Shown: piece by piece, positions 1 to 64,000 of the stretch | Position numbering within the stretch: position 1 is the stretch's first letter | Layout of the letters: each line of letters starts with the position of its first letter | NCBI GenBank assembly: GCA_902786815.1 | Contig: CADADV010000005.1 | Location: forward strand, 62,001-126,000 | From: an uncultured Eubacteriales bacterium | GTDB lineage: Bacteria; Bacillota; Clostridia; Peptostreptococcales; Anaerovoracaceae | Reading direction: 5' to 3' | DNA length: 64,000 nt | Program-made: the position numbers and the translations under genes | The notes under the pieces: model-generated | Databases searched by the model: none | What the model saw: only the letters and a program-made list of their open reading frames with translations | Told to the model about the DNA's origin: nothing

Positions 1-2577
1 ATAATAGAAGATAAGAATGCCGCCGGGCAGGGAGCACCGCAGGGAGCAAACGGAAACGCAGATCCGAACGATACCGTCAAACGGGCGTATCAGGATGTGC
101 AGAGCCTGCGGGAGCAGATCGAGCGGCTCAAGGCCCAGGCGCAGAAAATCTATGAGACGCCGGCAGCGCCTGCCGATCAGGAAGCGAAACCAAACGCTGA
201 GTCGGACAGGCCTGCTTCTGATGCGCAGAAACCGGCGTCGAAGACTCCTGCAGTCGACCCGGAAGCCGCCCGCGCAGCCGAAGAAGCTGTCAGGAAAGCG
301 GCAGAGAGGGACAGGCAGGAGGGAGACGAGAGTTTCGACCGGAGACGGCTGGAACGCAAGGCCATTATCCAGGATGCCCTCAAGAAAGAGCAGGAAGCCA
401 AGGAGCGGCTGGAGCAAAAGCGTGCTGAAGCGGAAGAAAAGAAAAAAGCGCTTCAGGAAGCAGAGCGAAAAGCCGCCAGAATGACAACGAACCTGCGCAA
501 GGCTGAGATCCAGACGGAGCTGAACAGGACTCTTCACGCCCAGGAAGAAAAGCGCGCCCAGATGAAAAAGAAACGTGAGCAGGAGAAGCAGGAGCGGCTC
601 AGGCTCGCGATGGAACGAGAGAAGGCGGAACTCCAGAAAAGAGAAGAAGCCCGTCTCGAAAGAGAGCGGATCAGACTGGAGAAGGAGCATGAACGGGAAC
701 TCCGTGCCCAGGAGGCTGCCCGCAGAAAAGAAGAAGCCCTCCGGCTCAGAGAAGAGGAACTGAAGGCGAAGCGGGAAATCGAACGACTGCAGGCACAGGA
801 ACGTGAGAACCTCCGGAAACAGAAGGAAGAGCGGCAGGAAGCTCTTCGCAAACAGAGGGAAGAACGTCAGGAGATTCTTCAGAAGCAAAAGGAAGAACGT
901 CAGGAGATCCGCCGCCAGCGGCGTTTTGCACGCAAATCCGCCGAGCTGGGCGGAGGTATCGTCAACGTTCACGGAACGACGATCAAGACGGAGATCAAGC
1001 CGGTGCCGGCGTTTTCGCTGAAGGAGTTCTTAGGTCTTTCGAAGCAGAAGGAAATCAACGCGGCGCAGACAGAGGAAGAGCGGCAGTTCCTGCTGGAAGA
1101 AAACGCGCGCATCCAGGCGGAAGCGAGAGCGACAGCAGCACAGCTGCGTGAGATCCGCCAGCGCCGGAGAGAAAACACAGCGATCTATAAAAAGGCAAAG
1201 AGCGTGTTTGAATTCTGCGAAAGGAAGAAGGCACTGCTGCTGATGGCTTTTTCATTGCTTCTTGTAATAGCAGTAGGCACCGCGGGCCTGTTCAATTATT
1301 TTACGGCCTATGAATACTCCTACGGCGACAAGAAACTGGGATATGTCAAAAACAAAGACGACGTGCTGCAGATCACGGAGATGGTGCGCGGCGCTCTGAC
1401 CGAAGACAAGGATATGACAGTCGTGCTCGATCCGCGGGACGATATCAGTTTCAAACGGGTATTCACTATGAACAAGGATATCGTGATCGACTCACAGGAC
1501 GGCGTGCTCCAGCGTCTGTCCTACCTGGGCGACATCAACGTCAAGGCTTACGGAATGTACGTGGACGGCCGGAAGGTCGGCGCAGTCAAAGGCAAGAAGG
1601 TCGCGGCAAGCGTTCTGGAAGACATCGAGGACCGGTACGCGAATCACGATGAGGGAACGGTGGTCAATGAGGCCGTAGTCGTTGAAAACGTGGAATTCCG
1701 CAGGAGCAACACACCGCTGAGCGATATCCTGACGAAGGACGCCCTGGTAGAAAAGCTCTGCACAGATACAGAAAAGGAAATCGTCCACACGGTGGTGCGG
1801 GGCGATACTCTGGACAGCATCTCAGAGAACTACGGAGTATCCAAGAAGCAGATCATTGCGGAAAACGACATTCCTGCTGACGGGCAGCTCAAGGTGGGAA
1901 GTACGATCATCCTGAAGCAGGTTGGCCCGCTGCTGACCGTCAGGATCACGGAGACCCGTACCCATACGGAGAAAACCCCATATAAGACGATCAAAGAGGC
2001 CGATGAGGAGATGTACGAAGGAGATACGGAAGTCTCCCGCGAAGGCAAGAAAGGCAAAAGCCAGATCGTAGATAAGACAATCTCTGTCAACGGAGAGGTC
2101 ATAGAAACACATAACCTGAAAAACGAAGTAGAGAAGAAACCGGTCAACAAGATCATCCTGGTTGGAACCAAAGAGCGGCCGCCGACAACAGGAACCGGCA
2201 CATTCATCTGGCCGGCATATGACGGGACATATACGGTCACGTCTGAATTCAAGTGGCGCTGGGGCAGACAGCATCAGGGAATCGACATGGGCTGCCGGAC
2301 CGGCAATGACGTGCTGGCGGCAGACGGTGGAACCGTCATCCACGCAGGACCGATGGGCGGTTACGGCAACCTGGTCATCATCGACCACGAAAACGGCATC
2401 GAAACGTACTATGCGCACAACAGCGCGCTCCTGGTGAGCCGCGGCGACAGGGTGTTCCAGGGACAGCACATCGCGGAAGCGGGAAACACTGGAAACAGTT
2501 TCGGAAGCCACATCCATTTCGGGGTCAAGGATAACGGCACATTCCAGAATCCGAGGAATTACCTGCCGGCGAGATAG
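1..2577 (+). CDS. M23 murein endopeptidase with LysM and G5 domains (5' partial)
   Basis: The frame is open from base 1, so the true start lies upstream. The first ~400 codons are a charged Glu/Arg/Lys/Gln coiled coil. A single membrane segment follows at about nt 1225-1300, so the coiled coil should be cytoplasmic and the rest outside. The outer part has a LysM repeat (nt ~1786-1910, HTVVRGDTLDSISENYGVS), a G5-like domain (nt ~1920-2175) and a C-terminal LytM/M23 peptidase (nt ~2200-2560). The Zn-binding HQGID and HIHF motifs are present, so the peptidase should be active and cut peptidoglycan cross-links. The neighbour is a DivIC-like division gene. The long cytoplasmic coiled coil is unusual for M23 enzymes. 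Confidence 0.9.
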   Translation: MIEDKNAAGQGAPQGANGNADPNDTVKRAYQDVQSLREQIERLKAQAQKIYETPAAPADQEAKPNAESDRPASDAQKPASKTPAVDPEAARAAEEAVRKAAERDRQEGDESFDRRRLERKAIIQDALKKEQEAKERLEQKRAEAEEKKKALQEAERKAARMTTNLRKAEIQTELNRTLHAQEEKRAQMKKKREQEKQERLRLAMEREKAELQKREEARLERERIRLEKEHERELRAQEAARRKEEALRLREEELKAKREIERLQAQERENLRKQKEERQEALRKQREERQEILQKQKEERQEIRRQRRFARKSAELGGGIVNVHGTTIKTEIKPVPAFSLKEFLGLSKQKEINAAQTEEERQFLLEENARIQAEARATAAQLREIRQRRRENTAIYKKAKSVFEFCERKKALLLMAFSLLLVIAVGTAGLFNYFTAYEYSYGDKKLGYVKNKDDVLQITEMVRGALTEDKDMTVVLDPRDDISFKRVFTMNKDIVIDSQDGVLQRLSYLGDINVKAYGMYVDGRKVGAVKGKKVAASVLEDIEDRYANHDEGTVVNEAVVVENVEFRRSNTPLSDILTKDALVEKLCTDTEKEIVHTVVRGDTLDSISENYGVSKKQIIAENDIPADGQLKVGSTIILKQVGPLLTVRITETRTHTEKTPYKTIKEADEEMYEGDTEVSREGKKGKSQIVDKTISVNGEVIETHNLKNEVEKKPVNKIILVGTKERPPTTGTGTFIWPAYDGTYTVTSEFKWRWGRQHQGIDMGCRTGNDVLAADGGTVIHAGPMGGYGNLVIIDHENGIETYYAHNSALLVSRGDRVFQGQHIAEAGNTGNSFGSHIHFGVKDNGTFQNPRNYLPAR

Positions 2578-2590
2578 AGGGGAATCATAA

Positions 2591-3073
2591 ATGGCGAGAA
2601 AGAGAAGAAGCAAACAGTTCAAAAGAAGCAGCCGCGTCATCGATATGGATCAGGCCAGGCAGCAGCGGCTCGAGAAGAGACAGAGAGAGCAGATCGAAGT
2701 TCCGCAGGAACAGACTACCAGCGATGAGCGCAAGATGAGAAGAGTGCGCGCCCTCAGAAAGAAGCAGGGCAGGAAGAGGCTGGTCGTCCTCGCAGCAACT
2801 GCTATCCTGATCGTCTTCCTGGGCGTGTCTGTATTTGACATCATCAAGCTCAAAGCAGAGGAGCATGAAGTGTTGAAGCAGCAGGAACAGCTCAAGGCGC
2901 AGCAGGAGCAGCTCAAGGAAGACCTGAAAGAAGCAGACGACGCACAGAACATAGAGGATCAGGCGCGGGAGAAACTCAAGCTGACCAAGCCGGGTGAGAC
3001 TGTATACATTCCGGACTCGGAAGAGCCTGACGCGGAAGGAACTGAGAAGACCGATACGGAGGATGAAGAGTAA
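2591..3073 (+). CDS. FtsL/DivIC-type septum formation initiator protein
   Basis: This 160-residue protein has a basic cytoplasmic head (residues 1-63), one membrane helix (about 64-82) and a short extracytoplasmic Glu/Gln/Lys coiled coil (about 88-120), ending in an acidic tail. This is the architecture of DivIC/FtsL proteins, which bridge FtsQ/DivIB to the FtsW-FtsI synthase at the septum. The motif AREKLKLTKPGET is typical of DivIC. It starts 13 nt after the M23 gene, and its stop codon overlaps the rsmA start (TAATG). DivIC and FtsL are hard to separate by sequence alone. Confidence 0.8.
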   Translation: MARKRRSKQFKRSSRVIDMDQARQQRLEKRQREQIEVPQEQTTSDERKMRRVRALRKKQGRKRLVVLAATAILIVFLGVSVFDIIKLKAEEHEVLKQQEQLKAQQEQLKEDLKEADDAQNIEDQAREKLKLTKPGETVYIPDSEEPDAEGTEKTDTEDEE

Positions 3074-3942
3074 TGGATCTTTCGTCACCTGCAGTCGTAA
3101 ACAGGATCCGCGACAGATATGACCTGAAACCTTCAAAGAGTCTCGGACAGAACTTCATCACAGATGGGAACATCGTCAGCAAGATCGTGGACGGCGCGGG
3201 AATCACCGAAGAGGACCTGGTCATAGAGATCGGTCCCGGCATCGGCGTCCTGACCTCGGTCCTGGCGGAGCGTGCCGCCTTTGTGGCGGCAGTCGAACTC
3301 GACAAGCGCCTCATCCCTGTGCTCGAAGAGACCCTGATGGAATACAGCAATGTGCGCGTGATCAACGCGGACATACTGAAGACAGATCTGCACCGGCTGG
3401 TGCGCACGTGCCGGGAGGAAGGACTGTTTACAGGAAAGGTCCGTGTGATCGGAAACCTTCCATATTATATAACGACACCGATCATCATGAAGCTCCTGGA
3501 GGAGCAGGTGCCTGCGGACAGCATCACTGTGATGATGCAGAAGGAGGTCGCCGACCGCATCCGGTCAGCGCCGGGAAGCAGGACCTACGGAGCGATTTCC
3601 GTCGCAGTGCAGTATTACTGCCGCGTGGAGAAAGTGACGGACGTTCCGAAAGAGGCCTTCATACCAAGACCGAAGGTCGCCTCGACCGTCCTGAATCTGG
3701 AGCCTTTGGAAGAGAAGATAGAAGTTGCTGACGAGAAGATGTTCCTTCGCTGTGTCAAAGCGGGGTTCGCACAGAGGAGAAAAACCCTCCTGAACTCCCT
3801 TTCGGCAGGGGGCGGAATGGACAAAGACCGCGTTAGAAAAATACTCGAAGCCGCGGGTATCGATCCGGGCAGAAGAGCAGAGACACTTACAGTAGAAGAG
3901 TTCGGCAGAATAGCAAACGGTATTTCCAATGAGCAAGATTAA
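3073..3942 (+). CDS. rsmA: 16S rRNA (adenine1518/1519-N6)-dimethyltransferase
   Basis: RsmA/KsgA dimethylates two adjacent adenines in the 3' terminal hairpin of 16S rRNA during 30S maturation. The 289-residue length is normal. The N-terminal SKSLGQNF motif, the SAM-binding EIGPGIGVLT loop (about residue 53) and the catalytic NLPYYI motif (about residue 127) are all present. The start overlaps the preceding stop by one base, and the end overlaps the next gene by 14 bp, so the cluster is translationally coupled. Loss of this enzyme classically gives kasugamycin resistance. Confidence 0.96.
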   Translation: MDLSSPAVVNRIRDRYDLKPSKSLGQNFITDGNIVSKIVDGAGITEEDLVIEIGPGIGVLTSVLAERAAFVAAVELDKRLIPVLEETLMEYSNVRVINADILKTDLHRLVRTCREEGLFTGKVRVIGNLPYYITTPIIMKLLEEQVPADSITVMMQKEVADRIRSAPGSRTYGAISVAVQYYCRVEKVTDVPKEAFIPRPKVASTVLNLEPLEEKIEVADEKMFLRCVKAGFAQRRKTLLNSLSAGGGMDKDRVRKILEAAGIDPGRRAETLTVEEFGRIANGISNEQD

Positions 3943-5914
3943 AGAATTCCTAAAAAAGATAAAGAGAAACCACGTACTAGTACTGTTTATCATGGCAGTT
4001 GTCATCGACTATATCATCGAAGCGCTGGGACGACTGTCACCGCTGCTGGCGCTGCAGTTTTTCGCGGAGCACCCGGTCATCACCTTCTGCAACGTGATGC
4101 TGATCATGGCGGTGCTGTCGCTGTCACTTCTGTTCCGCAGGAGAGTCTTTGCAGCCAGCATGCTGTCGCTTCTGTGGCTTGCCATCGGAATCATCAACGG
4201 CATCATCCTGACGAACCGCATGACGCCGTTCAACGTCAAGGACCTGTCGACGCTGAGCGAAGCGCAGTCGATCATCACGAACTACTTTTCCGTCAAGAGC
4301 CTGATCTTCATCGGCATTGGCGCAGCGCTGTTCGTGTTGCTGGTCATCATCCTGTTCCGCAAGACGCCGAGGTACGAAGGCAAGCTGGACTACAGGAAGG
4401 CGGTCGCAGCCGTGCTCATCATCATCCTTGTTGCTTTTGGTTCTATCACCGGCGGCATGAGGATGGGCGTTCTGGATACATTTTTCCCAAGCTTGCCGTA
4501 TGCGTACAGAGACAACGGCGTTCCTTATTCCTTCATGATCACTTGGGTGAAGACCGGCATCGATAAGCCGAAGGGATACTCGGAAGAGATGATGAAGGGG
4601 ATCTTCACGGGCGGCGAACTCGGGAAGGACGGCATCTACACGCCGGGCAAGGACGATAAGGAAAAGCCTGCGAAAAAGCCGAACATCCTGTTCCTGCAGC
4701 TGGAATCCTTCATAGACCCGACCATCGCCAAGAATGTGGAATACTCGAAGGATCCGATCCCGTATTACAGGAAGCTGCTGAAGGAATGTTCCTCCGGCTA
4801 TCTGACCGTGCCGGCTGTCGGCGCGGGCACGGCAAATGTCGAGTTTGAAGCGATGACCGGAATCAGCGCCAGATTTTTCGGACCGGGCGAATACCCGTAC
4901 AAGAGCATCCTGACGAAGACCACCTGCGAGAGCGCGCCTTACGATCTGCGGCAGGTCGGATACTCCTCCCACGCGATCCACAATCACAGAGGCGCCTTCT
5001 ACAACAGGAACACTGTTTTCAGCAATATGGGATTCGATACTTTCACCTGTCTGGAGTACATGAACAATGTCGTCAAAACACCGAAGAACTGGGCCAAGGA
5101 TACGATCCTGACAGAAAACATCATCGACGCGCTGAACAGCACCGAGGGACCGGACTACATCTATACCATCTCAGTGCAGGGCCATGGCAAGTATCCGAAG
5201 GAGCAGGTCATCGAGGATCCTGTGATCGAGGTAACGAAGGCCCCGGATGAAGAGACTAAGTGGAGCTATGAATATTACGCCAACCAGGTCTATGAGATGG
5301 ACCTCTTCGTGAAGGAACTGACCGACGCCCTGGAGGACTTTGATGAGGACATCGTCGTCGTGATGTACGGCGATCACCTGCCGGCGCTGGACATGAAGGC
5401 AGAAAATCTGACCACCGGGGATCTGTACAAGACCCAGTACGTGGTCTGGAGCAACTTCGGACTTAAGAAGAAGGACGAGGATGTGCACGCATATGAGATC
5501 ACCGCTCACCTGCTGAAGCGGTTCGGCATTTCGGCAGGCCTTCTGACCAAGTACCATCAGAATTACGAGGATGATCCGCATTATCTGGACGGACTCGAAG
5601 CACTGTCCTACGACATGCTCTACGGCAAAAGCTACATATACGGCGGTTCGAAGCCCTTCGTGCCGACGGAGCTGAAGATGGGCATCCGGGACATCAAGAT
5701 CGAAAACATCGTCAAGATCGGCGACAAATATTACATCAAAGGACAGAACTTCACAGAGTACAGCAAGATCTCCCTGGACGGAGAAGTGCTGAAGACAGTC
5801 TACCTGGGACCGACGATCCTGGCGCTCAACGAGGAAGTGGATCCGGCGCGGGCGTCCGAGATGAAGGTCAGCCAGGTAGAGAAGAACAAGGAGATCCTCA
5901 GCACGACGGAGTAA
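3929..5914 (+). CDS. LtaS-family membrane sulfatase / phosphoglycerol transferase
   Basis: This 661-residue protein has about five N-terminal membrane helices (nt ~3960-4470) and then an extracellular alkaline-phosphatase-fold domain. The metal-binding LQLESF (about residue 254), the nucleophile region GTANVEFEAMTG (Thr) and YGDHLPAL are visible. The family transfers glycerol phosphate from phosphatidylglycerol onto lipoteichoic acid or a related polymer. About 90 extra C-terminal residues follow the catalytic domain (TIG/IPT-like in appearance, unconfirmed). The gene overlaps rsmA by 14 bp. Whether it is the chain polymerase or a primase-type LtaP cannot be told from sequence. Confidence 0.88.
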   Translation: MSKIKEFLKKIKRNHVLVLFIMAVVIDYIIEALGRLSPLLALQFFAEHPVITFCNVMLIMAVLSLSLLFRRRVFAASMLSLLWLAIGIINGIILTNRMTPFNVKDLSTLSEAQSIITNYFSVKSLIFIGIGAALFVLLVIILFRKTPRYEGKLDYRKAVAAVLIIILVAFGSITGGMRMGVLDTFFPSLPYAYRDNGVPYSFMITWVKTGIDKPKGYSEEMMKGIFTGGELGKDGIYTPGKDDKEKPAKKPNILFLQLESFIDPTIAKNVEYSKDPIPYYRKLLKECSSGYLTVPAVGAGTANVEFEAMTGISARFFGPGEYPYKSILTKTTCESAPYDLRQVGYSSHAIHNHRGAFYNRNTVFSNMGFDTFTCLEYMNNVVKTPKNWAKDTILTENIIDALNSTEGPDYIYTISVQGHGKYPKEQVIEDPVIEVTKAPDEETKWSYEYYANQVYEMDLFVKELTDALEDFDEDIVVVMYGDHLPALDMKAENLTTGDLYKTQYVVWSNFGLKKKDEDVHAYEITAHLLKRFGISAGLLTKYHQNYEDDPHYLDGLEALSYDMLYGKSYIYGGSKPFVPTELKMGIRDIKIENIVKIGDKYYIKGQNFTEYSKISLDGEVLKTVYLGPTILALNEEVDPARASEMKVSQVEKNKEILSTTE

Positions 5915-5923
5915 GGAGAACCC

Positions 5924-6484
5924 ATGGGCAAGGTTGAGAAAGTGCCGGAGCTGGAGACAGAACGGCTGATACTGAGAATGTGGACAAAGAAGGATGCAGC
6001 AGCGCTCTATGATTACGCAAAGGACCCGGACGTAGGCCCCAACGCAGGCTGGAAACCACACGCCAATGTGGGGGAATCCCGGCTGATCATCGATCAGCTG
6101 TTCCGGCGAAACATGACCTGGGCCATCGTTGAGAAAGCGACCGGAGTGGTCGTAGGAAGCATCGGCTTCGAACCGGACAAATACCGTCCCGGGATCGAGA
6201 GCAAAGAGATGGGCTATTCACTGGCCAAGTCCCGCTGGGGCAAAGGCTACATGACGGAGGCGGCCCGGCGTCTGGTCCGGTACGCGTTCGACGAACTCGG
6301 GCTTGTCATACTGATGATCCGGACAAGCGAGACGAACTTCCGGAGCCAGCGCGTCATTGAGAAATGCGGCTTTAAATATGAAGGGACTCTGCGCCGCGCC
6401 TACAAAACCTACGACGGCGGCAACCGCGAGGTGCGGTGTTACTCCATGCTGCGTGAGGAATACGAAAACCTTTATCTTGAATGA
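5924..6484 (+). CDS. GNAT N-acetyltransferase, RimJ/RimL type
   Basis: This 186-residue protein begins with the typical LETERLILRMWTKKDA motif and has the acetyl-CoA-binding region around SLAKSRWGKGYMTEAARRLV, then the C-terminal TSETNFRSQRVIEKCGFKYEG signature. That is the RimJ/RimL branch (Acetyltransf_3), whose members acetylate ribosomal protein N-termini, amino acids or other small amines. The substrate cannot be inferred. It follows the LtaS-like gene by 9 nt with GGAG upstream of the ATG, so it is probably co-transcribed. Confidence 0.85.
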   Translation: MGKVEKVPELETERLILRMWTKKDAAALYDYAKDPDVGPNAGWKPHANVGESRLIIDQLFRRNMTWAIVEKATGVVVGSIGFEPDKYRPGIESKEMGYSLAKSRWGKGYMTEAARRLVRYAFDELGLVILMIRTSETNFRSQRVIEKCGFKYEGTLRRAYKTYDGGNREVRCYSMLREEYENLYLE

Positions 6485-6515
6485 CCTGTAGAAGTGTGGT
6501 AACATTACAAAGCGT

Positions 6516-6977
6516 ATGGGAAAAAATATGGAAGAATATATGCTGGAAGCTCTGAAAGAAGCGAACGCGGCGGCCGCGGAGGGGGAAGTGCCCATCGGCG
6601 CCGTGATCGTGCGCGACGGCGAGATCATCGCCAGAGCGCATAACAGGACAGAGCAGGACAAGGATCCGACCGCCCATGCGGAGATCCTGGCGATACGGGA
6701 AGCAGCGGCCCGCCTCGGAGGGTGGCGTCTCCCCGGCTGCAGCATGTATGTGACCGTTGAGCCCTGCAGCATGTGTGCCGGAGCCATTGTCTGGTCGCGG
6801 ATCGAGCGGCTGTACATCGGCGCCATGGACCCGAAAGCAGGAGCCTGCGGATCGCTTTACAACATCCCTTGTGACAGCAGGCTCAACCATAACGTAGAAA
6901 TAGAAACAGGACTGATGGGCGAAGAATGCTCACGCCTGATGAAAGATTTTTTCAGGAAACTGAGAACGGAGGAATGA
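6516..6977 (+). CDS. tadA: tRNA-specific adenosine deaminase
   Basis: TadA converts A34 to inosine in the tRNA-Arg(ACG) wobble position. The 153-residue protein has the cytidine-deaminase zinc motifs HAE (with the catalytic Glu) and PCSMCAGA, plus the tRNA-binding D-x-x-x-GACGS segment found in TadA. The length is normal for the family. The stop codon overlaps the ribosome-site region of the next gene. Confidence 0.95.
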   Translation: MGKNMEEYMLEALKEANAAAAEGEVPIGAVIVRDGEIIARAHNRTEQDKDPTAHAEILAIREAAARLGGWRLPGCSMYVTVEPCSMCAGAIVWSRIERLYIGAMDPKAGACGSLYNIPCDSRLNHNVEIETGLMGEECSRLMKDFFRKLRTEE

Positions 6978-6982
6978 CAGTA

Positions 6983-7960
6983 ATGAAAAGAGCAAGCGCA
7001 TTGGTATGCGCATTGATAGTGGCAGTGTTTATGATGGCGCCGGCAGCTTTTGCAGCAGGCACGGATGATGCGGCAGCAGATAAGAGCGCCGCGGCAGCCA
7101 AGACAGATCTGGAGCTGGTGAACTCGTCCCCTGAGGACGGCGCCACCGGTGTAGCAGTCGACAACCTCAGTGTGAAGATGCGCTTCAACAAGGATGTCAC
7201 CCCTGCTTCAGACGATATCAGAAAGGCCAACGCCAAACAGTTCAAAATGGTCGACTCCGACGGCAAGAAAATCCCGCTCAAAGTCTACTACAGCGAGAAA
7301 GAAAAGGGCCTGATCCTCGTAGCCGCAGACGTTTATGACGGAAGCAGCAAAAACAGGATCAAGGGCGGTGCCGACTACACACTGACGGTCGGCAGAAACT
7401 TCCAGGCCACGGACGGCTCCACGACAGGACAGCAGATCGCCGTCAAGATGACGACCCTCAACCAGGGAAGATCCACGGCTATTTATATGCTGCTCATGGT
7501 CCTCATGATGGCCGGTATGGTATTCTTCACAGTCAGAAGCACCAAGAATGCCGAGAAGAAGAAGAAAGAAGAACGCGAACTCAAGGAAGGCGTCAATCCA
7601 TATAAGGAAGCAAAGAAATCCGGCAAATCCGTAGCCGAAGTCGTCGCTAAGGAGAACAAGAAGAAGGCCAAGAAGGAAGAAGCGATCCGCCGCCAGAAGG
7701 AAGCGGAGGCCGCTATCGAAGCCGAGATCATCGAGAAGATCCGCCGCGAATCCAACAAGCGCGTATCCGCGCCGCGCGCCATCTCCTCAGCCGGCAGCAC
7801 CCTCAAGCTCAAGGTCGTGAACGACGCCGGCCACAAGGTCGACCCGGCCAAGGCCAAGTCCGACTCCGAAGCCCACAAGTCCAACAAGGGCACCACGAAC
7901 CCGAAGGGACAGAGCGGCAAAGCCAGGAACAAGAAAGGCAAAGGCAAGAAGAAGAAATAA
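6983..7960 (+). CDS. Membrane-anchored secreted Ig-like protein with Lys-rich cytoplasmic tail
   Basis: I do not recognise a named family for the full protein. The start at 6983 is chosen because GGAGG lies at 6968-6972 and the ATG opens a clear signal peptide (MKRASALVCALIVAVFMMAP, then AAFAAG). Residues about 45-150 resemble an SbsA-type Ig-like domain (LVNSSPEDGATGVAVDNLSV). A membrane helix follows (about nt 7478-7535), and then about 140 residues rich in Lys, Glu and Ala. The predicted topology is a short extracellular Ig domain with a long basic cytoplasmic tail. The tail could bind nucleic acid or acidic partners, but that is speculation. Confidence 0.7.
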   Translation: MKRASALVCALIVAVFMMAPAAFAAGTDDAAADKSAAAAKTDLELVNSSPEDGATGVAVDNLSVKMRFNKDVTPASDDIRKANAKQFKMVDSDGKKIPLKVYYSEKEKGLILVAADVYDGSSKNRIKGGADYTLTVGRNFQATDGSTTGQQIAVKMTTLNQGRSTAIYMLLMVLMMAGMVFFTVRSTKNAEKKKKEERELKEGVNPYKEAKKSGKSVAEVVAKENKKKAKKEEAIRRQKEAEAAIEAEIIEKIRRESNKRVSAPRAISSAGSTLKLKVVNDAGHKVDPAKAKSDSEAHKSNKGTTNPKGQSGKARNKKGKGKKKK

Positions 7961-7963
7961 CTT

Positions 7964-8203
7964 TTGATAATCAAGGCCGCGCCGGCTGTGCGGATGGCAT
8001 CACGGCTTGGTCCTCGTCACCGGCAGCCATAAGCCGCTCACTCAAGAAGAATAGAACCTCAGACAAACTCGAGCTAACGCTCTCAAACATGTCTGAGGTT
8101 TTTCTATTCTTTCCTTTCGCTTCGCGGATGGCTGCAACGGAGACTCCGGAAACCGCCGCTATGCCACCCGCACAGCCGGCGTTGCTTGTGATATAATCAA
8201 AAT
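7964..8203. repeat. Large imperfect palindrome (about 240 bp) between two genes
   Basis: Bases 7981-8000 and 8161-8180 are inverted copies (19 of 20 match, GCCGGCTGTGCGGATGGCAT). The inner arms also match, ending in CCTCAGACA/TGTCTGAGG at 8057-8065 and 8090-8098, with weaker similarity in between (GCAGCCAT, AGAATAG). The outermost TTTTGAT also recurs inverted. The arms are therefore about 80-120 nt of imperfect inverted repeat. It could be a MITE-like element or a long RNA hairpin. No coding region is convincing here. Confidence 0.65.
8055..8107. terminator. Rho-independent terminator at the palindrome centre
   Basis: The stem AACCTCAGACA/TGTCTGAGGTT has a 24-nt loop and is followed by TTTCTATTCTTTCC. 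The A-rich 5' side means it could also work on the opposite strand. It ends the upstream transcription unit before ispE. Confidence 0.7.
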
Positions 8204-8208
8204 GGAGG
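8192..8208 (+). promoter_or_regulatory. -10 element and ribosome site of ispE
   Basis: TATAAT lies at 8192-8197 and GGAGG at 8204-8208, ahead of the ATG at 8218. I see no good -35 sequence. The -10 lies just outside the right arm of the palindrome, and a start site this close to the ribosome site would give a very short leader. Confidence 0.45.
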
Positions 8209-8217
8209 AACAAGCGA

Positions 8218-9183
8218 ATGATGAACGATAATTCAGTAAGCATCGGGTTAAAATCATATGCGAAGATCAACCTGTCACTGGACGTCAAGGGGGTGACGGA
8301 CGACGGCATGCACCTGGTGGAGATGGTCATGCAGCAGATCCTGCTGTGCGATGAAGTCGCCATGCGGTGGACGCCGGCGGAAGCCGCAGGCACGGCGGAC
8401 CACGACGCTCTGCAGATCAACCTGAAGACCAACCGGAGCTATCTGCCGACCGACGAACGGAACCTGGCCTACCAGGCGGCGCTGGTGATGCGGGACATCG
8501 CCGAGAACGCGCCTGCCGGAACCCTCGACATCAACATCAAGAAGCGGATCCCGGTGGCGGCGGGGCTTGCCGGCGGCAGCGGAAACGGCGCGGCAGTGCT
8601 GCACGGCCTCAACGTGCTGTGGGACCTGGGACTGAGCCTGCAGCAACTGTGCGATGCGGGCGCGAAGCTCGGCTCGGACGTGCCGTTCTGCGTCATGGGA
8701 CAGGCAGCCGAAAACGAAGCACTGAAAGATCGCTTCGCGGGCGACCCGCTGGCCTGTCACTGCGCGCTGGCCACAGGAACGGGGACGGATCTCGTACCTC
8801 TCAAAGGCCTGAAAAGCCACATTGTTCTCTCCAAACCGCCCATCAGCGTTTCCACCGCAAAGGCGTATCAGGGCATCGATAACATAGAGATCAAAACAAG
8901 GCCAAATACGGCGGAACTGATCGAGGGTTTAAAAACAAGGGACCTCTCCCGTATCGAAAAAAACATGGTCAATGTACTTGAAAACTATACGTTGATGGAG
9001 TATCCTACAGTTGTGTATACAAAGAACAAGATGCAGGAGCTCTGTGGGGAACGGGCGGTTCTGATGAGCGGAAGCGGCCCTTCGGTCTACGGGCTCACCG
9101 ACAGCATCAGGCAGTCCAGGAGCATATGCGACGAAATGCTGAAACTCAATCGGGAGAGCTTTTGGACGAGGACAACGTATTGA
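8218..9183 (+). CDS. ispE: 4-diphosphocytidyl-2-C-methyl-D-erythritol kinase
   Basis: IspE phosphorylates CDP-methylerythritol in the MEP route to isoprenoids. The N-terminal SYAKINLSLDV motif and the GHMP ATP-binding loop (PVAAGLAGGSGNGAA) identify it, and KLGSDVPFCVMG and MSGSGPSVYGL are the later GHMP motifs. The length (321) is slightly above the family norm. The ATP loop reads GGSGNGAA where GGSSDAA is common, and the early motif is DDGMHLVEM rather than DGYHELE, so the protein is a divergent member. It is followed 15 nt later by a GntR regulator gene. Confidence 0.9.
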   Translation: MMNDNSVSIGLKSYAKINLSLDVKGVTDDGMHLVEMVMQQILLCDEVAMRWTPAEAAGTADHDALQINLKTNRSYLPTDERNLAYQAALVMRDIAENAPAGTLDINIKKRIPVAAGLAGGSGNGAAVLHGLNVLWDLGLSLQQLCDAGAKLGSDVPFCVMGQAAENEALKDRFAGDPLACHCALATGTGTDLVPLKGLKSHIVLSKPPISVSTAKAYQGIDNIEIKTRPNTAELIEGLKTRDLSRIEKNMVNVLENYTLMEYPTVVYTKNKMQELCGERAVLMSGSGPSVYGLTDSIRQSRSICDEMLKLNRESFWTRTTY

Positions 9184-9198
9184 GACTGAGGAAAAACT

Positions 9199-9870
9199 AT
9201 GTTGAATTTTGATATCCAGAACCATAAGCCTTTGCGCGAAATGGTTTATGAAGAACTGAAGATGCAGATCCTGAAGGGTTCTATCATCCCGGGAACGAGG
9301 ATGATGGAGGTCGAGCTGGCAGAGGAGATGGGCGTCAGCAGAACGCCGATCCGGGAAGCGATCCGGAAGCTTGAGAAAGAAGGTCTCGTCACCATTGAGC
9401 CGAGAAGAGGCGCCTACGCATCCATGATTTCCACGGAGGACATGGTGGAGATCCTCGAGGTGCGGCAGGACCTGGAAGGCCTCGCGGCTTATTTCGCTGC
9501 GGACAGAATGACGAAGAAGCAGATGGAGGAGCTGAAGCAGGTTTCGAACAGCTATAACGAAGCCGTCATGCAGGGCAATATGGAAGCCATGATCAAGCAC
9601 GACACCCGGTTCCATCACATCATCGTAGAGTCATGCCACAATAAGATCCTCGTGCAGATGATCGAGCAGCTGCAGGAACTCGTCCTCAGATTCAGATACA
9701 TCTACTACGACAATTTCAGAAGAGCGGAGAATATGCCGGAAGAGCACGAAGCCATCGTGGCGGCCATCGCGGAAGGCGATGCGGACAAGGCCAGAGCCGC
9801 AGCGGACATCCACATCGAGCGGCTCAAGGAGCTCGTCATAAAGGAAGGCGTACACCAGAGGCACGTATAA
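9199..9870 (+). CDS. GntR-family transcriptional regulator, FCD (FadR-like) type
   Basis: This 223-residue protein has an N-terminal winged helix (LREMVYEELKMQILKGSIIPG, shortened here to the motif LKMQILKGSIIPG, then GVSRTPIREAIRKLEKEGLV) and a C-terminal all-helical FCD ligand domain with candidate metal-binding His/Asp residues (KHDTRFHHIIVESCHN, and the final DIHIERL). Such proteins are usually ligand-responsive repressors of carbon-metabolism genes. The neighbours are ispE upstream and a phosphohexomutase downstream, so the ligand is not evident. A terminator follows directly. Confidence 0.9.
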   Translation: MLNFDIQNHKPLREMVYEELKMQILKGSIIPGTRMMEVELAEEMGVSRTPIREAIRKLEKEGLVTIEPRRGAYASMISTEDMVEILEVRQDLEGLAAYFAADRMTKKQMEELKQVSNSYNEAVMQGNMEAMIKHDTRFHHIIVESCHNKILVQMIEQLQELVLRFRYIYYDNFRRAENMPEEHEAIVAAIAEGDADKARAAADIHIERLKELVIKEGVHQRHV

Positions 9871-9896
9871 GCATCCGCATACGGAATCAGAAACAG

Positions 9897-9921
9897 AAGG
9901 TGTCAGAAATGACACCTTTTC
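9897..9921 (+). terminator. Terminator with GAAA tetraloop after the GntR gene
   Basis: The stem AAGGTGTCA/TGACACCTT (9897-9905, 9910-9918) closes a GAAA loop and runs into TTTTCTC. It also overlaps a GTG at 9900, arguing against that upstream start for the next gene. Confidence 0.85.
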
Positions 9922-9947
9922 TCATACAAAAGCAAAGGAGACCTGCT

Positions 9948-11513
9948 ATGACTACCAACAAGAGAGAGAAATACCTGAAACTTCAAAACGGCAGCGATAT
10001 CAGAGGCGTGTCCCTGACGGGCGTTCCCGGGGAACCCCTCAGCCTCAGAGAGGAAGAAGCCAAGGAGATCGCCATCGGCTTTATCATCTGGCTTTCGGAC
10101 AAGCTGGGCAAACGGCCGGAGGATATGACCCTGGCTATCGGAAGGGATCCGAGGACATCAGGACCGCGTCTGCTTGACGGGCTGATGGACGGCTTCGGAG
10201 AATACGGATGCAAAGTCTACGACTTCGGTTACGCGTCCACGCCTGCCATGTTCATGGCGACAGTCTTTGAGGATTTCGCGTGTGACGGAACCGTTATGAT
10301 CACTGCCAGCCATCTGCCCTACAACCGGAACGGATTCAAATTCTTTACGCGGGACGGCGGACTCAATAAAAAAGACATTACACAGATCCTTGAATACGCG
10401 GCGGACAAGGATGCGCAGGTCGCGAAGATCGGCGAACCGCCGTGCGCGGGGATGCAGACCCACAGGCTGGGCAAGCTCGTTTTCGAAGCAGAGAAAAACG
10501 ATATCATGACACCCTACTGCGATTTCCTGAGGCAGCTGATCATCGATGGTGTCGGCGCGGGAGAGCGGCCGCTGGAAGGCATGAAGATCGTCGTCGACGC
10601 AGGAAACGGCGGCGGCGGATTCTTTGCGACCAGAGTGCTGAAGCCGTTGGGTGCGGACATCAGCGCCAGCCAGTTCCTGGAGCCGGACGGCATGTTCATG
10701 AACCACGCGCCGAACCCGGAAGACAAAGAAGCCATCAACGCCATTTCCCTGCAGACTGTTGGAAGCGGGGCAGACCTGGGCCTGATCTTCGACACAGACG
10801 TAGACCGTTCTGCGGCTGTGGACAGCTGCGGGCGGGAGATCGCCAGAAACGGCATCGTCGCCATGGCTGCAGCCCTCGTGGCAGAGGAGCATCCGGGCAC
10901 GACGGTGGTGACGGACAGCATCACCAGCCGCCAGCTGACAGAATTTATCGAGAATAGACTGGGCCTGAAGCACTTCAGATACAGAAGAGGGTACAGGAAC
11001 GTCATCAACAAAGCTGTCGAGCTCAACGAACAGGGAATCGACAGCCAGCTGGCTATCGAGACATCGGGACATGCTGCGCTGAAGGAGAACTTCTTCCTTG
11101 ACGACGGCGCGTACCTTGCCACGAAGATCGTCATCAAAGCGGCGAAGCTGTTCAGGCAGGGCGAGAAGATCGACAGCGTCATCGCGGAGCTGGAAGATCC
11201 GGCGGACGAGAAGGAAATCCGGATCCCGATCGTATGTGAGGATTTCGCAGGCTACGGGGACAAGGTCCTCGCAGATCTTGCAGAATACGCAAAAGCAACA
11301 GAAGGACTGTCTCTCGAAGAACCAAACTACGAAGGCGTGAGAATCAACTTCGATGAAGCAGGCTGCGGCGTTGAGGGATGGTGCCTCCTTCGCAAATCCC
11401 TGCATGATCCGCTCCTGCCTATGAACATGGCGTCAGATGAGAAGGGCGGATGTGAGAAGATCCGCAAGATCATGATGGACTTCCTGATCGGATATGATCA
11501 GCTGAAGCTGTGA
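9948..11513 (+). CDS. Phosphomannomutase/phosphoglucomutase family protein
   Basis: The enzyme family interconverts hexose 1- and 6-phosphates through a phosphoserine. The 521-residue protein has the active-site serine motif (TASHLPYNRNGFKFF, about residue 118), the Mg-binding loop DTDVDR (about residue 283) and a sugar-binding region ETSGHAALKEN. The usual TASHNP is TASHLP here. ATG 9948 is preferred to GTG 9900 because GGAG lies at 9935-9938 and the longer start sits inside a terminator hairpin. Mannose versus glucose specificity cannot be read from the sequence. Confidence 0.87.
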   Translation: MTTNKREKYLKLQNGSDIRGVSLTGVPGEPLSLREEEAKEIAIGFIIWLSDKLGKRPEDMTLAIGRDPRTSGPRLLDGLMDGFGEYGCKVYDFGYASTPAMFMATVFEDFACDGTVMITASHLPYNRNGFKFFTRDGGLNKKDITQILEYAADKDAQVAKIGEPPCAGMQTHRLGKLVFEAEKNDIMTPYCDFLRQLIIDGVGAGERPLEGMKIVVDAGNGGGGFFATRVLKPLGADISASQFLEPDGMFMNHAPNPEDKEAINAISLQTVGSGADLGLIFDTDVDRSAAVDSCGREIARNGIVAMAAALVAEEHPGTTVVTDSITSRQLTEFIENRLGLKHFRYRRGYRNVINKAVELNEQGIDSQLAIETSGHAALKENFFLDDGAYLATKIVIKAAKLFRQGEKIDSVIAELEDPADEKEIRIPIVCEDFAGYGDKVLADLAEYAKATEGLSLEEPNYEGVRINFDEAGCGVEGWCLLRKSLHDPLLPMNMASDEKGGCEKIRKIMMDFLIGYDQLKL

Positions 11514-11543
11514 TTTGCATGCCCTGCAGAGAGGACATAGGAA

Positions 11544-12362
11544 ATGGAATTAAAGGATAAACTGAACAAACTCGAAGAGATCATTCTCGGCTACGGCCAG
11601 ATGATCGTGTCACTTTCCGGCGGCGTGGACAGCACGTTCCTCCTTGCTTTTGCAGCGGAGGCTTACAGGAAGGCGGGCTGCCCGGACAATGTGGCTGCCA
11701 TCACGGCCACGGGACCGCAGTTCGCAGCCGATGAAGCGGAGTACGCCGCGGCGCTCTGCGAGAGTCTGGGCGTCGCGCATAAGAAGATCCGTGTCGCTTA
11801 CGTGCTCGACCTCATCAAAGACAATCCCCCGGACCGCTGCTATCACTGCAAGAAGGAACTCTTCACCATGCTGAAGGCGCGGGCGGACATGGTCGGAAGC
11901 GTGCTGGCCGACGGCACGAACCTGGACGATCTGGACGATTACCGTCCGGGCTATAAGGCTATCCTGGAGCTGGGCGTGGCAAGCCCCCTCAAGGAGGCGG
12001 GGCTGACCAAGGCTGAGATCCGGCAGGCGCTGGCGGCGCTGGACATCGGCAAAGCAGCGGAAAAAGCCGACTATCCTGCTTTTGCCTGTCTGATGACGAG
12101 GATTCCATTCGGGGAAGAGATCACGGAAGAGAAACTCGATATGATCTACAAGGCCGAGACATATCTGAAGGAACACGGCTTCACCCAGGTGCGCGTGCGG
12201 TGCCACGAGATCGCGGGAGGTCTTCTGGCCAGGATCGAAATGCTGCCGGAGGAGATGCCGAATCTCGCAGCGGCGGAGTGCGACGCTGCCATTCGGGATA
12301 TCGGATTCCAGTTCGTCACCCTCGATCTGGGCGGATACGAAAAAGGCAAAATGAACCGCTAA
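11544..12362 (+). CDS. larE: LarE-type ATP-dependent sacrificial sulfur transferase
   Basis: LarE adenylates pyridinium-3,5-biscarboxylic acid mononucleotide and donates sulfur toward the nickel-pincer cofactor of lactate racemase and relatives. The PP-loop SLSGGVDSTFLL (about residue 23), DRCYHCKKELF and the ACLMTRIPFGEEI motif with the candidate sacrificial Cys are all visible; the length of 272 is normal. No larA, larB or larC is adjacent, so partners must be elsewhere or the protein is an NAD-synthase-like homologue with another role. Confidence 0.85.
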   Translation: MELKDKLNKLEEIILGYGQMIVSLSGGVDSTFLLAFAAEAYRKAGCPDNVAAITATGPQFAADEAEYAAALCESLGVAHKKIRVAYVLDLIKDNPPDRCYHCKKELFTMLKARADMVGSVLADGTNLDDLDDYRPGYKAILELGVASPLKEAGLTKAEIRQALAALDIGKAAEKADYPAFACLMTRIPFGEEITEEKLDMIYKAETYLKEHGFTQVRVRCHEIAGGLLARIEMLPEEMPNLAAAECDAAIRDIGFQFVTLDLGGYEKGKMNR

Positions 12363-12368
12363 CCCTTG

Positions 12369-12397
12369 TTGCATAAAGGTTTCAGCTATGCTATAAT
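12369..12397 (+). promoter_or_regulatory. Sigma-70-type promoter of the HU gene
   Basis: TTGCAT at 12369-12374 and TATAAT at 12392-12397 are separated by 17 nt. This is one of the best housekeeping promoters in the window, as expected for an abundant nucleoid protein. Confidence 0.8.
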
Positions 12398-12464
12398 GAC
12401 CATGCAGTATAGGCTGCATTGATGAAGTCAATCAACCAATTAAAAAATAGTGGAGGGAAAAAGA

Positions 12465-12737
12465 ATGAACAAAACTGAATTAATCGAAGCAGTAGCAAAA
12501 GAAGCTAATCTGTCAAAGAAAGATGCCGGCGCAGCAGTAGCTGCAGTATTCGATGAAATGACAAAGGCTCTGAAGAAGGGCGACAAGGTTCAGATGATCG
12601 GCTTCGGAACATTCGAAGTTAGAAAGAGAGCTGCCAGAAAGGCAAGAAATCCGCAGACTGGCGACGAAATCAAGATCAAGGCCACAAAGGTTCCGGCATT
12701 CAAGGCAGGAAAAGCTCTGAAAGACGCTGTAAAATAA
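12465..12737 (+). CDS. hup: HU-family DNA-binding protein
   Basis: This 90-residue protein has the complete HU fold signature: [11 protein letters not shown] start, the helical body, and the beta-arm motif [23 protein letters not shown] bends and compacts DNA as a dimer. ATG 12465 is chosen because GGAGGG lies at about 12452-12457 and matches all HU starts; the in-frame GTG at 12450 overlaps that ribosome site. A strong promoter lies upstream and a terminator downstream, so it is monocistronic. Confidence 0.97.
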
Positions 12738-12751
12738 TTGGCTGACATAAG

Positions 12752-12786
12752 ATGCGGTACGCCTTGCGGCGCACCGCATTTTTCGT
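12752..12786 (+). terminator. Rho-independent terminator of the HU gene
   Basis: ATGCGGT-A-CGCC pairs with GGCG-C-ACCGCAT around a TTGC loop and is followed by TTTTCG. It is a strong single hairpin. Confidence 0.9.
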
Positions 12787-12824
12787 ATGAGAAAAGGATT
12801 TCGAAGCAGACGCGGAGGACAGAA

Positions 12825-13079
12825 ATGAACGGATTCGACAAAATGAAAATGATGAACTTTCAGACACTGATGACCCTGAACCAGTCAAAGGAGAAATTCA
12901 TGGCCAATCATCCGCAAGTCCAACCATTTCTTGACGACGTGAACCGCCGCGAGCCGGAAGTGGGACAGGAAGTCGCCATTGCGGTGCGGTATCCGGACGG
13001 AACGGAATACAAAACAGGCGTCCGGGTCACGGAGGGCGATCTGGACCTGCTGAATACCCTCAGACAGTTCCTGCGCTGA
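12825..13079 (+). CDS. Small hypothetical protein
   Basis: I do not recognise this 84-residue protein. The start is ATG 12825 with GGAGGA about 7 nt upstream; a longer frame opens inside the HU terminator and is unlikely. The sequence starts MNGFDKMKMMNFQTLMTLNQ, is hydrophilic, has no signal or membrane segment, and ends with a small predicted alpha/beta region (VGQEVAIAVRYPDGTEYKTG, DLDLLNTLRQFL). It lies 39 nt before a Lys/Ala-rich coiled-coil gene. Confidence 0.6.
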   Translation: MNGFDKMKMMNFQTLMTLNQSKEKFMANHPQVQPFLDDVNRREPEVGQEVAIAVRYPDGTEYKTGVRVTEGDLDLLNTLRQFLR

Positions 13080-13118
13080 GAAGGCGACAGGGGATAAAAG
13101 AAGAAGGAAGGAACCAAG

Positions 13119-13568
13119 ATGAAGATCACAGAGTTATTCAGAGAAAAAACCGACAAGGCGAAAAGTTCGGCTGCTTCGGCTCTGGAAGTTACTTCTGCAG
13201 CGAAGGACAAGGCGGCAGCGGCGAAGGACAGAGCTGCTGCGGCGAAGGATAAGGCTGCGGAAGCCAGGCTCAAAGCTGCAGAGATCAAGGACAAATTCGC
13301 TCCTGCCATCAAGGAACTGACGGACGAAGCCGGCAGTCTGGCCAAGGAAGCGGAGTCTGAGCTTAAATACCTGGCCGACCGAAAGAAGATCGGCGGCGGC
13401 TTCGGCGCGCTCATCAAGAAACCCGCGGAGGATGACATCCTCGCCATGAGCCGGAAGGCCCGCAGAAAAGCCAACAAGCTCGAACGCAAGGCGGCCAAGC
13501 TTGAGCGCAAACTCAAAAAAATCGAAAAGAAACAAATCAAAGCTCTGAAAAAAATCGAGAATCAGTAG
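13119..13568 (+). CDS. Ala/Lys-rich coiled-coil protein
   Basis: No named family is recognisable. Residues about 25-55 are repeats built on AAKDKAA/AAKDRAA, resembling LEA-like or apolipophorin-like helices. Residues 108-149 form a very basic helix (KARRKANKLERKAAKLERKL). There is no signal peptide or hydrophobic segment, so it should be cytoplasmic and largely helical. A role in nucleic-acid binding or stress protection would be a guess. It has an AAGGAAGG ribosome site. Confidence 0.55.
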   Translation: MKITELFREKTDKAKSSAASALEVTSAAKDKAAAAKDRAAAAKDKAAEARLKAAEIKDKFAPAIKELTDEAGSLAKEAESELKYLADRKKIGGGFGALIKKPAEDDILAMSRKARRKANKLERKAAKLERKLKKIEKKQIKALKKIENQ

Positions 13569-13591
13569 ATCAACCGGGAGTCAGCAGACCA

Positions 13592-14359
13592 ATGGATGCG
13601 GAATTAGTAAAGAAGAGATTAAGAAAACGTGTCCTCGAGACCATTGAGAAGTTTCAGGCACAGGAGGATATCACCTGCTCCTTCGGCGAACCTGAATTCG
13701 CCTATGTCAGCGTAGACGACGTCCGTTTCGACATGCTGTTTGCGCGCGGGCTGAACGGCCATCCCAGAGAGATCTACCGGCCGGGCAGAACGATCATCCT
13801 GTACTACATCCCTCTGGCGGAAGAGATCGTGAAGGCCAACGAAGAAAGCGCCGAACCGACAGAAGAGTGGGTGCGGGCATACTATGAATCCCTGTGGCTG
13901 GCCATGTATGTGAACCAGACCATCCGGGAAGTCATGGTCGGACAGGGAAGGCTCATTTCTAACCTGAGCAACATGGTGGAATGGGACGACGAGAAGTGCC
14001 AGGAAGGCTGGTCGAACAAGTACGCGGCCGCCATTGCAGGACTTGGGAAGATGGGCCCGGCAGGTTCCTTCCATATGAACGGAAGATACGGCGGCAGGGT
14101 CGGCGGCATGATCACGGACGGAATGTATGCGGACAGGCCTGAGGCCATCGAGGGTGAAGCCCTTGCCGCGGCTCTTGCGGAGATCACGGATCCGTGTCTC
14201 TTCGCGGGACCCTGCAGCGAGGACATGATCCGCGCATGCCCGGGCGGAGCGATTTCTGCAGAAGGCATCGACAAGAAGAAATGCCGCGACTACTGCAGGA
14301 AATTCAACGAGACAACACCGGTTCCCGATGTCTGCGGGAAATGCTTTAGATTCATATGA
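13592..14359 (+). CDS. QueG-like Fe-S protein, first gene of the corrinoid operon
   Basis: This 255-residue protein ends in a Cys-rich segment (DPCLFAGPCSEDMIRACPGG, then KKKCRDYC and VCGKCFRF) resembling the Fe-S region of epoxyqueuosine-reductase-like (QueG) proteins. The N-terminal part has the weak alpha/beta character of that family (RPGRTIILYYIPL). It is shorter than real QueG (about 310-380 residues) and its role is not established. Its stop overlaps the cobT start (ATGA), which ties it to cobalamin assembly. A corrinoid reduction or handling role is inference from context. Confidence 0.6.
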   Translation: MDAELVKKRLRKRVLETIEKFQAQEDITCSFGEPEFAYVSVDDVRFDMLFARGLNGHPREIYRPGRTIILYYIPLAEEIVKANEESAEPTEEWVRAYYESLWLAMYVNQTIREVMVGQGRLISNLSNMVEWDDEKCQEGWSNKYAAAIAGLGKMGPAGSFHMNGRYGGRVGGMITDGMYADRPEAIEGEALAAALAEITDPCLFAGPCSEDMIRACPGGAISAEGIDKKKCRDYCRKFNETTPVPDVCGKCFRFI

Positions 14360-15522
14360 ACAGGACAGAACTTGACGAAGTAATCAAATCAATCAAGCCT
14401 GCCGACAGGCAGGCTATTATTCAGGCAAAAGCAAGGCAGGCGCAGCTGGCCAAGCCCCCGGGATCCCTTGGCGGACTGGAGGAAATGTCCGTGCGGATCG
14501 CGGGCATGACCGGACAGGTGATCAACCGGATCGGCAAAGGCTGCGTCGCTGTTTTCTGTGCGGACAACGGTGTTGCGGCGGAAGGCGTTGCATCTGCGCC
14601 TCAGTCTGTGACGCGTGCCCAGACCATCAATTTCACCCGGCGTCTGACGGGTGTGGGAGCACTGGCGAAGAGCTACGACAGCGAGCTGCTCATCGTGGAT
14701 GTGGGCGTCAAAGATAAAATCCCGGCGGAGCTGTACGATACAGTGCCGCTCAGAGACACGTCGAAGATCATCGACAGAAGGCTGCGTCCGCAGGGAGAGA
14801 CGGACAACATCGCCGCCGGCCCGGCTATGACGCAGGGAGAGGTGCTGCAGGCGATCGCCGCCGGTCTTGAAATGGCAGACGCGGTGCACCGTGCAGGCTT
14901 CAGCATTCTGGGCGTAGGCGAAATGGGTATCGGCAACACCACCACCAGCGCGGCGCTGCTTTCGGCAGTGACGGGGCTGGACGCAGGTGAAACCGTCGGC
15001 AGAGGCGGCGGCGTCAACGATGAAGGCTTTGCCAGGAAGAAAGAGATCGTGGATGAGGTTTCAGCGGAGTTCCGCAAAAGCGGCGGCATCATGGCAAGCC
15101 CTCTGCAGGCGCAGCCGGAGGAGATGCTGGCAGCACTCGCCCGCATGGGCGGATTCGACATCTGCGCCATGACAGGCGCCTATCTGGGCGCGGCGGCGTG
15201 CAGGATGCCGGTGGTGATCGACGGATACATCTCCGCGGCGGCGGCGCTGGCGGCGCATGTACTGGCACCCGCGGCGGCAGACTATATGATCGCCTCCCAT
15301 CAGTCCTATGAGAAGGGCTACATGATCGCCGTAGAAGCCCTGGGACTGAAGCCGTTCCTTTCTCTCGACATGAGACTGGGAGAAGGCAGCGGCTGCCCGA
15401 TCGCGTTCAGCATCATCCGGGGCGCCTGCGACGTCATGGCGGACATGGCGACCTTCGAAGAGGCCGCGATCAACGACGATTACCTGGAAGAAATCAGAAG
15501 CGAAAAGAAATATCAAAGATAG
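14356..15522 (+). CDS. cobT: Nicotinate-nucleotide:dimethylbenzimidazole phosphoribosyltransferase
   Basis: CobT activates the lower-ligand base of cobalamin with nicotinate mononucleotide. Diagnostic segments are KPPGSLGGLEEMSVRIAGM, VFCADNGVAAEGVASAPQSV, the GEMGIGNTTTSAALL glycine-rich loop and the catalytic Glu region near the C-terminus (LDMRLGEGSGCPIAF). The length of 388 is slightly above the norm. The start overlaps the preceding stop by 4 nt, and cobS follows after 15 nt. Confidence 0.96.
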   Translation: MNRTELDEVIKSIKPADRQAIIQAKARQAQLAKPPGSLGGLEEMSVRIAGMTGQVINRIGKGCVAVFCADNGVAAEGVASAPQSVTRAQTINFTRRLTGVGALAKSYDSELLIVDVGVKDKIPAELYDTVPLRDTSKIIDRRLRPQGETDNIAAGPAMTQGEVLQAIAAGLEMADAVHRAGFSILGVGEMGIGNTTTSAALLSAVTGLDAGETVGRGGGVNDEGFARKKEIVDEVSAEFRKSGGIMASPLQAQPEEMLAALARMGGFDICAMTGAYLGAAACRMPVVIDGYISAAAALAAHVLAPAAADYMIASHQSYEKGYMIAVEALGLKPFLSLDMRLGEGSGCPIAFSIIRGACDVMADMATFEEAAINDDYLEEIRSEKKYQR

Positions 15523-15537
15523 GTAATACATAAAGAG

Positions 15538-16329
15538 ATGAAGTACGTCAGAGGATTTCTGATGGCATGGGGCATGTTCTGCTGGATCCCGTGCCCTTAC
15601 AAAGAATGGAGAATGGAAGACCGCAGGGCGCAGATCGCGATGCTGCCCCTTGTGGGCGCTCTGATCGGCGTCTGTGTCTGCCTCATCTGGTGGCTCCTCA
15701 GCTTCACCGGCTGCAGCGGGCTCCTTATGGGCGCGGTCCTGACAGGCGCGTATTTCCTGCTGACCGGCTTCATCCACATCGACGGATTCATGGACTGCAG
15801 TGATGCCATCATGCCGCGGCATCCCGAGATGGAGGAGCGGCGGCGCATCCTGAAGGATCCCCATTCCGGAGCCTTCGCGGTGATCTGCCTCTGCCTGATG
15901 CTGCTGATCTTCACAGCTTCCATGGCGCAGATCGCCCAGGAGTTCAGCCTCAAAAGCTGCAGCCTGCTGGTGGTCATCTTCACAGCGTCCAGGACCATGA
16001 GCGCGCTGGAGGTCACGCTGCGCGCGCCCATGAGCACAAGTCAGTACAGCCAGCTGGAGGAGCCGGGAAGAGCCAGGGACACGATCCCGGCGATCATCAT
16101 CCTGGTGGTGGTGGTCGGCGTATGCGAACTGATCATGTCGGACATGAACTGGCTCGCCCTCATCGCGGAGCTGTACAGCAACATCATCGCCCTGACCGTC
16201 CTGGTGACGGCCTTCATCACCTGCAGCATCGACTGCAGGAAACTGGGCGGTATGAACGGAGATATTTCGGGGCACATGATCACCATGTCGGAAATGCTCG
16301 GCGTGCTCGTCATGGCTCTGATCCTGTAA
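15538..16329 (+). CDS. cobS: Adenosylcobinamide-GDP ribazoletransferase
   Basis: CobS joins alpha-ribazole (phosphate) to adenosylcobinamide-GDP in the membrane. The 263-residue protein is almost entirely hydrophobic with several helices, and carries the family active-site pattern GFIHIDGFMDCSDA (usual form H-x-DG-x-xD-x-xD) followed by RRRILKDPHSGAFAVI. Its position between cobT and cobU is the classical order. Confidence 0.93.
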   Translation: MKYVRGFLMAWGMFCWIPCPYKEWRMEDRRAQIAMLPLVGALIGVCVCLIWWLLSFTGCSGLLMGAVLTGAYFLLTGFIHIDGFMDCSDAIMPRHPEMEERRRILKDPHSGAFAVICLCLMLLIFTASMAQIAQEFSLKSCSLLVVIFTASRTMSALEVTLRAPMSTSQYSQLEEPGRARDTIPAIIILVVVVGVCELIMSDMNWLALIAELYSNIIALTVLVTAFITCSIDCRKLGGMNGDISGHMITMSEMLGVLVMALIL

Positions 16330-16357
16330 TCAATACTGCAAAAGCAGGAGGAACCGG

Positions 16358-16924
16358 ATGAACGTACTCATCAGCGGCGGATGCAAAAACGGCAAATCCT
16401 TTTTCGCCCAGCAGCTTGCGGCAGACCTTGCGGCCGGCAGGCCGCTTTATTATATCGCCACCATGATCCCCCGGGACGAGGAGGACCGGGCGCGGATCCG
16501 CCGGCACATCGCAGAGCGGGCCGGCTGGGGCTTCACGACCATCGAGCAAGGCAAAAGCATCGCGTCCCTGATCGGCAGAGAGGATGTGGACCTTTCCGGA
16601 AGCTTCCTGCTGGACAGCGTCACGGCGGTCCTCGAAAACGAGATGTTCCCGGTCGCCCTGAAGGACGGCAAAGCGGAATTTCTGGGAGAAGACAGGGACG
16701 CACCGGAGAGGGTCAGACAGGAACTGGTGGCCTTTGCGCGGGCAGCGGCAGAAGCGGGCGGCTCAGTGGTGTTCGTCTCCGACGGCATTTATGGGGACAG
16801 CTGCGGCTACAGCGAGTCAACGGAAAACTACCGGCGGGCGCTGGCAGGCGCGGACCGTGCATTGGCGGCGGTCTGCGACAGAGTGACGGAAGTGACTTAC
16901 GGAATCACAGAGGAGTGGAAATGA
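16358..16924 (+). CDS. cobU: Adenosylcobinamide kinase / guanylyltransferase
   Basis: CobU phosphorylates adenosylcobinamide and adds GMP from GTP. The 188-residue protein has the P-loop SGGCKNGKSFFAQQLA, the ATMIPRDEEDRARIRRHIAER segment (here quoted in parts: ATMIPRDEED, RIRRHIAER) with the guanylylated His, and the DSVTAVLENEMF region. The C-terminal segment is divergent from the usual G-x-VP motif, which instead survives in the next gene. The stop overlaps the next ATG. Confidence 0.9.
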   Translation: MNVLISGGCKNGKSFFAQQLAADLAAGRPLYYIATMIPRDEEDRARIRRHIAERAGWGFTTIEQGKSIASLIGREDVDLSGSFLLDSVTAVLENEMFPVALKDGKAEFLGEDRDAPERVRQELVAFARAAAEAGGSVVFVSDGIYGDSCGYSESTENYRRALAGADRALAAVCDRVTEVTYGITEEWK

Positions 16925-17307
16925 TACTGGTATTCGGAGGCGCCTATCAGGGCAAGACAGAATACGCGCAGAGCCTGTGCGGCGATGCGGCAGATAAGAC
17001 AACAGAAATCTGCGACCTGTCGGACGGCGGGGAGCCGGATTTCACGAAGGAGATCATCACAGGACTGGATGCTTTTGCATTGCGGTGCGTGCAGGAAGGC
17101 GTATACCCTGCGGACTATTTCCGGGAGCGCCGGGATCAGTGGGAACACTGCGTGCTGGTGGCAACGGACATTTCCCAGGGAGTGGTCCCCATCGACGCCG
17201 GACTGCGGGCTGCAAGGGAAGCCAACGGACGGCTGCTGATCTATCTGGCAGAAGAGGCGGAGCAGGTGCACAGAGTGTTCTGCGGAATAGGAAAGAGGAT
17301 AAAATAA
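16921..17307 (+). CDS. Short CobU-like P-loop protein
   Basis: ATG 16921 overlaps the cobU stop (ATGA). The 128-residue product has a P-loop (FGGAYQGKTEYAQSL) and ends with a CobU-type C-terminus (DISQGVVPID, RVFCGIGKRIK). The middle of CobU, including the guanylylated His, is missing. It may be an accessory half-enzyme that complements the divergent C-terminus of the neighbouring CobU. It could also be a separate small kinase. Confidence 0.7.
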   Translation: MILVFGGAYQGKTEYAQSLCGDAADKTTEICDLSDGGEPDFTKEIITGLDAFALRCVQEGVYPADYFRERRDQWEHCVLVATDISQGVVPIDAGLRAAREANGRLLIYLAEEAEQVHRVFCGIGKRIK

Positions 17308-17308
17308 C

Positions 17309-17929
17309 ATGGAATCGAAGATCGTACTGATCAGACACGGCATCACAGTAGGAAACGAACAACATATGTACTATGGCAGTACGGACGTATCCCTGTCCGA
17401 GCGGGGGATGCATCTTCTGGAAAAGCAGCGGGACGAGGGAGTCTATCCGGTATCGGAGGACGCCCAGTTCTTCACAACGGGCATGCTGCGGACCGAGCAG
17501 TCCCTTGAGATCATCTACGGCAAGAGGGAACATGAAGTCATCGAAGCGCTGCGGGAGCTGGATTTCGGCGAGTTCGAAATGTGCACCTACGAGCAGCTCA
17601 ACAACGTTCCGGAGTACCAGAAGTGGATCACGGCAGAAGACACGAAGACCGCACCGCCGGGCGGCGAGAGCATCGATCACTTCACGAAGCGGATCCGCAA
17701 GGGCTTCGACGAACTGAAGGTCAAGAACGAGCTGTACATGCTGAAGCTCCGCAACCGCGAGCGCCAGGCCATGACCATCTGCATCTGCCACGGAGGCGTC
17801 ATCTCCGGGATCATGGATTACATCTGGCCCGGGGAACATAAGAACTTCTTCGAATGGATCCCCGATCCGGGGCACGGATACGTGCTGGAGGTGGAGGATG
17901 GTTCGTTCACCGGATACAGTAAGTTCTGA
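17309..17929 (+). CDS. Histidine phosphatase, probable alpha-ribazole phosphatase
   Basis: This 206-residue phosphoglycerate-mutase-fold protein has the N-terminal LIRHGITVGNE motif with the phospho-accepting His, the ELDFGEFE segment and the later CICHGGVISG motif with the second catalytic His. At the end of the cob cluster, the likely job is dephosphorylating alpha-ribazole phosphate or cobalamin phosphate (CobC). The fold alone does not prove substrate. It starts 1 nt after the short CobU-like gene, and a terminator follows. Confidence 0.8.
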   Translation: MESKIVLIRHGITVGNEQHMYYGSTDVSLSERGMHLLEKQRDEGVYPVSEDAQFFTTGMLRTEQSLEIIYGKREHEVIEALRELDFGEFEMCTYEQLNNVPEYQKWITAEDTKTAPPGGESIDHFTKRIRKGFDELKVKNELYMLKLRNRERQAMTICICHGGVISGIMDYIWPGEHKNFFEWIPDPGHGYVLEVEDGSFTGYSKF

Positions 17930-17932
17930 CAG

Positions 17933-17957
17933 ACGCGGGGCGGTGGCTCCGCGTTTT
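17933..17957 (+). terminator. Terminator of the corrinoid operon
   Basis: ACGCGG pairs with CCGCGT across a GC-rich loop and is followed by TTTTACC. Confidence 0.6.
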
Positions 17958-18040
17958 ACCTTACTGTATTTTAAGAAAATAATATTTTTTTTTATGATAA
18001 AATGCCTTTACAGGATATGGAAATATGATAGGAGAGTACT

Positions 18041-18700
18041 ATGGGCGATAATGCAGAAAAGAAAAGAGTTATCACTATCAGCCGAGAGTATGGAAGTGGT
18101 GGAAGACTGATCGGCAAGCGTCTGGCGGAGAAGCTGGGTGTTCCTTACTACGACAGAGACACCATCAACGAGAGAATCTCCCGTGAGTCAGGCTATGACA
18201 AGGATATGTTCGCAGGCCAGGAGAAGAAGGCCAAGAACAGCTTCCTGTACAGTCTGGCATCCGCCATGGGCACAGGCGAGGCAGGCCCGGAATCCTTGAG
18301 TCTCAACGAGAGACTGTTCCTGGCGCAGTTCGATACCATCCGCAAGATCGCGGAGGAAGGCTCCTGCGTAATCGTTGGAAGATGCGCGGATTACATATTA
18401 AGAGGCCTTCCGTATGCGACGAATATCTTCATTTATGCGGAGGAAGCGGACAAGATCAAACGTGCCGTTGAAGAGTACGGAGATTCGCCGGATCAGGTCA
18501 GAAAGATCATGCGCGCTGCCGACAAGGCCAGAGCGAATTACTATGCGTATCACACAGGCCGCAAGTGGGGAGAGCATGTGAACTTCAACCTGTCTCTGGA
18601 CAGCGGATATCTGGAACTTGAAGACGCTGTCGATCTGATCATCGCTTACACAGAGAAGCAGATTTGGAGAGAATCCACTCTGGATGATGAGCAGTATTGA
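18041..18700 (+). CDS. Cytidylate kinase-like family protein
   Basis: This 219-residue protein has a P-loop-like ISREYGSGGRLIGKRLAEKL motif and the VIVGRCADYILRG segment typical of the cytidylate-kinase-like group common in Clostridia. Canonical Cmk carries GPAGSGKS; the variant here lacks the standard Walker lysine position, so the substrate is uncertain. AGGAGAG precedes the ATG and an AT-rich promoter region lies at about 17960-18010. Its stop (TGA) overlaps the ATG of the next gene. Confidence 0.8.
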   Translation: MGDNAEKKRVITISREYGSGGRLIGKRLAEKLGVPYYDRDTINERISRESGYDKDMFAGQEKKAKNSFLYSLASAMGTGEAGPESLSLNERLFLAQFDTIRKIAEEGSCVIVGRCADYILRGLPYATNIFIYAEEADKIKRAVEEYGDSPDQVRKIMRAADKARANYYAYHTGRKWGEHVNFNLSLDSGYLELEDAVDLIIAYTEKQIWRESTLDDEQY

Positions 18701-20808
18701 TGAAACCGAGACACAAATTATTTAACAGTTTCATAGCATTATTGGTCGCTGTGTCCTTCATACCGGTCACAGGGCAGTTTGCGTTCGCAGAAGGCGAAGA
18801 GCCGGAGCCGGACGTGACTGCGCCTGCCCAGGAAGTTGTACAGGATGGCGAGGATCCGCTCGAGCCTGCAGATCAGGCCGAGCCGGGTACCGAGACCCCG
18901 CCGGCTGAGGAGACACCGCCGGACACTGAAGACCAGATCACGACTGCGCCGCAGCCAACCGCTGCCCCGGCGCCTGCTTTTAGTACAAGCGGAAAGGTCA
19001 AGGGGCTCAAGCTCAGCAGCCGCACCTACAAGAGCGTGAAGATCAGCTGGACTGCCTACAAGAAAGCCGCCGGATACGAAATCTACCGGGCTGACAAGAA
19101 GAATGGCAAGTACAAGAAGATCAAGACGCTGAAGAGCTGCAGCTACAACGACAAAGGCAACAAGACCCTGGGCAAGTCAAAGTATTACAAGGTCCGTGCC
19201 TACGCGACTGTCGACGGCAAGAAGAAATACAGCAAGTACAGCAGCATCCTGGGCGCCGCGCCCAGACTGGCGAAACCGGAGTCGGTCACGACAACGGGAG
19301 TGACGGGCGGCGTGAAAATCAAGTGGAGCAAAGTCAGCGGCGCGAAGAAGTATAAGGTATACCGGGCCACAAGCAAAAACGGCAATTACAAGAAAATCAA
19401 AACGACAAAATCAAGATCCTACACGGACAAGTCTGTCTCTGCAGGTAAGAAATACTACTACAAAGTCAGAGCATACAAGAAGGTAAAGAAAAAGAAAAGA
19501 TACAGCCCATACTCATCCAAAGTGGAAGGGATGGCTTTGCTTGGCAATGTCGGGAACCTGAATGTGACCATCAACAAGAAGACCGGCGTGGTCACAGCCA
19601 GCTGGGCTGCGAAGAAGGGCGCAGCCGGATACCAGCTGCAGCGTGCGCTGACAAGCGGCAAGTATGCCACAATCGCCACAACGAAGGAATGCACCAGGAC
19701 GGACAAGCTGACGAAGAGCGGCAATTACGTCTACAGAGTGCGGGCGTATTCTATGGTCAACGGCGAGAAGCAGTACGGTGCGTACTCTGCGCCGGGCGGC
19801 CGCGGAAATGCGTTGGCACAGGCACAGCACTGGGTCGGCTGCAAGGAGAGCAACGGATCCCATAAGAGGATCATCGATGTGTACAACGGCTACAATCCTG
19901 CCAGCGGCAAGATCGGTTACGGAACGCCGTGGTGTGCCGCCTTTGTATCTGCAGTCGCCATCAAAACAGGCAACACTGCAGTCATTCCGGTACACAGCTA
20001 CTGCCCGAGCATGCTGGACCTGTTCGCGGAAAAGACTTTTAACAAGAAATACACGCCAAAAGGCGCGGACGTGATTTTCTTCGACTGGAACTTCAACAAG
20101 GTCCCTGACCACGTGGGCATGGTCGAGAAGACCGACGGGGACAACGTGACGACCATCGAAGGAAACTACTCGGATGCGGTCAAGCGGAGGACCTTCAAGA
20201 AGGGATACTCTCTCCTGCTTGCCTATGGACTCCCGAACTACACGGTCCGCAACACAGTCTCATACACAGCGCCGGCGGCGCCGAAAACGGCAGCCGACGA
20301 GGCAACGGTGAAGCTCGCCTGCCTGTCGATCGAAGACTCCCTCGAAGAAGTGGCACTGGAAGAAGCACCGGAAGCAGAAGTTCCGGAAACAGGCGGTGAG
20401 GCTTTTGCATCAGAGCCGGCGGAAGAGGAAGCTGAAGCGGAAGCACCGGAAGCTGCGGAGGAAACCGATGCGGCTGAGGATGAAGTGACGGCGGAAGAAC
20501 CGGATACAGAGGAAGCCGCGGAGCCGACGGATGTTGAGACCGCAGAAACGATCATCGAATACATACAGGAAGAAGCGCCGGCTGAGGAGGCAGGCGTCGC
20601 GGAGGCTGACGAGAGCACCTTCAACGCATTCCTGGCGTATGAGATCTGCGATGAAATGGATATAGACGCATGTGTCGTAACGGTAACAGAAGCAGACGGC
20701 ACAGAGCGTTCCTATAACGAAGTGGTATTGGATGGAGAACTGTATACTTTCGACGCGACCGAAGAGGGGGGCGTCCTCGAAAAGTTTACACCTGAAGAAA
20801 TCAACTGA
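18700..20808 (+). CDS. Secreted CHAP-domain protein with Fn3-like repeats and degenerate transglutaminase tail
   Basis: The start is ATG 18700, overlapping the preceding stop. The 702-residue protein has a signal peptide (ending near FAFAEG), a Pro/Glu/Thr-rich linker (to about residue 92), three Tyr/Lys-rich Fn3-like repeats (about 96-367, each with a KYYKVRAY-type signature), and a CHAP amidase domain (about 371-490) with Cys in GTPWCAAFVS and His in PDHVGMV. An acidic Glu/Ala region leads to a tail resembling a transglutaminase-like domain in which the Cys and His positions are replaced. The CHAP domain suggests peptidoglycan cleavage. A paralogue lies beyond metG. Confidence 0.8.
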   Translation: MKPRHKLFNSFIALLVAVSFIPVTGQFAFAEGEEPEPDVTAPAQEVVQDGEDPLEPADQAEPGTETPPAEETPPDTEDQITTAPQPTAAPAPAFSTSGKVKGLKLSSRTYKSVKISWTAYKKAAGYEIYRADKKNGKYKKIKTLKSCSYNDKGNKTLGKSKYYKVRAYATVDGKKKYSKYSSILGAAPRLAKPESVTTTGVTGGVKIKWSKVSGAKKYKVYRATSKNGNYKKIKTTKSRSYTDKSVSAGKKYYYKVRAYKKVKKKKRYSPYSSKVEGMALLGNVGNLNVTINKKTGVVTASWAAKKGAAGYQLQRALTSGKYATIATTKECTRTDKLTKSGNYVYRVRAYSMVNGEKQYGAYSAPGGRGNALAQAQHWVGCKESNGSHKRIIDVYNGYNPASGKIGYGTPWCAAFVSAVAIKTGNTAVIPVHSYCPSMLDLFAEKTFNKKYTPKGADVIFFDWNFNKVPDHVGMVEKTDGDNVTTIEGNYSDAVKRRTFKKGYSLLLAYGLPNYTVRNTVSYTAPAAPKTAADEATVKLACLSIEDSLEEVALEEAPEAEVPETGGEAFASEPAEEEAEAEAPEAAEETDAAEDEVTAEEPDTEEAAEPTDVETAETIIEYIQEEAPAEEAGVAEADESTFNAFLAYEICDEMDIDACVVTVTEADGTERSYNEVVLDGELYTFDATEEGGVLEKFTPEEIN

Positions 20809-20833
20809 TCTGAATGGATCAAATATGGTCTGA

Positions 20834-20853
20834 CCGGTGCCCATTCGCACCGG
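20834..20853 (+). promoter_or_regulatory. Hairpin abutting the metG ribosome site
   Basis: CCGGTGC/GCACCGG with a 6-nt loop ends in the GGAG that begins the metG ribosome-site region (GGAG 20852-20855, AAAGGA 20856-20861, ATG 20870). No U-tract follows. It could end or process the upstream message, or modulate metG translation. Confidence 0.4.
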
Positions 20854-20869
20854 AGAAAGGAAAAGACAA

Positions 20870-22861
20870 ATGGCAGACAAAGGAACTTATTACATCAGCA
20901 CACCGATCTACTACCCAAGCTCGAACCTTCATATAGGGCACACGTACTGCACGGTCATGGCAGACGCTATGGCGCGCTTCAAGAGGCTTCAGGGTTACGA
21001 TGTCATGTTCCTGACAGGTACGGACGAGCATGGACAGAAGATCCAGCTCCTCGCAGAGGAGAAGGGCGTGACCCCGCAGCAGTATGTTGACGAGGTCGTT
21101 GCCGGCATCAAGGATCTGTGGAAGACAATGGAGATCTCCTATGATGATTTCATCAGGACCACAGAAGAAAGACATGTGAAGAGAGTACAGGAACTCTTCA
21201 TGAGAATGTATAACAAAGGCGATATCTACAAGGGCTACTACGAAGGATGGTACTGCACACCGTGCGAGTCCTTCTGGACGGAGAACCAGCTGGTGGACGG
21301 CAAGTACTGCCCGGACTGCGGCAGAGAGGTGACGAAGGCCAAGGAAGACGCTTACTTCTTCGAGATCAGCAAATACTCGGACAAGCTGCTGCAGATCTTC
21401 AGAGAGACGCCGGAATTCCTCGAACCGGAAACCCGCAGAAATGAGATGATCGCATTTATCGAACAGGGAATGGAGGATCTTTGCATTTCGAGATCGTCCT
21501 TCGACTGGGGCATTCCTGTGCCGATCGATGAGAAGCACGTCATCTATGTATGGCTGGATGCGCTTTCCAACTATATCACGGCTCTGGGATGGCCTGACGA
21601 TCCGGAGAAGTACAACAAGTACTGGCCGGCAGACGTACACCTTGTAGGTAAAGAAATCGTCCGGTTCCATTCGATTATCTGGCCGGCAATGCTCATGAGC
21701 GCGGATCTTCCGCTGCCGAAGCAGGTCAGAGGACATGGTTGGCTGCTCCTGGGCGGAGAGAAAGTCTCCAAGTCAAAGGCAGCCAAGGGCAAGGACGTCA
21801 TCGATCCGGTCGTTCTCATCGAGCGCTACGGCATCGATGCCCTCAAGTACTTCCTGCTGCGGGAATACACCTTCGGACAGGACGGCATGTTCACCAACGA
21901 AGTCATGCTGAAGCGGCTGAACTACGATCTGGCCAATGACCTGGGCAACCTGGTTTCCAGAACCGTCAGCATGATCGAGAAATACAACGGCGGATTCGTT
22001 CCGGATCTGACGGAAGCAGGCAAATGTGTTCCGGGTGAGGACGGCATCGACTACGACGCCCAGCTGAAGGAAATCGCCATCAGCGCAGCGGACAAGGTCG
22101 GCAAGCAGATGGACGACTTCAAGTTCAATCTGGCTCTCGAAGAGATCTGGATCCTCGTCAGACGTGCCAACAAGTATATCGACGAGACGATGCCGTGGGT
22201 ACTGGCAAAGAATGAAGCGGACAAACCGCGTCTCGACAACGTACTCCACAATCTGGCCGAGGCGATCCGCATCATCTCCGTGCTGATCCATCCGTTCATG
22301 CACACCACATCAGACGCCATCAGAAAGCAGATGGGTCTGTGGTACGCGGACGTTGCATGGGAAGACGCCTTCACATTTGAGATGATGGCAGGCGAGCAGG
22401 TCAAGAAAGGGCCGGCGATCTTCCCGAGACTGGATATCGATAAAGAACTGGAAGAACTGTATGAACTCGGTGCGGCAGCAGAAGCTGCAAAAGCAGGCGG
22501 CGGGGATGTCAACATTCCGCTGGAACTGAAGGATGAGATCGTCTATGAAGATTTCGACAAGCTGGATCTGCGTGTAGGAACGATCCTCTCGGCAGAGAAA
22601 CACCCGAAGGCTGACAAGCTCCTCGTCTTCCAGGTGAAGATGGGGACGGAGAAGCGGCAGATCGTCTCAGGCGTGGCCGAGTACTTCAAGCCGGAAGACT
22701 GCGTCGGACAGAAGGTCGTCGTCGTGGCGAACCTGAAGCCGAGAAAACTCCGCGGCGTCGAGTCCAAGGGCATGCTGCTCTTTGCAGACAATGTCGTAGA
22801 CGGCAAAGAGAGAGTCGAGTTCGTTTCGACCATCGCGGAAGACGGGAATCCCGTTACCTGA
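20870..22861 (+). CDS. metG: Methionyl-tRNA synthetase
   Basis: MetG charges tRNA-Met. The 663-residue protein has the class I signatures NLHIGHTY (HIGH motif) and EKVSKSKAAKG (KMSKS motif), zinc-binding CTPCESFW and CPDCG, and a C-terminal EMAP/Trbp111-type tRNA-binding domain (about residues 560-663). ATG 20870 is chosen because the family starts at the KGTYYISTPIYYPSS strand and AAAGGA lies 8 nt upstream; the in-frame start at 20837 lies in the hairpin. Confidence 0.97.
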   Translation: MADKGTYYISTPIYYPSSNLHIGHTYCTVMADAMARFKRLQGYDVMFLTGTDEHGQKIQLLAEEKGVTPQQYVDEVVAGIKDLWKTMEISYDDFIRTTEERHVKRVQELFMRMYNKGDIYKGYYEGWYCTPCESFWTENQLVDGKYCPDCGREVTKAKEDAYFFEISKYSDKLLQIFRETPEFLEPETRRNEMIAFIEQGMEDLCISRSSFDWGIPVPIDEKHVIYVWLDALSNYITALGWPDDPEKYNKYWPADVHLVGKEIVRFHSIIWPAMLMSADLPLPKQVRGHGWLLLGGEKVSKSKAAKGKDVIDPVVLIERYGIDALKYFLLREYTFGQDGMFTNEVMLKRLNYDLANDLGNLVSRTVSMIEKYNGGFVPDLTEAGKCVPGEDGIDYDAQLKEIAISAADKVGKQMDDFKFNLALEEIWILVRRANKYIDETMPWVLAKNEADKPRLDNVLHNLAEAIRIISVLIHPFMHTTSDAIRKQMGLWYADVAWEDAFTFEMMAGEQVKKGPAIFPRLDIDKELEELYELGAAAEAAKAGGGDVNIPLELKDEIVYEDFDKLDLRVGTILSAEKHPKADKLLVFQVKMGTEKRQIVSGVAEYFKPEDCVGQKVVVVANLKPRKLRGVESKGMLLFADNVVDGKERVEFVSTIAEDGNPVT

Positions 22862-22931
22862 TGTAATGCCTCCCGGCGGGAGAGCCGGCGGCAGAATCAG
22901 AACCGCAGATTGAAAGAAGACAGGTGATATC

Positions 22932-25265
22932 ATGAAACAGTCATTCAGGGAAAAAATACGAAACGCAGTCGCGATCACCGCGGCAATGGCGATGGCAGTA
23001 GCCTTCATGCCGGTAACCGCTCAGATTTCGCATGCGACGAACTTTTCGACGTCGAGCGCTGTAACAGATCTCAAAGTGTCCTCGTACACAGGTTCATCCA
23101 TTACGCTGAAGTGGGACCGGTATACGTCGGCGACAGGCTATGAGATCTATAAAGCGACGAAGAAGAAGGGCAAATACAAGAGGATCAAGAAGACCACCAA
23201 GACGACCTTCAAGAGAACAGATCTGACAGCGAACAAGACCTGCTATTACAAGGTCAGGGCGTATTACAAGAATTCAGACGGATCAAAATCCTACAGCAAA
23301 TACAGCTCTATCGTTGAGGGAACACCAAAGCGCTTTACTGACGGCAAGGTCAAAGACTTCAAGCTGACCGGAAAGACCTACGACTCCATATCTCTGTCGT
23401 GGGACAGCTATCCGGAAGCAGTCGGCTATAAGGTCTATAAAGCCACAAAGAAGGATGGTAAATACAAGAAGATCGCGACCGTTAAAGGAACTTCCTTCAA
23501 GAGAACAGATCTGACAACGAACAAGACATGCTACTACAAGGTCAGGGCGTACAAGAAGTCGAAGAAAGGCAAGAAGATCCATACGAAGTACAGTTCTTCG
23601 ATCAAGGCGACGCCGAGACTGAAGACACCGTCGATCACGGTCACTTCGTCCAAGACAGGCATTTCCATGCACTGGACGACAGTCAGCGGTGCATCCGGTT
23701 ATCAGGTGTACAGAGCCACCAGCAAGAAGGGTGACTACGACAAGGTAGAAACAACTTCCGGCAACGTTTACAACACAACGAAGATCACGGAGAACAAGGA
23801 TTACTACTTCAAGGTCCGCGCCTACAGAAAAGTGGACGGGGACAAGAAGCACGGCAGCTTCTCGAGCCCGAAGCTGGGCGTCAAGGTGGATCTGCCTAAA
23901 GTCAGCGGCGTCAGCGCCAAGTCAAAAGATGACTGTATGGCGCTTACCTGGAAGTCGATATCCGGCGCGAGCGGCTATGAGATCTACAGGGCCACTGGAT
24001 CCAATGAAAACTACAGCAACGTCGGTACGGCTTCATCCAGCTCCTTCAATGACTACAATGTCGCTAACAAGATGACTTACTACTACAAGGTCCGTGCCTA
24101 CAAGACGGTCAACGGGAATAAAGTATACGGCGGCTTCAGCTCAGTAGGATACAGCAGATCTGCTGTCGTCAGCGCGGCGGTGGATTGGCTTGGCTGCAAG
24201 GAGTCCAACAAGTCCAATAAGAAGATCGTGGATCTGTACAACAAGAATATGGGGACGAACTTCTCCTACACGACACCTTGGTGCGCGATCTTCGTATCGG
24301 CAGTCGCCATCAAGACGAAGACCACATCGATCATTGTCAGGGGAAGCTACTGTCCTTCTGTCATAAACGTATACAAGAAGAGCAAAATCAAGAACTACTC
24401 TTACGGATCAGGATCCAATTACGTTCCGAAGGCCGGAGATGTCATCTTCTTCGACTGGAACAGAAACGGCGTGCCTGACCACACAGGACTTGTTGCCACA
24501 GTCAGCGGCAAGACGATCAAGACCATCGAAGGAAACTACCATGACGCGGTCGGATACAGAACATTCTCTGTCGGCTACCGGTACGTCCAGGGATATGGTC
24601 TGCCGAACTATGACGACGCCAACGGCATCGTATACACAGGCAAGAGCAATACATCCGTCGGATGCGGCGAGCTGACGACCATGGGAATCGGCATGGAGCC
24701 GGAAGGCTTCGAAGACCTGGGCAGCGAGTATGATGAAGCGGAGCAGAATATCGATGAAGGCCTGGAAAAGGAAAAAGAGGACGTTTCTGATTACGAGAAG
24801 ATGGAACTCATGATCGCCAAGGCCAGAGAGAGTGCCGAAACGGAAGGCATCGACTGTTCCGAGACACAGTACTACGCGGCGTTCATCTACAAGCTCTGCT
24901 GTGAAGAAGATGAAGACCTGGAAGCTTCCATTATGACAATAGAGGATGAGGAAGGAACGACGCACGCGTGGGTAGAGGTCTGCCTCGACGGAAAGTGGTA
25001 TAAGGTAGACGCATCCAAGGAGAGCGACCAGATCACAGAGTTCGAGCAGGATTCAACTGACGTTGAAGGTGACGCAGTCGAGTCTACAGAGAAAGAAATG
25101 GCTGAAGGTGCAGCCGCAGCAGACGAAGAGGCCAACGAGAACATCGATGGCGTCGACGCCAGTGTCGCCAGCGACGGGGACTGCGATGAATTAGGCGGCG
25201 ATGAAGCCGGAGACGCAGACGTCAGTGACGAAGATGCATCCGAAGGCGCAGAAGACGCGGAGTAA
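22932..25265 (+). CDS. Secreted CHAP protein with Fn3-like repeats and transglutaminase-like domain
   Basis: This 777-residue paralogue of the 18700 protein has a signal peptide, four Tyr/Lys-rich Fn3-like repeats (about residues 37-413), a CHAP domain (about 417-543; Cys in TTPWCAIFVS and His in PDHTGLV) and a transglutaminase-like domain with Cys642, His678 (THAWVEV) and Asp693 (YKVDAS) in the right order. The C-terminal ~80 residues are acidic, low complexity. It is predicted to act on the cell wall, with the second domain possibly cross-linking or cleaving peptides. No LPXTG or SLH anchor is seen, so the Fn3-like repeats may hold it to the wall. Confidence 0.8.
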   Translation: MKQSFREKIRNAVAITAAMAMAVAFMPVTAQISHATNFSTSSAVTDLKVSSYTGSSITLKWDRYTSATGYEIYKATKKKGKYKRIKKTTKTTFKRTDLTANKTCYYKVRAYYKNSDGSKSYSKYSSIVEGTPKRFTDGKVKDFKLTGKTYDSISLSWDSYPEAVGYKVYKATKKDGKYKKIATVKGTSFKRTDLTTNKTCYYKVRAYKKSKKGKKIHTKYSSSIKATPRLKTPSITVTSSKTGISMHWTTVSGASGYQVYRATSKKGDYDKVETTSGNVYNTTKITENKDYYFKVRAYRKVDGDKKHGSFSSPKLGVKVDLPKVSGVSAKSKDDCMALTWKSISGASGYEIYRATGSNENYSNVGTASSSSFNDYNVANKMTYYYKVRAYKTVNGNKVYGGFSSVGYSRSAVVSAAVDWLGCKESNKSNKKIVDLYNKNMGTNFSYTTPWCAIFVSAVAIKTKTTSIIVRGSYCPSVINVYKKSKIKNYSYGSGSNYVPKAGDVIFFDWNRNGVPDHTGLVATVSGKTIKTIEGNYHDAVGYRTFSVGYRYVQGYGLPNYDDANGIVYTGKSNTSVGCGELTTMGIGMEPEGFEDLGSEYDEAEQNIDEGLEKEKEDVSDYEKMELMIAKARESAETEGIDCSETQYYAAFIYKLCCEEDEDLEASIMTIEDEEGTTHAWVEVCLDGKWYKVDASKESDQITEFEQDSTDVEGDAVESTEKEMAEGAAAADEEANENIDGVDASVASDGDCDELGGDEAGDADVSDEDASEGAEDAE

Positions 25266-25272
25266 CAGAAAT

Positions 25273-26085
25273 ATGCTATTTGATTCTCACACGCATTTTA
25301 ACAATGAAGATTATACGAGCCTGGAACGCCAGGCTCTCTTCAATACTGTGGACAAAGCAGTGAAGCAAGGCAAAATGTCCGGAGCCGTGGATATCGGTTT
25401 CGACCTGCCGAGTTCCGAAATGGCGGTTGAGCACGCCCGTCAGTGGGACTGGTGTTATGCGGCGGTAGGCTGCCACCCCCACGAGGCAAAGACCATGGAC
25501 GAGGACAAGCTCGACCGGATCAGGCAGCTCGCAGCGGAAGAAAAGGTTGTCGCCATTGGGGAAATCGGCTTAGATTTCCATTACGATCTCAGCGACAGGG
25601 ATACCCAGCGGTATTGGTTCCGCAGGCAGATCAGGCTGGCCAATGAGCTGATGATGCCCATCACCATCCACGCCAGGGAAGCGGATCAGGAAGTCAGGGA
25701 CATCTTGGTCGAGGAGGGAGCCTTCTCGGAAGAACGAAAGGAGCACTTCGGCCATGCGGGCGTTTTGCTCCATTGTTTCTCAGGTTCCGCAGAGTTTGGG
25801 CTGGAGTATGTTAAAATGGGAGCGTTCATCAGTGTGGCTGGTCCCGTGACATATAAGAACAACAGGAAAACCGTGACCATGGTCGCCGCAGTTCCCATGG
25901 GGCGGCTGCTGATCGAAACAGATGCGCCGTACCTGACCCCGGTACCATTCCGGGGCAAGCGGAACACGCCGCTGTTTGTCGAATACACGGCGAACAAGGT
26001 GGCTGAGATCAAAGGGCTGCTGCCGAAGGAAGTGGCCGCGCTCACAAGAGACAACGCCAAACGGTTCTACGGGATCCCCAAATAG
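25273..26085 (+). CDS. tatD: TatD-family metal-dependent hydrolase
   Basis: This 270-residue TIM-barrel metallo-hydrolase has the N-terminal FDSHTHF metal motif, the GEIGLDFHYD segment, PITIHARE, the LHCFSG motif and the C-terminal IETDAPYLTP region. TatD proteins have 3'-5' exonuclease or deoxyribonuclease activity, and D-aminoacyl-tRNA deacylase activity for some members. ATG 25273 is chosen over an upstream in-frame ATG inside the preceding gene. Confidence 0.93.
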   Translation: MLFDSHTHFNNEDYTSLERQALFNTVDKAVKQGKMSGAVDIGFDLPSSEMAVEHARQWDWCYAAVGCHPHEAKTMDEDKLDRIRQLAAEEKVVAIGEIGLDFHYDLSDRDTQRYWFRRQIRLANELMMPITIHAREADQEVRDILVEEGAFSEERKEHFGHAGVLLHCFSGSAEFGLEYVKMGAFISVAGPVTYKNNRKTVTMVAAVPMGRLLIETDAPYLTPVPFRGKRNTPLFVEYTANKVAEIKGLLPKEVAALTRDNAKRFYGIPK

Positions 26086-26129
26086 GAAATACAGCAGGAA
26101 ACACGGCAGGGGAATACAGCAGGAAACGC
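26086..26129 (+). repeat. Two copies of a 19-bp repeat between tatD and the DUF362 gene
   Basis: GAAATACAGCAGGAAACAC (26086-26104) and GGAATACAGCAGGAAACGC (26111-26129) match at 17 of 19 positions. They lie just before the GGAG ribosome site of the next gene. Slippage duplication is the simple explanation. Confidence 0.6.
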
Positions 26130-26153
26130 AAGGTTTAAGGAGCGAAAAAAGCA

Positions 26154-27446
26154 ATGAGCGAAATGGACAGAGTTCCATCAAAAGTCGCAGTCGTACGATG
26201 CGACTCATATGATCGTGACAAAGTCATGGACGCCGTCCGGGAAGGCATCGAACTTCTCGGCGGTTTTGATGCCATATTCGCGGATGAGCCTGCATCCCGG
26301 GCAGCTGGTGAGGCGGGCGGCAAAGGCATGGAAATCCTGCTCAAGCCGAATCTGCTCAGCCGGGCAGCCCCCGAGAAGGCAGTGACCACCCATCCGGAAG
26401 TGTTCCGCGCGGTTGGGGAGCTTTTGCATGAGGCGGGTTACAGCAATCTGGCCTACGGTGATTCCCCGGGAAATCCTGCTTTCGGAATGTCGAAGGTGGC
26501 GGAAGCCTCCGGCATCAAAGACGTTGCGGAGGAGCTGGGCATCCGCGCAGGAGACTTCGAACACGGCACAGAAGTGGAGTACCCGGAAGGAAAAGTCGCA
26601 AAGCATTTCGTGCTCTGCGATGAAGTCGTGAAGGTGACCGGTGCGGACGGTAGCGCGCCGGCGGGCGCGATCATTAACGTCTGCAAGATGAAGACCCATC
26701 AGCTGACAAGGATCACCGGAGCCGTCAAGAACACATTCGGCTGCGTTTACAGCATCAACAAAGCGGCGTCCCACGCCAAGTTCCAAAGCCCGGAGCACTT
26801 CGCGAGAATGCTGGCTGATCTGAACCATGTGGTGAGGCCTGCCCTGCACATCATGGACGGAATCGTCGCTATGGAGGGAAACGGGCCGGGGTCGGGAGAT
26901 CCATTCCCGATCAACGCGATTCTCGTGTCCACCGATCCGGTGGCGCTCGACGCCGTGTTCTGCAAGCTGATCTATCTGGATTCCGAACTGGTTGCAACAA
27001 ACGTCGCCTGCATGGAGGCGGGCGTCGGCACCTTTGACGATGAGGAAATAGAGGTTTTGCTCGGCGGCGTTCCGATGCAGCGGGAGGGTGCTGTCATCAC
27101 GATGGACGAACTCGAAGTGAAATACGCGGACAAGGAATTCAATGTCCAGAGGAGCAGGGATTTCCGCGGGTCTATGAGTCTGATGCCGCTGGTCGGCAGG
27201 CTGGCCGGCAAGAAACCCGTCGTTGTAAAGAATAAGTGCGTCGGCTGCGGCATATGCGTGGAGACCTGTCCGCTCGAAGAGAAGGCCATCTCCATCCGGA
27301 GCGACATCTTCTCACGGCCTGTTGCGGATTATGATTACACCCGGTGCATCAAGTGCTACTGCTGTCAGGAGATGTGCCCCGAAAGGGCCATCACAATCAA
27401 AAAATCATTACTTGCAAAAATCATTGACCGACGTTGGAAAGTGTGA
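26154..27446 (+). CDS. DUF362 protein with two 4Fe-4S clusters
   Basis: This 430-residue protein has the DUF362 core (LLKPNLL, GDSPG, NVCKMKTHQLTRITGAVKN) and a C-terminal ferredoxin module with two cysteine sets: CVGCGICVETC and CIKCYCCQEMC. The family is widespread in anaerobes, is of unknown exact reaction, and is thought to be redox linked. The gene lies between tatD and rpmE. Confidence 0.88.
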   Translation: MSEMDRVPSKVAVVRCDSYDRDKVMDAVREGIELLGGFDAIFADEPASRAAGEAGGKGMEILLKPNLLSRAAPEKAVTTHPEVFRAVGELLHEAGYSNLAYGDSPGNPAFGMSKVAEASGIKDVAEELGIRAGDFEHGTEVEYPEGKVAKHFVLCDEVVKVTGADGSAPAGAIINVCKMKTHQLTRITGAVKNTFGCVYSINKAASHAKFQSPEHFARMLADLNHVVRPALHIMDGIVAMEGNGPGSGDPFPINAILVSTDPVALDAVFCKLIYLDSELVATNVACMEAGVGTFDDEEIEVLLGGVPMQREGAVITMDELEVKYADKEFNVQRSRDFRGSMSLMPLVGRLAGKKPVVVKNKCVGCGICVETCPLEEKAISIRSDIFSRPVADYDYTRCIKCYCCQEMCPERAITIKKSLLAKIIDRRWKV

Positions 27447-27531
27447 TAGTATATGAAGGCTCGCGGGGAGAGACTTGTCCGCCCGCTGAGATATCAAAGA
27501 AGGCTCGTCAGGGCAGAAAGGAAGTGAAAGC

Positions 27532-27732
27532 ATGAAAAAAGGAATCCATCCTGAGTATAAGGAATGTAAAGTAACTTGCGCATGCGGCAACACATTTATG
27601 ACCAGATCAACTGAATCAGAAATCAGAACAGACATCTGCTCAGCGTGCCATCCGTTCTTTACAGGAACTCAGAAGTTCACCACCAGAGGTGGCAGAGTTG
27701 AGAAGTTCAAGACCAAGTACGGACTCGAATAA
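27532..27732 (+). CDS. rpmE: 50S ribosomal protein L31
   Basis: This 66-residue protein matches L31 over its whole length: [20 protein letters not shown], and the SACHPFFTG and RVEKF motifs. The zinc-binding cysteines (CACG and CSAC) are present, so this is the C+ form used under zinc sufficiency. GGAAG lies upstream of the ATG, and a 9-bp terminator follows at once. Confidence 0.97.
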
Positions 27733-27748
27733 TCAGCGAAATCAGGAG

Positions 27749-27775
27749 GACTGCTGCAGTGCGGCAGTCTTTTTA
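27749..27775 (+). terminator. Terminator of rpmE
   Basis: GACTGCTGC (27749-27757) pairs with GCGGCAGTC (27761-27769) around AGT, followed by TTTTTAT. Confidence 0.9.
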
Positions 27776-28214
27776 TTTGCCCGGAAGGAGATATTGGCTC
27801 TGTAAAGAATGTTGGGGTGGATGATACTCCAAGGATTTCAGAGTCTCTTTCATTTGGCTCGGATTTCCGCCTGCGAGCGAGCCATCGCAGAAATATAGCA
27901 AAAGCATATCAGATCCTGCGGGATTAACGGGCTTAGACTGGACTCGCAGGGACAGACCCGCAGAAATCTGCTTTTGGATCGAAAAAACTGCGCCCCCCAC
28001 TTGCCGTGAGGCTTCCATGAGTGAAATCCCGCAGAAATCAGGTGCAAAATCGGGGAAAACTGTGGCCATCCGCTCGCCGGACATCAGCCGATGGCCAACA
28101 TTACGTGAGCCACCCCAACATGTTTTTTAGAACCGAGATATTTCTCGTGAAGTTTCTCGCAAACAACGAAAAAAGTGGTATAATTCTGTGTCAGAAAAGA
28201 GGAGCAACACATAG
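27776..28214 (+). ncRNA. Gene-free region, candidate structured RNA of about 310-330 nt
   Basis: No convincing protein is encoded here. ATGTTGGGGTGG (27809-27820) is complementary to CCACCCCAACAT (28110-28121), and the second arm runs straight into GTTTTTTAG, as a closing stem plus terminator would. Inside are GGCTCG/CGAGCC (about 27857/27878) and GGCCATC/GATGGCC (28064-28070, 28090-28096) hairpins and three CGCAGAAAT motifs. RNase P, tmRNA and 6S consensus blocks are not visible. A mobile palindromic remnant is an alternative. The last ~60 nt carry the walJ promoter (TATAAT 28179-28184) and ribosome site. Confidence 0.4.
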
Positions 28215-29009
28215 ATGACAATGAAATTCTGTTCTTTCGCGAGCGGCAGCAGCGGCAACTGCTACCTGATCAAAAGTGAAGAAACGGCGGTGCTGATCGA
28301 CGCGGGGATCTCAGGCAAAAGGATCCTCGCAGGTCTCGAGGAGACAGGAACTCCGCGAGAAATGGTCAGCGCCATTTTGGTGACCCATGAGCACATCGAC
28401 CATGTCAAATCCCTTCCGGTCATGACCAAGCGGATCCCTGGCCTGCAGGTCTACGCTAACGAAGCGACGTGGGATCAGATCGACCGGCCTGTTCCGGAGG
28501 AGCGCAGAGAACTGTTTGAGACTGGCGAAGAGTTTCAGATCGGCGATCTGACTATCCGGCCCTTCCCGGTATCCCATGACGCTGCCGAACCGGTCGGCTT
28601 TTCGATTTACGGGGACGGACAGCAGATCAGCGTATGCACAGATTCCGGATTTATCAGCGATGAGATCTTCGAGGAGATCGCTGAAGCGGACCTGCTTTTG
28701 CTTGAAGCAAATCACGAGAAGGAGATGCTGCTGTTCGGCAGGTATCCGTATCCGCTCAAGCAGCGCATCCTCGGGGACGAGGGCCACCTGTCGAACCTGC
28801 ACTGCGGAGAGTGCCTTTGCAGGATCGTGAACGAAAAACCCAAGAGGCGCATGGTTCTTCTGGGGCATCTCAGTCATGAAAACAATACGCCGGAAGTGGC
28901 CATGCAGGCGATCATCAACACCCTCGAAGAGGACAGGATCTTCACCGGGGACGATCTGCAGATCGAGGTGGCAATGCGTGATCAGATCAGTGATATCTAT
29001 GAACTATAG
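28215..29009 (+). CDS. walJ: MBL-fold metallo-hydrolase, WalJ/YycJ-like
   Basis: The 264-residue metallo-beta-lactamase-fold protein has the FASGSSGNCYLI start, the zinc motif THEHIDHVKS (HxHxDH) and later DSGFISDEI and LLLEANHEKEML, all typical of the YycJ/WalJ group. WalJ is usually linked with the WalRK cell-wall regulon and proposed to act in DNA replication or repair. ATG 28215 is 10 nt after GAGGAG. rlmH follows after 18 nt, an arrangement common in Firmicutes. Confidence 0.9.
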   Translation: MTMKFCSFASGSSGNCYLIKSEETAVLIDAGISGKRILAGLEETGTPREMVSAILVTHEHIDHVKSLPVMTKRIPGLQVYANEATWDQIDRPVPEERRELFETGEEFQIGDLTIRPFPVSHDAAEPVGFSIYGDGQQISVCTDSGFISDEIFEEIAEADLLLLEANHEKEMLLFGRYPYPLKQRILGDEGHLSNLHCGECLCRIVNEKPKRRMVLLGHLSHENNTPEVAMQAIINTLEEDRIFTGDDLQIEVAMRDQISDIYEL

Positions 29010-29027
29010 ACAGCGGAGACAGTCAGC

Positions 29028-29507
29028 ATGAACATACGCATCATCGCAATCGGAAAACTGAAAGAGAAGTACTGGCGGGAGGCGGTGGCCGAGTATTCCA
29101 AACGGCTCGGCGCCTACTGCAGTCTGGAGATCGTCGAGCTCAAGGAGAGCCCGCTCCGCGCGAATCCATCGCCGGCGGACGAGGAAGCGGTGAAGACTGC
29201 CGAGGGCGAAGACATCCTGCGCCATATCGGCAAAGGTGATTATGCCATCACCCTCGAGATCAAGGGAAAGCCGCTGAGCAGCGAGCAGCTGGCATCCCGG
29301 ATCGCAGATCTTGCCCTGGAAGGCAAAAGCACCATCGACTTTATCATCGGCGGATCGCTGGGTCTGTCGGCGGACGTCAGCAAACGCGCCGATTTCAAAC
29401 TGAGCTTCTCGGCGATGACCTTCCCCCACCAGATGATGCGCGTCATCCTCCTCGAACAGATCTACCGGAGCTTCAAGATCAACAGGAACGAAACATACCA
29501 TAAATAA
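29028..29507 (+). CDS. rlmH: 23S rRNA pseudouridine1915-N3-methyltransferase
   Basis: This SPOUT methyltransferase modifies pseudouridine 1915 in 23S helix 69 on assembled ribosomes. The 159-residue protein has the family signatures IRIIAIGKLKEKYW, DFIIGGSLGLS (SAM-binding knot) and the C-terminal FPHQMMRVILLEQIYRSFKI. Its end meets a convergent terminator. Confidence 0.97.
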   Translation: MNIRIIAIGKLKEKYWREAVAEYSKRLGAYCSLEIVELKESPLRANPSPADEEAVKTAEGEDILRHIGKGDYAITLEIKGKPLSSEQLASRIADLALEGKSTIDFIIGGSLGLSADVSKRADFKLSFSAMTFPHQMMRVILLEQIYRSFKINRNETYHK

Positions 29508-29518
29508 CAACAATTAAA

Positions 29519-29546
29519 ACAGCGGCCTCGCGAGAGGCCGCTTTGT
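29519..29546. terminator. Bidirectional terminator between rlmH and the response regulator gene
   Basis: AGCGGCCTC/GAGGCCGCT (29521-29529, 29534-29542) closes a GCGA loop, with AAAAC before it and TTTG after, so it can serve both converging genes. Confidence 0.85.
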
Positions 29547-29558
29547 TATGCCTGGGAA

Positions 29559-30245
29559 TCAGACGGTGAACTTGTATCCGAGACCGCGGACTGTCTGGAT
29601 GTACTGCGGATCGGACGGGTCGTCTTCGATCTTCTGGCGCAGTCTGTTGACATAGACCATGATGGCGTTTTCGTCGATGATGGTCTCGCCCCAGATCATG
29701 CTGTAGATCATATCCTTGGAGAAGATTCTGCCTACGTTGTCGATGAAGAGTTTGATCATGGCGTTCTCTTTCGCGGAGAGCGGGATCTCGACTTCATTTT
29801 TATAGAAGCGCAGGGTGTGGGTGTTGTAGGTAAACGGACCGACCTCCAGAATCGGGTTGTCGTCGGAGACGGAACTGCGGCTCCTCCTGATGAGAGCCTT
29901 TGCCTTTGCGCCTAAGGTAACGGGATTGAAGGGCTTCGTGATGTATTCATCTGCGCCGATGTCCAGACCGTAGAGCGTGTCGTAATCAGCCTTGCGCCCG
30001 CTGACCACCATGATGGGGACGTTCTCCCCGCGGCCGCGGAGCTCGTGGATCACTTCGAACCCATCCATTCCGTGCATATTGATATCGAGCAGTATCAGCG
30101 CGAAATCATTTTCCTCGATGGCAGCCAGTGCCTCCTCACCGCTTGCGGTTTCGACAACGTCGAAATCGTTGCCGGTCATTACCTTCCCGAGCATGGTGCG
30201 GACTGCCTGATCATCATCTACTACAAGAACAAGATCTTTTGCCAT
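29559..30245 (-). CDS. OmpR/PhoB-family response regulator
   Basis: The 228-residue protein has a receiver domain (acidic pair in VVDDDQ, phospho-Asp in LLDINMHGMDG, Lys in ITKPF) and a C-terminal winged helix (VYVNRLRQKIEDD, TVRGLGYKF). It reads away from the histidine kinase gene across an 83-bp gap. The ribosome site AGGAG precedes ATG. Confidence 0.94.
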   Translation of the reverse strand: MAKDLVLVVDDDQAVRTMLGKVMTGNDFDVVETASGEEALAAIEENDFALILLDINMHGMDGFEVIHELRGRGENVPIMVVSGRKADYDTLYGLDIGADEYITKPFNPVTLGAKAKALIRRSRSSVSDDNPILEVGPFTYNTHTLRFYKNEVEIPLSAKENAMIKLFIDNVGRIFSKDMIYSMIWGETIIDENAIMVYVNRLRQKIEDDPSDPQYIQTVRGLGYKFTV

Positions 30246-30258
30246 AATAAACTCCTGT

Positions 30259-30286
30259 TTTACATTATCACTATATCTTGTATAAT
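30259..30286 (+). promoter_or_regulatory. Promoter toward the histidine kinase
   Basis: TTTACA (30259-30264) and TATAAT (30281-30286) have a 16-nt spacer. The shared divergent region also holds the regulator gene's start, so mutual regulation is possible. Confidence 0.6.
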
Positions 30287-30328
30287 TATAATGAAAAATA
30301 CTGAATATAGCAATAAGGAGTGTGGACT

Positions 30329-31324
30329 TTGCGAAATTTGCTGAAAAATACGAATAGAAAAGAGCTGATCGAGCTTGGTCTGGCTGTGCTGCTTGTGGCC
30401 CTGGGAATCATCGCGGCCGCCACGACAGCCAGCAGAATCATCCTCGGTCTCGCGCTGGTGCTGGCGGGAATGCTTGTCGCCCTGCAGATCTTCCTGCAGG
30501 GAAAGCGCGACATGATGAAGGCGGACAAGGAGCTGGAAGCACTGAAAGAAAAGAACCGCCAGATGGAGGAGCTCACCAGGAAGACCCAGGAACTGGCACA
30601 CCATCAGCGGCTGGAGACCATCGGTACACTGACCTCCAGTATTGCACACGAATTCAACAATCTGCTGACGCCGATCATGGGATACAGCCTCATGACCCTG
30701 GAAAAGCTCCCGCAGACAGACGACAGTCCCTACGACGACGTTCTGGAAATCTACAACGCCTCCGTCAAGGCCAAGGATATCATCTCACGGCTGTCTGAGC
30801 TCTCCCGCAAAAACACGGAGATGCGGTTTGAGACGATCAATCCGGACGAACTGGTGAACAAGGTCCTGCACGTCACATCGCCGGCCCTGCCGAAGAAGGT
30901 GGACATCTTCCGGAACCTGAACTGTTCACGTAAATATATAGAAGGAAATGAAACGCAGCTGTCCCAGCTGATCCTGAATCTGATCATCAACGCCTTCCAT
31001 GCCCTAGGCGAAGAAGGCGGCGAGGTCACGGTCACTACAGAGAAGGTCGGCACAGACATCATGATCGAAGTTGCGGACGACGGCCCGGGCATCCCGGACG
31101 ACATCAAAGAGAAGATCTTCGACCCGTTCTTCACGACGAAGGAAGCCGGCGTCGGCACAGGCCTGGGCCTGGCCATCGCCCTTCAGGCAGCCGAAGACCA
31201 CAAGGGAAGGATCGAAGTCGAATCCGAGGAAGGCAAAGGCGCCAGCTTCAAGGTGTTCATCCCGGAGCTTGAGCTCAAGCAGGACAGGACGATGCGGTAC
31301 TACGATTTTGATGATTTGCCATAA
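30329..31324 (+). CDS. Membrane sensor histidine kinase
   Basis: The start is TTG 30329, 8 nt after AAGGAG; an in-frame GTG at 30320 overlaps that ribosome site. The product (331 residues) has two membrane helices near the N-terminus, a coiled coil, the H-box [15 protein letters not shown], the N-box [26 protein letters not shown] and [16 protein letters not shown]. The HEFNN H-box is of the NtrB/HPK4 type, while its divergent partner regulator is OmpR-like. There is almost no extracytoplasmic sensor, so it may sense in the membrane. Confidence 0.88.
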
Positions 31325-31343
31325 GGCAGGAGATACGAAACAT

Positions 31344-31931
31344 ATGAGAAGTGACGGAGTTTTGAGAATCTATACAGACGGCGGATGCGCGGGCAACCAG
31401 TCCGAGGAGAACCTGGGCGGATGGGGCGCCATCCTGGAGTTTGCACCGGCCGGTGCGCTGGGTGCAGCCGGTGTCACAACGCCTGCTGTTAAGGAACTCT
31501 ACGGCAACGAGGCCAATACGACCAACAACCGCATGGAGATGACCGCCCTGCTGGAAGCTTTCCGCGCTATAAAAAAAGAAGGCCAGCGCATCCAGGTCTT
31601 TTCGGACAGCAGCTACCTTATGGACTGCTTCCGCAAGAAGTGGTATGTGAACTGGCAGTCGAACGGCTGGAAGAACGCCCAGAAGAAGCCTGTGGAAAAC
31701 CAGGATCTGTGGGTGGAACTTCTGCCTTTCCTGGACCGGCATGAAATAGAATTCTACCGCGTCAAAGGCCATGTGAATCTGGCGAGCGAGAACCTCGATC
31801 TGATGAAGCTCTACGGCAAGTTCTGCGAGTGGAACGGCGGCGGCTTTACCCTCGATGAGTTCAAATACATCATCGAAAAGAACAATCGTGCCGACGCGCT
31901 GGCGAACCAGGGAATCGACGAGATCCGGTGA
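31344..31931 (+). CDS. rnhA: Ribonuclease HI family protein
   Basis: RNase HI cuts RNA in RNA-DNA hybrids. The start is ATG 31344 because family members begin LRIYTDGGCAGNQ. The catalytic carboxylates are visible: Asp in YTDGGC, Glu in NNRMEM, Asp in FSDSSYL and Asp in NRADALAN. At 195 residues it is longer than the usual ~150, with insertions after the first strand (PAGALGAAG region) and before the last Asp (NLDLMKLYGKFCEWNGGGF). The basic WYVNWQSNGWK handle is present. Confidence 0.9.
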   Translation: MRSDGVLRIYTDGGCAGNQSEENLGGWGAILEFAPAGALGAAGVTTPAVKELYGNEANTTNNRMEMTALLEAFRAIKKEGQRIQVFSDSSYLMDCFRKKWYVNWQSNGWKNAQKKPVENQDLWVELLPFLDRHEIEFYRVKGHVNLASENLDLMKLYGKFCEWNGGGFTLDEFKYIIEKNNRADALANQGIDEIR

Positions 31932-31982
31932 GTGTTGCCGCGGCACTGCGGCCAGGCGCCGGGAGGAGCCGGAAGGTCGCGT

Positions 31983-32309
31983 TTACCGCATATTTTCGAA
32001 TTTGCGCGTAGCGTCCAGATAGTTCTGGAGCGTGCCTAGGTGCACATAGTAATAAGAGAAACGGTCCTGCTTCTTGATCTGGAGCAGGTCCGCATCGGCG
32101 AGTTTCTTCACGTGCTGGGAAATCGTCGCCTGCGCGTACCCGAACTCTTCAACAAGATCTTTGTTGCAGACGGGGGTGCGCCTTTTGTTTTGCTGCATGA
32201 TGAAGCGGAATATCTTGATCCGCGCCGGGTGCGCCAGCGCATCGGAGATCTGCGCGATCAGCAGAACTTCCTTTTCCTGCAGTTCGTCTAATTCTTTTCT
32301 GAGTCTCAT
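31983..32309 (-). CDS. ArsR-type winged-helix regulator
   Basis: The 108-residue protein has the ArsR core: DALAHPARIKIFRFIMQ, then EEFGYAQATISQHVKKLADA (HTH) and the wing KKQDRFSYYYVHLG. There is no obvious metal-site CVC motif. AGGAGG lies upstream on the minus strand. It sits 17 nt after the SGNH hydrolase gene and is probably co-transcribed with it. Confidence 0.85.
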   Translation of the reverse strand: MRLRKELDELQEKEVLLIAQISDALAHPARIKIFRFIMQQNKRRTPVCNKDLVEEFGYAQATISQHVKKLADADLLQIKKQDRFSYYYVHLGTLQNYLDATRKFENMR

Positions 32310-32326
32310 CGGTCGTCCTCCTGAAC

Positions 32327-32974
32327 TTATTTATATAATTCTTCCTTTTCGATAACGTCAAGCACCTGCCGCGCTATGAACTTATGCCCGTCCGGTGTCG
32401 GGTGCACGCCGTCCAGATACGCCAGTTCCGGGTCGCCCAGTTCTGCGACGTACTCCTGGTAGAGGCGGTTGATATCGACAAAAGGCCTGCCGGAGCCCTT
32501 CAGCATTTCCGAGAAATTTGCCAGGTCCCGGTTGACGGCGTCGTAGGAGATGCCGCATCCTGCCAGCCACATATACCCGGCCTTGTCAGCATCCACCGGC
32601 GTCGGTGTGATGTAGACAGACACGGCGCCGATCGCATCCGCCCGCTTTGCCAGCTTCTCCAGATTATCGAAAGCCTCCTCCGGGCCGGCTTCACGGTAGA
32701 TAAAGTCGTTTGCACCCGTCAGGTAGAACACGATATCCGGCTTGTGACTGAGTACATCTGCTTCAAACCGCGCGGCGATGCCCGCCGTCGTATCGCCGTT
32801 GATGCCTTTGTTTATGATATCGAATCCCGTGCTCTTGGCAAAAGCAGGAGCGCCCGCCGGGTCGCCGTCGCCGTCCTTCAAGATCCTACGCAGCACGCCT
32901 GTGAAGCCTTTGCTCTTGCCCCACGGGTATCCCGCCACGATACTGTTGCCGATGAATATCATTTTCTTTCGCAT
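32327..32974 (-). CDS. SGNH/GDSL-family hydrolase
   Basis: This 215-residue esterase-like protein has block I IFIGNSIVAGYPWG (GNS in place of GDS), block III LTGANDF (G-x-ND) and block V DGVHPTPDGHKFI (D-x-x-H). The family includes acyl-ester hydrolases and carbohydrate deacetylases; the substrate is not evident. No signal peptide is visible, so it should be cytoplasmic. An ArsR-type gene follows. Confidence 0.87.
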   Translation of the reverse strand: MRKKMIFIGNSIVAGYPWGKSKGFTGVLRRILKDGDGDPAGAPAFAKSTGFDIINKGINGDTTAGIAARFEADVLSHKPDIVFYLTGANDFIYREAGPEEAFDNLEKLAKRADAIGAVSVYITPTPVDADKAGYMWLAGCGISYDAVNRDLANFSEMLKGSGRPFVDINRLYQEYVAELGDPELAYLDGVHPTPDGHKFIARQVLDVIEKEELYK

Positions 32975-33123
32975 GTTGCTGTCCGGTGCCTCCTGGTTAT
33001 TCCCCGCTGCCTCTAGATGTATCGCCTATTAACTATTGACTGTTCGTATTGTAACACATACGGGGTGCGTGCTTCCACAGGTTTCTGACCTGCGGTCAAG
33101 AAAACCGCCGTATTTCATTCGTT

Positions 33124-33337
33124 CTTGTACAGCCGTACAAGATATCATTCACTACCTTGAATCTCTTGTACAAATGGCTTTTGAGACGCAGACGTAAGCC
33201 CCGTTTTGTACAAGAAACAAGCCTTATTTTCGCCAATCTTGTCCTAGCGGCCCTGGATGTACAAGAGATGGAGAAATAACCGTTCTTTCTTGGCTCCACG
33301 TACAAGAGTGAGCCCATAATGAAGAGTCTCTTGTACA
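33124..33337. repeat. Cluster of seven TTGTACAA-like motifs
   Basis: CTTGTAC or GTACAAG occurs at 33124-33130, 33135-33141, 33165-33173, 33206-33214, 33259-33265, 33300-33306 and 33330-33337. Centre-to-centre spacings are about 8, 33, 40, 51, 41 and 33 bp. The core TTGTACAA is itself palindromic. The intervening sequence does not repeat, so this is not a CRISPR array. Confidence 0.7.
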
Positions 33338-33455
33338 GTTCGCTCGGCGTGTCCTCAACTTGGCAAAGCCGCCCCTGGACCCTTACGCTCCCCGTTTTAC
33401 AGAGCCGTCATACCACGCGAAGCAAGATCCAGGACTACGAACCAGCACCCGCCAT

Positions 33456-33469
33456 GCAAATATATTTGC
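33456..33469. promoter_or_regulatory. 14-bp palindrome over the activator gene's -35 element
   Basis: GCAAATATATTTGC is a perfect palindrome, identical to the one at 35008-35021. It overlaps TTGCAC (33466-33471), the best -35 candidate for the following gene. Binding here would block that promoter. Confidence 0.75.
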
Positions 33470-33495
33470 ACACCAGCCCCGCCTGGTGGTATAAT
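33466..33495 (+). promoter_or_regulatory. Promoter of the sigma-54 activator gene
   Basis: TTGCAC (33466-33471) and TATAAT (33490-33495) are separated by 18 nt; GGTGG before TATAAT also gives a near extended -10. AGGAGG at 33514-33519 precedes ATG 33530. Confidence 0.65.
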
Positions 33496-33529
33496 TGCAG
33501 TGCCGGAACCGGCAGGAGGATGAAAAGAA

Positions 33530-35008
33530 ATGAACGCGAAGGAATATCAGGCGATACTCAGGGCTGCTGCGGAGGTCCTGGGCGGAGCGATGCACATCGT
33601 GAACGCAGAGGGCATCACGATTCTTTACAATGAGGAGATGGCCAAGCTGGAGAAGACCAGGATCAGCAATGTCATCGGCAAACCCTTCCGGGAGGTGTTC
33701 TCCAACATTCCCGAGGAGGAGAGTACCCTCATGCAGGCGCTGAAGGAAAAGAAGGCGACGCGGAACCAGCAGCAGACCTATCTGAACGAATACGGCAAGG
33801 AGATCAATACGGTCAATACGACGGTCCCGATCATCGTAGACGGCAAAATCATCGCAGCCATGGAGGTGGCGCGGGACATCACCGATATCAAGAACATGAG
33901 CGATACGATCCTTGATCTGCAGAGCGACCTGACTGCAAGGCGCGCACCGGAAAAGCAGGCTGAAGAGGGTGCGGACGAGACCGGCGCAGGCGGGCAGGAC
34001 GGCGAAAGCCGGAAACGCGAGAAACGCCGCGGCATCCGCAGATACCAGTTCAGCGACATCATCGGCGAGAACCAGAGATTCGAAGAGACCATCGCCCGGG
34101 CGCAGAAGGCGTCACATAACGATACCTCTGTACTCCTCTACGGTGAGACGGGCGTTGGTAAGGAGCTGTTCGCGCAGAGCATCCACTACGACGGGCTCCG
34201 GCAGAAAGGACCGTTCCTGGCCCAGAACTGCGCGGCCATACCGGAGAGCCTTCTCGAAGGAATGCTGTTCGGAACAGCCAAGGGCGGATTCACGGGAGCC
34301 GTTGACAGAGCCGGTCTGTTCGAGCAGGCGAACGGCGGCACGCTGCTGCTTGACGAGGTCAGCGCCATGCCAATCGGCCTGCAGGGCAAGCTGCTGCGAG
34401 TGCTGCAGGAGGAATACATCCGTCGCGTGGGCGGAACCAAAGACATTCCTATCGATGTGCGGATCATCTCGACGATCAATGAGCCTGCAGAGGAACTCAT
34501 TGAGAGGGGTGCTCTTAGGCGCGACCTGTACTACAGACTCGGTACGGTAAGGATCTCGATCCCGCCGCTGCGGGAAAGGAAGGACGACATTCCGATCCTG
34601 AGCAGCGCGTTCCTGAAGAAGTACAACGAACGCTTCGACAAGGAGATCTGGATGCTTTCCGATGGAGCCAAGGCGAAGTTGATGAACTACGATTACCCGG
34701 GCAACGTGAGGGAGCTGGAGAACATCATCATGTCGGCCGTTTCAATGGCCGATGAGGATCACGTCCTCACAGAAACGGACATCGACATCGACAGCGGATA
34801 CAGGGAATCAGCGGATGTATCAGGCGGGCACGCGGCAGAAAGCTTCGTGGAAACCGGCGGATCCCTGTCCGATTATCTGGCAGGAATCGAGGAAACCGTC
34901 ATCCGGCAGTATCTGATCGCAAACGACGGAAACGTGTCCAAAACAGCCAAAGAACTAGGCATGCTGCGGCAAAATCTCCAGCACAAAATCAGGAAATACG
35001 GCATTTAG
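33530..35008 (+). CDS. PAS / AAA+ / Fis sigma-54-dependent transcription activator
   Basis: This 492-residue protein has an N-terminal PAS domain (about residues 15-130), a linker, an AAA+ sigma-54 interaction domain and a C-terminal Fis-type HTH (NVSKTAKELGMLRQNLQHKI). Walker A GETGVGKE (about 205), Walker B GGTLLLDEV and the Arg finger region RRDLYYRLG are intact. The sigma-54 contact loop reads GGFTGA rather than GAFTGA. Located directly upstream of an ornithine-fermentation operon with a -24/-12 promoter, it should activate that operon. The PAS ligand is unknown. A palindrome over its own promoter suggests autorepression. Confidence 0.92.
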   Translation: MNAKEYQAILRAAAEVLGGAMHIVNAEGITILYNEEMAKLEKTRISNVIGKPFREVFSNIPEEESTLMQALKEKKATRNQQQTYLNEYGKEINTVNTTVPIIVDGKIIAAMEVARDITDIKNMSDTILDLQSDLTARRAPEKQAEEGADETGAGGQDGESRKREKRRGIRRYQFSDIIGENQRFEETIARAQKASHNDTSVLLYGETGVGKELFAQSIHYDGLRQKGPFLAQNCAAIPESLLEGMLFGTAKGGFTGAVDRAGLFEQANGGTLLLDEVSAMPIGLQGKLLRVLQEEYIRRVGGTKDIPIDVRIISTINEPAEELIERGALRRDLYYRLGTVRISIPPLRERKDDIPILSSAFLKKYNERFDKEIWMLSDGAKAKLMNYDYPGNVRELENIIMSAVSMADEDHVLTETDIDIDSGYRESADVSGGHAAESFVETGGSLSDYLAGIEETVIRQYLIANDGNVSKTAKELGMLRQNLQHKIRKYGI

Positions 35009-35044
35009 CAAATATATTTGCATATATACCGCAAAAATACTTGC
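35008..35044. promoter_or_regulatory. Pair of palindromic enhancer sites for the ornithine operon
   Basis: GCAAATATATTTGC (35008-35021) and GCAAAAATACTTGC (35031-35044; 12 of 14 match) have centres 23 bp apart, about two helical turns, so both face the same side of DNA. They lie 130-155 bp upstream of the -24 element, a normal distance for a sigma-54 enhancer. Confidence 0.75.
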
Positions 35045-35171
35045 AGAATTGGATGCTTTTGCACCAGGACTGTAGCAGAAGAAAGCGAAAAAGCCCGGAA
35101 GCAGGTGCCGCAAAGCCTTGTGTATCAAGGGTTTCAGACCAAACAAAAAACAAACACATCCCCGGCCGGAG

Positions 35172-35190
35172 TTGGCACGGGGATTGCTTT
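35172..35190 (+). promoter_or_regulatory. Sigma-54 (-24/-12) promoter of the ornithine operon
   Basis: TTGGCACGGGGATTGCTTT matches the RpoN consensus, with GG at 35174-35175 and GC at 35186-35187, ten bases between. The first gene starts at 35254. Confidence 0.92.
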
Positions 35191-35253
35191 ATATAAGGGC
35201 ACAATCAAATCGCTTATACTTTTAAGTAAAATAAGATGAAAAGGAGAAACACT

Positions 35254-36312
35254 ATGGAAAACGTAAAAGTAATCATTTGGGGACTCGGCGCTATGGGCGG
35301 CGGCATCGCTGACATGCTGCTTACAAAGGAAGGCGTAGACATCGTTGGTGTTGCTGGAAGAGAACACAAGCAGGGACACTCAATGTATGAGTACATCAAG
35401 ACAGAGAAGGGTGACAGAGAAGACGTCATCATCAAGGCTCCGGAAGAGATCATCAAGCCGGGTGCTGCTGACATCGTAGTACTGTGCACAGACTCCTTCA
35501 CAAAGGATGCATTCCCACGCCTCAAGTTCATCCTGGAGCAGGGACTCAACTGCGTTACTTCAGCCGAGGAAATGGCTTATCCTGCTGCACAGAGCCCAGA
35601 GCTGGCTGCTGAGCTGGACAAGATCGCTAAGGAAAACGGCGTAACAGTACTGGGAACAGGCATCAACCCTGGTCACATCATGGACATGCTCGTACTGGTA
35701 ATGACAGGCTGCATGACCAATGTAGAGCACATCCTCTCCAGAAGAGTTAACTCACTGTCACCGTTCGGACCTGTTGTTATGCATGAGCAGGGCATCGGCG
35801 TTTCCGTTGAAGAGTTCAACGAAAGAAAAGCAAACGGCACAATGTCAGGTCACGTTGGATTCGCAGAATCCGTTGGCATGATGGCAGAAGGTCTTGGCCT
35901 CGAAGTTTCCGAATTCTCACAGGATATGAACCCGATCGTAACTGACGTTGACAGAAAGTCACCGTATGGATTCGCAGCAGCTGGTTCCTGCGCAGGCGTT
36001 GCTATGGAAGCTGATGCTACACTGTCCAACGGCATGAAGGTCAGAATGGAGCACCCGCAGCAGATCGAGCCTGAACAGGTTGGCGTTCAGACTGGCGACT
36101 ATGTAATCCTCGAAGGAACTCCGGCAGTCAACATGGTTAACAGCCCAGAGGTTGAAGGTGGTCTCGGAACAATCGCTATGTGCGCTAACATGATTCCGCA
36201 GGTTATCAACGCTGAGCCTGGCCTGAAGACAATGATCGACCTGCCGATTCCACGCTGCCTGATGGGTGACGTAAGAAAGAGAATCGACCCGGCTAAGAAG
36301 ATCGTTAAATAA
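35254..36312 (+). CDS. ord: 2,4-diaminopentanoate dehydrogenase
   Basis: Ord oxidatively deaminates (2R,4S)-2,4-diaminopentanoate to 2-amino-4-oxopentanoate with NAD(P). The 352-residue protein begins with a Rossmann motif (VIIWGLGAMGGGIADML) and has a DapB-like layout, including GTGINPGHIMDMLVL. ATG 35254 has AAAGGAG 7-8 nt upstream; the in-frame ATG at 35236 precedes that site. Codon choice (many GCT, GTT, CCA, GTA codons) differs from the upstream activator gene and suggests high expression. It is the first gene after the sigma-54 promoter. Confidence 0.92.
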   Translation: MENVKVIIWGLGAMGGGIADMLLTKEGVDIVGVAGREHKQGHSMYEYIKTEKGDREDVIIKAPEEIIKPGAADIVVLCTDSFTKDAFPRLKFILEQGLNCVTSAEEMAYPAAQSPELAAELDKIAKENGVTVLGTGINPGHIMDMLVLVMTGCMTNVEHILSRRVNSLSPFGPVVMHEQGIGVSVEEFNERKANGTMSGHVGFAESVGMMAEGLGLEVSEFSQDMNPIVTDVDRKSPYGFAAAGSCAGVAMEADATLSNGMKVRMEHPQQIEPEQVGVQTGDYVILEGTPAVNMVNSPEVEGGLGTIAMCANMIPQVINAEPGLKTMIDLPIPRCLMGDVRKRIDPAKKIVK

Positions 36313-36345
36313 GTTTCGATAATACTAATTATAATAAGGACATGG

Positions 36346-36374
36346 GGCACGCTCACGCAAAAGCAAGGCGTGCC
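36346..36374 (+). promoter_or_regulatory. Intercistronic hairpin between ord and ortA
   Basis: GGCACGC (36346-36352) pairs with GCGTGCC (36368-36374) across a 15-nt loop. No U-tract follows. It may protect or separate mRNA segments rather than terminate. Confidence 0.6.
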
Positions 36375-36400
36375 TCATATTCACAATATGGAGGATGAAA

Positions 36401-36706
36401 ATGGCAAAAAAAGGTGATTGGGTCCGCATTCACAGCATCGTCCTGAAGGCAGAAGAAAGAACAGCTAAGCTGCCGGAAGACACAAAGAAATGCGACCTGG
36501 AACAGTGGACAAAGGGCTTCCTGCTTGCAGACGCTGAGATCGGCGACGAAGTAGAAGTTGAAACAGTTGTTGGCAGAATCGAGAAGGGCACTCTGATCGA
36601 TGATTTCCCATACTATGATCACAGCTACGGCAAGTTCGTTCCGGAGCTGATCGAAGTAGACAAGGTTCTCAGAAAAGAGATGGCAGAGATCGGAGGTGTA
36701 AGATAA
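36401..36706 (+). CDS. ortA: 2-amino-4-oxopentanoate thiolase, alpha subunit
   Basis: OrtA with OrtB cleaves 2-amino-4-oxopentanoate with CoA to alanine and acetyl-CoA. The 101-residue protein has the OrtA pattern KGDWVRIHSIVL, ERTAKLPEDTKKCDLEQW and GTLIDDFPYYDHSYG. ATG 36401 is preferred because GGAGG (36390-36394) abuts the alternative ATG at 36395. Its stop overlaps the ortB start (TAATG). Confidence 0.93.
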   Translation: MAKKGDWVRIHSIVLKAEERTAKLPEDTKKCDLEQWTKGFLLADAEIGDEVEVETVVGRIEKGTLIDDFPYYDHSYGKFVPELIEVDKVLRKEMAEIGGVR

Positions 36707-38115
36707 TGACATTAGCTAAAGATTATGCTTCCGTAATGGGAAGATCAAATGACATCCAGAAAGACGCACTCGGACTGGACTATGCAGAATTTGAAACATC
36801 CCCAATCGCATTCGATTATGACAAGCTCATGACTTCCACAGGATACACCCTGGAAGAGGTCAACAGAGTTCAGAGCCAGTTCGGCGTCGGCAACACACCG
36901 CTGCTCGAGGCCAGAAACCTGACAAAGCTTGCTCGTAAATATGCAAAGCCCGGATTCGGCGCTAGAATCTTCATCAAGGATGAAGCTGCTAACCCATCCG
37001 GTTCCTTCAAGGACAGAAGAGCTGCCTGCGCTGTATACCACGCTAAGAAGCTGGGATACAAGGGCGTTATGGCTGCTACATCAGGCAACTACGGCGCTGC
37101 AGTAGCTTCACAGGCTGCGATCCAGGGCCTCAAGTGCATCATCGTGCAGGAATGCTACGACTCCCACGGTGTTGGACAGCCTGAAATCGTTGAGAAGGCT
37201 CGTAAGTGCGAAGCTCTGGGAGCTGAGGTCGTTCAGCTGACAGTAGGACCGGAACTGTTCTACTCCTTCCTGTCAATCCTGGAAGACACTGGCTACTTCA
37301 ATGCTTCCCTGTATTCACCATTCGGTATCGCCGGCGTTGACACACTGGGTTATGAAATCGTAATGCAGTGCAGAGAAAAGCTGGGCAAGGATCCGGATAT
37401 GGTAGTCTGCACAACAGCCGGCGGCGGCATGACAACAGGAACAGCACGTGGTGTCAGAATGGCTGGCTGCGATGCTGAGATCGTTGGCGCATCCATCGAC
37501 CTGAGCGGCCTTTCCATGGCGTCAGACGTTGACTTCAACAAGAAGTCCTGCACAACAGGACACACCGGATTTGGTGTTCCGTACGCTACAGATCCTGACC
37601 ACAGTGACGTTCCAAGATCAGCTGCAAGACCGCTGAGATACATGGACAGATACGTTACGATCACACAGGGCGAAATCATGGAAATGACAGAAATGCTGGC
37701 TCAGCTCGAAGGTATCGAGAGAGGACCTGCCGGACAGACATCACTGGCAGCAGCATTCTCCCTGGCACAGGAACTGCCTGAGGACGCGATCCTGGTAGTA
37801 TCCGAAACAGAATACACAGGCGCCGGCAAGCACGTACAGCCGCAGCTGTGGTTCGCGAAGGAAAACGGAATCGAAGTTAAACTCGGCGACCCGAAGGATG
37901 AGGTTCCGGGCAAGAGCGTAGTTCTGCCTTCAAGCCCTGCACTCTTCAAGTATAAGGAAGCTGACATCAACCACTTCAGACAGTCCCTGATCAAGAAGGC
38001 TGTCAAGAAGGCAGGCGTTAAGCCGACAGATTCAGACCTCGAATTCCTGGCTGAAGAAACAAAGACAGACGTAGAGTTCGTTAAGAAGACTCTGGAAGAG
38101 AACGGACTTCTGTAA
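36706..38115 (+). CDS. ortB: 2-amino-4-oxopentanoate thiolase, beta subunit (PLP)
   Basis: This 469-residue PLP enzyme has a threonine-synthase-like fold: the Schiff-base Lys102 lies in NPSGSFKDRRA, and the glycine-rich phosphate loop is ATSGNYGAAVASQAA. It forms the thiolase with OrtA, yielding alanine and acetyl-CoA. It overlaps ortA by one base, giving translational coupling. Codon bias matches its neighbours. A GC-rich hairpin follows. Confidence 0.93.
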   Translation: MTLAKDYASVMGRSNDIQKDALGLDYAEFETSPIAFDYDKLMTSTGYTLEEVNRVQSQFGVGNTPLLEARNLTKLARKYAKPGFGARIFIKDEAANPSGSFKDRRAACAVYHAKKLGYKGVMAATSGNYGAAVASQAAIQGLKCIIVQECYDSHGVGQPEIVEKARKCEALGAEVVQLTVGPELFYSFLSILEDTGYFNASLYSPFGIAGVDTLGYEIVMQCREKLGKDPDMVVCTTAGGGMTTGTARGVRMAGCDAEIVGASIDLSGLSMASDVDFNKKSCTTGHTGFGVPYATDPDHSDVPRSAARPLRYMDRYVTITQGEIMEMTEMLAQLEGIERGPAGQTSLAAAFSLAQELPEDAILVVSETEYTGAGKHVQPQLWFAKENGIEVKLGDPKDEVPGKSVVLPSSPALFKYKEADINHFRQSLIKKAVKKAGVKPTDSDLEFLAEETKTDVEFVKKTLEENGLL

Positions 38116-38131
38116 GCTGAAATAGAACTGT

Positions 38132-38161
38132 AACTGTCGGCGGCTTCCGTCGCCGGCAGTT
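38132..38161 (+). promoter_or_regulatory. Intercistronic hairpin between ortB and oraS
   Basis: AACTGTCGGCG (38132-38142) pairs with CGCCGGCAGTT (38151-38161) with an 8-nt loop. No U-tract follows. Confidence 0.65.
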
Positions 38162-38183
38162 GTCACACGAAAGGAAAAAAAGG

Positions 38184-38537
38184 ATGAGAAGAGAAGACGA
38201 TTTTGCAGAACGCAGAAAGCATATTGCGGATCTGACAGACGAGGAACTGTACAACAGATTCTGGGAACTGGTTGACCAGGTTGTTGATCCTCTGCTTGAA
38301 CTGGGAAGAAAGAACACAACGCCTTCCGTAGAGAGAGCTGTTCTCCTGAGAATGGGCGTATCCTCACTGGATACACAGAAGGTTGTTGAGGGCTGCATGG
38401 ACAGAGGTCTCATGGGACACGGAGCTGGCCACGTAGTTTACAAGGTAATGAAGGCACACGACCTCTCAGCGAAGGAAGCAGCTGAAAAGCTGGTTGCCGG
38501 AGAATACTGGGACGAAGTAGTAGCAAGTTTCAAGTAA
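38184..38537 (+). CDS. oraS: D-ornithine 4,5-aminomutase, S subunit
   Basis: OraS is the small subunit of the adenosylcobalamin- and PLP-dependent aminomutase that moves the delta-amino group of D-ornithine. The 117-residue protein has the family sequence DEELYNRFWELVDQVVDPLL and GLMGHGAGHVVYKVMK. ATG 38184 is chosen over TTG 38160; a GGAAAAAAAGG purine run precedes it. oraE follows after 12 nt. Confidence 0.92.
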   Translation: MRREDDFAERRKHIADLTDEELYNRFWELVDQVVDPLLELGRKNTTPSVERAVLLRMGVSSLDTQKVVEGCMDRGLMGHGAGHVVYKVMKAHDLSAKEAAEKLVAGEYWDEVVASFK

Positions 38538-38549
38538 GGAGGTAACAGG

Positions 38550-40790
38550 ATGTCAGATTTCAAATTAGCACCAAACGAAAAGTTAAATATAAAAGAGATC
38601 CTGAAGGACCTCGACAAGTATGAACCGAGAAGAAGAGGCTGGCACTGGAGAGAGCCGGATCCTGGCTGCAAGCTTGGACCGTTCGAATACCATGATTGTT
38701 CAAAGCCTCTGAAGAACAGCGTTGGCCTGCCTCCTGCCAAGTACTTTGAGGACGCAGACCCGCAGCCAATGCCTGTCATCACAACTGAGATCGCTTCCGG
38801 TAGATTTGAAGACGATATCAGAAGAATGAGAATGGGCGCATGGCACGGCGCTGACCACCTGATGGTTATCAGACACATGGGACAGTCCCATATCGACGGC
38901 CTGATGGAAGGTACTCCGCAGGGTATCGGCGGTGTTCCTATCACACGTAAGCAGGTCAGAGCACAGAGAAAAGCATGCGACATCATCGAAGACGAAGTTG
39001 GTCGTCCGATCAACTATCACTCCTACGTATCCGGCGTAGCCGGCCCTGACGTAGCGGTCATGTTCGCAGAAGAAGGCGTCAACGGAGCGCACCAGGACCC
39101 GCAGTACAACGTACTGTACAGAGACATCAACGCGATCAGATCATTCGTAGATGCCTGCGAGTCCAAGAAGATCATGGCATGGGCGCAGATGCTCCAGATC
39201 GACGGCGCACACAACGCCAACGCGACAGCCAGAGACGCATGGAAGGTCATGCCTGAGCTGATCGTACAGCACTCCATCAACTCAAGATTTTCAGAGAAGG
39301 TCGGCATCAGCCCTGACCTGATCTCACTGTCCACAGTACCTCCAACAGCCGTACCTGGCCCGCTCATGTACTATGACCTGCCGTACGCTGTTGCACTGAG
39401 AGACATCTGCGGCAGATACAAGATGAGATGCCAGCAGAACACGAAGTACATCTGCTCCTCCGCAAGAGAAGCGACTGTAACCCACGTTCTGGACATGTTC
39501 ATCTCCAAGCTGACTTCCGTAGACATCCAGTCAACGATCACGCCGGACGAAGGCAGAAACGTTCCATGGCACATCTACAACATCGAAGCCTGCGACAACG
39601 CGAAGCAGACACTGATTGGTATGGACGGCCTCATGGAAATGATCGAGCTGAAGAAGGACGGCCCGCTGAGAGAAAACGCCAGAGAGATCAAAGAAAGAGC
39701 TCTCCTGTTCATGGAAGAAATGGTCGAAACAGGCGGATACTTCAAGGCTGTTGAAGAAGGATTCTTCGTTGACTCCGGAAAGTATCCGGAAAGAAACGGC
39801 GACGGTATCGCTCGTAAGCTGGACGGCGGCGTAGGCTATGGCTACATCTTCGAAAGAGAAGAAGACTACATGGCTCCTGTTACCGCACACTACGGATACA
39901 ACAACGTTGAGCAGTACGGCGGAGATCCTGAGAACCCATCCGCACTCATCGGCGGCTGCACATTCGAAGACAGAAGCAAGATCGTTTACATCGACGAACT
40001 CGACGAGGAAGACAATGTAAACGTAAGACTCGAAAAGGTTGCCAAGTATCACAATGGCGAAGCGATCATTCCGGAAGTGGAATGGTGCGGAGACGGCATC
40101 ATCCTGCTGACCATGTGCATCCCGACACACGCCAGAGCATCTGAAGCTGTTGCTCTGGAGATCGGACACAGACTCGGCCTGGAAGATCCGGTTGTAATCA
40201 GTAAGGAAGTTCTCCACCCGGCAGAGGGCACAAGAGTTGAAATGAAGGGTAAGGTTCCATTCGACATCGATCCTTCCACACTCGAGATCCCGGCACCGCC
40301 GCATCACCAGTCAGATGCTGTTCTCTACAAAGAGTTCGAAGAGCATCCAATGGTAGTCGTATGCGGAACAGTTGGAAACGACGAGCACTCCGTAGGTCTC
40401 CGTGAGATCATCAACATCAAGCACGGCGGCATCGAGAAGTGGGGCGTCAAGGTCAACTACCTCGGCACTTCCGTTCCTGTAGAGAAGCTGGTAGACGCTG
40501 CTGTTGAGCTGAATGCAAATGCAATCCTGGCTTCAACGATCATCTCCCACGACAACGTTCACTACAAGAACATGAAGAGAATCAACGAGCTGGCCATCGA
40601 AAAAGGCATCCGCGACAAGGTCATCATCGCAGCAGGCGGAACACAGGTTATTCCTGAAGAAGCCCGCGAGACTGGCATTGACGAAGGATTCGGAAGAGAC
40701 TCCCACGGCATCGACGTTGCTACCTTCCTCTGCGAAGAAGCAATGAGAAGACGTGGCGAAGAACCACCTGAAGTACAGGAAGTTCTCTAA
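38550..40790 (+). CDS. oraE: D-ornithine 4,5-aminomutase, E subunit
   Basis: OraE carries both cofactors and makes 2,4-diaminopentanoate. The 746-residue protein has a TIM-barrel PLP domain and a C-terminal B12-binding domain with the base-off motif D611-E-H-S-V-G616, plus later VNYLGTSVP and IIAAGGTQV signatures. GGAGG precedes ATG. Activity depends on cobalamin, and a nucleotide-loop assembly operon lies in this same window at 13592-17929. Codon use is strongly biased, as for an abundant catabolic enzyme. Confidence 0.95.
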   Translation: MSDFKLAPNEKLNIKEILKDLDKYEPRRRGWHWREPDPGCKLGPFEYHDCSKPLKNSVGLPPAKYFEDADPQPMPVITTEIASGRFEDDIRRMRMGAWHGADHLMVIRHMGQSHIDGLMEGTPQGIGGVPITRKQVRAQRKACDIIEDEVGRPINYHSYVSGVAGPDVAVMFAEEGVNGAHQDPQYNVLYRDINAIRSFVDACESKKIMAWAQMLQIDGAHNANATARDAWKVMPELIVQHSINSRFSEKVGISPDLISLSTVPPTAVPGPLMYYDLPYAVALRDICGRYKMRCQQNTKYICSSAREATVTHVLDMFISKLTSVDIQSTITPDEGRNVPWHIYNIEACDNAKQTLIGMDGLMEMIELKKDGPLRENAREIKERALLFMEEMVETGGYFKAVEEGFFVDSGKYPERNGDGIARKLDGGVGYGYIFEREEDYMAPVTAHYGYNNVEQYGGDPENPSALIGGCTFEDRSKIVYIDELDEEDNVNVRLEKVAKYHNGEAIIPEVEWCGDGIILLTMCIPTHARASEAVALEIGHRLGLEDPVVISKEVLHPAEGTRVEMKGKVPFDIDPSTLEIPAPPHHQSDAVLYKEFEEHPMVVVCGTVGNDEHSVGLREIINIKHGGIEKWGVKVNYLGTSVPVEKLVDAAVELNANAILASTIISHDNVHYKNMKRINELAIEKGIRDKVIIAAGGTQVIPEEARETGIDEGFGRDSHGIDVATFLCEEAMRRRGEEPPEVQEVL

Positions 40791-40803
40791 TAGCAAACAC
40801 ACA

Positions 40804-40825
40804 GGGCCGGGCGAAAGCCCGGCCC
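40804..40825 (+). promoter_or_regulatory. Intercistronic hairpin between oraE and the MutL-like gene
   Basis: GGGCCGGGC pairs perfectly with GCCCGGCCC around a GAAA tetraloop; no U-tract follows. Codon bias drops after this point, consistent with reduced expression of the downstream gene. Confidence 0.7.
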
Positions 40826-40849
40826 GAACTATCTTGAAAGGACATCAAT

Positions 40850-42634
40850 ATGAAAGTCGACGTTTTAGTAGCTGAGATTGGATCAACGACAACAGTAGTA
40901 AACGCATTTAAGAATATCGACAGCGACAATCCGGAATTCTGGGCGCAGGGGCAGGCCCCCACATCGGTGCTGGAGGGCGACGTCAGAGTCGGCCTGCAGG
41001 GAGCCATCGATGATCTTTGCGCGAAGATGGGAATCGACAGCCTCGAATACGACGAGATGCTGGCGACGTCTTCAGCGGCGGGCGGTCTGAAAATGACAGT
41101 CCACGGTCTGGTCTACGATATGACTGCCAGAGCTGCCAAGGAAGCAGCCTTGGGTGCAGGCGGAATCATCCACTTCGTAACGGCCGGCAAACTCAGACGT
41201 ACGGATCTGAAGAAGATCCAGGAGATCCAGCCGAACCTGATCCTCATCGCGGGCGGCGTCGACTACGGCGAAAGAGACACGGCCATCGACAATGCGGAGA
41301 AGATCCGCAGCCTCGGTCTCAAAACGCCGATCATCTACGCCGGCAACATCGAGAACCAGGAAGAGATGGAACTGATCTTCGATGAAGAGTCCGGTCAGAA
41401 ACTCTACAACGTAGAAAACGTATACCCGAAGATCGACGACATGAACGTCGAGCCCTGCCGCAAAGTCATCCAGGACGCGTTTGAAGATCACATCACGAAC
41501 GCGCCGGGCATGGAACACGTGCGCGACATGGTCAATGGCCCGATCGTTCCAACACCGGGTGCTGTCATGCAGGCTACGAAGCTTTTGCATGAGTGTATTG
41601 GTGAAGTGGTGGTTATCGACGTCGGCGGCGCGACGACGGACGTGCATTCTGTTTGCCGCGAGTCGGACAACGTAGCCCGTATCCTGACGGCGCCGGAGCC
41701 TATGGCCAAGAGAACCGTCGAGGGTGACTTGGGTGTCTACGTCAACCGGATGAAAGTCATCGAATCCATCGGGGAAGAGGAATTCCGCGAGAAGGCAGCG
41801 GAGGCCGGATTTGATCCGGATGCGACGCTGGCCAGCTACGTGGCGATCCCGAAGAATGAAGACGAAATCAAGATGGTCGAGATTCTGACGGAGGAAGCTG
41901 TCATGAAGGCAGTGGACCGTCACGCCGGCCAGATCAGATATATCTACGGCCCGAGCGGCCGCAGCACCGTGGCGGAGGGCAAGGACCTGACGCCGGTCAA
42001 GTACATCGTCGGAACAGGCGGCGCTCTGACCCGTCTCCCGCACAGGGAAGAGATCATGGGACGCATCTGTGAGTACGATCAGACGGGAACGAAGCTGTTC
42101 CCGACCCACCACGCGAAGGTCGCAGTCGACAACGATTACATCATGGCGTCTCTGGGCGTGCTCAGCGTCAAGCACAGAGAAGGCGCGATCAAGCTTTTGG
42201 AGAAGTCCCTCGGCTTCAAGTTCGTCAAGCCGGAAGAGAGCCAGTACGGCATCAAGTCCACCGCCCAGCAGAGCGCGACCGGCGGCGCGTTTGATGGCCC
42301 GGCGGCTTTGGCAGGCGTTGCCGAAGAGCTGGCCGAGAAGGACGCGAACCGCGAGGAGATGATCAAGCATATCCTCGAATGCGAAGAGCAGGGCTACGAC
42401 ATGACCGCGTACAAACTGGACTACGGCCTCATCACCGAAGAAGAAGCCGAAGCCATTGAAGCGGCAAAAGCAGCCGAAGAAGCTGAGAAAGCTGAAGAGG
42501 AAAGAGCGATGCGCGACCGCGGCATGATCAGAACGGAAGACGTCCTGAAGATGACCCACGACGGACAGCCGACCTGCAACAGAGAATGCCATCTCTGCAT
42601 GAGAAAGAACTGCATCTACCGCAAGGAGTGTTAA
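40850..42634 (+). CDS. MutL/GlmL-type reactivating ATPase of the aminomutase
   Basis: This 594-residue ASKHA-fold ATPase starts VLVAEIGSTTTVVNAF (phosphate-1 loop) and has VVIDVGGATTDVHSV and YIVGTGGALTRL. It belongs to the MutL/GlmL group found beside B12 aminomutases and glutamate mutase. Such proteins are thought to remove damaged cobalamin. A Cys-rich C-terminus (CNRECHLCMRKNCIYRKEC) could bind a metal. It closes the ornithine gene set and a bidirectional terminator follows. Confidence 0.88.
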   Translation: MKVDVLVAEIGSTTTVVNAFKNIDSDNPEFWAQGQAPTSVLEGDVRVGLQGAIDDLCAKMGIDSLEYDEMLATSSAAGGLKMTVHGLVYDMTARAAKEAALGAGGIIHFVTAGKLRRTDLKKIQEIQPNLILIAGGVDYGERDTAIDNAEKIRSLGLKTPIIYAGNIENQEEMELIFDEESGQKLYNVENVYPKIDDMNVEPCRKVIQDAFEDHITNAPGMEHVRDMVNGPIVPTPGAVMQATKLLHECIGEVVVIDVGGATTDVHSVCRESDNVARILTAPEPMAKRTVEGDLGVYVNRMKVIESIGEEEFREKAAEAGFDPDATLASYVAIPKNEDEIKMVEILTEEAVMKAVDRHAGQIRYIYGPSGRSTVAEGKDLTPVKYIVGTGGALTRLPHREEIMGRICEYDQTGTKLFPTHHAKVAVDNDYIMASLGVLSVKHREGAIKLLEKSLGFKFVKPEESQYGIKSTAQQSATGGAFDGPAALAGVAEELAEKDANREEMIKHILECEEQGYDMTAYKLDYGLITEEEAEAIEAAKAAEEAEKAEEERAMRDRGMIRTEDVLKMTHDGQPTCNRECHLCMRKNCIYRKEC

Positions 42635-42689
42635 GTGCGCTAAGCGCGCGTGCGCTGCGAAGGACGCCAGCCATACCGAACATAAACGC

Positions 42690-42728
42690 AACGGCCTGTG
42701 GAATCTTATTTCCGCAGGCCGTTTTTTG
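42690..42728. terminator. Bidirectional terminator after the ornithine operon
   Basis: ACGGCCTGTGGAA (42691-42703) pairs with TTCCGCAGGCCGT (42710-42722; one wobble), followed by TTTTTTG. It separates the operon from the converging XRE gene. Confidence 0.9.
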
Positions 42729-43065
42729 CTTCTTTCGCAAGGTTGTATATAAATCCTTTTTCTTTCATCGAGCAGTCTTCCAGGAGGTCTTTGAAGTCTT
42801 TGTCAAAGGCTTCCTGCGTGACTTTGAGACTATCATGGACAAGCGCATCGAGGGACGATTCCAGAGCATTGGCAATCATAACGAGCGCCGGCAGGCTGAG
42901 TTTCGTCTTGCCGTTTTCGATGTTGCTCACATGCGGCACAGACAGACCTGTCAGTTCGGCAAGTTTTTCCTGTGTCATGCCAAGCTTTTTTCGGGCGTCT
43001 CTTATTCGCCTGCCGATTGCAGCGTAGTCCAGCTTCGGCGTGAACTGATCATTGTGCCTATCCAT
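42706..43065 (-). CDS. XRE-family HTH regulator
   Basis: This 119-residue protein has the classical Cro/CI HTH (IGRRIRDARKKLGMTQEKLA, ELTGLSVPHVSNIENGKTKL) and a short helical tail. The stop lies within the 3' half of the operon terminator stem. Upstream (43088-43135) are TTGCAA direct copies and AAACTAC/GTAGTTT inverted arms, likely its own operator. It lies next to the repeat-bounded block, and could be a regulator of it or of itself. Confidence 0.88.
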   Translation of the reverse strand: MDRHNDQFTPKLDYAAIGRRIRDARKKLGMTQEKLAELTGLSVPHVSNIENGKTKLSLPALVMIANALESSLDALVHDSLKVTQEAFDKDFKDLLEDCSMKEKGFIYNLAKEAKNGLRK

Positions 43066-43087
43066 TTTCTAAAGCCCCCATTAGGAT

Positions 43088-43135
43088 TTGCAAATACTGC
43101 TTGCAAACTACACTAAATAATTATTTGCGTAGTTT
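43088..43135. promoter_or_regulatory. AT-rich operator-like region upstream of the XRE gene
   Basis: TTGCAA occurs at 43088-43093 and 43101-43106, 13 bp apart. AAACTAC (43105-43111) and GTAGTTT (43129-43135) are inverted and enclose AAATAATTATTT (43115-43126), itself a palindrome. Such a set is typical of XRE repressor binding. Confidence 0.5.
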
Positions 43136-43160
43136 AATATTAGTGGCTTTTGTGTTAGGA

Positions 43161-43283
43161 TATAATACACCAGGACAATAACTATCGATTAAAGTTTGCA
43201 TATAGTTTAAAATCGCGACAGCAAGCATGCTGTTTACAGAGATTGCTTCATGAAAAAACCGGCGCCCCTTTCGCCGGTTTTTT
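43161..43283 (+). ncRNA. Possible short transcript ending at the repeat terminator
   Basis: TATAAT at 43161-43166 would start an RNA near 43173 that includes an ACAGC/GCTGT hairpin (about 43217-43233) and ends at the strong hairpin 43253-43283. No good -35 or protein is visible. Low confidence. Confidence 0.3.
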
Positions 43284-43372
43284 CGTCGTTCATCATTATT
43301 ATCCGTTTTGTGAGGAGGTGGTGTCTTTCGACAATGATATAGTAATACAGTTTCATGTCGTTTGATGGTCGT
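43249..43372 (+). repeat. 124-bp direct repeat, copy A
   Basis: It matches 56290-56413 at 122 of 124 positions without gaps. It starts with a 12-bp terminator-like stem (43253-43264 with 43272-43283), then about 90 bp ending in CATGTCGTTTGATGGTCGT, a 19-bp unit that is tandemly repeated here (43354-43372, 43373-43391) but single in copy B. The two differences lie opposite each other in the stem (C-G here, A-T in copy B), preserving pairing. Confidence 0.95.
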
Positions 43373-43511
43373 CATGTCGTTTGATGGTCGTTTATGTGAA
43401 GGATTTGTGATGTTCGGGAAGTTGCGTGGCAAGTTCATTTTTTTTTGATGATTTTGTTATAGGAAATGGCTACAATGAAAATGGATAATAACACTTTAGG
43501 AGCACTTGAAT

Positions 43512-44549
43512 ATGGGCGAGAAACTGAACGACTGGAGAAAAGAATTACGACACCTGACGAAGACGACAGGCATCCGTGAAGAGGAGGTCTGTGAGTATCT
43601 CGATGTCAGCTATTCACATATAACAGGATGGCAAAAGCGAACGCCGGTGAAGCGGGAGACGCTGATCGGAATCGGCATGGCGTTCCGGCAGAAGCTGGAT
43701 CTCATCAACGACTGGATCGTCCGTTACGGTGACAAGAGAAAACTGTATGCGAAGGATGTCCTGGGAGATCTGGTTTGGATCTATCTCATCAACGCCAACG
43801 CCGCGGATCCGGATAGCGAAACAAATTATTATAAGCTGTACGATCAGTGCAGAGACGCCATCCGGGAAACTTACATCAGCATTTGGAATGAGCACATCGA
43901 ACATTCCAAGGACACGGCGGATGTCGAAGATGATCTGAACAAGGTCGCATATGACCCGCGCTTTGCCGGCCTGCGGGCATTTGTCGTCGAGAACATCGAC
44001 TCCTTCAAGACGGCATACACTAAACCCAGAAGGATGCTGAGCGCATACGTCCGGGCAATTCTCGACACGCATACAGAAGCGAACGCCGGCCAGCGCACGC
44101 CAGTCAATTTCCTGCGGGGATATCTGGATGACGCCATGATAAATTATGTAGTCGGAAGCGACGAGAGCATCCACGTCATGGATATGAAATCGAAGGACAT
44201 GACGGTAAAGCAGCGTCCGATCCCGAAACTTCGCAAAACGCACATCGCCCTGTGCCTTGCCCTTGGTATGACCACAGACGAAATCAACACATACCTTGAA
44301 CTGATGGGCTACGCTTGCCTGAGCCCGGACGCTGACGAAGACGCCCGTCTGGTTGAGTGTCTGGGCAGGTGGGAAGCGAAGCATCCCAAGGTGGCAAAAT
44401 TCAAAAGAGTCAAGATTATAGGCGAAACATGTGATAAAATGTCAGAGAAGGACAGTTTGCAGGCGGTCAGCGATATGCTGATGCTGCGCTCTGATCTGGA
44501 CTATGAATATCTGAATAACGGGTGGAGCTTCCCATACATGAAAGGATGA
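43512..44549 (+). CDS. HTH protein with two divergent DNA-binding-like segments
   Basis: The 345-residue protein opens with an HTH-like segment (EEEVCEYLDVSYSHITGWQK, then RETLIGIGMAFRQKLDLIND) and has a second segment near the C-terminus (RPIPKLRKTHIALCLALGM, then EINTYLELMGYACLSPDADE). Both resemble the HTH relatives often found beside bacterial Ser/Thr kinases, but I do not recognise a named family. ATG 43512 has AGGAG 9 nt upstream. It is the first gene after repeat A and nearly abuts the LRR gene. Regulation of, or phosphorylation by, the downstream kinase is inferred only from position. Confidence 0.55.
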   Translation: MGEKLNDWRKELRHLTKTTGIREEEVCEYLDVSYSHITGWQKRTPVKRETLIGIGMAFRQKLDLINDWIVRYGDKRKLYAKDVLGDLVWIYLINANAADPDSETNYYKLYDQCRDAIRETYISIWNEHIEHSKDTADVEDDLNKVAYDPRFAGLRAFVVENIDSFKTAYTKPRRMLSAYVRAILDTHTEANAGQRTPVNFLRGYLDDAMINYVVGSDESIHVMDMKSKDMTVKQRPIPKLRKTHIALCLALGMTTDEINTYLELMGYACLSPDADEDARLVECLGRWEAKHPKVAKFKRVKIIGETCDKMSEKDSLQAVSDMLMLRSDLDYEYLNNGWSFPYMKG

Positions 44550-44553
44550 GGCA

Positions 44554-46425
44554 GTGAAAAAGATGAAGTTCACTGAAAGAAAAATCGTCAGAAGATTATT
44601 GATTACAATAACCTTCTGCTTTTTAATGGGCTTTTTGCCGTTGTGCGCACATGGCGCGGAGTATACGGATGAGGATGGAATCACATGGTATTATGCGACG
44701 CCGCCTGAGGGTTCGATCTATCCCTATCCGGGGACGGCGCTGATCACAGAAAGCAGCAAAATTCCGGAGGACGGAATCCTGAAGATCCCGGCATCGATAG
44801 GCGGCACGGCAGTAACCGGCATCAACAATCATGCGTTCCGAAATAAGGAAGAAATCTGCAAGGTCGTTTTGCCGGAGGGATTAAAGCATATTGGTTTTAG
44901 CGCGTTCACAGCATGTTCCAATTTGAAGGCAATCAGTTTCCCGTCTTCTCTGGAAACTATTGAAGGACATGCCTTTGACAGCTGCGGGTTTGAGACGCTT
45001 GAATTTCCGACGTACCTGCACAGCACGATCAAAGACGGCGCGTTCGCATATAATAAGGCCCTTCAGACGGTTACGATCAACGGCAATGTAACGTTCGAGC
45101 CTTCTGCAGGGAGCGTGTTTGACGGCTGCAACAATGGTCCGGGCACCGGGCTGCAGGCGTTTACAGTGCCGGAAAGCAACGACAGCTTCAAGGCGGTGGA
45201 CGGCGTATTGTATTCGAAGGACATGACCAGGCTGGAGGCTTATCCACCTGCCAGACAGGGAGAGACATATACCGTTCCTGACGGCGTGAATACCATCTGC
45301 CCGCATGCCTTCAGTCAGAACAGCCTGAAGAATGTTTTTCTGCCGGAGACGCTGACGGAAATCGGAGATCATGCATTCCTGAACAGCTGGAGCCTGTCCG
45401 CAGTTGAGGTGCCTTCAGGCGTGAAGAAACTGGGGGCGTATTGCTTCAACTCCTGCAATTCTCTGGGAAGTGTAACGCTGCACGAAGGTTTGGAGGAGAT
45501 CGATGAATACGTCTTCTTTGGGTGCAGCGGAATCTATGAGCTCGAATTGCCGGAGGGTCTGACAACGATCGGAAACAATGCGTTCTGTGCGATGAATGTC
45601 TTGCAAAAGCTGTATATCCCGGACAGCGTTACAGTAATCGGTAACAATGTCCTAGAGGCGACCGGGAATGTAACCTTGTATACGACCAACCAGGTGGCTG
45701 CCGCTTACGCGCAGGAAAACGGCATTGACTGTGAGGCGGCTACGGTAGAAGAATACAGAGCGGTCGAGACGGGGCAGCCGCAAACACAGGATCCGGATCC
45801 GGGTAACGATCCAGACCCAGGGACTGACCCGGGCAGTGGCAATGATGATCCGGATCCTCCGGGACCATCTGATCCTGATCCAACCAAGCCCGTGAACATT
45901 TTGAAGGCGCAGTCCATCACCTGCACAGCCAAGTTCACAAAACCCATCGGCAAGAGCTTTTACCTGAAGGCAAAAGCGAAGACTCCGCTGAAATACAAAT
46001 CATCCAACAGAAAAGTGGCGGCAGTTACCAGCAAGGGTCTGGTCAAGATCACTGGCTATGGTACTTGCAAAATTACGATCACCGCATTGAAGTCAGGCAC
46101 GTACAAAGCAGCGAAGAAGACAATTACCATAAATGGTCGGCTGGCCAAACCGATCCTCAAAGGTGTGAATGTCAAAACAAAAAAAGTGAAGCTCACCTGG
46201 AATAAGGTCAACGGAGCAACCGGGTATAAGCTGTATATCAAATACCCTGGCAAGAAGAAGTATGCTCTGGCACTGACGAAATCCGCGAGGGTCAAGGGCG
46301 TGACCCACAGGAATCTCTCGAAGAAAAAAACGTACTGCTACAAGGTGCGTGCCTATAAAAAGATTGGAAAGAAGACTGTTTACAGCAGTTATTCGAATAT
46401 CATAAAGGTTAAAGTCAAGAAGTAA
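44554..46425 (+). CDS. BspA-type leucine-rich-repeat secreted protein
   Basis: The product (up to 623 residues; GTG 44554 or ATG 44563) has a signal peptide, about nine LRR_5/BspA-like repeats (nt ~44760-45740, motifs such as IGNNAFCAMNVLQKLYIPDS), an Asp/Pro/Gly linker (about nt 45785-45890), a Big/Ig-like domain and a C-terminal Tyr/Lys-rich Fn3-like domain (KKTYCYKVRAYKKIGKKTVY). Such proteins are surface adhesins or ligand binders. The last domain is shared with the CHAP proteins at 18700, 22932 and 48426. Confidence 0.85.
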   Translation: MKKMKFTERKIVRRLLITITFCFLMGFLPLCAHGAEYTDEDGITWYYATPPEGSIYPYPGTALITESSKIPEDGILKIPASIGGTAVTGINNHAFRNKEEICKVVLPEGLKHIGFSAFTACSNLKAISFPSSLETIEGHAFDSCGFETLEFPTYLHSTIKDGAFAYNKALQTVTINGNVTFEPSAGSVFDGCNNGPGTGLQAFTVPESNDSFKAVDGVLYSKDMTRLEAYPPARQGETYTVPDGVNTICPHAFSQNSLKNVFLPETLTEIGDHAFLNSWSLSAVEVPSGVKKLGAYCFNSCNSLGSVTLHEGLEEIDEYVFFGCSGIYELELPEGLTTIGNNAFCAMNVLQKLYIPDSVTVIGNNVLEATGNVTLYTTNQVAAAYAQENGIDCEAATVEEYRAVETGQPQTQDPDPGNDPDPGTDPGSGNDDPDPPGPSDPDPTKPVNILKAQSITCTAKFTKPIGKSFYLKAKAKTPLKYKSSNRKVAAVTSKGLVKITGYGTCKITITALKSGTYKAAKKTITINGRLAKPILKGVNVKTKKVKLTWNKVNGATGYKLYIKYPGKKKYALALTKSARVKGVTHRNLSKKKTYCYKVRAYKKIGKKTVYSSYSNIIKVKVKK

Positions 46426-46450
46426 TCAAATTACAGCAAAGTCAGCTTTA

Positions 46451-48280
46451 ATGGAAACACGGTTCAGCAAATACGAACCCATTTTCGGTTCATGGTATAT
46501 CAAAGATAAGCTCGGTCAGGGGGCCGCAGGTGAGGTCCTTCTGATCGAACGGGAAGATCTGGGGAACACCTACAGGTCTGCTTTGAAGTGCATTACGATA
46601 CCTCAATCGAAGCAGGATCTGCAGGCTGCAAAGGCAGACGGGATGACTGACGACGATGTCAAGGCGTATTACCAGAGCTTGATGAACCGAATCAAACTCG
46701 AGTTGCTCAACATGTCACGGATGAAAGGCAACAGCAACATCGTCAGCTATGAAGATCATATGATCGTTCCTCATGAAGACGGCATCGGTTGGGATATCAT
46801 GATCCGCATGGAACTTCTGACCCCGCTGTTTCAGTACTGCGAGGAGAATGATCTGACCCCGGAAGTCGTTCTCAAAATGGGCATCGATCTCTGCAAAGCG
46901 CTGGAACTGTGCGCGAACAATGGCATCATTCACCGGGACATCAAACCGGATAACATCTTCGTATCTTCAAATGGCGATTTCAAACTCGGCGATTTCGGCG
47001 TTTCCCGCGTGCTTGAGGAGACGCGGATCGGGCTGTCTTTGCGGGGCACCTACACCTACATGGCTCCGGAAGTCTACAAGGGCGAGGCCTATGGACCGCG
47101 TACCGATATCTATTCTCTCGGGCTGGTTCTTTACAAATTCCTCAACGGCGGCAGGAATGTGTTTTTGCCTGCGCCCGGGGAGCCTTTCACACAGGAGGAC
47201 GAGGACAGGGCGTTCTTCCGGCGCATGAGCGGAGCGGCCGCACAGCCGCCCGCAGACGGATCGGACGCATTCAGAAGCATCGTATTGAAGGCATGCGCTT
47301 ACCGCCCCGATGACCGTTTCCAAACCGCGCGCGAGATGCGGCTGGCACTAGAGGAGCTGGATTACCGGCGGAAGTATGACGATGCAAAAGCAGCAGAACC
47401 CATGGAGGAGCCGGCGGAGAAGACAGGCACCGCAAGCGAAGGCGCGTCCGCAGGTGCAGTGAAGACTGCCATGGCGGAAGAACCTGATGCAGCTGAAGCT
47501 CTGACGGAAGTACCGGGTGAAGAGAAAGTCGCAGAGCAAGCCTTGCAGGGCATTGAGAAGCCTGTGCCAAAGAAAAAAAGATTATCTAAAAAAGTAATTG
47601 CGGCTTTTGCACTAGCTGCTGCCGCAGCAGTTGCCCTTGTGATCTACGCAGCGATACCGAAGGAAGTCACGGATGTCAAAGGCATCGATGCAGCCGAAGA
47701 GATATACATCGGCGATACGATGAAGGTGAAGTACGACATCGAGCCTGATCGTTTCGAGGACGAACCCATGTCGTTCGCATCGTCTGATGAGAAGGTGCTG
47801 ACTGTAGATAAAACAGGCGCGCTGACCGGCGTTTCTGTGGGTGAAGCTACGATGACATTAAAAGTCAAGGAGTTCACCAAGTCCGTAGATGTCAAGGTTG
47901 TTCCGAAGATCACCGAAATCAGCGGCATAGAGTCCAACCTCACGATTTACCGCGGTGACACCTACGATTTGGATCCTAAACTCGCTCCGGAGAAATTCTC
48001 TAAGGAACCTGTCTCATATACGTCTTCTGACAAGGATATCGCCACCGTCAATGAAGACGGACTTATCACCGCAGCCGGCGACGGAACGGCAAAGATTTCT
48101 ATCGATGCCGGAGGGTGTGCAAAACAAGTCGAAGTATCCGTCACTGAGCGGCCTACCAGCCCGCCTTCCTACAGCGGAAGCTCCAGCAGCAAATCATCCA
48201 AAAAATCCTCGAAGAAGTCCAAGAAGAAGTCCGGAAGCGACAAGGGAAGCTTCAGTTCCGGGGATGATGAATATTTCTAA
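46451..48280 (+). CDS. Membrane Ser/Thr protein kinase with extracellular Ig-like domains
   Basis: The 609-residue protein has an N-terminal Hanks-type kinase: LGQGAAGEVLLI, ALKCITI, the catalytic loop IIHRDIKPDNIF, KLGDFGVSR and YMAPEVY. An acidic Ala/Glu linker leads to a single membrane helix (AAFALAAAAAVALVIYAAI), two Big_2-like Ig domains outside and a Ser/Lys-rich tail. It is therefore a sensor kinase with an external Ig-type ectodomain instead of PASTA repeats. No clear ribosome site precedes ATG 46451, so it may depend on coupling to the LRR gene 25 nt upstream. A strong terminator follows. Confidence 0.88.
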   Translation: METRFSKYEPIFGSWYIKDKLGQGAAGEVLLIEREDLGNTYRSALKCITIPQSKQDLQAAKADGMTDDDVKAYYQSLMNRIKLELLNMSRMKGNSNIVSYEDHMIVPHEDGIGWDIMIRMELLTPLFQYCEENDLTPEVVLKMGIDLCKALELCANNGIIHRDIKPDNIFVSSNGDFKLGDFGVSRVLEETRIGLSLRGTYTYMAPEVYKGEAYGPRTDIYSLGLVLYKFLNGGRNVFLPAPGEPFTQEDEDRAFFRRMSGAAAQPPADGSDAFRSIVLKACAYRPDDRFQTAREMRLALEELDYRRKYDDAKAAEPMEEPAEKTGTASEGASAGAVKTAMAEEPDAAEALTEVPGEEKVAEQALQGIEKPVPKKKRLSKKVIAAFALAAAAAVALVIYAAIPKEVTDVKGIDAAEEIYIGDTMKVKYDIEPDRFEDEPMSFASSDEKVLTVDKTGALTGVSVGEATMTLKVKEFTKSVDVKVVPKITEISGIESNLTIYRGDTYDLDPKLAPEKFSKEPVSYTSSDKDIATVNEDGLITAAGDGTAKISIDAGGCAKQVEVSVTERPTSPPSYSGSSSSKSSKKSSKKSKKKSGSDKGSFSSGDDEYF

Positions 48281-48301
48281 ACAGAACCAGTGAAAATAAC
48301 G

Positions 48302-48331
48302 TGAACCTGCACCGCAGGTTCATTTTTTTTT
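48302..48331 (+). terminator. Terminator after the kinase gene
   Basis: TGAACCTGC/GCAGGTTCA closes an ACC loop and is followed by nine T residues, so the giant gene downstream must have its own promoter. Confidence 0.93.
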
Positions 48332-48425
48332 GATGGAATCACATATGCTGTTTGATACTATTAATCTTAACAAATCATAAGGAATGAATATTAGTTCACG
48401 AGGCTTTAAGCAAGGAGGAGGCAAG

Positions 48426-51400
48426 ATGAAACGGAGAGGTATAACAGAAAGAGTGCTGACGGTTATTCTTTCTGTTTGCATGGTGTTCACCATGTGCCCG
48501 TTTATCTCGGACGGATGGAATAACAGCGGGCATGTCGAGGCAGTGGAAAAGGGGACAGCAAAAGGGTTTGCGGATTACGCCAGAAAATTAGAGGGAAAGA
48601 GTGTGAAAACGCTTAACGTTCCAAAAGAACTGACAAGAGATGACACTGGCTGGTGTGCCTGGTTTGTGAATTACTGTGCGAAAAAAACAGGCAACACTTC
48701 ATCATTTAGTTTTGTGAACATTGGCCGGAAGAATTATGTTGATGAAGTTGCAGTAGCAGCAGTAAAAGCAGGTGGGAAGATTACCTTTGTAAATTATACA
48801 GCTTTTAAATCTGAAAAAAGCATGTTTAAAAAATGGAGCGGTAGATGTGAGTACAAAAACAATTATGTGCCCAAAAAGGGGGACCTTTACATACAAGCTG
48901 GAAGCTTGGCGTGGTTTGGCCATATTGGCATCGTGCGCAACACCAAAAGTACAAATTCAAAATACTACACAGTAGAAGGGAATACAGATTGTAAATGTAG
49001 TGCGCACCATAATAATTATAAATATGTTGAGTTGAAAACAAGGAAGAAGGACAATGCCAATTACAAGTGTCATCAACCAATCGCCTTTGTCACTCTAAAG
49101 TATAGCGGTTCGGGCACATCTTCAGGAGGCAGCAGTTCAGGGAGCACGAACCCAAGCGCAGGGACGGCAACGAAGCTGGCAGTAAGCGTATCGAAGATCA
49201 GCATCAAGGAAGGCAAGGCAGCGACGATCAGCGGGAAGGTGACCTCGAACTACACGATCACAAAGATCAAGGGAACGCTGCAGGACAACAACACAGGGGA
49301 GAGCCAGACGAAGGTGATCGACAAATCAGACTTCGGCAAATCCAAGAAGTCCGTCAAGATCGCGGGATCGAAGATCGACAAGAACCTGAAGTGCGGAAAG
49401 CTGACGGCAGGGAGCCATACGCTGACGATCCAGGCATGGGATTCGTCCGGGGCGAGCCGGACGGCGACGGCAACGGTCACGGTGAACGGGGCCGTGAAGA
49501 CGCCGTCGATCGGAAGCGAGAAGTGCGTGGCGGGCGGCAAGACAGTGGCCGTCTCCAAGAACAGCAGCCAGACCAGCGCGAAGCTGTGGTATCAGATCGG
49601 GAGCCAGACGGCGAAGAGCACGACATCGAACAGCGTGACCGTACCGATCACCAGCACGGCGACGGTCAAGGCGTGGTGTGAGCTTAGCGGGAAGAAGAGC
49701 GCGACAGTGACGAGGAACGTCGCTGTATCGAAGCTTCGTGTTCCGATGATCGACGGAAGCCAGAACGGGAAGAAGATCAATATCGTCCTGACCTCAGAGG
49801 CCAACTCGGCCAGGATCATGTACCAGATCGGGACGAGCGGATGGAAGAGCGACTACACGAAGGGGAAGATCCTGTCGCTGACGAACGGGCAGCAGCTGCA
49901 GTACTATGCGAAGGCGGACGGGTACGTGAACAGTGACATCGGAACATTCACGGCGGAGCTGACCGAACCGGACACGCCTCAGATCCGGCTGCTGGGCAGC
50001 GAAGACAAAGTAGCCGTCGGAAAATCTGTGACGGTCGGCTGGAACAGGGACTGGAAGGCGGAGAGCTATACGGCGGTGCTGCATAAGAAGACCGAAAACG
50101 GGGAAGGCGAGGAAGTCGAGAAGATCGAAACGGACAAGCCGACCGCGTCCTTCACACTGAATGAGGAAGGAGAATACTACATAGACGTCATCGCGTCCAA
50201 TGAACTTGGGGACAGCGAGGCCAGCAATGAACTGGACGTGGAGGCGAAGGGACCGCTTACGGTCGTGTTCCGTGACGCCGGGGCGGACAGGAAGCCTGCG
50301 GCCGTGTCAGGAGATGATCCGGGAGAGGAGTACGGTCCTGAGATCGCAAAGGTGACCATCGATTACGGCGAGAAGATCACCCAGAAGATGGAGGAACCAT
50401 CGCGCAGGGGCCACACGTTCCTCGGATGGGAGAACACGAACACGGGAGAGGTGTCCCCGAACGCGTATATGCAGAAGGCGGTAACGGAAGACACGACGTT
50501 CGTGGCAACATATGAAAAGAAGAAATACAGCATCCGCTTCTATGACCCGGACGGAGAATACCTGATGACGAACGAGACGGCGTTCGGGGACGACGCGGTC
50601 ACGGACGAAGTCATAGAGATGCTCACGGACAAAGGCTTCATCAATGAAGGGAAGGTCCTCAAGGGATGGACTGTCATCCGGGTCGCGGACGATGACAGTG
50701 AAGCGAACGTCCATGCGGTCGATTCCAACATGCATGTCCAGGCGGTATGCGAGTGGGAGAATGCGGACCTGCCGGTCGTGATCACGATACAGGGCGAGGT
50801 CCGGACCGAACAGGATGAGGACGGAGACGTCGTAGTCAGGCCGCAGGTCAAGCTCACGACCAATGAGGCAAGGAAGAAAGAGATCTACCTGATCGCGACG
50901 CTGAAGGGACAGGATGAAGAGAGCGGTACGGAAAAAGCGCTCTACATGGACAGAAGGGTCTTCTCCATCCCCAAGGGGGAAGTGGGACTGGTCCTGAACG
51001 CGGGCAGCGGATCCCACGACTTCGATCTGCCACTGGAGGCGGAATATACGAACGCCGTGGCGAAACTGGAATTGGTGGCCCTGGAGAAGAAGCCGAATGG
51101 GACGACCGGCAGCACATATTCCAATGTGGCGGAAGCCAATGTGATAAGGGATGTCGGATTCACAGAACCGTCCGAGTGGAGCACGGAACGGCCGGAAGAA
51201 CAGGAAGGACGAGTCATCCGGTCCAAGACGCAGTACAGATACCGCGACAAGGTCACGGCCTACAGCGGGCAGGAGAGCCTGGCCGGATATACGAAGGAAG
51301 GATCTGAATCCCTGGGCACATCATACAGCAGCTGGAGCAAGGGAACAGGGACGAACATCGTCAGGGTATATGACCAGTATAAAGAAGTCGTGACCGCGGA

Positions 51401-54400
51401 AAACAGGAACGCATACAAGTCGTTCTGCAAGATCTGCTCATGCGGGAAGTGGGCCGCGGAGACCAAGAGCGGCAAATGCTCCTACTGCGGCACGAACACC
51501 ATCACGAACAGGAAACTGAAGGTGTTCAGTTCGCAGAAACTGTCGGGGACCAAGGAAAGCGGGACCGGAAACGGCGGCGGCGCATTCAGATACGGGAAAA
51601 CGGTCACGGTGAACCAGAGCTACTCCGGGATCGGATACGTCTACATGATCACCTACGGCCACGACACGATCCAGACCCTGAACACCTTCACGTCCAAGAA
51701 CGCGAAGGGGTACCTGTTCCTGTGGCAGGATGACAACGGGGCAACACAGCAGGTCTACCGGCTGAAGACAGAGAAGATCAGGAACAAATTCTACAAATAC
51801 ACTGACTGGACAGGCTGGGCCGATGCGGCAGTGAACGCGACAGCGACCAGACAGGTGGAGACGAGGACGGTATACCAGTATCAGGACAAGATCCAGCCGC
51901 CGCCCCTCGAGACAGCGCTTGCCAGTGACGAAAACGGAGTGAAGACATTCAGCGGCAACCTCGATGTCGAGGATGACCTTGCGGGCAAGAAGGGGACGGT
52001 GATGGTCTACCAGGCCAACAACACCGACCCGAACAAATACCAGATGCAGTACACCGGGCAGATCACATTCACGACCGATCCGGATGATGAGGAGATCGGG
52101 AAGAACCACTATGAGTTCGGTTTCATCCCGAAAGACCCGCCGTCGAGATCGACAGGGAACTTCATCGTATCGATCGGTGTGGAAGGGACGACCGGACTGG
52201 TCACGGTCGGCGTCATCGAATCACCGAAGGATCCGCATACAGTGACACTGTATTACCAGGAGAAGGATACGGAGCAGGGCGGCAACAAGCAGACCGTCAT
52301 CGCGACACAGACCGTGAAGGACGGAGAGGATGTCGACCTGAGCGGGGTCGAGGTCCCGGAAAGGGCCGGATACTATTTCGCCGGCTGGAACCACAGGACG
52401 ACGAACATCAGGGAGGACTGCGAGATCGAGGCAGTCTATCTGCCGACCCAGAACGCAGTGGCGTTCGTTGACTGGATCAACCAGACGATCGATCTGCGGA
52501 CTGCGGTGACCGGGGAAGAGATCAACCTGCCTGTGATCGACACGGAGGAGGAATCCCCGTATGCGTTCAGGGGATGGAAGAAGGAAGACGGAAGCCTCAT
52601 CGAGGGTGACACCGTCACCGTGGAAGGCAACATGGTCATCACAGCCGATTACGAGCCGGCGACATTCACCGTCAGGTTCATCGGTCTGGACGGCAGCGTG
52701 GTCGACGAACAGCAGGTCGAGTACCACAAGTCGGCGGAACCTCCGGCCTATGATCTGTCCGGGGAGACGAGCTACTTCGCGGGCTGGAGCACGGATGTGA
52801 ACTGGTGGGAGGTCGAAGAGGACGTGGATGTCAGGCCGATCATCGTCCATGACGAGCAGGCGATCGCGCCCGTCGCGGACATCGTGACCGATGAAGAGAC
52901 GGGGGCGAGGAGCGTCGTTCTGGAGACCGAAGAGACAGGCGCGGACATCTACTACACGACGGATGGTACAGAACCGACGGCGGAACTGATCCAGGAGTAC
53001 CTGCAGACGGATCCGGAGCTCTACCGCGGCAGTATCCTGAAGTATACGGGGCCGATCATGTTCCCTGAAGACGGGACTGCAGGCGAAGAAAGTGAAGAAG
53101 CAGCCATTGGTATCATAGACGTATGCGCGGCGACATATATCGCCGGTAAAGACATCAGCCAGGAATGTGCCGTTGCGTTCGAAAAGGAACCGGATCCGGA
53201 TGAAGTGATAAGCCACGAAGAGATGTCCGACTGGAAGGAGATCGGCGAATACAATGTCAAGGCAAAGGCGGACAAGAACATCCAGGTAAAGGTGGATCTG
53301 GAGGACAACCCGGGTCTGACGGGATATGATTTCCTGGTCGAAGGGGATAAAGGCGTGTTCTACCCGGACAGCGACGAATACGGCGACCCGGATGTGGAAA
53401 CAGGGGAAGCCTTCCGGCAGGGGACCACACTGACGTCGGATCTTTCCGATGGATGGCGGGTCAACTGGAACTCGGCAGAGACGAACGCGGAGAACGGGAA
53501 CCTGTTCACCATGACGCTGCACGTGAAAGAAGAAGCGGAAGAAGGCATTTATCCGATCACAGTCAGCTACGCTCCTGAGAGCACGCTGGACGAGAACTAT
53601 GACGCAACAGAGCTGGAGAACGTGAAGGTGACGGTCGATTCCGAAGCGAGCATCCCGATCGACACGCTGGAAGCGACCCTGTCCAGAACGACCTATGTCT
53701 ACGAAGGTGAGGCGTTTGAACCGGTCGTCAGGATCGAAGGCCTGCGGGAAGGAGACGATTTCACAGTAGAGTATGAGAACAATGTGAACGTCGGAACGGC
53801 GAAGGCGGTCATAACCGGTAAGGGCGACTATACGGGGACGGTCGAGAAGGAGTTCACGATCACACCGGTGAACATCGCCAACGCGGACATCGCGCCGATC
53901 GGCGACCAGGTGAAGACCGGAAGCGCCATCGAGCCTGAGATGGACATCACCTTCAACGGCATGCCGCTCGTGAGGGGCACAGACTACGAAGCGGCGTTCA
54001 CGGACAACGTCGAGGTCGGAACGGCCGGCGTCGCGATCAGCGGCAAAGGCAACTTCAAGGGAACGGCTGAGGCGCAGTTCAACATCATCGAAACGACTGA
54101 GTCGAGGCTCGAAGCCGCAGAAGCGGCAGTGGCCGATCTGCAGCAGCAGCTTGCGGACATGGAGAGCGAGAAGGAATCCATACAGCAGCAGCTGACACAG
54201 GCGCAGAACAGCTACGATACGCTCCTGGAAGAGAAGAACGGACTGGAGACACAGGTCACAAACCTGACGGCAGAGAAGACCGCTCTGGAGCAGAGAGAAG
54301 CCGAACTTCTCCAGCAGAAGGCGGAGCTCGAAGAGAACGCACAGGAGAACCAGCAGGCACTGGCTGAGATCCAGGACGAACTGGACGAGATCACAGCGCA

Positions 54401-55121
54401 GAAAGGCCAGCTGGAGACCGACCTGCAGAATGCGCAGAATGAAAAGGATGCGATCGAGCAGCAGCTGACGCAGGCGCAGACGACAGTCAACGACCTGACG
54501 TCACAGAAGGAAGCGCTGGAGACGAGGAACAACGAACTCCAGACCGAGCTGGACGAGGCGCAGGCAGAGATCGCGAGACTGCAGAAAGCGCTGGAGGAGA
54601 GCAAGGTGGACAGCCTGGACGAAGTCAAGGTCAGCGGGATCAGGAACAGGGTCTACACAGGAAGTGCGCTGCAGCAGACGCTGACGGTAACGGTCGGAGG
54701 GAAGACCCTTGTGAACGGGACCGACTATACGGTCGCATATAAGGACAACAAGAACGTCGGAACAGCGACCGTCACGATCAGCGGAAAGAACGAATACAGG
54801 GGCACGTTCAGCAGGACCTTCAAGATCAACCCGAAGGGGACATCGATCTCGAAACTGATCAAGGGCAAGAAAAAGATGACCGTGAAGTGGAAGAAGCAGG
54901 CAGCGCAGACGACGGGCTACCAGATCCGTTACAGCCTGAAGAAGAACTTCAAGTCCGGCGTGAAGGCCGTGACCGTGAAGGGTCCGAAGACCACAAGCAA
55001 GGTCATCAAGAAGCTGAAGGCGAAGAAGACCTACTACGTACAGGTAAGGACCTACAAGACGGTCAGCGGCAAGAAGTACTACTCCGCATGGTCCAAGACC
55101 AAGTATGTGAAGACCAAATAA
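48426..55121 (+). CDS. Giant multidomain CHAP surface protein
   Basis: ATG 48426 has AGGAGGAGG just upstream; the product is about 2231 residues. After a signal peptide comes a CHAP domain (Cys in DTGWCAWFVNY at about 74, His in FGHIGIV at about 166), then a Gly/Ser linker (about 228-245), Ig-like modules, InlB-like B repeats (YEKKKYSIRFYDPDG), a four-Cys knuckle (CKICSCG, CSYCG, near 1001-1022), a chitobiase-type segment (IYYTTDGTEPTAE, about 1509), MBG-like domains, a 170-residue coiled coil (about 1892-2065) and a Tyr/Lys-rich Fn3-like end. The first ~230 codons are clearly more AT-rich than the rest, implying domain replacement. Wall cleavage plus adhesion is a fair inference. Confidence 0.82.
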   Translation: MKRRGITERVLTVILSVCMVFTMCPFISDGWNNSGHVEAVEKGTAKGFADYARKLEGKSVKTLNVPKELTRDDTGWCAWFVNYCAKKTGNTSSFSFVNIGRKNYVDEVAVAAVKAGGKITFVNYTAFKSEKSMFKKWSGRCEYKNNYVPKKGDLYIQAGSLAWFGHIGIVRNTKSTNSKYYTVEGNTDCKCSAHHNNYKYVELKTRKKDNANYKCHQPIAFVTLKYSGSGTSSGGSSSGSTNPSAGTATKLAVSVSKISIKEGKAATISGKVTSNYTITKIKGTLQDNNTGESQTKVIDKSDFGKSKKSVKIAGSKIDKNLKCGKLTAGSHTLTIQAWDSSGASRTATATVTVNGAVKTPSIGSEKCVAGGKTVAVSKNSSQTSAKLWYQIGSQTAKSTTSNSVTVPITSTATVKAWCELSGKKSATVTRNVAVSKLRVPMIDGSQNGKKINIVLTSEANSARIMYQIGTSGWKSDYTKGKILSLTNGQQLQYYAKADGYVNSDIGTFTAELTEPDTPQIRLLGSEDKVAVGKSVTVGWNRDWKAESYTAVLHKKTENGEGEEVEKIETDKPTASFTLNEEGEYYIDVIASNELGDSEASNELDVEAKGPLTVVFRDAGADRKPAAVSGDDPGEEYGPEIAKVTIDYGEKITQKMEEPSRRGHTFLGWENTNTGEVSPNAYMQKAVTEDTTFVATYEKKKYSIRFYDPDGEYLMTNETAFGDDAVTDEVIEMLTDKGFINEGKVLKGWTVIRVADDDSEANVHAVDSNMHVQAVCEWENADLPVVITIQGEVRTEQDEDGDVVVRPQVKLTTNEARKKEIYLIATLKGQDEESGTEKALYMDRRVFSIPKGEVGLVLNAGSGSHDFDLPLEAEYTNAVAKLELVALEKKPNGTTGSTYSNVAEANVIRDVGFTEPSEWSTERPEEQEGRVIRSKTQYRYRDKVTAYSGQESLAGYTKEGSESLGTSYSSWSKGTGTNIVRVYDQYKEVVTAENRNAYKSFCKICSCGKWAAETKSGKCSYCGTNTITNRKLKVFSSQKLSGTKESGTGNGGGAFRYGKTVTVNQSYSGIGYVYMITYGHDTIQTLNTFTSKNAKGYLFLWQDDNGATQQVYRLKTEKIRNKFYKYTDWTGWADAAVNATATRQVETRTVYQYQDKIQPPPLETALASDENGVKTFSGNLDVEDDLAGKKGTVMVYQANNTDPNKYQMQYTGQITFTTDPDDEEIGKNHYEFGFIPKDPPSRSTGNFIVSIGVEGTTGLVTVGVIESPKDPHTVTLYYQEKDTEQGGNKQTVIATQTVKDGEDVDLSGVEVPERAGYYFAGWNHRTTNIREDCEIEAVYLPTQNAVAFVDWINQTIDLRTAVTGEEINLPVIDTEEESPYAFRGWKKEDGSLIEGDTVTVEGNMVITADYEPATFTVRFIGLDGSVVDEQQVEYHKSAEPPAYDLSGETSYFAGWSTDVNWWEVEEDVDVRPIIVHDEQAIAPVADIVTDEETGARSVVLETEETGADIYYTTDGTEPTAELIQEYLQTDPELYRGSILKYTGPIMFPEDGTAGEESEEAAIGIIDVCAATYIAGKDISQECAVAFEKEPDPDEVISHEEMSDWKEIGEYNVKAKADKNIQVKVDLEDNPGLTGYDFLVEGDKGVFYPDSDEYGDPDVETGEAFRQGTTLTSDLSDGWRVNWNSAETNAENGNLFTMTLHVKEEAEEGIYPITVSYAPESTLDENYDATELENVKVTVDSEASIPIDTLEATLSRTTYVYEGEAFEPVVRIEGLREGDDFTVEYENNVNVGTAKAVITGKGDYTGTVEKEFTITPVNIANADIAPIGDQVKTGSAIEPEMDITFNGMPLVRGTDYEAAFTDNVEVGTAGVAISGKGNFKGTAEAQFNIIETTESRLEAAEAAVADLQQQLADMESEKESIQQQLTQAQNSYDTLLEEKNGLETQVTNLTAEKTALEQREAELLQQKAELEENAQENQQALAEIQDELDEITAQKGQLETDLQNAQNEKDAIEQQLTQAQTTVNDLTSQKEALETRNNELQTELDEAQAEIARLQKALEESKVDSLDEVKVSGIRNRVYTGSALQQTLTVTVGGKTLVNGTDYTVAYKDNKNVGTATVTISGKNEYRGTFSRTFKINPKGTSISKLIKGKKKMTVKWKKQAAQTTGYQIRYSLKKNFKSGVKAVTVKGPKTTSKVIKKLKAKKTYYVQVRTYKTVSGKKYYSAWSKTKYVKTK

Positions 55122-55158
55122 CCAGAATCAGTCTTTTGGAAGGACAGTACAATAAGGT

Positions 55159-55191
55159 AAGCGGAGGACAAAACGAATGTCCTCCGCTTTA
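55159..55191 (+). terminator. Terminator of the giant protein gene
   Basis: AAGCGGAGGACA (55159-55170) pairs with TGTCCTCCGCTT (55178-55189) around AAACGAA; the U-tract is short. Confidence 0.75.
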
Positions 55192-55236
55192 CATGTACAG
55201 GCCTTGCTTGACTTAACTACACTATGTTGAATAATG

Positions 55237-55298
55237 TGTTATACTTTCAGCAGAAAAACATCTTGAAGAAAGACAGACGCTCTGAAAAAGAGCAAGGA
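55237..55298 (+). promoter_or_regulatory. Extended -10 promoter and ribosome site of the TIR-like gene
   Basis: TG-T-TATACT (55237-55245) is an extended -10; no good -35 is seen at the right distance. AAGGAG at about 55293-55298 precedes ATG 55307. Confidence 0.45.
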
Positions 55299-55306
55299 GA
55301 CTATTA

Positions 55307-56254
55307 ATGGTAAATGTTTTTATTGTACACTCCGGCACGGACTATGATTATGTAACAAAAGAAGTCGAACCATTTCTCAGGGGCGAGAGTATCAAAGAAG
55401 GAAGCGGCATTAGCACCGAGAATAATGCAAACATACTCACACTAAGGTCGGGAATACCATCTCATTGGAAGAGAGATACTTTAAAGCAAATCAAGAAAGC
55501 CCAAATAGTTATAGTGGTTATTGGTTCGGATGCCAAGGACCCAAGGAAGGTTGCAACAATGGGATGGGAAGTGCGGCAAGCACTGAAACTTCATAAGCAG
55601 TTGGTTATACTCAATCGTGGAGATTATGATATACCCAGCTATCTCATTCAGCCAGATCGTTTCTCGGGAGTGGAGCAGCAAGTAGCAAAAGTTCAGTCTC
55701 TTGAAAAGATAAAGGAACATATTGATAATTACGCAAATGGCAGGTACGATATCTTTTCCCGTCATTATGATGGTTTGGAAGCCGATGAACGCGATGCATA
55801 TAAAGGCGAATTACTTGATCAGTATAAACTGTTTCAAAAGTCCTCAGAGGATCTTGTTGCGAGACGGCAAACAGTTAATTCCTTTTATATTACCGTCAAT
55901 AGCGCAATGGTTGCACTGATGGGAATCATTATGGGAGTTGCGGAACCGCAAACAAAGATTTATATACTGTTCTTTATGTGTCTGACAGGTATTATTCTTG
56001 ACTTCTCATGGATAAATATTCTGGATGCCTATGGGACTCTTAATGGTGCTAAGATGAAAGTGATTCATCTGATCGAGGAAAGGCTTCCAGTGGAACTGTA
56101 TGATGCAGAATGGCGTGTGATGAGCGATAAACTAAATAATAAAAAGTATGTATCCTTCACCGACAGCGAAAAACGCATACCAAAGATATTTGCTGTAGTG
56201 TATTTAACGGTGATGGTTTTCCTTATAATTCATTTCATCATCTTGCATATATGA
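55307..56254 (+). CDS. TIR-like domain fused to a three-helix membrane domain
   Basis: The 315-residue protein begins with a TIR/DUF1863-like fold (NVFIVHSGTDYDYV, then IKKAQIVIVVIGSD, and GWEVRQALKLHKQLVILNR with a possible catalytic Glu). The second half (from about residue 155: YKGELLDQYKLFQKSSEDLV, then NSFYITVNSAMVALMGIIMG) has two membrane helices, a conserved-looking soluble stretch and a final helix (VVYLTVMVFLIIHFI). This half resembles a family of small membrane proteins seen with antiphage genes; I cannot name it securely. AT-rich DNA, unlike its flanks, suggests recent transfer. The likely role is a membrane-bound immune effector. Confidence 0.65.
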   Translation: MVNVFIVHSGTDYDYVTKEVEPFLRGESIKEGSGISTENNANILTLRSGIPSHWKRDTLKQIKKAQIVIVVIGSDAKDPRKVATMGWEVRQALKLHKQLVILNRGDYDIPSYLIQPDRFSGVEQQVAKVQSLEKIKEHIDNYANGRYDIFSRHYDGLEADERDAYKGELLDQYKLFQKSSEDLVARRQTVNSFYITVNSAMVALMGIIMGVAEPQTKIYILFFMCLTGIILDFSWINILDAYGTLNGAKMKVIHLIEERLPVELYDAEWRVMSDKLNNKKYVSFTDSEKRIPKIFAVVYLTVMVFLIIHFIILHI

Positions 56255-56289
56255 TATTGAATAAGATTTCTATAACCGGCGTTTAAAAG

Positions 56290-56413
56290 CATGAAAAAAC
56301 CGGAGCCCCTTTCTCCGGTTTTTTCGTCGTTCATCATTATTATCCGTTTTGTGAGGAGGTGGTGTCTTTCGACAATGATATAGTAATACAGTTTCATGTC
56401 GTTTGATGGTCGT
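56290..56413 (+). repeat. 124-bp direct repeat, copy B
   Basis: It is the same-orientation partner of 43249-43372. Its stem is AAAAAACCGGAG (56294-56305) with CTCCGGTTTTTT (56313-56324). It serves as terminator for the TIR-like gene and precedes the MATE gene's promoter region. Confidence 0.95.
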
Positions 56414-56485
56414 ATAAGAATATAGAAAAAAGTTATAGAAAAGTGCTATACTGAAATTGGCCGACAGGAGGGACCGAAACAGACA

Positions 56486-57835
56486 ATGGCAAATCAGATC
56501 GACATGCTCCATGGATCATTAATGAAGAAGATTTTGCTCTTCGCATTGCCGCTTGCTGCAACCGGAACGGTGCAGCAGCTTTTTAATGCGGCGGACGGGA
56601 TCATCCTGGGGCATTTCGCGGGAAGCGACGCGCTGGCGGCTGTAGGCAGCACGGCGCCGATCATCAATCTGTCCATCAATCTGTTTATCGGGCTGTCCAT
56701 TGGAGCAAGCGTCGTGATCGCCAATTACATAGGGCAGGGAAGGTCTGACCGAATCAGCGATGCGGTGCATACGGCGGCGCTGCTGTCTCTGATCGCCGGC
56801 GTGACGATCGCGGTGGTCGGCATATGCATCAGCCGGCCCATGCTGCACGCCATGGGCTCGCCGGACAATGTTATAGATCTGTCCACGGTATACCTTCGGA
56901 TCTTCTTCTCGGGCATGCCGTTCATGATGATCTACATTTACTTCTCGGCGATTCTGCGGAGCAAAGGCGACACCAAGCGGCCGCTGGTGATTTTGCTGTG
57001 TTCCGGCGTCATTAAAGTCGGGATCAGTCTCCTGCTCGTGATCGTGTTCGGGATGAGCGTGAAGGGGGTTGCTTTCGCAACGATCGTCGCCAACATGCTG
57101 AACAGCGGAGCGCTTGTTTATCTCCTCCTGCACGAGACCGGCCCATTCAGACTCAGGCCGAAAAAGCTGCGCCTTACAAGAGAACATTTCATCAGGATAC
57201 TCAAGATCGGCGTTCCGGCCGGCGTGCAGAGCATGGTGTTTTCGTTTTCCAACGTCATCATCCAGTCGACAATCAACGGATTCGGATCGGATGCGATCGC
57301 GGGCTCTGCGGCGGCGGTCAATTATGAGTTCTTCTGTTACTTCGTGCTGAATGCTTTCGGACAGGCTGCGGTGACGTTCACAAGTCAGAATTTCGGCGCA
57401 CGGAATGCCGGGCGGTGCAAAGAGGTCTTCCGGGACTGCATGCTGCTGGGCGCGGCGGCCATGCTGATCTGCAACTTCGGATTCTTCTTCGGAAGGTCGT
57501 TCTTCGTTCTGGTGTTTACGACAGATGCGCTGGTTATCCCGTGGGCGATGATCCGGTTCGGTCACGTGCTGATCTTCCAGTGGGTCGCATCATCCTATGA
57601 GATCAGCGGACAGTGTATGCGGGGCATGGGGCATTCACTGCTGCCTGCGATCGTCTCCGTATTGGGGACCTGCGTTCTGCGGATCGCCTGGATCTATACC
57701 ATCTTCCAGTCGTTCGGGAGCTTCGAGATGCTGATGAATATCTACCCGATCACTTGGGCCATCACAGGCGCCGCCACGCTGATCGCTTTTGCGGTCGTCA
57801 GCAGGAAAGAATACCGGACGATGGAAGTCAAATAG
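56486..57835 (+). CDS. MATE-family efflux transporter
   Basis: The 449-residue membrane protein has about twelve helices in two halves and typical MATE N-terminal features (ALPLAATGTVQQLFNAADGI, GTPAIINLS-like segment here STAPIINLSINL). Family members export drugs or metabolites in exchange for Na+ or H+. AGGAGGG (56466-56472) is 13 nt from ATG, a longish spacing. Its promoter should lie between repeat B and 56465 (TATACT near 56450). Confidence 0.92.
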   Translation: MANQIDMLHGSLMKKILLFALPLAATGTVQQLFNAADGIILGHFAGSDALAAVGSTAPIINLSINLFIGLSIGASVVIANYIGQGRSDRISDAVHTAALLSLIAGVTIAVVGICISRPMLHAMGSPDNVIDLSTVYLRIFFSGMPFMMIYIYFSAILRSKGDTKRPLVILLCSGVIKVGISLLLVIVFGMSVKGVAFATIVANMLNSGALVYLLLHETGPFRLRPKKLRLTREHFIRILKIGVPAGVQSMVFSFSNVIIQSTINGFGSDAIAGSAAAVNYEFFCYFVLNAFGQAAVTFTSQNFGARNAGRCKEVFRDCMLLGAAAMLICNFGFFFGRSFFVLVFTTDALVIPWAMIRFGHVLIFQWVASSYEISGQCMRGMGHSLLPAIVSVLGTCVLRIAWIYTIFQSFGSFEMLMNIYPITWAITGAATLIAFAVVSRKEYRTMEVK

Positions 57836-57861
57836 ATGGAAATCAAATAGATGCAAAAGCA

Positions 57862-58851
57862 TTACAGCCGGATCGACACTTCTCCGCTGGTGAGCGTCTG
57901 GCGGGAGCCGTCGTCGTACTCGACGATCAATCCGCCCGCATCATCGATGCCGAGGGCGCGCGCCGGACGGCCGCCCAGTTCCTGAGTGGGGTCTTTGCGG
58001 TAAGTGCCGGTGTAGACGGTGATGTGTCTACCGATGACCAGAGAGCGGCTGCGGTAGGAGTCCATGAAACCAGTGAGGTCCTTCGTGTAACGGAGGACTT
58101 TTTCGATGATGGAAGCGGCAAGCTGCGCCTTCTCGTGTCCGGTCAGATCTTCTTCGGATACGCTGCCGGCGATGTCTGCCAGCTCCGGCGGGAAGCTTTT
58201 GTCCGAGGTGTTGATGCCGATGCCGATGATCAGGGAGTCAATCTGCCCGGTCTCGAAGTCTGTGGTGGCTTCCGTGAGGATGCCGCAGACTTTTTTGTTG
58301 TTGACGTAGATATCGTTGACCCATTTGATCTGACTGGAGCAGCCGCAAATCTCGTCGATGGACTCGCTGGTGGCTGCAGCGGCTGCCACAGTGACCTGAC
58401 TTGCGCGGCTCATGTCGAAGGTGGGCCGGATGACGATGCTCAGATAGAGGCCGTCCTTTGGAGAATAGAAACCGCGGCCCAGTCTTCCGCGGCCTGCGGT
58501 CTGCTGGCGGGCGATGAATACGGCAGGGGCGGATGGATTCTCCCCCAGAACAAAACGGCGTGCTTCCAGATTGGTGGAGTCGGTGATGTCGTACACGAAC
58601 AGCGCCATATCGCGCAGGTGCGCGGGCAGGGCGTTGCGAACCGCTTCTTCGCTGATGGCTGTGCCTTCCGAGGGCATCATGTAGCCCCGGTTCGTCACCG
58701 CATCGATCTCGTAGCCGGCACTCCGAAGCGCTTTGACTGCCTTTGAAACCGCGGCCCTGGATACCCCCAGTTCGCGGGACAGTTCCTCGCCGGAAATATA
58801 AGTGTCTCTGTTGTGTTCCAGTGCCTGCAGCACCGCGTCTTTGACTGCCAT
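57862..58851 (-). CDS. birA: Bifunctional biotin-protein ligase / biotin operon repressor
   Basis: BirA attaches biotin to carboxylases and represses biotin genes. The 329-residue protein has an N-terminal winged helix (GEELSRELGVSRAAVSKAVK), the ligase loop QTAGRGRLGRGFYSP, the KWVNDIYVNNKK segment and a C-terminal SH3-like domain. The HTH shows that it is the regulatory class II form. It converges with the MATE gene. Confidence 0.95.
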   Translation of the reverse strand: MAVKDAVLQALEHNRDTYISGEELSRELGVSRAAVSKAVKALRSAGYEIDAVTNRGYMMPSEGTAISEEAVRNALPAHLRDMALFVYDITDSTNLEARRFVLGENPSAPAVFIARQQTAGRGRLGRGFYSPKDGLYLSIVIRPTFDMSRASQVTVAAAAATSESIDEICGCSSQIKWVNDIYVNNKKVCGILTEATTDFETGQIDSLIIGIGINTSDKSFPPELADIAGSVSEEDLTGHEKAQLAASIIEKVLRYTKDLTGFMDSYRSRSLVIGRHITVYTGTYRKDPTQELGGRPARALGIDDAGGLIVEYDDGSRQTLTSGEVSIRL

Positions 58852-58916
58852 ATCTCAGCCTCCCTTCTGCAACAATTGTAAACTTCCGGCGGAGGATTAG
58901 CAACCTCGTTTCAGTC

Positions 58917-58946
58917 TTGACATCTATACCGCTCCAGCGGTATAGT
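58917..58946 (+). promoter_or_regulatory. Promoter and palindromic operator of the HipB/HipA-like pair
   Basis: TTGACA (58917-58922) and TATAGT (58941-58946) have an 18-nt spacer. A perfect inverted repeat, CTATACCGCT and AGCGGTATAG with a CC centre (58924-58945), fills the spacer and covers part of the -10. The predicted transcription start falls at or within a base or two of ATG 58953, so the mRNA should be leaderless. Confidence 0.8.
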
Positions 58947-58952
58947 GGGAAC

Positions 58953-59408
58953 ATGAAAGAATACTTGCGAAAAAGACAACGCTCTGTTTACAGCATTTCG
59001 AAAAAATGCGGGATTCCATACAGCACGCTCAACGACCTCGTCAACGGAAAGGTCAGGATCGACCAGTGCAGAGTCGGCATGGTCAAAAAACTTGCGGATG
59101 AACTTGGACTGTCGATGGACCGTGTCTATGAAATTTGCACCGATGAACCGCTGAGTGTCCATACAGAGTATGACGTTGAGGTCAGGGTCATCACAAAGAA
59201 CAAAACCTATTTCGCCCTGTTTGAATATGAAGGGCAGCCCGTTGAACTGCCGCTTTGCAGGGTTTGCGAAGACGCCCGATACTATATTGAGGAAATAGCC
59301 AGGTGGAGGACAGAAGGTTTTATACGGGAACACAGGATGCAGGAGTATCAGGAGATGATGCTGCAGAAAGGGCCGAATGATGGAATATTATCTGATGAGA
59401 AAAGATGA
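58953..59408 (+). CDS. HTH protein, HipB-like antitoxin/repressor
   Basis: The 151-residue protein begins at ATG 58953 with a HTH (KRQRSVYSISKKCGIPYSTL, then NDLVNGKVRIDQCRVGMVKK) of XRE type. The second half is a small domain of unknown family (YDVEVRVITKNKTYFALFEY). No Shine-Dalgarno motif is convincing; the transcript is probably leaderless. It overlaps the following gene by 32 bp. It is expected to bind the palindrome over its own promoter and to neutralise the HipA-like protein. Confidence 0.75.
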   Translation: MKEYLRKRQRSVYSISKKCGIPYSTLNDLVNGKVRIDQCRVGMVKKLADELGLSMDRVYEICTDEPLSVHTEYDVEVRVITKNKTYFALFEYEGQPVELPLCRVCEDARYYIEEIARWRTEGFIREHRMQEYQEMMLQKGPNDGILSDEKR

Positions 59409-60528
59409 GACTGTTACGATCTGCAGCCTCACGGATGACGGCCAGATGATATCCTGGTCAGACAATTTCAAGAATCCTGAGCTTGCTCCGCTGGAACACC
59501 GGGGACACAGAGCATATCTGAGACGTTGGTGGCAAAACCGGCAGATTCCTGTCGGTCAGGGGCACTTGGAAAACATGCTGCTGGAAAAAGGCGTCGCGGA
59601 TTCCGGAGAATACCTGATCAGAAATCTCGGACTCAGCCTTACCGATTATTACTGGATGAAGCCTGTTGGGTCCGTACTAAAGTGGAAAGATGTCAATCTG
59701 TTCCAAAATGATTTCAGGGAAAATATCCTGCAGGCGATCGATGCCGGATGGAGCAAGGAACCGCGAAGCTTCACCCCCAACAGTTCCCTGCGCGGCGAGC
59801 TGGAAAAAAGCTGGATCATCAGAAAAGGCAAACGGTACCTGGTCAAAGGAAATCATGGAGAACTGTCCAGCGAAAGCATCAACGAAGTTCTCGCGACAGA
59901 TTTTCACAAGGCGCAGGGATATGATAACTACACAGCATACAGCCTTTTGCAGATCAAAGACAGACCTTATGATTTCGGATGCTGCGCGCAGGCGTTCACG
60001 GACGAGCACAAAGAACTGATTTCAGCGCATGCGATCCTGACTTCTGAGAGGAGACCACAGGGGATGTCAGCATACGAGCATCTGATCAAACTGGGAGGCG
60101 CGCATGGGATGGACGAAGAACAGCTGAGAGCAGATCTGGAGTATCAGATCCTCAGCGACTACCTTCTGACCAATACAGACAGGCACATGGAGAATATTGG
60201 GGTTTTGCGTGATGCGGATTCGCTGAAGTGGATTCGGATGGCGCCCATATTTGATACAGGAAAAGCCTTTGCAGCAGGGAGCGTTGTGCCTTATACTGAA
60301 GAGGAAATCGATAGTGTAGAGGTCAACAGCTTCGAACCAACAGAGCAAAAGCTCCTCGGACTCGTCAGAGACAAAAGCAGAATCGACATGTTTAAGCTGC
60401 TCCCGCCCGATGCAATCCGGCAAAAATATGAAAAAGACAGCAAAATGCATCCCAGCAGGATAGAACACATTGTTAGACTGTATGAGAAAAAAATAGAAAA
60501 GATCGAGAAGAAATACGAGAAGAAATAA
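59377..60528 (+). CDS. HipA-like serine/threonine kinase, candidate toxin
   Basis: The 383-residue protein has the HipA-C kinase pattern: NSSLRGELEKSW, then LVKGN, the catalytic LLTNTDRHMENIGVLRD (about residue 265) and the metal-binding APIFDTGKAF (about residue 288). HipA toxins phosphorylate glutamyl-tRNA synthetase or other targets and cause growth arrest. It overlaps the HTH gene, as in HipBA-type modules, so the pair is presumably co-translated. Whether it is a toxin or a regulator is not shown by sequence. Confidence 0.75.
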   Translation: MMEYYLMRKDETVTICSLTDDGQMISWSDNFKNPELAPLEHRGHRAYLRRWWQNRQIPVGQGHLENMLLEKGVADSGEYLIRNLGLSLTDYYWMKPVGSVLKWKDVNLFQNDFRENILQAIDAGWSKEPRSFTPNSSLRGELEKSWIIRKGKRYLVKGNHGELSSESINEVLATDFHKAQGYDNYTAYSLLQIKDRPYDFGCCAQAFTDEHKELISAHAILTSERRPQGMSAYEHLIKLGGAHGMDEEQLRADLEYQILSDYLLTNTDRHMENIGVLRDADSLKWIRMAPIFDTGKAFAAGSVVPYTEEEIDSVEVNSFEPTEQKLLGLVRDKSRIDMFKLLPPDAIRQKYEKDSKMHPSRIEHIVRLYEKKIEKIEKKYEKK

Positions 60529-62298
60529 TTGAAAACAGTTTTCGGTTACTACAAAATCTACATACCATTCATGTTCATCGTGCTGTTTGCCCTCTTCGGG
60601 CAGGTCTGGTGCGAGCTTTCCCTGCCCAGATACATGTCGGACATCATCGACAACGGCATCGTGGCAGGGGACATGAACCATATCAAAAGCGTCGGGACGA
60701 TCATGATCCTGGTTGCTGCTTTGGCGGCAGCCTGCTCAATCACGGGCAGCTTGTTCGCGACTCTGACAGCGGCCAAAAGCGCCCGCCGCATCCGCGGAGA
60801 CATCTTCCGCAAGGTCACATCCTTCAGCGAGGCGGAACTGAACCAGTTCTCCACCGCGTCGCTCATTACCAGATCCACGAACGACGTGCAGATGGTGCAG
60901 CAGGCGACGACTATGGCGCTGCGCATGATGCTGTTCGCGCCGCTGATGGGAATCGGCGCTGTCATCATGGCGCTGCGCACGAGCGTCTCCCTGTCGTGGA
61001 CGGTAGGGCTCGCACTCATCTGCGTGCTGGGACTCATGCTGTTCTCGTTCGCGGCCATCTTCCCCCGGTTCAAGGTCATGCAGGACAAGCTGGACCGGAT
61101 CAATCTGATCATGAAAGAACGTCTCTCCGGCACATTGGTGGTGCGGGCCTTCCGCACTGAGGCCAAGGAAGAGGAACGCTTCGATGACGCCAACATCGAT
61201 CTGACCAGACTCTACATATTCGTCAACAAATGCCTGGCCTTCATGATGCCGACCATGACATTCATCATGAGCGGCGTCGGACTGCTTATCATCTGGGTCG
61301 GCGCGCACCTCATCGAGGCGGACAAGCTGCTGATTGGCGACATGCTCGCCTATCTGCAGTACGCCATGCACGTGATTATGAGCTTCATGTTCGTGACCAT
61401 GATCTTCGTCATGCTGCCCCGGGCGGCAGTTTCCATGAAACGGATCGGCCAGGTCCTCGACACGAAGGTGTCCATTACGGATCCAACTGATGCAAAAGCC
61501 ATCCAGCCCGGTGCGGAATGCTCTGTAGAATTCCGCGGCGTGTCATTTAACTACCCTGAGTCCGAAGAGAAGGTCTTAAGTGATATCAGTTTCACTGCAA
61601 AAGCCGGACAGACTACGGCGATCATCGGCGGGACGGGCAGCGGCAAGTCCAGCCTCATCAAGCTCATTCCGCGGTTCTTTGACGCCACGGAGGGACAGGT
61701 GCTGCTTGCCGGCGTGGACGTGAAAGATCTGGAACAGAGCGAGCTGCGCAGCCACATCGGTCTCGTGCCACAGAAGGGCATCCTGTTCAGCGGCACCATC
61801 GAGAGCAACCTGCGCTACGGCAACGAGAATGCCACTGAAGAGGATCTGATCAAAGCCGCGGAGATCGCCCAGGCCATGGAATTCATCAATGAGAAGCCGG
61901 ACGGTCTGCGGGAGCAGATCGCCCAGGGCGGCACCAACGTTTCCGGCGGCCAGATGCAGCGGCTTTGCATTGCCAGAGCCCTTGTGAAGAAGCCGGAAGT
62001 CCTGGTCTTTGACGACAGCTTCAGCGCCCTGGACTTCAGTACGGATAAGGCGCTCCGGAAGGCGCTTCGGGAGAACATCGGCGGCTGCACATTCATCATC
62101 GTTGCCCAGCGTATCAACACGATCCTGGACGCAGATCAGATCATCGTCCTGGACGACGGACGCATCGCAGGCAAAGGCACCCACAAGGAGCTGCTTGAGG
62201 CCTGCAGTATATACAAAGAAATCGCCCTTTCGCAGCTGAACGAGGAAGAACTCGGCAAAGCAGCCGGAAGCACGACTGACGGAAAGGAGGTGGACTGA
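60529..62298 (+). CDS. ABC exporter, half-transporter 1
   Basis: The 589-residue protein has six N-terminal membrane helices (YYKIYIPFMFIVLFALFGQV start) and an ATPase domain with Walker A IIGGTGSGKSSLIK, signature VSGGQMQRLCIARAL, Walker B VLVFDDSFSALDF (Asp rather than Glu after Walker B, so one degenerate site is likely) and the H-loop replaced by VAQRINTI. TTG 60529 is the likely start, just after the previous stop. It pairs with the next gene as a heterodimeric lipid or drug exporter. Confidence 0.9.
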   Translation: MKTVFGYYKIYIPFMFIVLFALFGQVWCELSLPRYMSDIIDNGIVAGDMNHIKSVGTIMILVAALAAACSITGSLFATLTAAKSARRIRGDIFRKVTSFSEAELNQFSTASLITRSTNDVQMVQQATTMALRMMLFAPLMGIGAVIMALRTSVSLSWTVGLALICVLGLMLFSFAAIFPRFKVMQDKLDRINLIMKERLSGTLVVRAFRTEAKEEERFDDANIDLTRLYIFVNKCLAFMMPTMTFIMSGVGLLIIWVGAHLIEADKLLIGDMLAYLQYAMHVIMSFMFVTMIFVMLPRAAVSMKRIGQVLDTKVSITDPTDAKAIQPGAECSVEFRGVSFNYPESEEKVLSDISFTAKAGQTTAIIGGTGSGKSSLIKLIPRFFDATEGQVLLAGVDVKDLEQSELRSHIGLVPQKGILFSGTIESNLRYGNENATEEDLIKAAEIAQAMEFINEKPDGLREQIAQGGTNVSGGQMQRLCIARALVKKPEVLVFDDSFSALDFSTDKALRKALRENIGGCTFIIVAQRINTILDADQIIVLDDGRIAGKGTHKELLEACSIYKEIALSQLNEEELGKAAGSTTDGKEVD

Positions 62299-64000
62299 TG
62301 GCGGATATCAACGAAGAACGCAAGAACCCTCCTAAGCAGCACGGTCCGGCAGGACGCGCGGCACGGATGATGCCGGGCGAAAAAGCAAGAGACTTCAAAG
62401 GCACGATCCTGACGCTGTTCGGTTATCTGCGGCCTTACAAATGGCAGCTGGTCCTTGTCGCGGCGATGGCTTTGCTGAGCACTGTTTTTGCCATTGTTTC
62501 ACCGACAGTCCTGGGCATGGCGACGGACATCGTCGTGAAGGGCGTCATGGGAGACGGCGTGGATTATCAAGCCCTGCTGACGATCATACTGGTGCTTGTG
62601 GGACTGTACCTGCTGAGCTGGCTTTTCGGCGCGATCCAGAGCTGGGTCATGGCTATCGTTTCCCAGAAAGTCATCTACACCCTGCGCGACTGCATGTCGA
62701 GAAAACTTGACAGGCTGCCTTTGAAATACTTCGACAGAGTTTCCTACGGCGATGTGCAGAGCCGCATGATCAACGATATCGAGACCATCAACCAGACCCT
62801 GACGGCCAGCATCACACAGATGATCACGGCGGTCATCACGCTCATCGGCATTCTGGTCATGATGCTGCGCATCAGTCTCATCATGACCCTGGCGGCAATG
62901 ATCGTGATCCCGGCTTCGATGCTTGTCATCAAGATCGTGGTCAGCCGCTCCCAGGGACACTTCAAGAACCAGCAGAAGTATCTGGGCATGGTAAACGGGC
63001 ATGTGGAAGAAATGTACTCCGGACACGATATCGTCAAAGCTTTCAACCGGGAAGAGAAGTCTGAAGAACAGTTCAATGAATACAACGATAAACTCTATGA
63101 ATCCGCCTGGAAATCCCAGTTCCTCTCGGGACTGATGATGCCGCTGACGATGATGATCGGCAACATGGCTTATGTCATGGTCTGCTTCCTGGGCGGGTAC
63201 CTGGCGCTGAACGGCAAGATCTCCATCGGGCAGATCCAGGCGTTCATACAGTATGTCCGGTCCTTCAACCAGCCGGTGCAGCAGGTGGCCAACATCACCA
63301 ACCAGCTCCAGTCCACAGCCGCGGCCGCGGAGCGGATCTTTGAGCTTTTGGACGAGGAGGAAGAGAAGGCGGCCTACGGAACAGAGGAGGGCGCGCCGCC
63401 GATCAGGGCTGCGATGCCGAAGGACGCCAAGCCGCTGAAGGGCAGCGAAAACCTCTGGTCCGCGGCGATCAGGTACATGGTCGAGCGGGTGCAGGAGGCT
63501 GTCCGCGTCGATTCCTTAAAGTATGATTTCACCGAAGATGTGGACGGGGATGTTGCTTTCGAGCATATCAAGTTTGGTTACGATCCGGAGAAACCGATCA
63601 TCAAGGACTTCACCTTTGAAGCACGGGCCGGGCAGCGGGTCGCCATCGTAGGGCCGACCGGCGCAGGCAAGACAACCCTCGTCAAGCTGCTCATGCGGTA
63701 CTATGAGCTGGACGGCGGCAGGATCCTCGTTGACGGCGTGGACATCAGGACCATGAGCCGGCACGAGCTGAGAAGCAAGTTCGGGATGGTTTTGCAGGAT
63801 ACATGGCTGTCAAGCAGTTCCATCCGTGAGAACATCCGCTACGGGAAGACGGACGCCACCGATGAAGAAGTCGAGGCTGCGGCCAAGGCGGCCCATGTGG
63901 ACCACTTCATCCGAACCTTGCCGGGCGGCTACGACATGGAGATCAACGAGGAAGCGACGAACATCTCCGCCGGGCAGAAGCAGCTTCTGACCATCGCCCG
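62298..64000 (+). CDS. ABC exporter, half-transporter 2 (3' partial)
   Basis: The start ATG 62298 overlaps the preceding stop (TGATG) and has AAAGGAGGTGG at 62281-62291. About 567 codons are present; the window ends just after the ISAGQKQLLTIAR signature. There is a membrane domain of six helices, then an ATPase domain with Walker A VGPTGAGKTTLVKLL. Between them lies an insertion of about 45 residues (nt ~63370-63510: GAPPIRAAMPKD, RYMVERVQEAVRV), not standard for the family. It forms a heterodimer with the previous gene product. Confidence 0.9.
   Translation, partial: MADINEERKNPPKQHGPAGRAARMMPGEKARDFKGTILTLFGYLRPYKWQLVLVAAMALLSTVFAIVSPTVLGMATDIVVKGVMGDGVDYQALLTIILVLVGLYLLSWLFGAIQSWVMAIVSQKVIYTLRDCMSRKLDRLPLKYFDRVSYGDVQSRMINDIETINQTLTASITQMITAVITLIGILVMMLRISLIMTLAAMIVIPASMLVIKIVVSRSQGHFKNQQKYLGMVNGHVEEMYSGHDIVKAFNREEKSEEQFNEYNDKLYESAWKSQFLSGLMMPLTMMIGNMAYVMVCFLGGYLALNGKISIGQIQAFIQYVRSFNQPVQQVANITNQLQSTAAAAERIFELLDEEEEKAAYGTEEGAPPIRAAMPKDAKPLKGSENLWSAAIRYMVERVQEAVRVDSLKYDFTEDVDGDVAFEHIKFGYDPEKPIIKDFTFEARAGQRVAIVGPTGAGKTTLVKLLMRYYELDGGRILVDGVDIRTMSRHELRSKFGMVLQDTWLSSSSIRENIRYGKTDATDEEVEAAAKAAHVDHFIRTLPGGYDMEINEEATNISAGQKQLLTIA

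What the first reader, a model, noticed from the sequence alone, without database searches (positions are those of the whole stretch)
33456..35190. One palindrome links a sigma-54 activator to itself and to the ornithine operon
GCAAATATATTTGC occurs exactly at 33456-33469, over the activator's -35, and at 35008-35021 with a 12/14 copy at 35031-35044, about 130-155 bp upstream of a perfect -24/-12 promoter. This predicts that the Fis domain of the 33530 protein binds this site, represses its own gene and activates ord-ortA-ortB-oraS-oraE. The motif, the autorepression geometry and the two-turn spacing form a coherent, testable circuit that I do not know to have been described.
Basis: partly seen in the sequence, partly recalled or inferred. 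Interest (0 to 1): 0.82.

Follow-up and report, generated by a model that had tools for sequence, protein, structure and literature searches.

The report
Ornithine-operon activator that controls itself
A gut-type anaerobic bacterium appears to switch on its ornithine-eating genes with a protein that also sits on, and probably shuts down, its own gene through the same short DNA word, and in relatives that word has moved from the gene's promoter into the gene itself.

Summary
In detail: GCAAATATATTTGC is exact at 33456-33469 and 35008-35021, 12/14 at 35031-35044, and TTGGCACGGGGATTGCT starts at 35172. The protein is a PAS/AAA+/Fis-HTH sigma-54 activator before ord-ortA-ortB-oraS-oraE. By gene context it is OrdR; OrdR, sigma-54 control of ord and a 'distinct' OrdR motif were reported in 2019 (PMC6615313), so the link to ord is known.

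Comparison supports the circuit. Two sites 20-23 bp apart lie between ordR and ord in 42 of 46 loci of the window's family; a pair 19-24 bp apart in 82 of 102 elsewhere. Of class-level ord loci, 24 of 24 with OrdR nearby have site and promoter; 5 of 5 without have neither. Upstream of ordR the palindrome's right half is the -35: a -10 lies 19+-1 nt beyond it in 41 of 44 loci. Autorepression is likely, not shown.

New, as far as I could read: in other families the self-site lies inside ordR, with frozen codons (Leu TTG 28 of 30, expected 15%). 69 of 165 OrdR have no self-site.

The parts
33456..33469 (.). Self-operator, core GCAAATATATTTGC of the 16-bp TGCAAANNNNTTTGCA site (33455-33470)
   Evidence: an upstream site in 44 of 50 family OrdR loci of the tree set (43 P + 1 PC)
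33466..33471 (+). -35 element TTGCAC of the ordR promoter, formed by the palindrome's right end
   Evidence: -10 best match 19+-1 nt after the palindrome in 41 of 44 loci
33490..33495 (+). -10 element TATAAT with extended TGG
33530..35008 (+). ordR: PAS + AAA+ sigma-54 activator (GGFTGA loop) + Fis-type HTH
   Evidence: Pfam PF08448, PF00158, PF25601, PF02954; alignment A1
35008..35021 (.). Upstream activating site 1, exact palindrome
35031..35044 (.). Upstream activating site 2, GCAAAAATACTTGC, 23 bp from site 1
   Evidence: two exact-core sites 20-23 bp apart in 42 of 46 family loci
35172..35189 (+). -24/-12 sigma-54 promoter of the ord operon
   Evidence: a motif of this kind in 46 of 46 family loci with ordR then ord
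35254..36312 (+). ord, 2,4-diaminopentanoate dehydrogenase
   Evidence: NF040740, 494 bits, cut-off 400
36398..36706 (+). ortA
   Evidence: NF040739 and PF22010
36706..38115 (+). ortB
   Evidence: NF040741
38160..38537 (+). oraS
   Evidence: PF16552
38550..40790 (+). oraE
   Evidence: NF040743
40850..42634 (+). GlmL-related ornithine degradation protein, probable last gene of the operon
   Evidence: NF040744

Best explanation
The 33530 gene is ordR. OrdR dimers recognise TGCAAANNNNTTTGCA through the Fis-type HTH. A pair of sites about two turns apart upstream of ord nucleates an OrdR oligomer that contacts sigma-54 RNA polymerase at the -24/-12 promoter and drives ord-ortAB-oraSE when the PAS domain senses ornithine or a related metabolite. 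A single site covering the -35 of ordR's own sigma-A promoter lets OrdR exclude RNA polymerase and hold its own level down. In many other Clostridia the same self-site lies inside ordR, just after the start codon, where it could act as an elongation roadblock. Shown: sequences, conservation, co-occurrence, -35 overlap, codon freezing. Inferred: binding by OrdR, sigma-54 activation, repression, the signal, the roadblock.
For: Tandem pattern in 58 of 197 family genomes, backward control 0 in all; 55 of those 58 have an OrdR-like hit, two more an ordR fragment cut by a contig end, one (G101) shows neither gene. Two exact-core sites 20-23 bp apart in 42 of 46 family loci, and no pair at any other spacing there; in other families a pair 19-24 bp apart in 82 of 102, and 72 of 94 exact-core pair spacings fall in 19-24 with no limit set. 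Class-level ord loci: 24 of 24 with OrdR nearby have site and -24/-12; 5 of 5 without OrdR within about 5 kb have neither; 3 have too little sequence. -10 at 19+-1 nt after the self-site in 41 of 44. Codon freezing at the intragenic site. A second target with a tandem and TTGGCATAAAAGTTGC, an amino-acid permease (PF13520) in L092. In C. difficile, deleting oraSE raises orr, ord and ortB (PMC8803604, passages), which fits ornithine as inducer.
Against: No binding or expression data for this protein. In C. difficile ord was 'NR' (not SigL-regulated) by qRT-PCR in the conditions tested (PMC7438776, passages). 69 of 165 OrdR have no self-site. 21 of 76 OrdR-like family genomes lack the strict tandem pattern, the window's included because its second copy is off-pattern. 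L033 and L034 have no self-site; L025 and L035 have no exact-core site before ord. The recognition helix is weak evidence: OrdR mostly reads RQ[TN]LQHK or RQNLQYK, but paralogues read IPRQTLQYK, only slightly different. GabR, a similar PAS activator, does not bind its own promoter (PMC4279683). Related genomes are not independent, so p-values are nominal.
Confidence: 0.8

Rival explanations
1. The site at 33456 is mainly a distal enhancer for ord, about 1.7 kb from its promoter; overlap with the ordR -35 is incidental.
For: Sigma-54 enhancers can work from a distance (recalled). Some loci have further sites before ord (10 of 102 non-family loci have 3 or more exact-core sites).
Against: The -10 lies 19+-1 nt from the palindrome in 41 of 44 loci; a distal enhancer needs no such register. 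69 of 165 OrdR have no self-site, although 95 of 102 non-family loci keep at least one site before ord.
Confidence: 0.1
2. A different transcription factor binds the palindrome at both genes.
For: No tested binding; palindromes of this size suit many factors.
Against: Sites go with OrdR: 55 of 58 tandem-bearing family genomes have an OrdR-like hit, and 5 of 5 ord loci without OrdR nearby lack the site and the -24/-12 motif. Position and spacing suit a sigma-54 activator.
Confidence: 0.06
3. OrdR bound over the -35 activates rather than represses its own gene, or has no effect.
For: The direction of the effect is not measured.
Against: The palindrome's right end is itself the -35 hexamer, so a bound dimer should block sigma-A; an intragenic site elsewhere also suggests repression.
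Confidence: 0.12
4. The intragenic word in other families reflects protein constraint (LQ[NK]IL) or an RNA hairpin, not an operator.
For: It codes for an LQ[NK]ILQ/H-like stretch in one frame in 51 of 52; a perfect palindrome can also pair as RNA.
Against: Synonymous freezing in 30 genes taken whether or not they have the site: Leu TTG 28 of 30, expected 0.15; Ile ATT 27 of 30, expected 0.41; ranks 1 and 2 of 258 columns. The same word serves upstream of ord. 0 of 30 paralogous activators have a core match near the start. The residue in the middle varies (AAT, AAA, ATA, ATG, ATC, AGA, AGT, loci picked by the core pattern).
Confidence: 0.15

Closest known systems
OrdR regulon, Nie et al. 2019, BMC Genomics 20:565 (PMC6615313; outline, passages, sections 6 and 7 seen)
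   Same: Sigma-54 activator of ord-ortBA-oraSEF-orr-nhaC, named OrdR, with a 'distinct' UAS motif; predicted in five species including C. difficile. Most UAS of all groups lie 100-250 bp upstream of the promoter.
   Different: Motif letters are in a figure and supplement I could not read. Table 1 lists only the ord operon as OrdR's target, while it lists dioR and mopR as targets of their own products. The -35 self-site and the intragenic self-site are not in the text seen.
C. difficile CD0441/OrdR and mapped -24/-12 promoter of ord, Front Microbiol 2020 (PMC7438776; passages seen)
   Same: TSS-mapped sigma-54-type ord promoter beside OrdR. Its GGCACGATTTATGC string occurs in L310 and L311; the table prints the same string for hadA.
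   Different: No SigL effect by qRT-PCR in the conditions tested; L310 and L311 have no self-site by my pattern.
GabR of Bacillus thuringiensis (PMC4279683; passages seen, abstract in part)
   Same: PAS/AAA+/HTH sigma-54 activator of an amino-acid pathway, with a 21-bp repeat in its binding region.
   Different: Reported not to bind its own promoter.
C.Kpn2I controller protein (PMC6237814; abstract and outline seen)
   Same: A regulator whose binding site lies within its own coding region and stalls elongating RNA polymerase.
   Different: Restriction-modification controller, not a sigma-54 activator.
PspF, NtrC and XylR autorepression (recalled, not looked up)
   Same: Sigma-54 activators that limit their own sigma-70 promoters.
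   Different: Other signals and sites; no site relocation known to me.

Membership tests
sigma-54 bacterial enhancer-binding proteins | AAA+ sigma-54 interaction domain with Walker motifs and GAFTGA-type loop | tested here: met
   PF00158 200.6 bits; GETGVGKE and LLLDE; the loop is GGFTGA, invariant in the 15 sequences of A1
sigma-54 bacterial enhancer-binding proteins | Fis-type HTH DNA-binding domain | tested here: met
   PF02954 at 452-490
sigma-54 bacterial enhancer-binding proteins | Activates a -24/-12 promoter from a remote UAS | not testable with these tools
   Motifs present and conserved; no expression data
OrdR group | Encoded next to the ord-ort-ora genes | tested here: met
OrdR group | Shares the UAS motif published for OrdR | not testable with these tools
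   Logo and Table S3 not readable; loci bearing the C. difficile ord promoter string (L310, L311) have one such palindrome before ord
PrdR (NF041552) | Score above the curated cut-off | tested here: not met
   343 bits against 795
negatively autoregulated activators | Operator overlapping the gene's own core promoter | tested here: met
   Promoter-like elements by sequence only
negatively autoregulated activators | Expression rises when the regulator is removed | not testable with these tools
   Needs a mutant

The most novel reading that the evidence does not exclude
OrdR's self-operator is a movable element: the same 16-bp word is either the -35 of ordR or a codon-frozen intragenic operator (roadblock), usually at codons 10-16. 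Intragenic sites go with a same-strand gene upstream (45 of 48, against 20 of 44 for the promoter type; but also 57 of 69 with no site). Negative feedback on this activator is thus kept or re-gained across Clostridia while its mechanism shifts between blocking initiation and blocking elongation, and a DNA operator dictates part of the regulator's own amino-acid sequence.
Probability: 0.6. Interest if true: 0.72.

Novelty: new variant of a known kind. Interest (0 to 1): 0.58.

Why it matters
Oxidative ornithine degradation supports non-inflammatory gut colonisation by C. difficile (PMC8803604, abstract and passages in part). A letter-level operator makes its regulator findable in uncultured genomes. 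The relocation of a self-operator between promoter and coding sequence, with synonymous codons frozen by a DNA site, gives a natural series for asking how feedback loops are conserved while their parts move.

Tried and rejected
Input-domain swap: in G007 (L165) ord follows a histidine-kinase-like gene and a REC-type activator with the tandem site, but that protein's recognition helix is ARKNLYRK, not RQTLQHK, and a PAS-type OrdR with an upstream site lies on another contig (L102). I dropped the idea.

Wider regulon in the window's genome: of the 9 places with up to 2 mismatches, the six outside the locus show no -24/-12-like motif in their stretches. The looser single-site pattern gave 15 against 8 for its backward control, so it is not informative. 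In the family, tandem places at G175:C2 and G086:C51 have neither ordR nor ord in the stretch fetched and look like chance; G101:C38 runs into a contig end and is unresolved.

Limits and dropped rows. Two near-identical upstream pairs were removed before the -10 count. Of 177 OrdR rows, 12 were set aside by hand before the tree (eight repeats of a genome or near-copies: L044, L059, L139, L142, L144, L159, L212, L242; also L271, a repeat of L216; partial L054; REC-type L165; and L030, which has an upstream site but no ord next to it), leaving 165. L150's upstream match was not counted as P by hand. Loci without ord downstream were left out of the architecture counts, leaving 148. Of 36 ord hits over the cut-off, 32 were examined; left out were the window, G083, G072 and G302's second copy. 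In L138 the site before ord lies inside the 3' end of ordR. P and C labels were given by the core pattern, so their low mismatch counts are partly by construction; the N group is near letter-shuffled DNA but with a small excess (4 of 69 with 2 or fewer mismatches against 1.0; L255 and L307 may be decayed intragenic sites). Start codons were chosen by script and may be off by a few codons. The tree is FastTree with long branches flagged; 14 label changes is a minimum and does not separate gain from loss. Structure prediction was not run.

Full report
Check of the observation. The exact 14-bp palindrome is at 33456-33469 and 35008-35021 and a 12/14 copy at 35031-35044; four matches with up to two mismatches occur in 64 kb against 0.17 expected. 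The two exact copies are the only ones in the held 2.2-Mb assembly. The first forms the -35 (TTGCAC, 18-nt spacer, extended -10 TGGTATAAT) of the gene at 33530; the other two end 150 and 127 nt before TTGGCACGGGGATTGCTT at 35172.

What the genes are. The 33530 protein has a PAS fold, a sigma-54 interaction AAA+ domain and a Fis-type HTH. It is not PrdR by the curated cut-off. The genes after it are ord, ortA, ortB, oraS, oraE and the GlmL-related ornithine gene.

What was known. Nie et al. 2019 (PMC6615313; outline, passages, sections 6 and 7) name OrdR, assign it the ord operon under sigma-54, and say OrdR has a distinct UAS motif; the letters are in a figure and supplement that I could not see. 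Table 1 there lists only the ord operon as OrdR's target. A -24/-12 promoter was mapped before ord in C. difficile, although qRT-PCR showed no SigL effect in the conditions tested (PMC7438776, passages). Seven searches of the open-access library showed in their listings no report of an ordR self-operator; subscription papers are not covered.

Conservation at ord. In the window's family (the tool's f1), 58 of 197 genomes carry the tandem pattern and none carries its backward control. Of the 58, 55 have an OrdR-like hit (E up to 1.5e-107), two more an ordR fragment cut by a contig end, and one shows neither gene; 21 of 76 OrdR-like genomes lack the strict pattern, the window's among them. Of 46 family loci with ordR then ord, 42 have two exact-core sites, all 20-23 bp apart with no limit set on spacing (23 bp in 28), and 46 have a -24/-12-like motif. 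Of 102 loci in other families, 82 have a pair 19-24 bp apart (the range searched; second copy allowed one core mismatch), 95 have at least one exact-core site and 95 have the motif; with no limit, 72 of 94 exact-core pair spacings lie in 19-24 and 22 outside. Among 32 class-level ord loci, 24 have OrdR nearby and all 24 have site and promoter; five have about 5 kb upstream without OrdR and none has either; three have too little upstream sequence. These sets overlap in part.

The self-site over the -35. In 44 of 50 distinct family loci an upstream site was found, and the best match to TGNTATAAT puts its hexamer 18-20 nt after the palindrome in 41 of those 44, that is 17+-1 nt from TTGCA[CT]. 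The exceptions are L025, L036 and L038. One locus of another family, L305, has the same geometry. This is the evidence for autorepression: the right half of the operator is the -35 itself.

The self-site inside the gene. In four family loci without the upstream site (L026, L027, L058, L060) and widely in other families, the word lies inside ordR, usually 29 or 32 nt after the start; L029 has both, its inner one in another frame. In two families taken without regard to the site it is present in 17 of 18 and 11 of 12 OrdR. Over 165 OrdR: 44 promoter type, 51 intragenic, 1 both, 69 neither, with at least 14 changes on the tree. In the 30 OrdR of those two families, the operator's Leu codon is TTG in 28 (expected 0.15) and its Ile codon ATT in 27 (expected 0.41), the first and second most frozen of 258 columns, and the Gln codon is fifth. 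The p-values are nominal because the genes are related. None of 30 paralogous activators has a core match near its start. The window's own first codons carry no such word.

Mechanism. OrdR probably binds pairs before ord to activate sigma-54 polymerase and a single site at its own gene to limit itself, by occluding initiation in the window's family and by occlusion or roadblock elsewhere; C.Kpn2I is a studied case of an intragenic roadblock (PMC6237814, abstract). Intragenic sites go with a same-strand gene upstream (45 of 48, against 20 of 44 for the promoter type), as expected if read-through must be limited; but loci with no self-site also have one in 57 of 69 (mechanical reading frames of 100 aa or more), so this is suggestive only. 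The signal is inferred: in C. difficile, loss of oraSE raises orr, ord and ortB, and dietary ornithine affects the locus (PMC8803604, passages).

Reach. One family genome (G164, L092) has a second tandem with a third site and a -24/-12 motif before an amino-acid permease (PF13520), so the regulon can extend to transport.

Verdict.

Noticed in passing
L092:11017-12453 (-), sites at 12644-12679 and 12842: An amino-acid permease (PF13520) about 8.4 kb from ordR in G164 has a tandem OrdR-type pair, a third single site and TTGGCATAAAAGTTGC before its start: a probable second OrdR target.
   Followed up: partly
33126-33337: Five of the window's 18 TGTACA words lie within 212 bp upstream of ordR (CTTGTACA-type repeats); 11 of 12 relatives checked have none within 600 nt.
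   Followed up: partly
L165:6261-7544: In G007 the ord operon follows a histidine-kinase-like gene and a REC-type sigma-54 activator with a different recognition helix, although the tandem palindrome pair is present.
   Followed up: partly
L158, L160, L161, L163, L164: Five ord loci lack OrdR, palindromes and a -24/-12 motif; in L163 the gene before ord has an alanine-racemase fold (PF01168), and L164 looks the same by eye, so their regulation must differ.
   Followed up: partly
L101:3731-5119 and L095: In G059 an OrdR-like gene without any site lies beside a PF01168 racemase-like gene and away from ord, while the ord operon on another contig keeps its tandem pair.
   Followed up: partly
L125: G302 carries two ord copies in tandem.
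   Followed up: no
L245-L252, L257, L266: Ten close OrdR relatives of one family (f6) show no ord and no site within the roughly 1.5 kb held on each side; some may have other targets.
   Followed up: no
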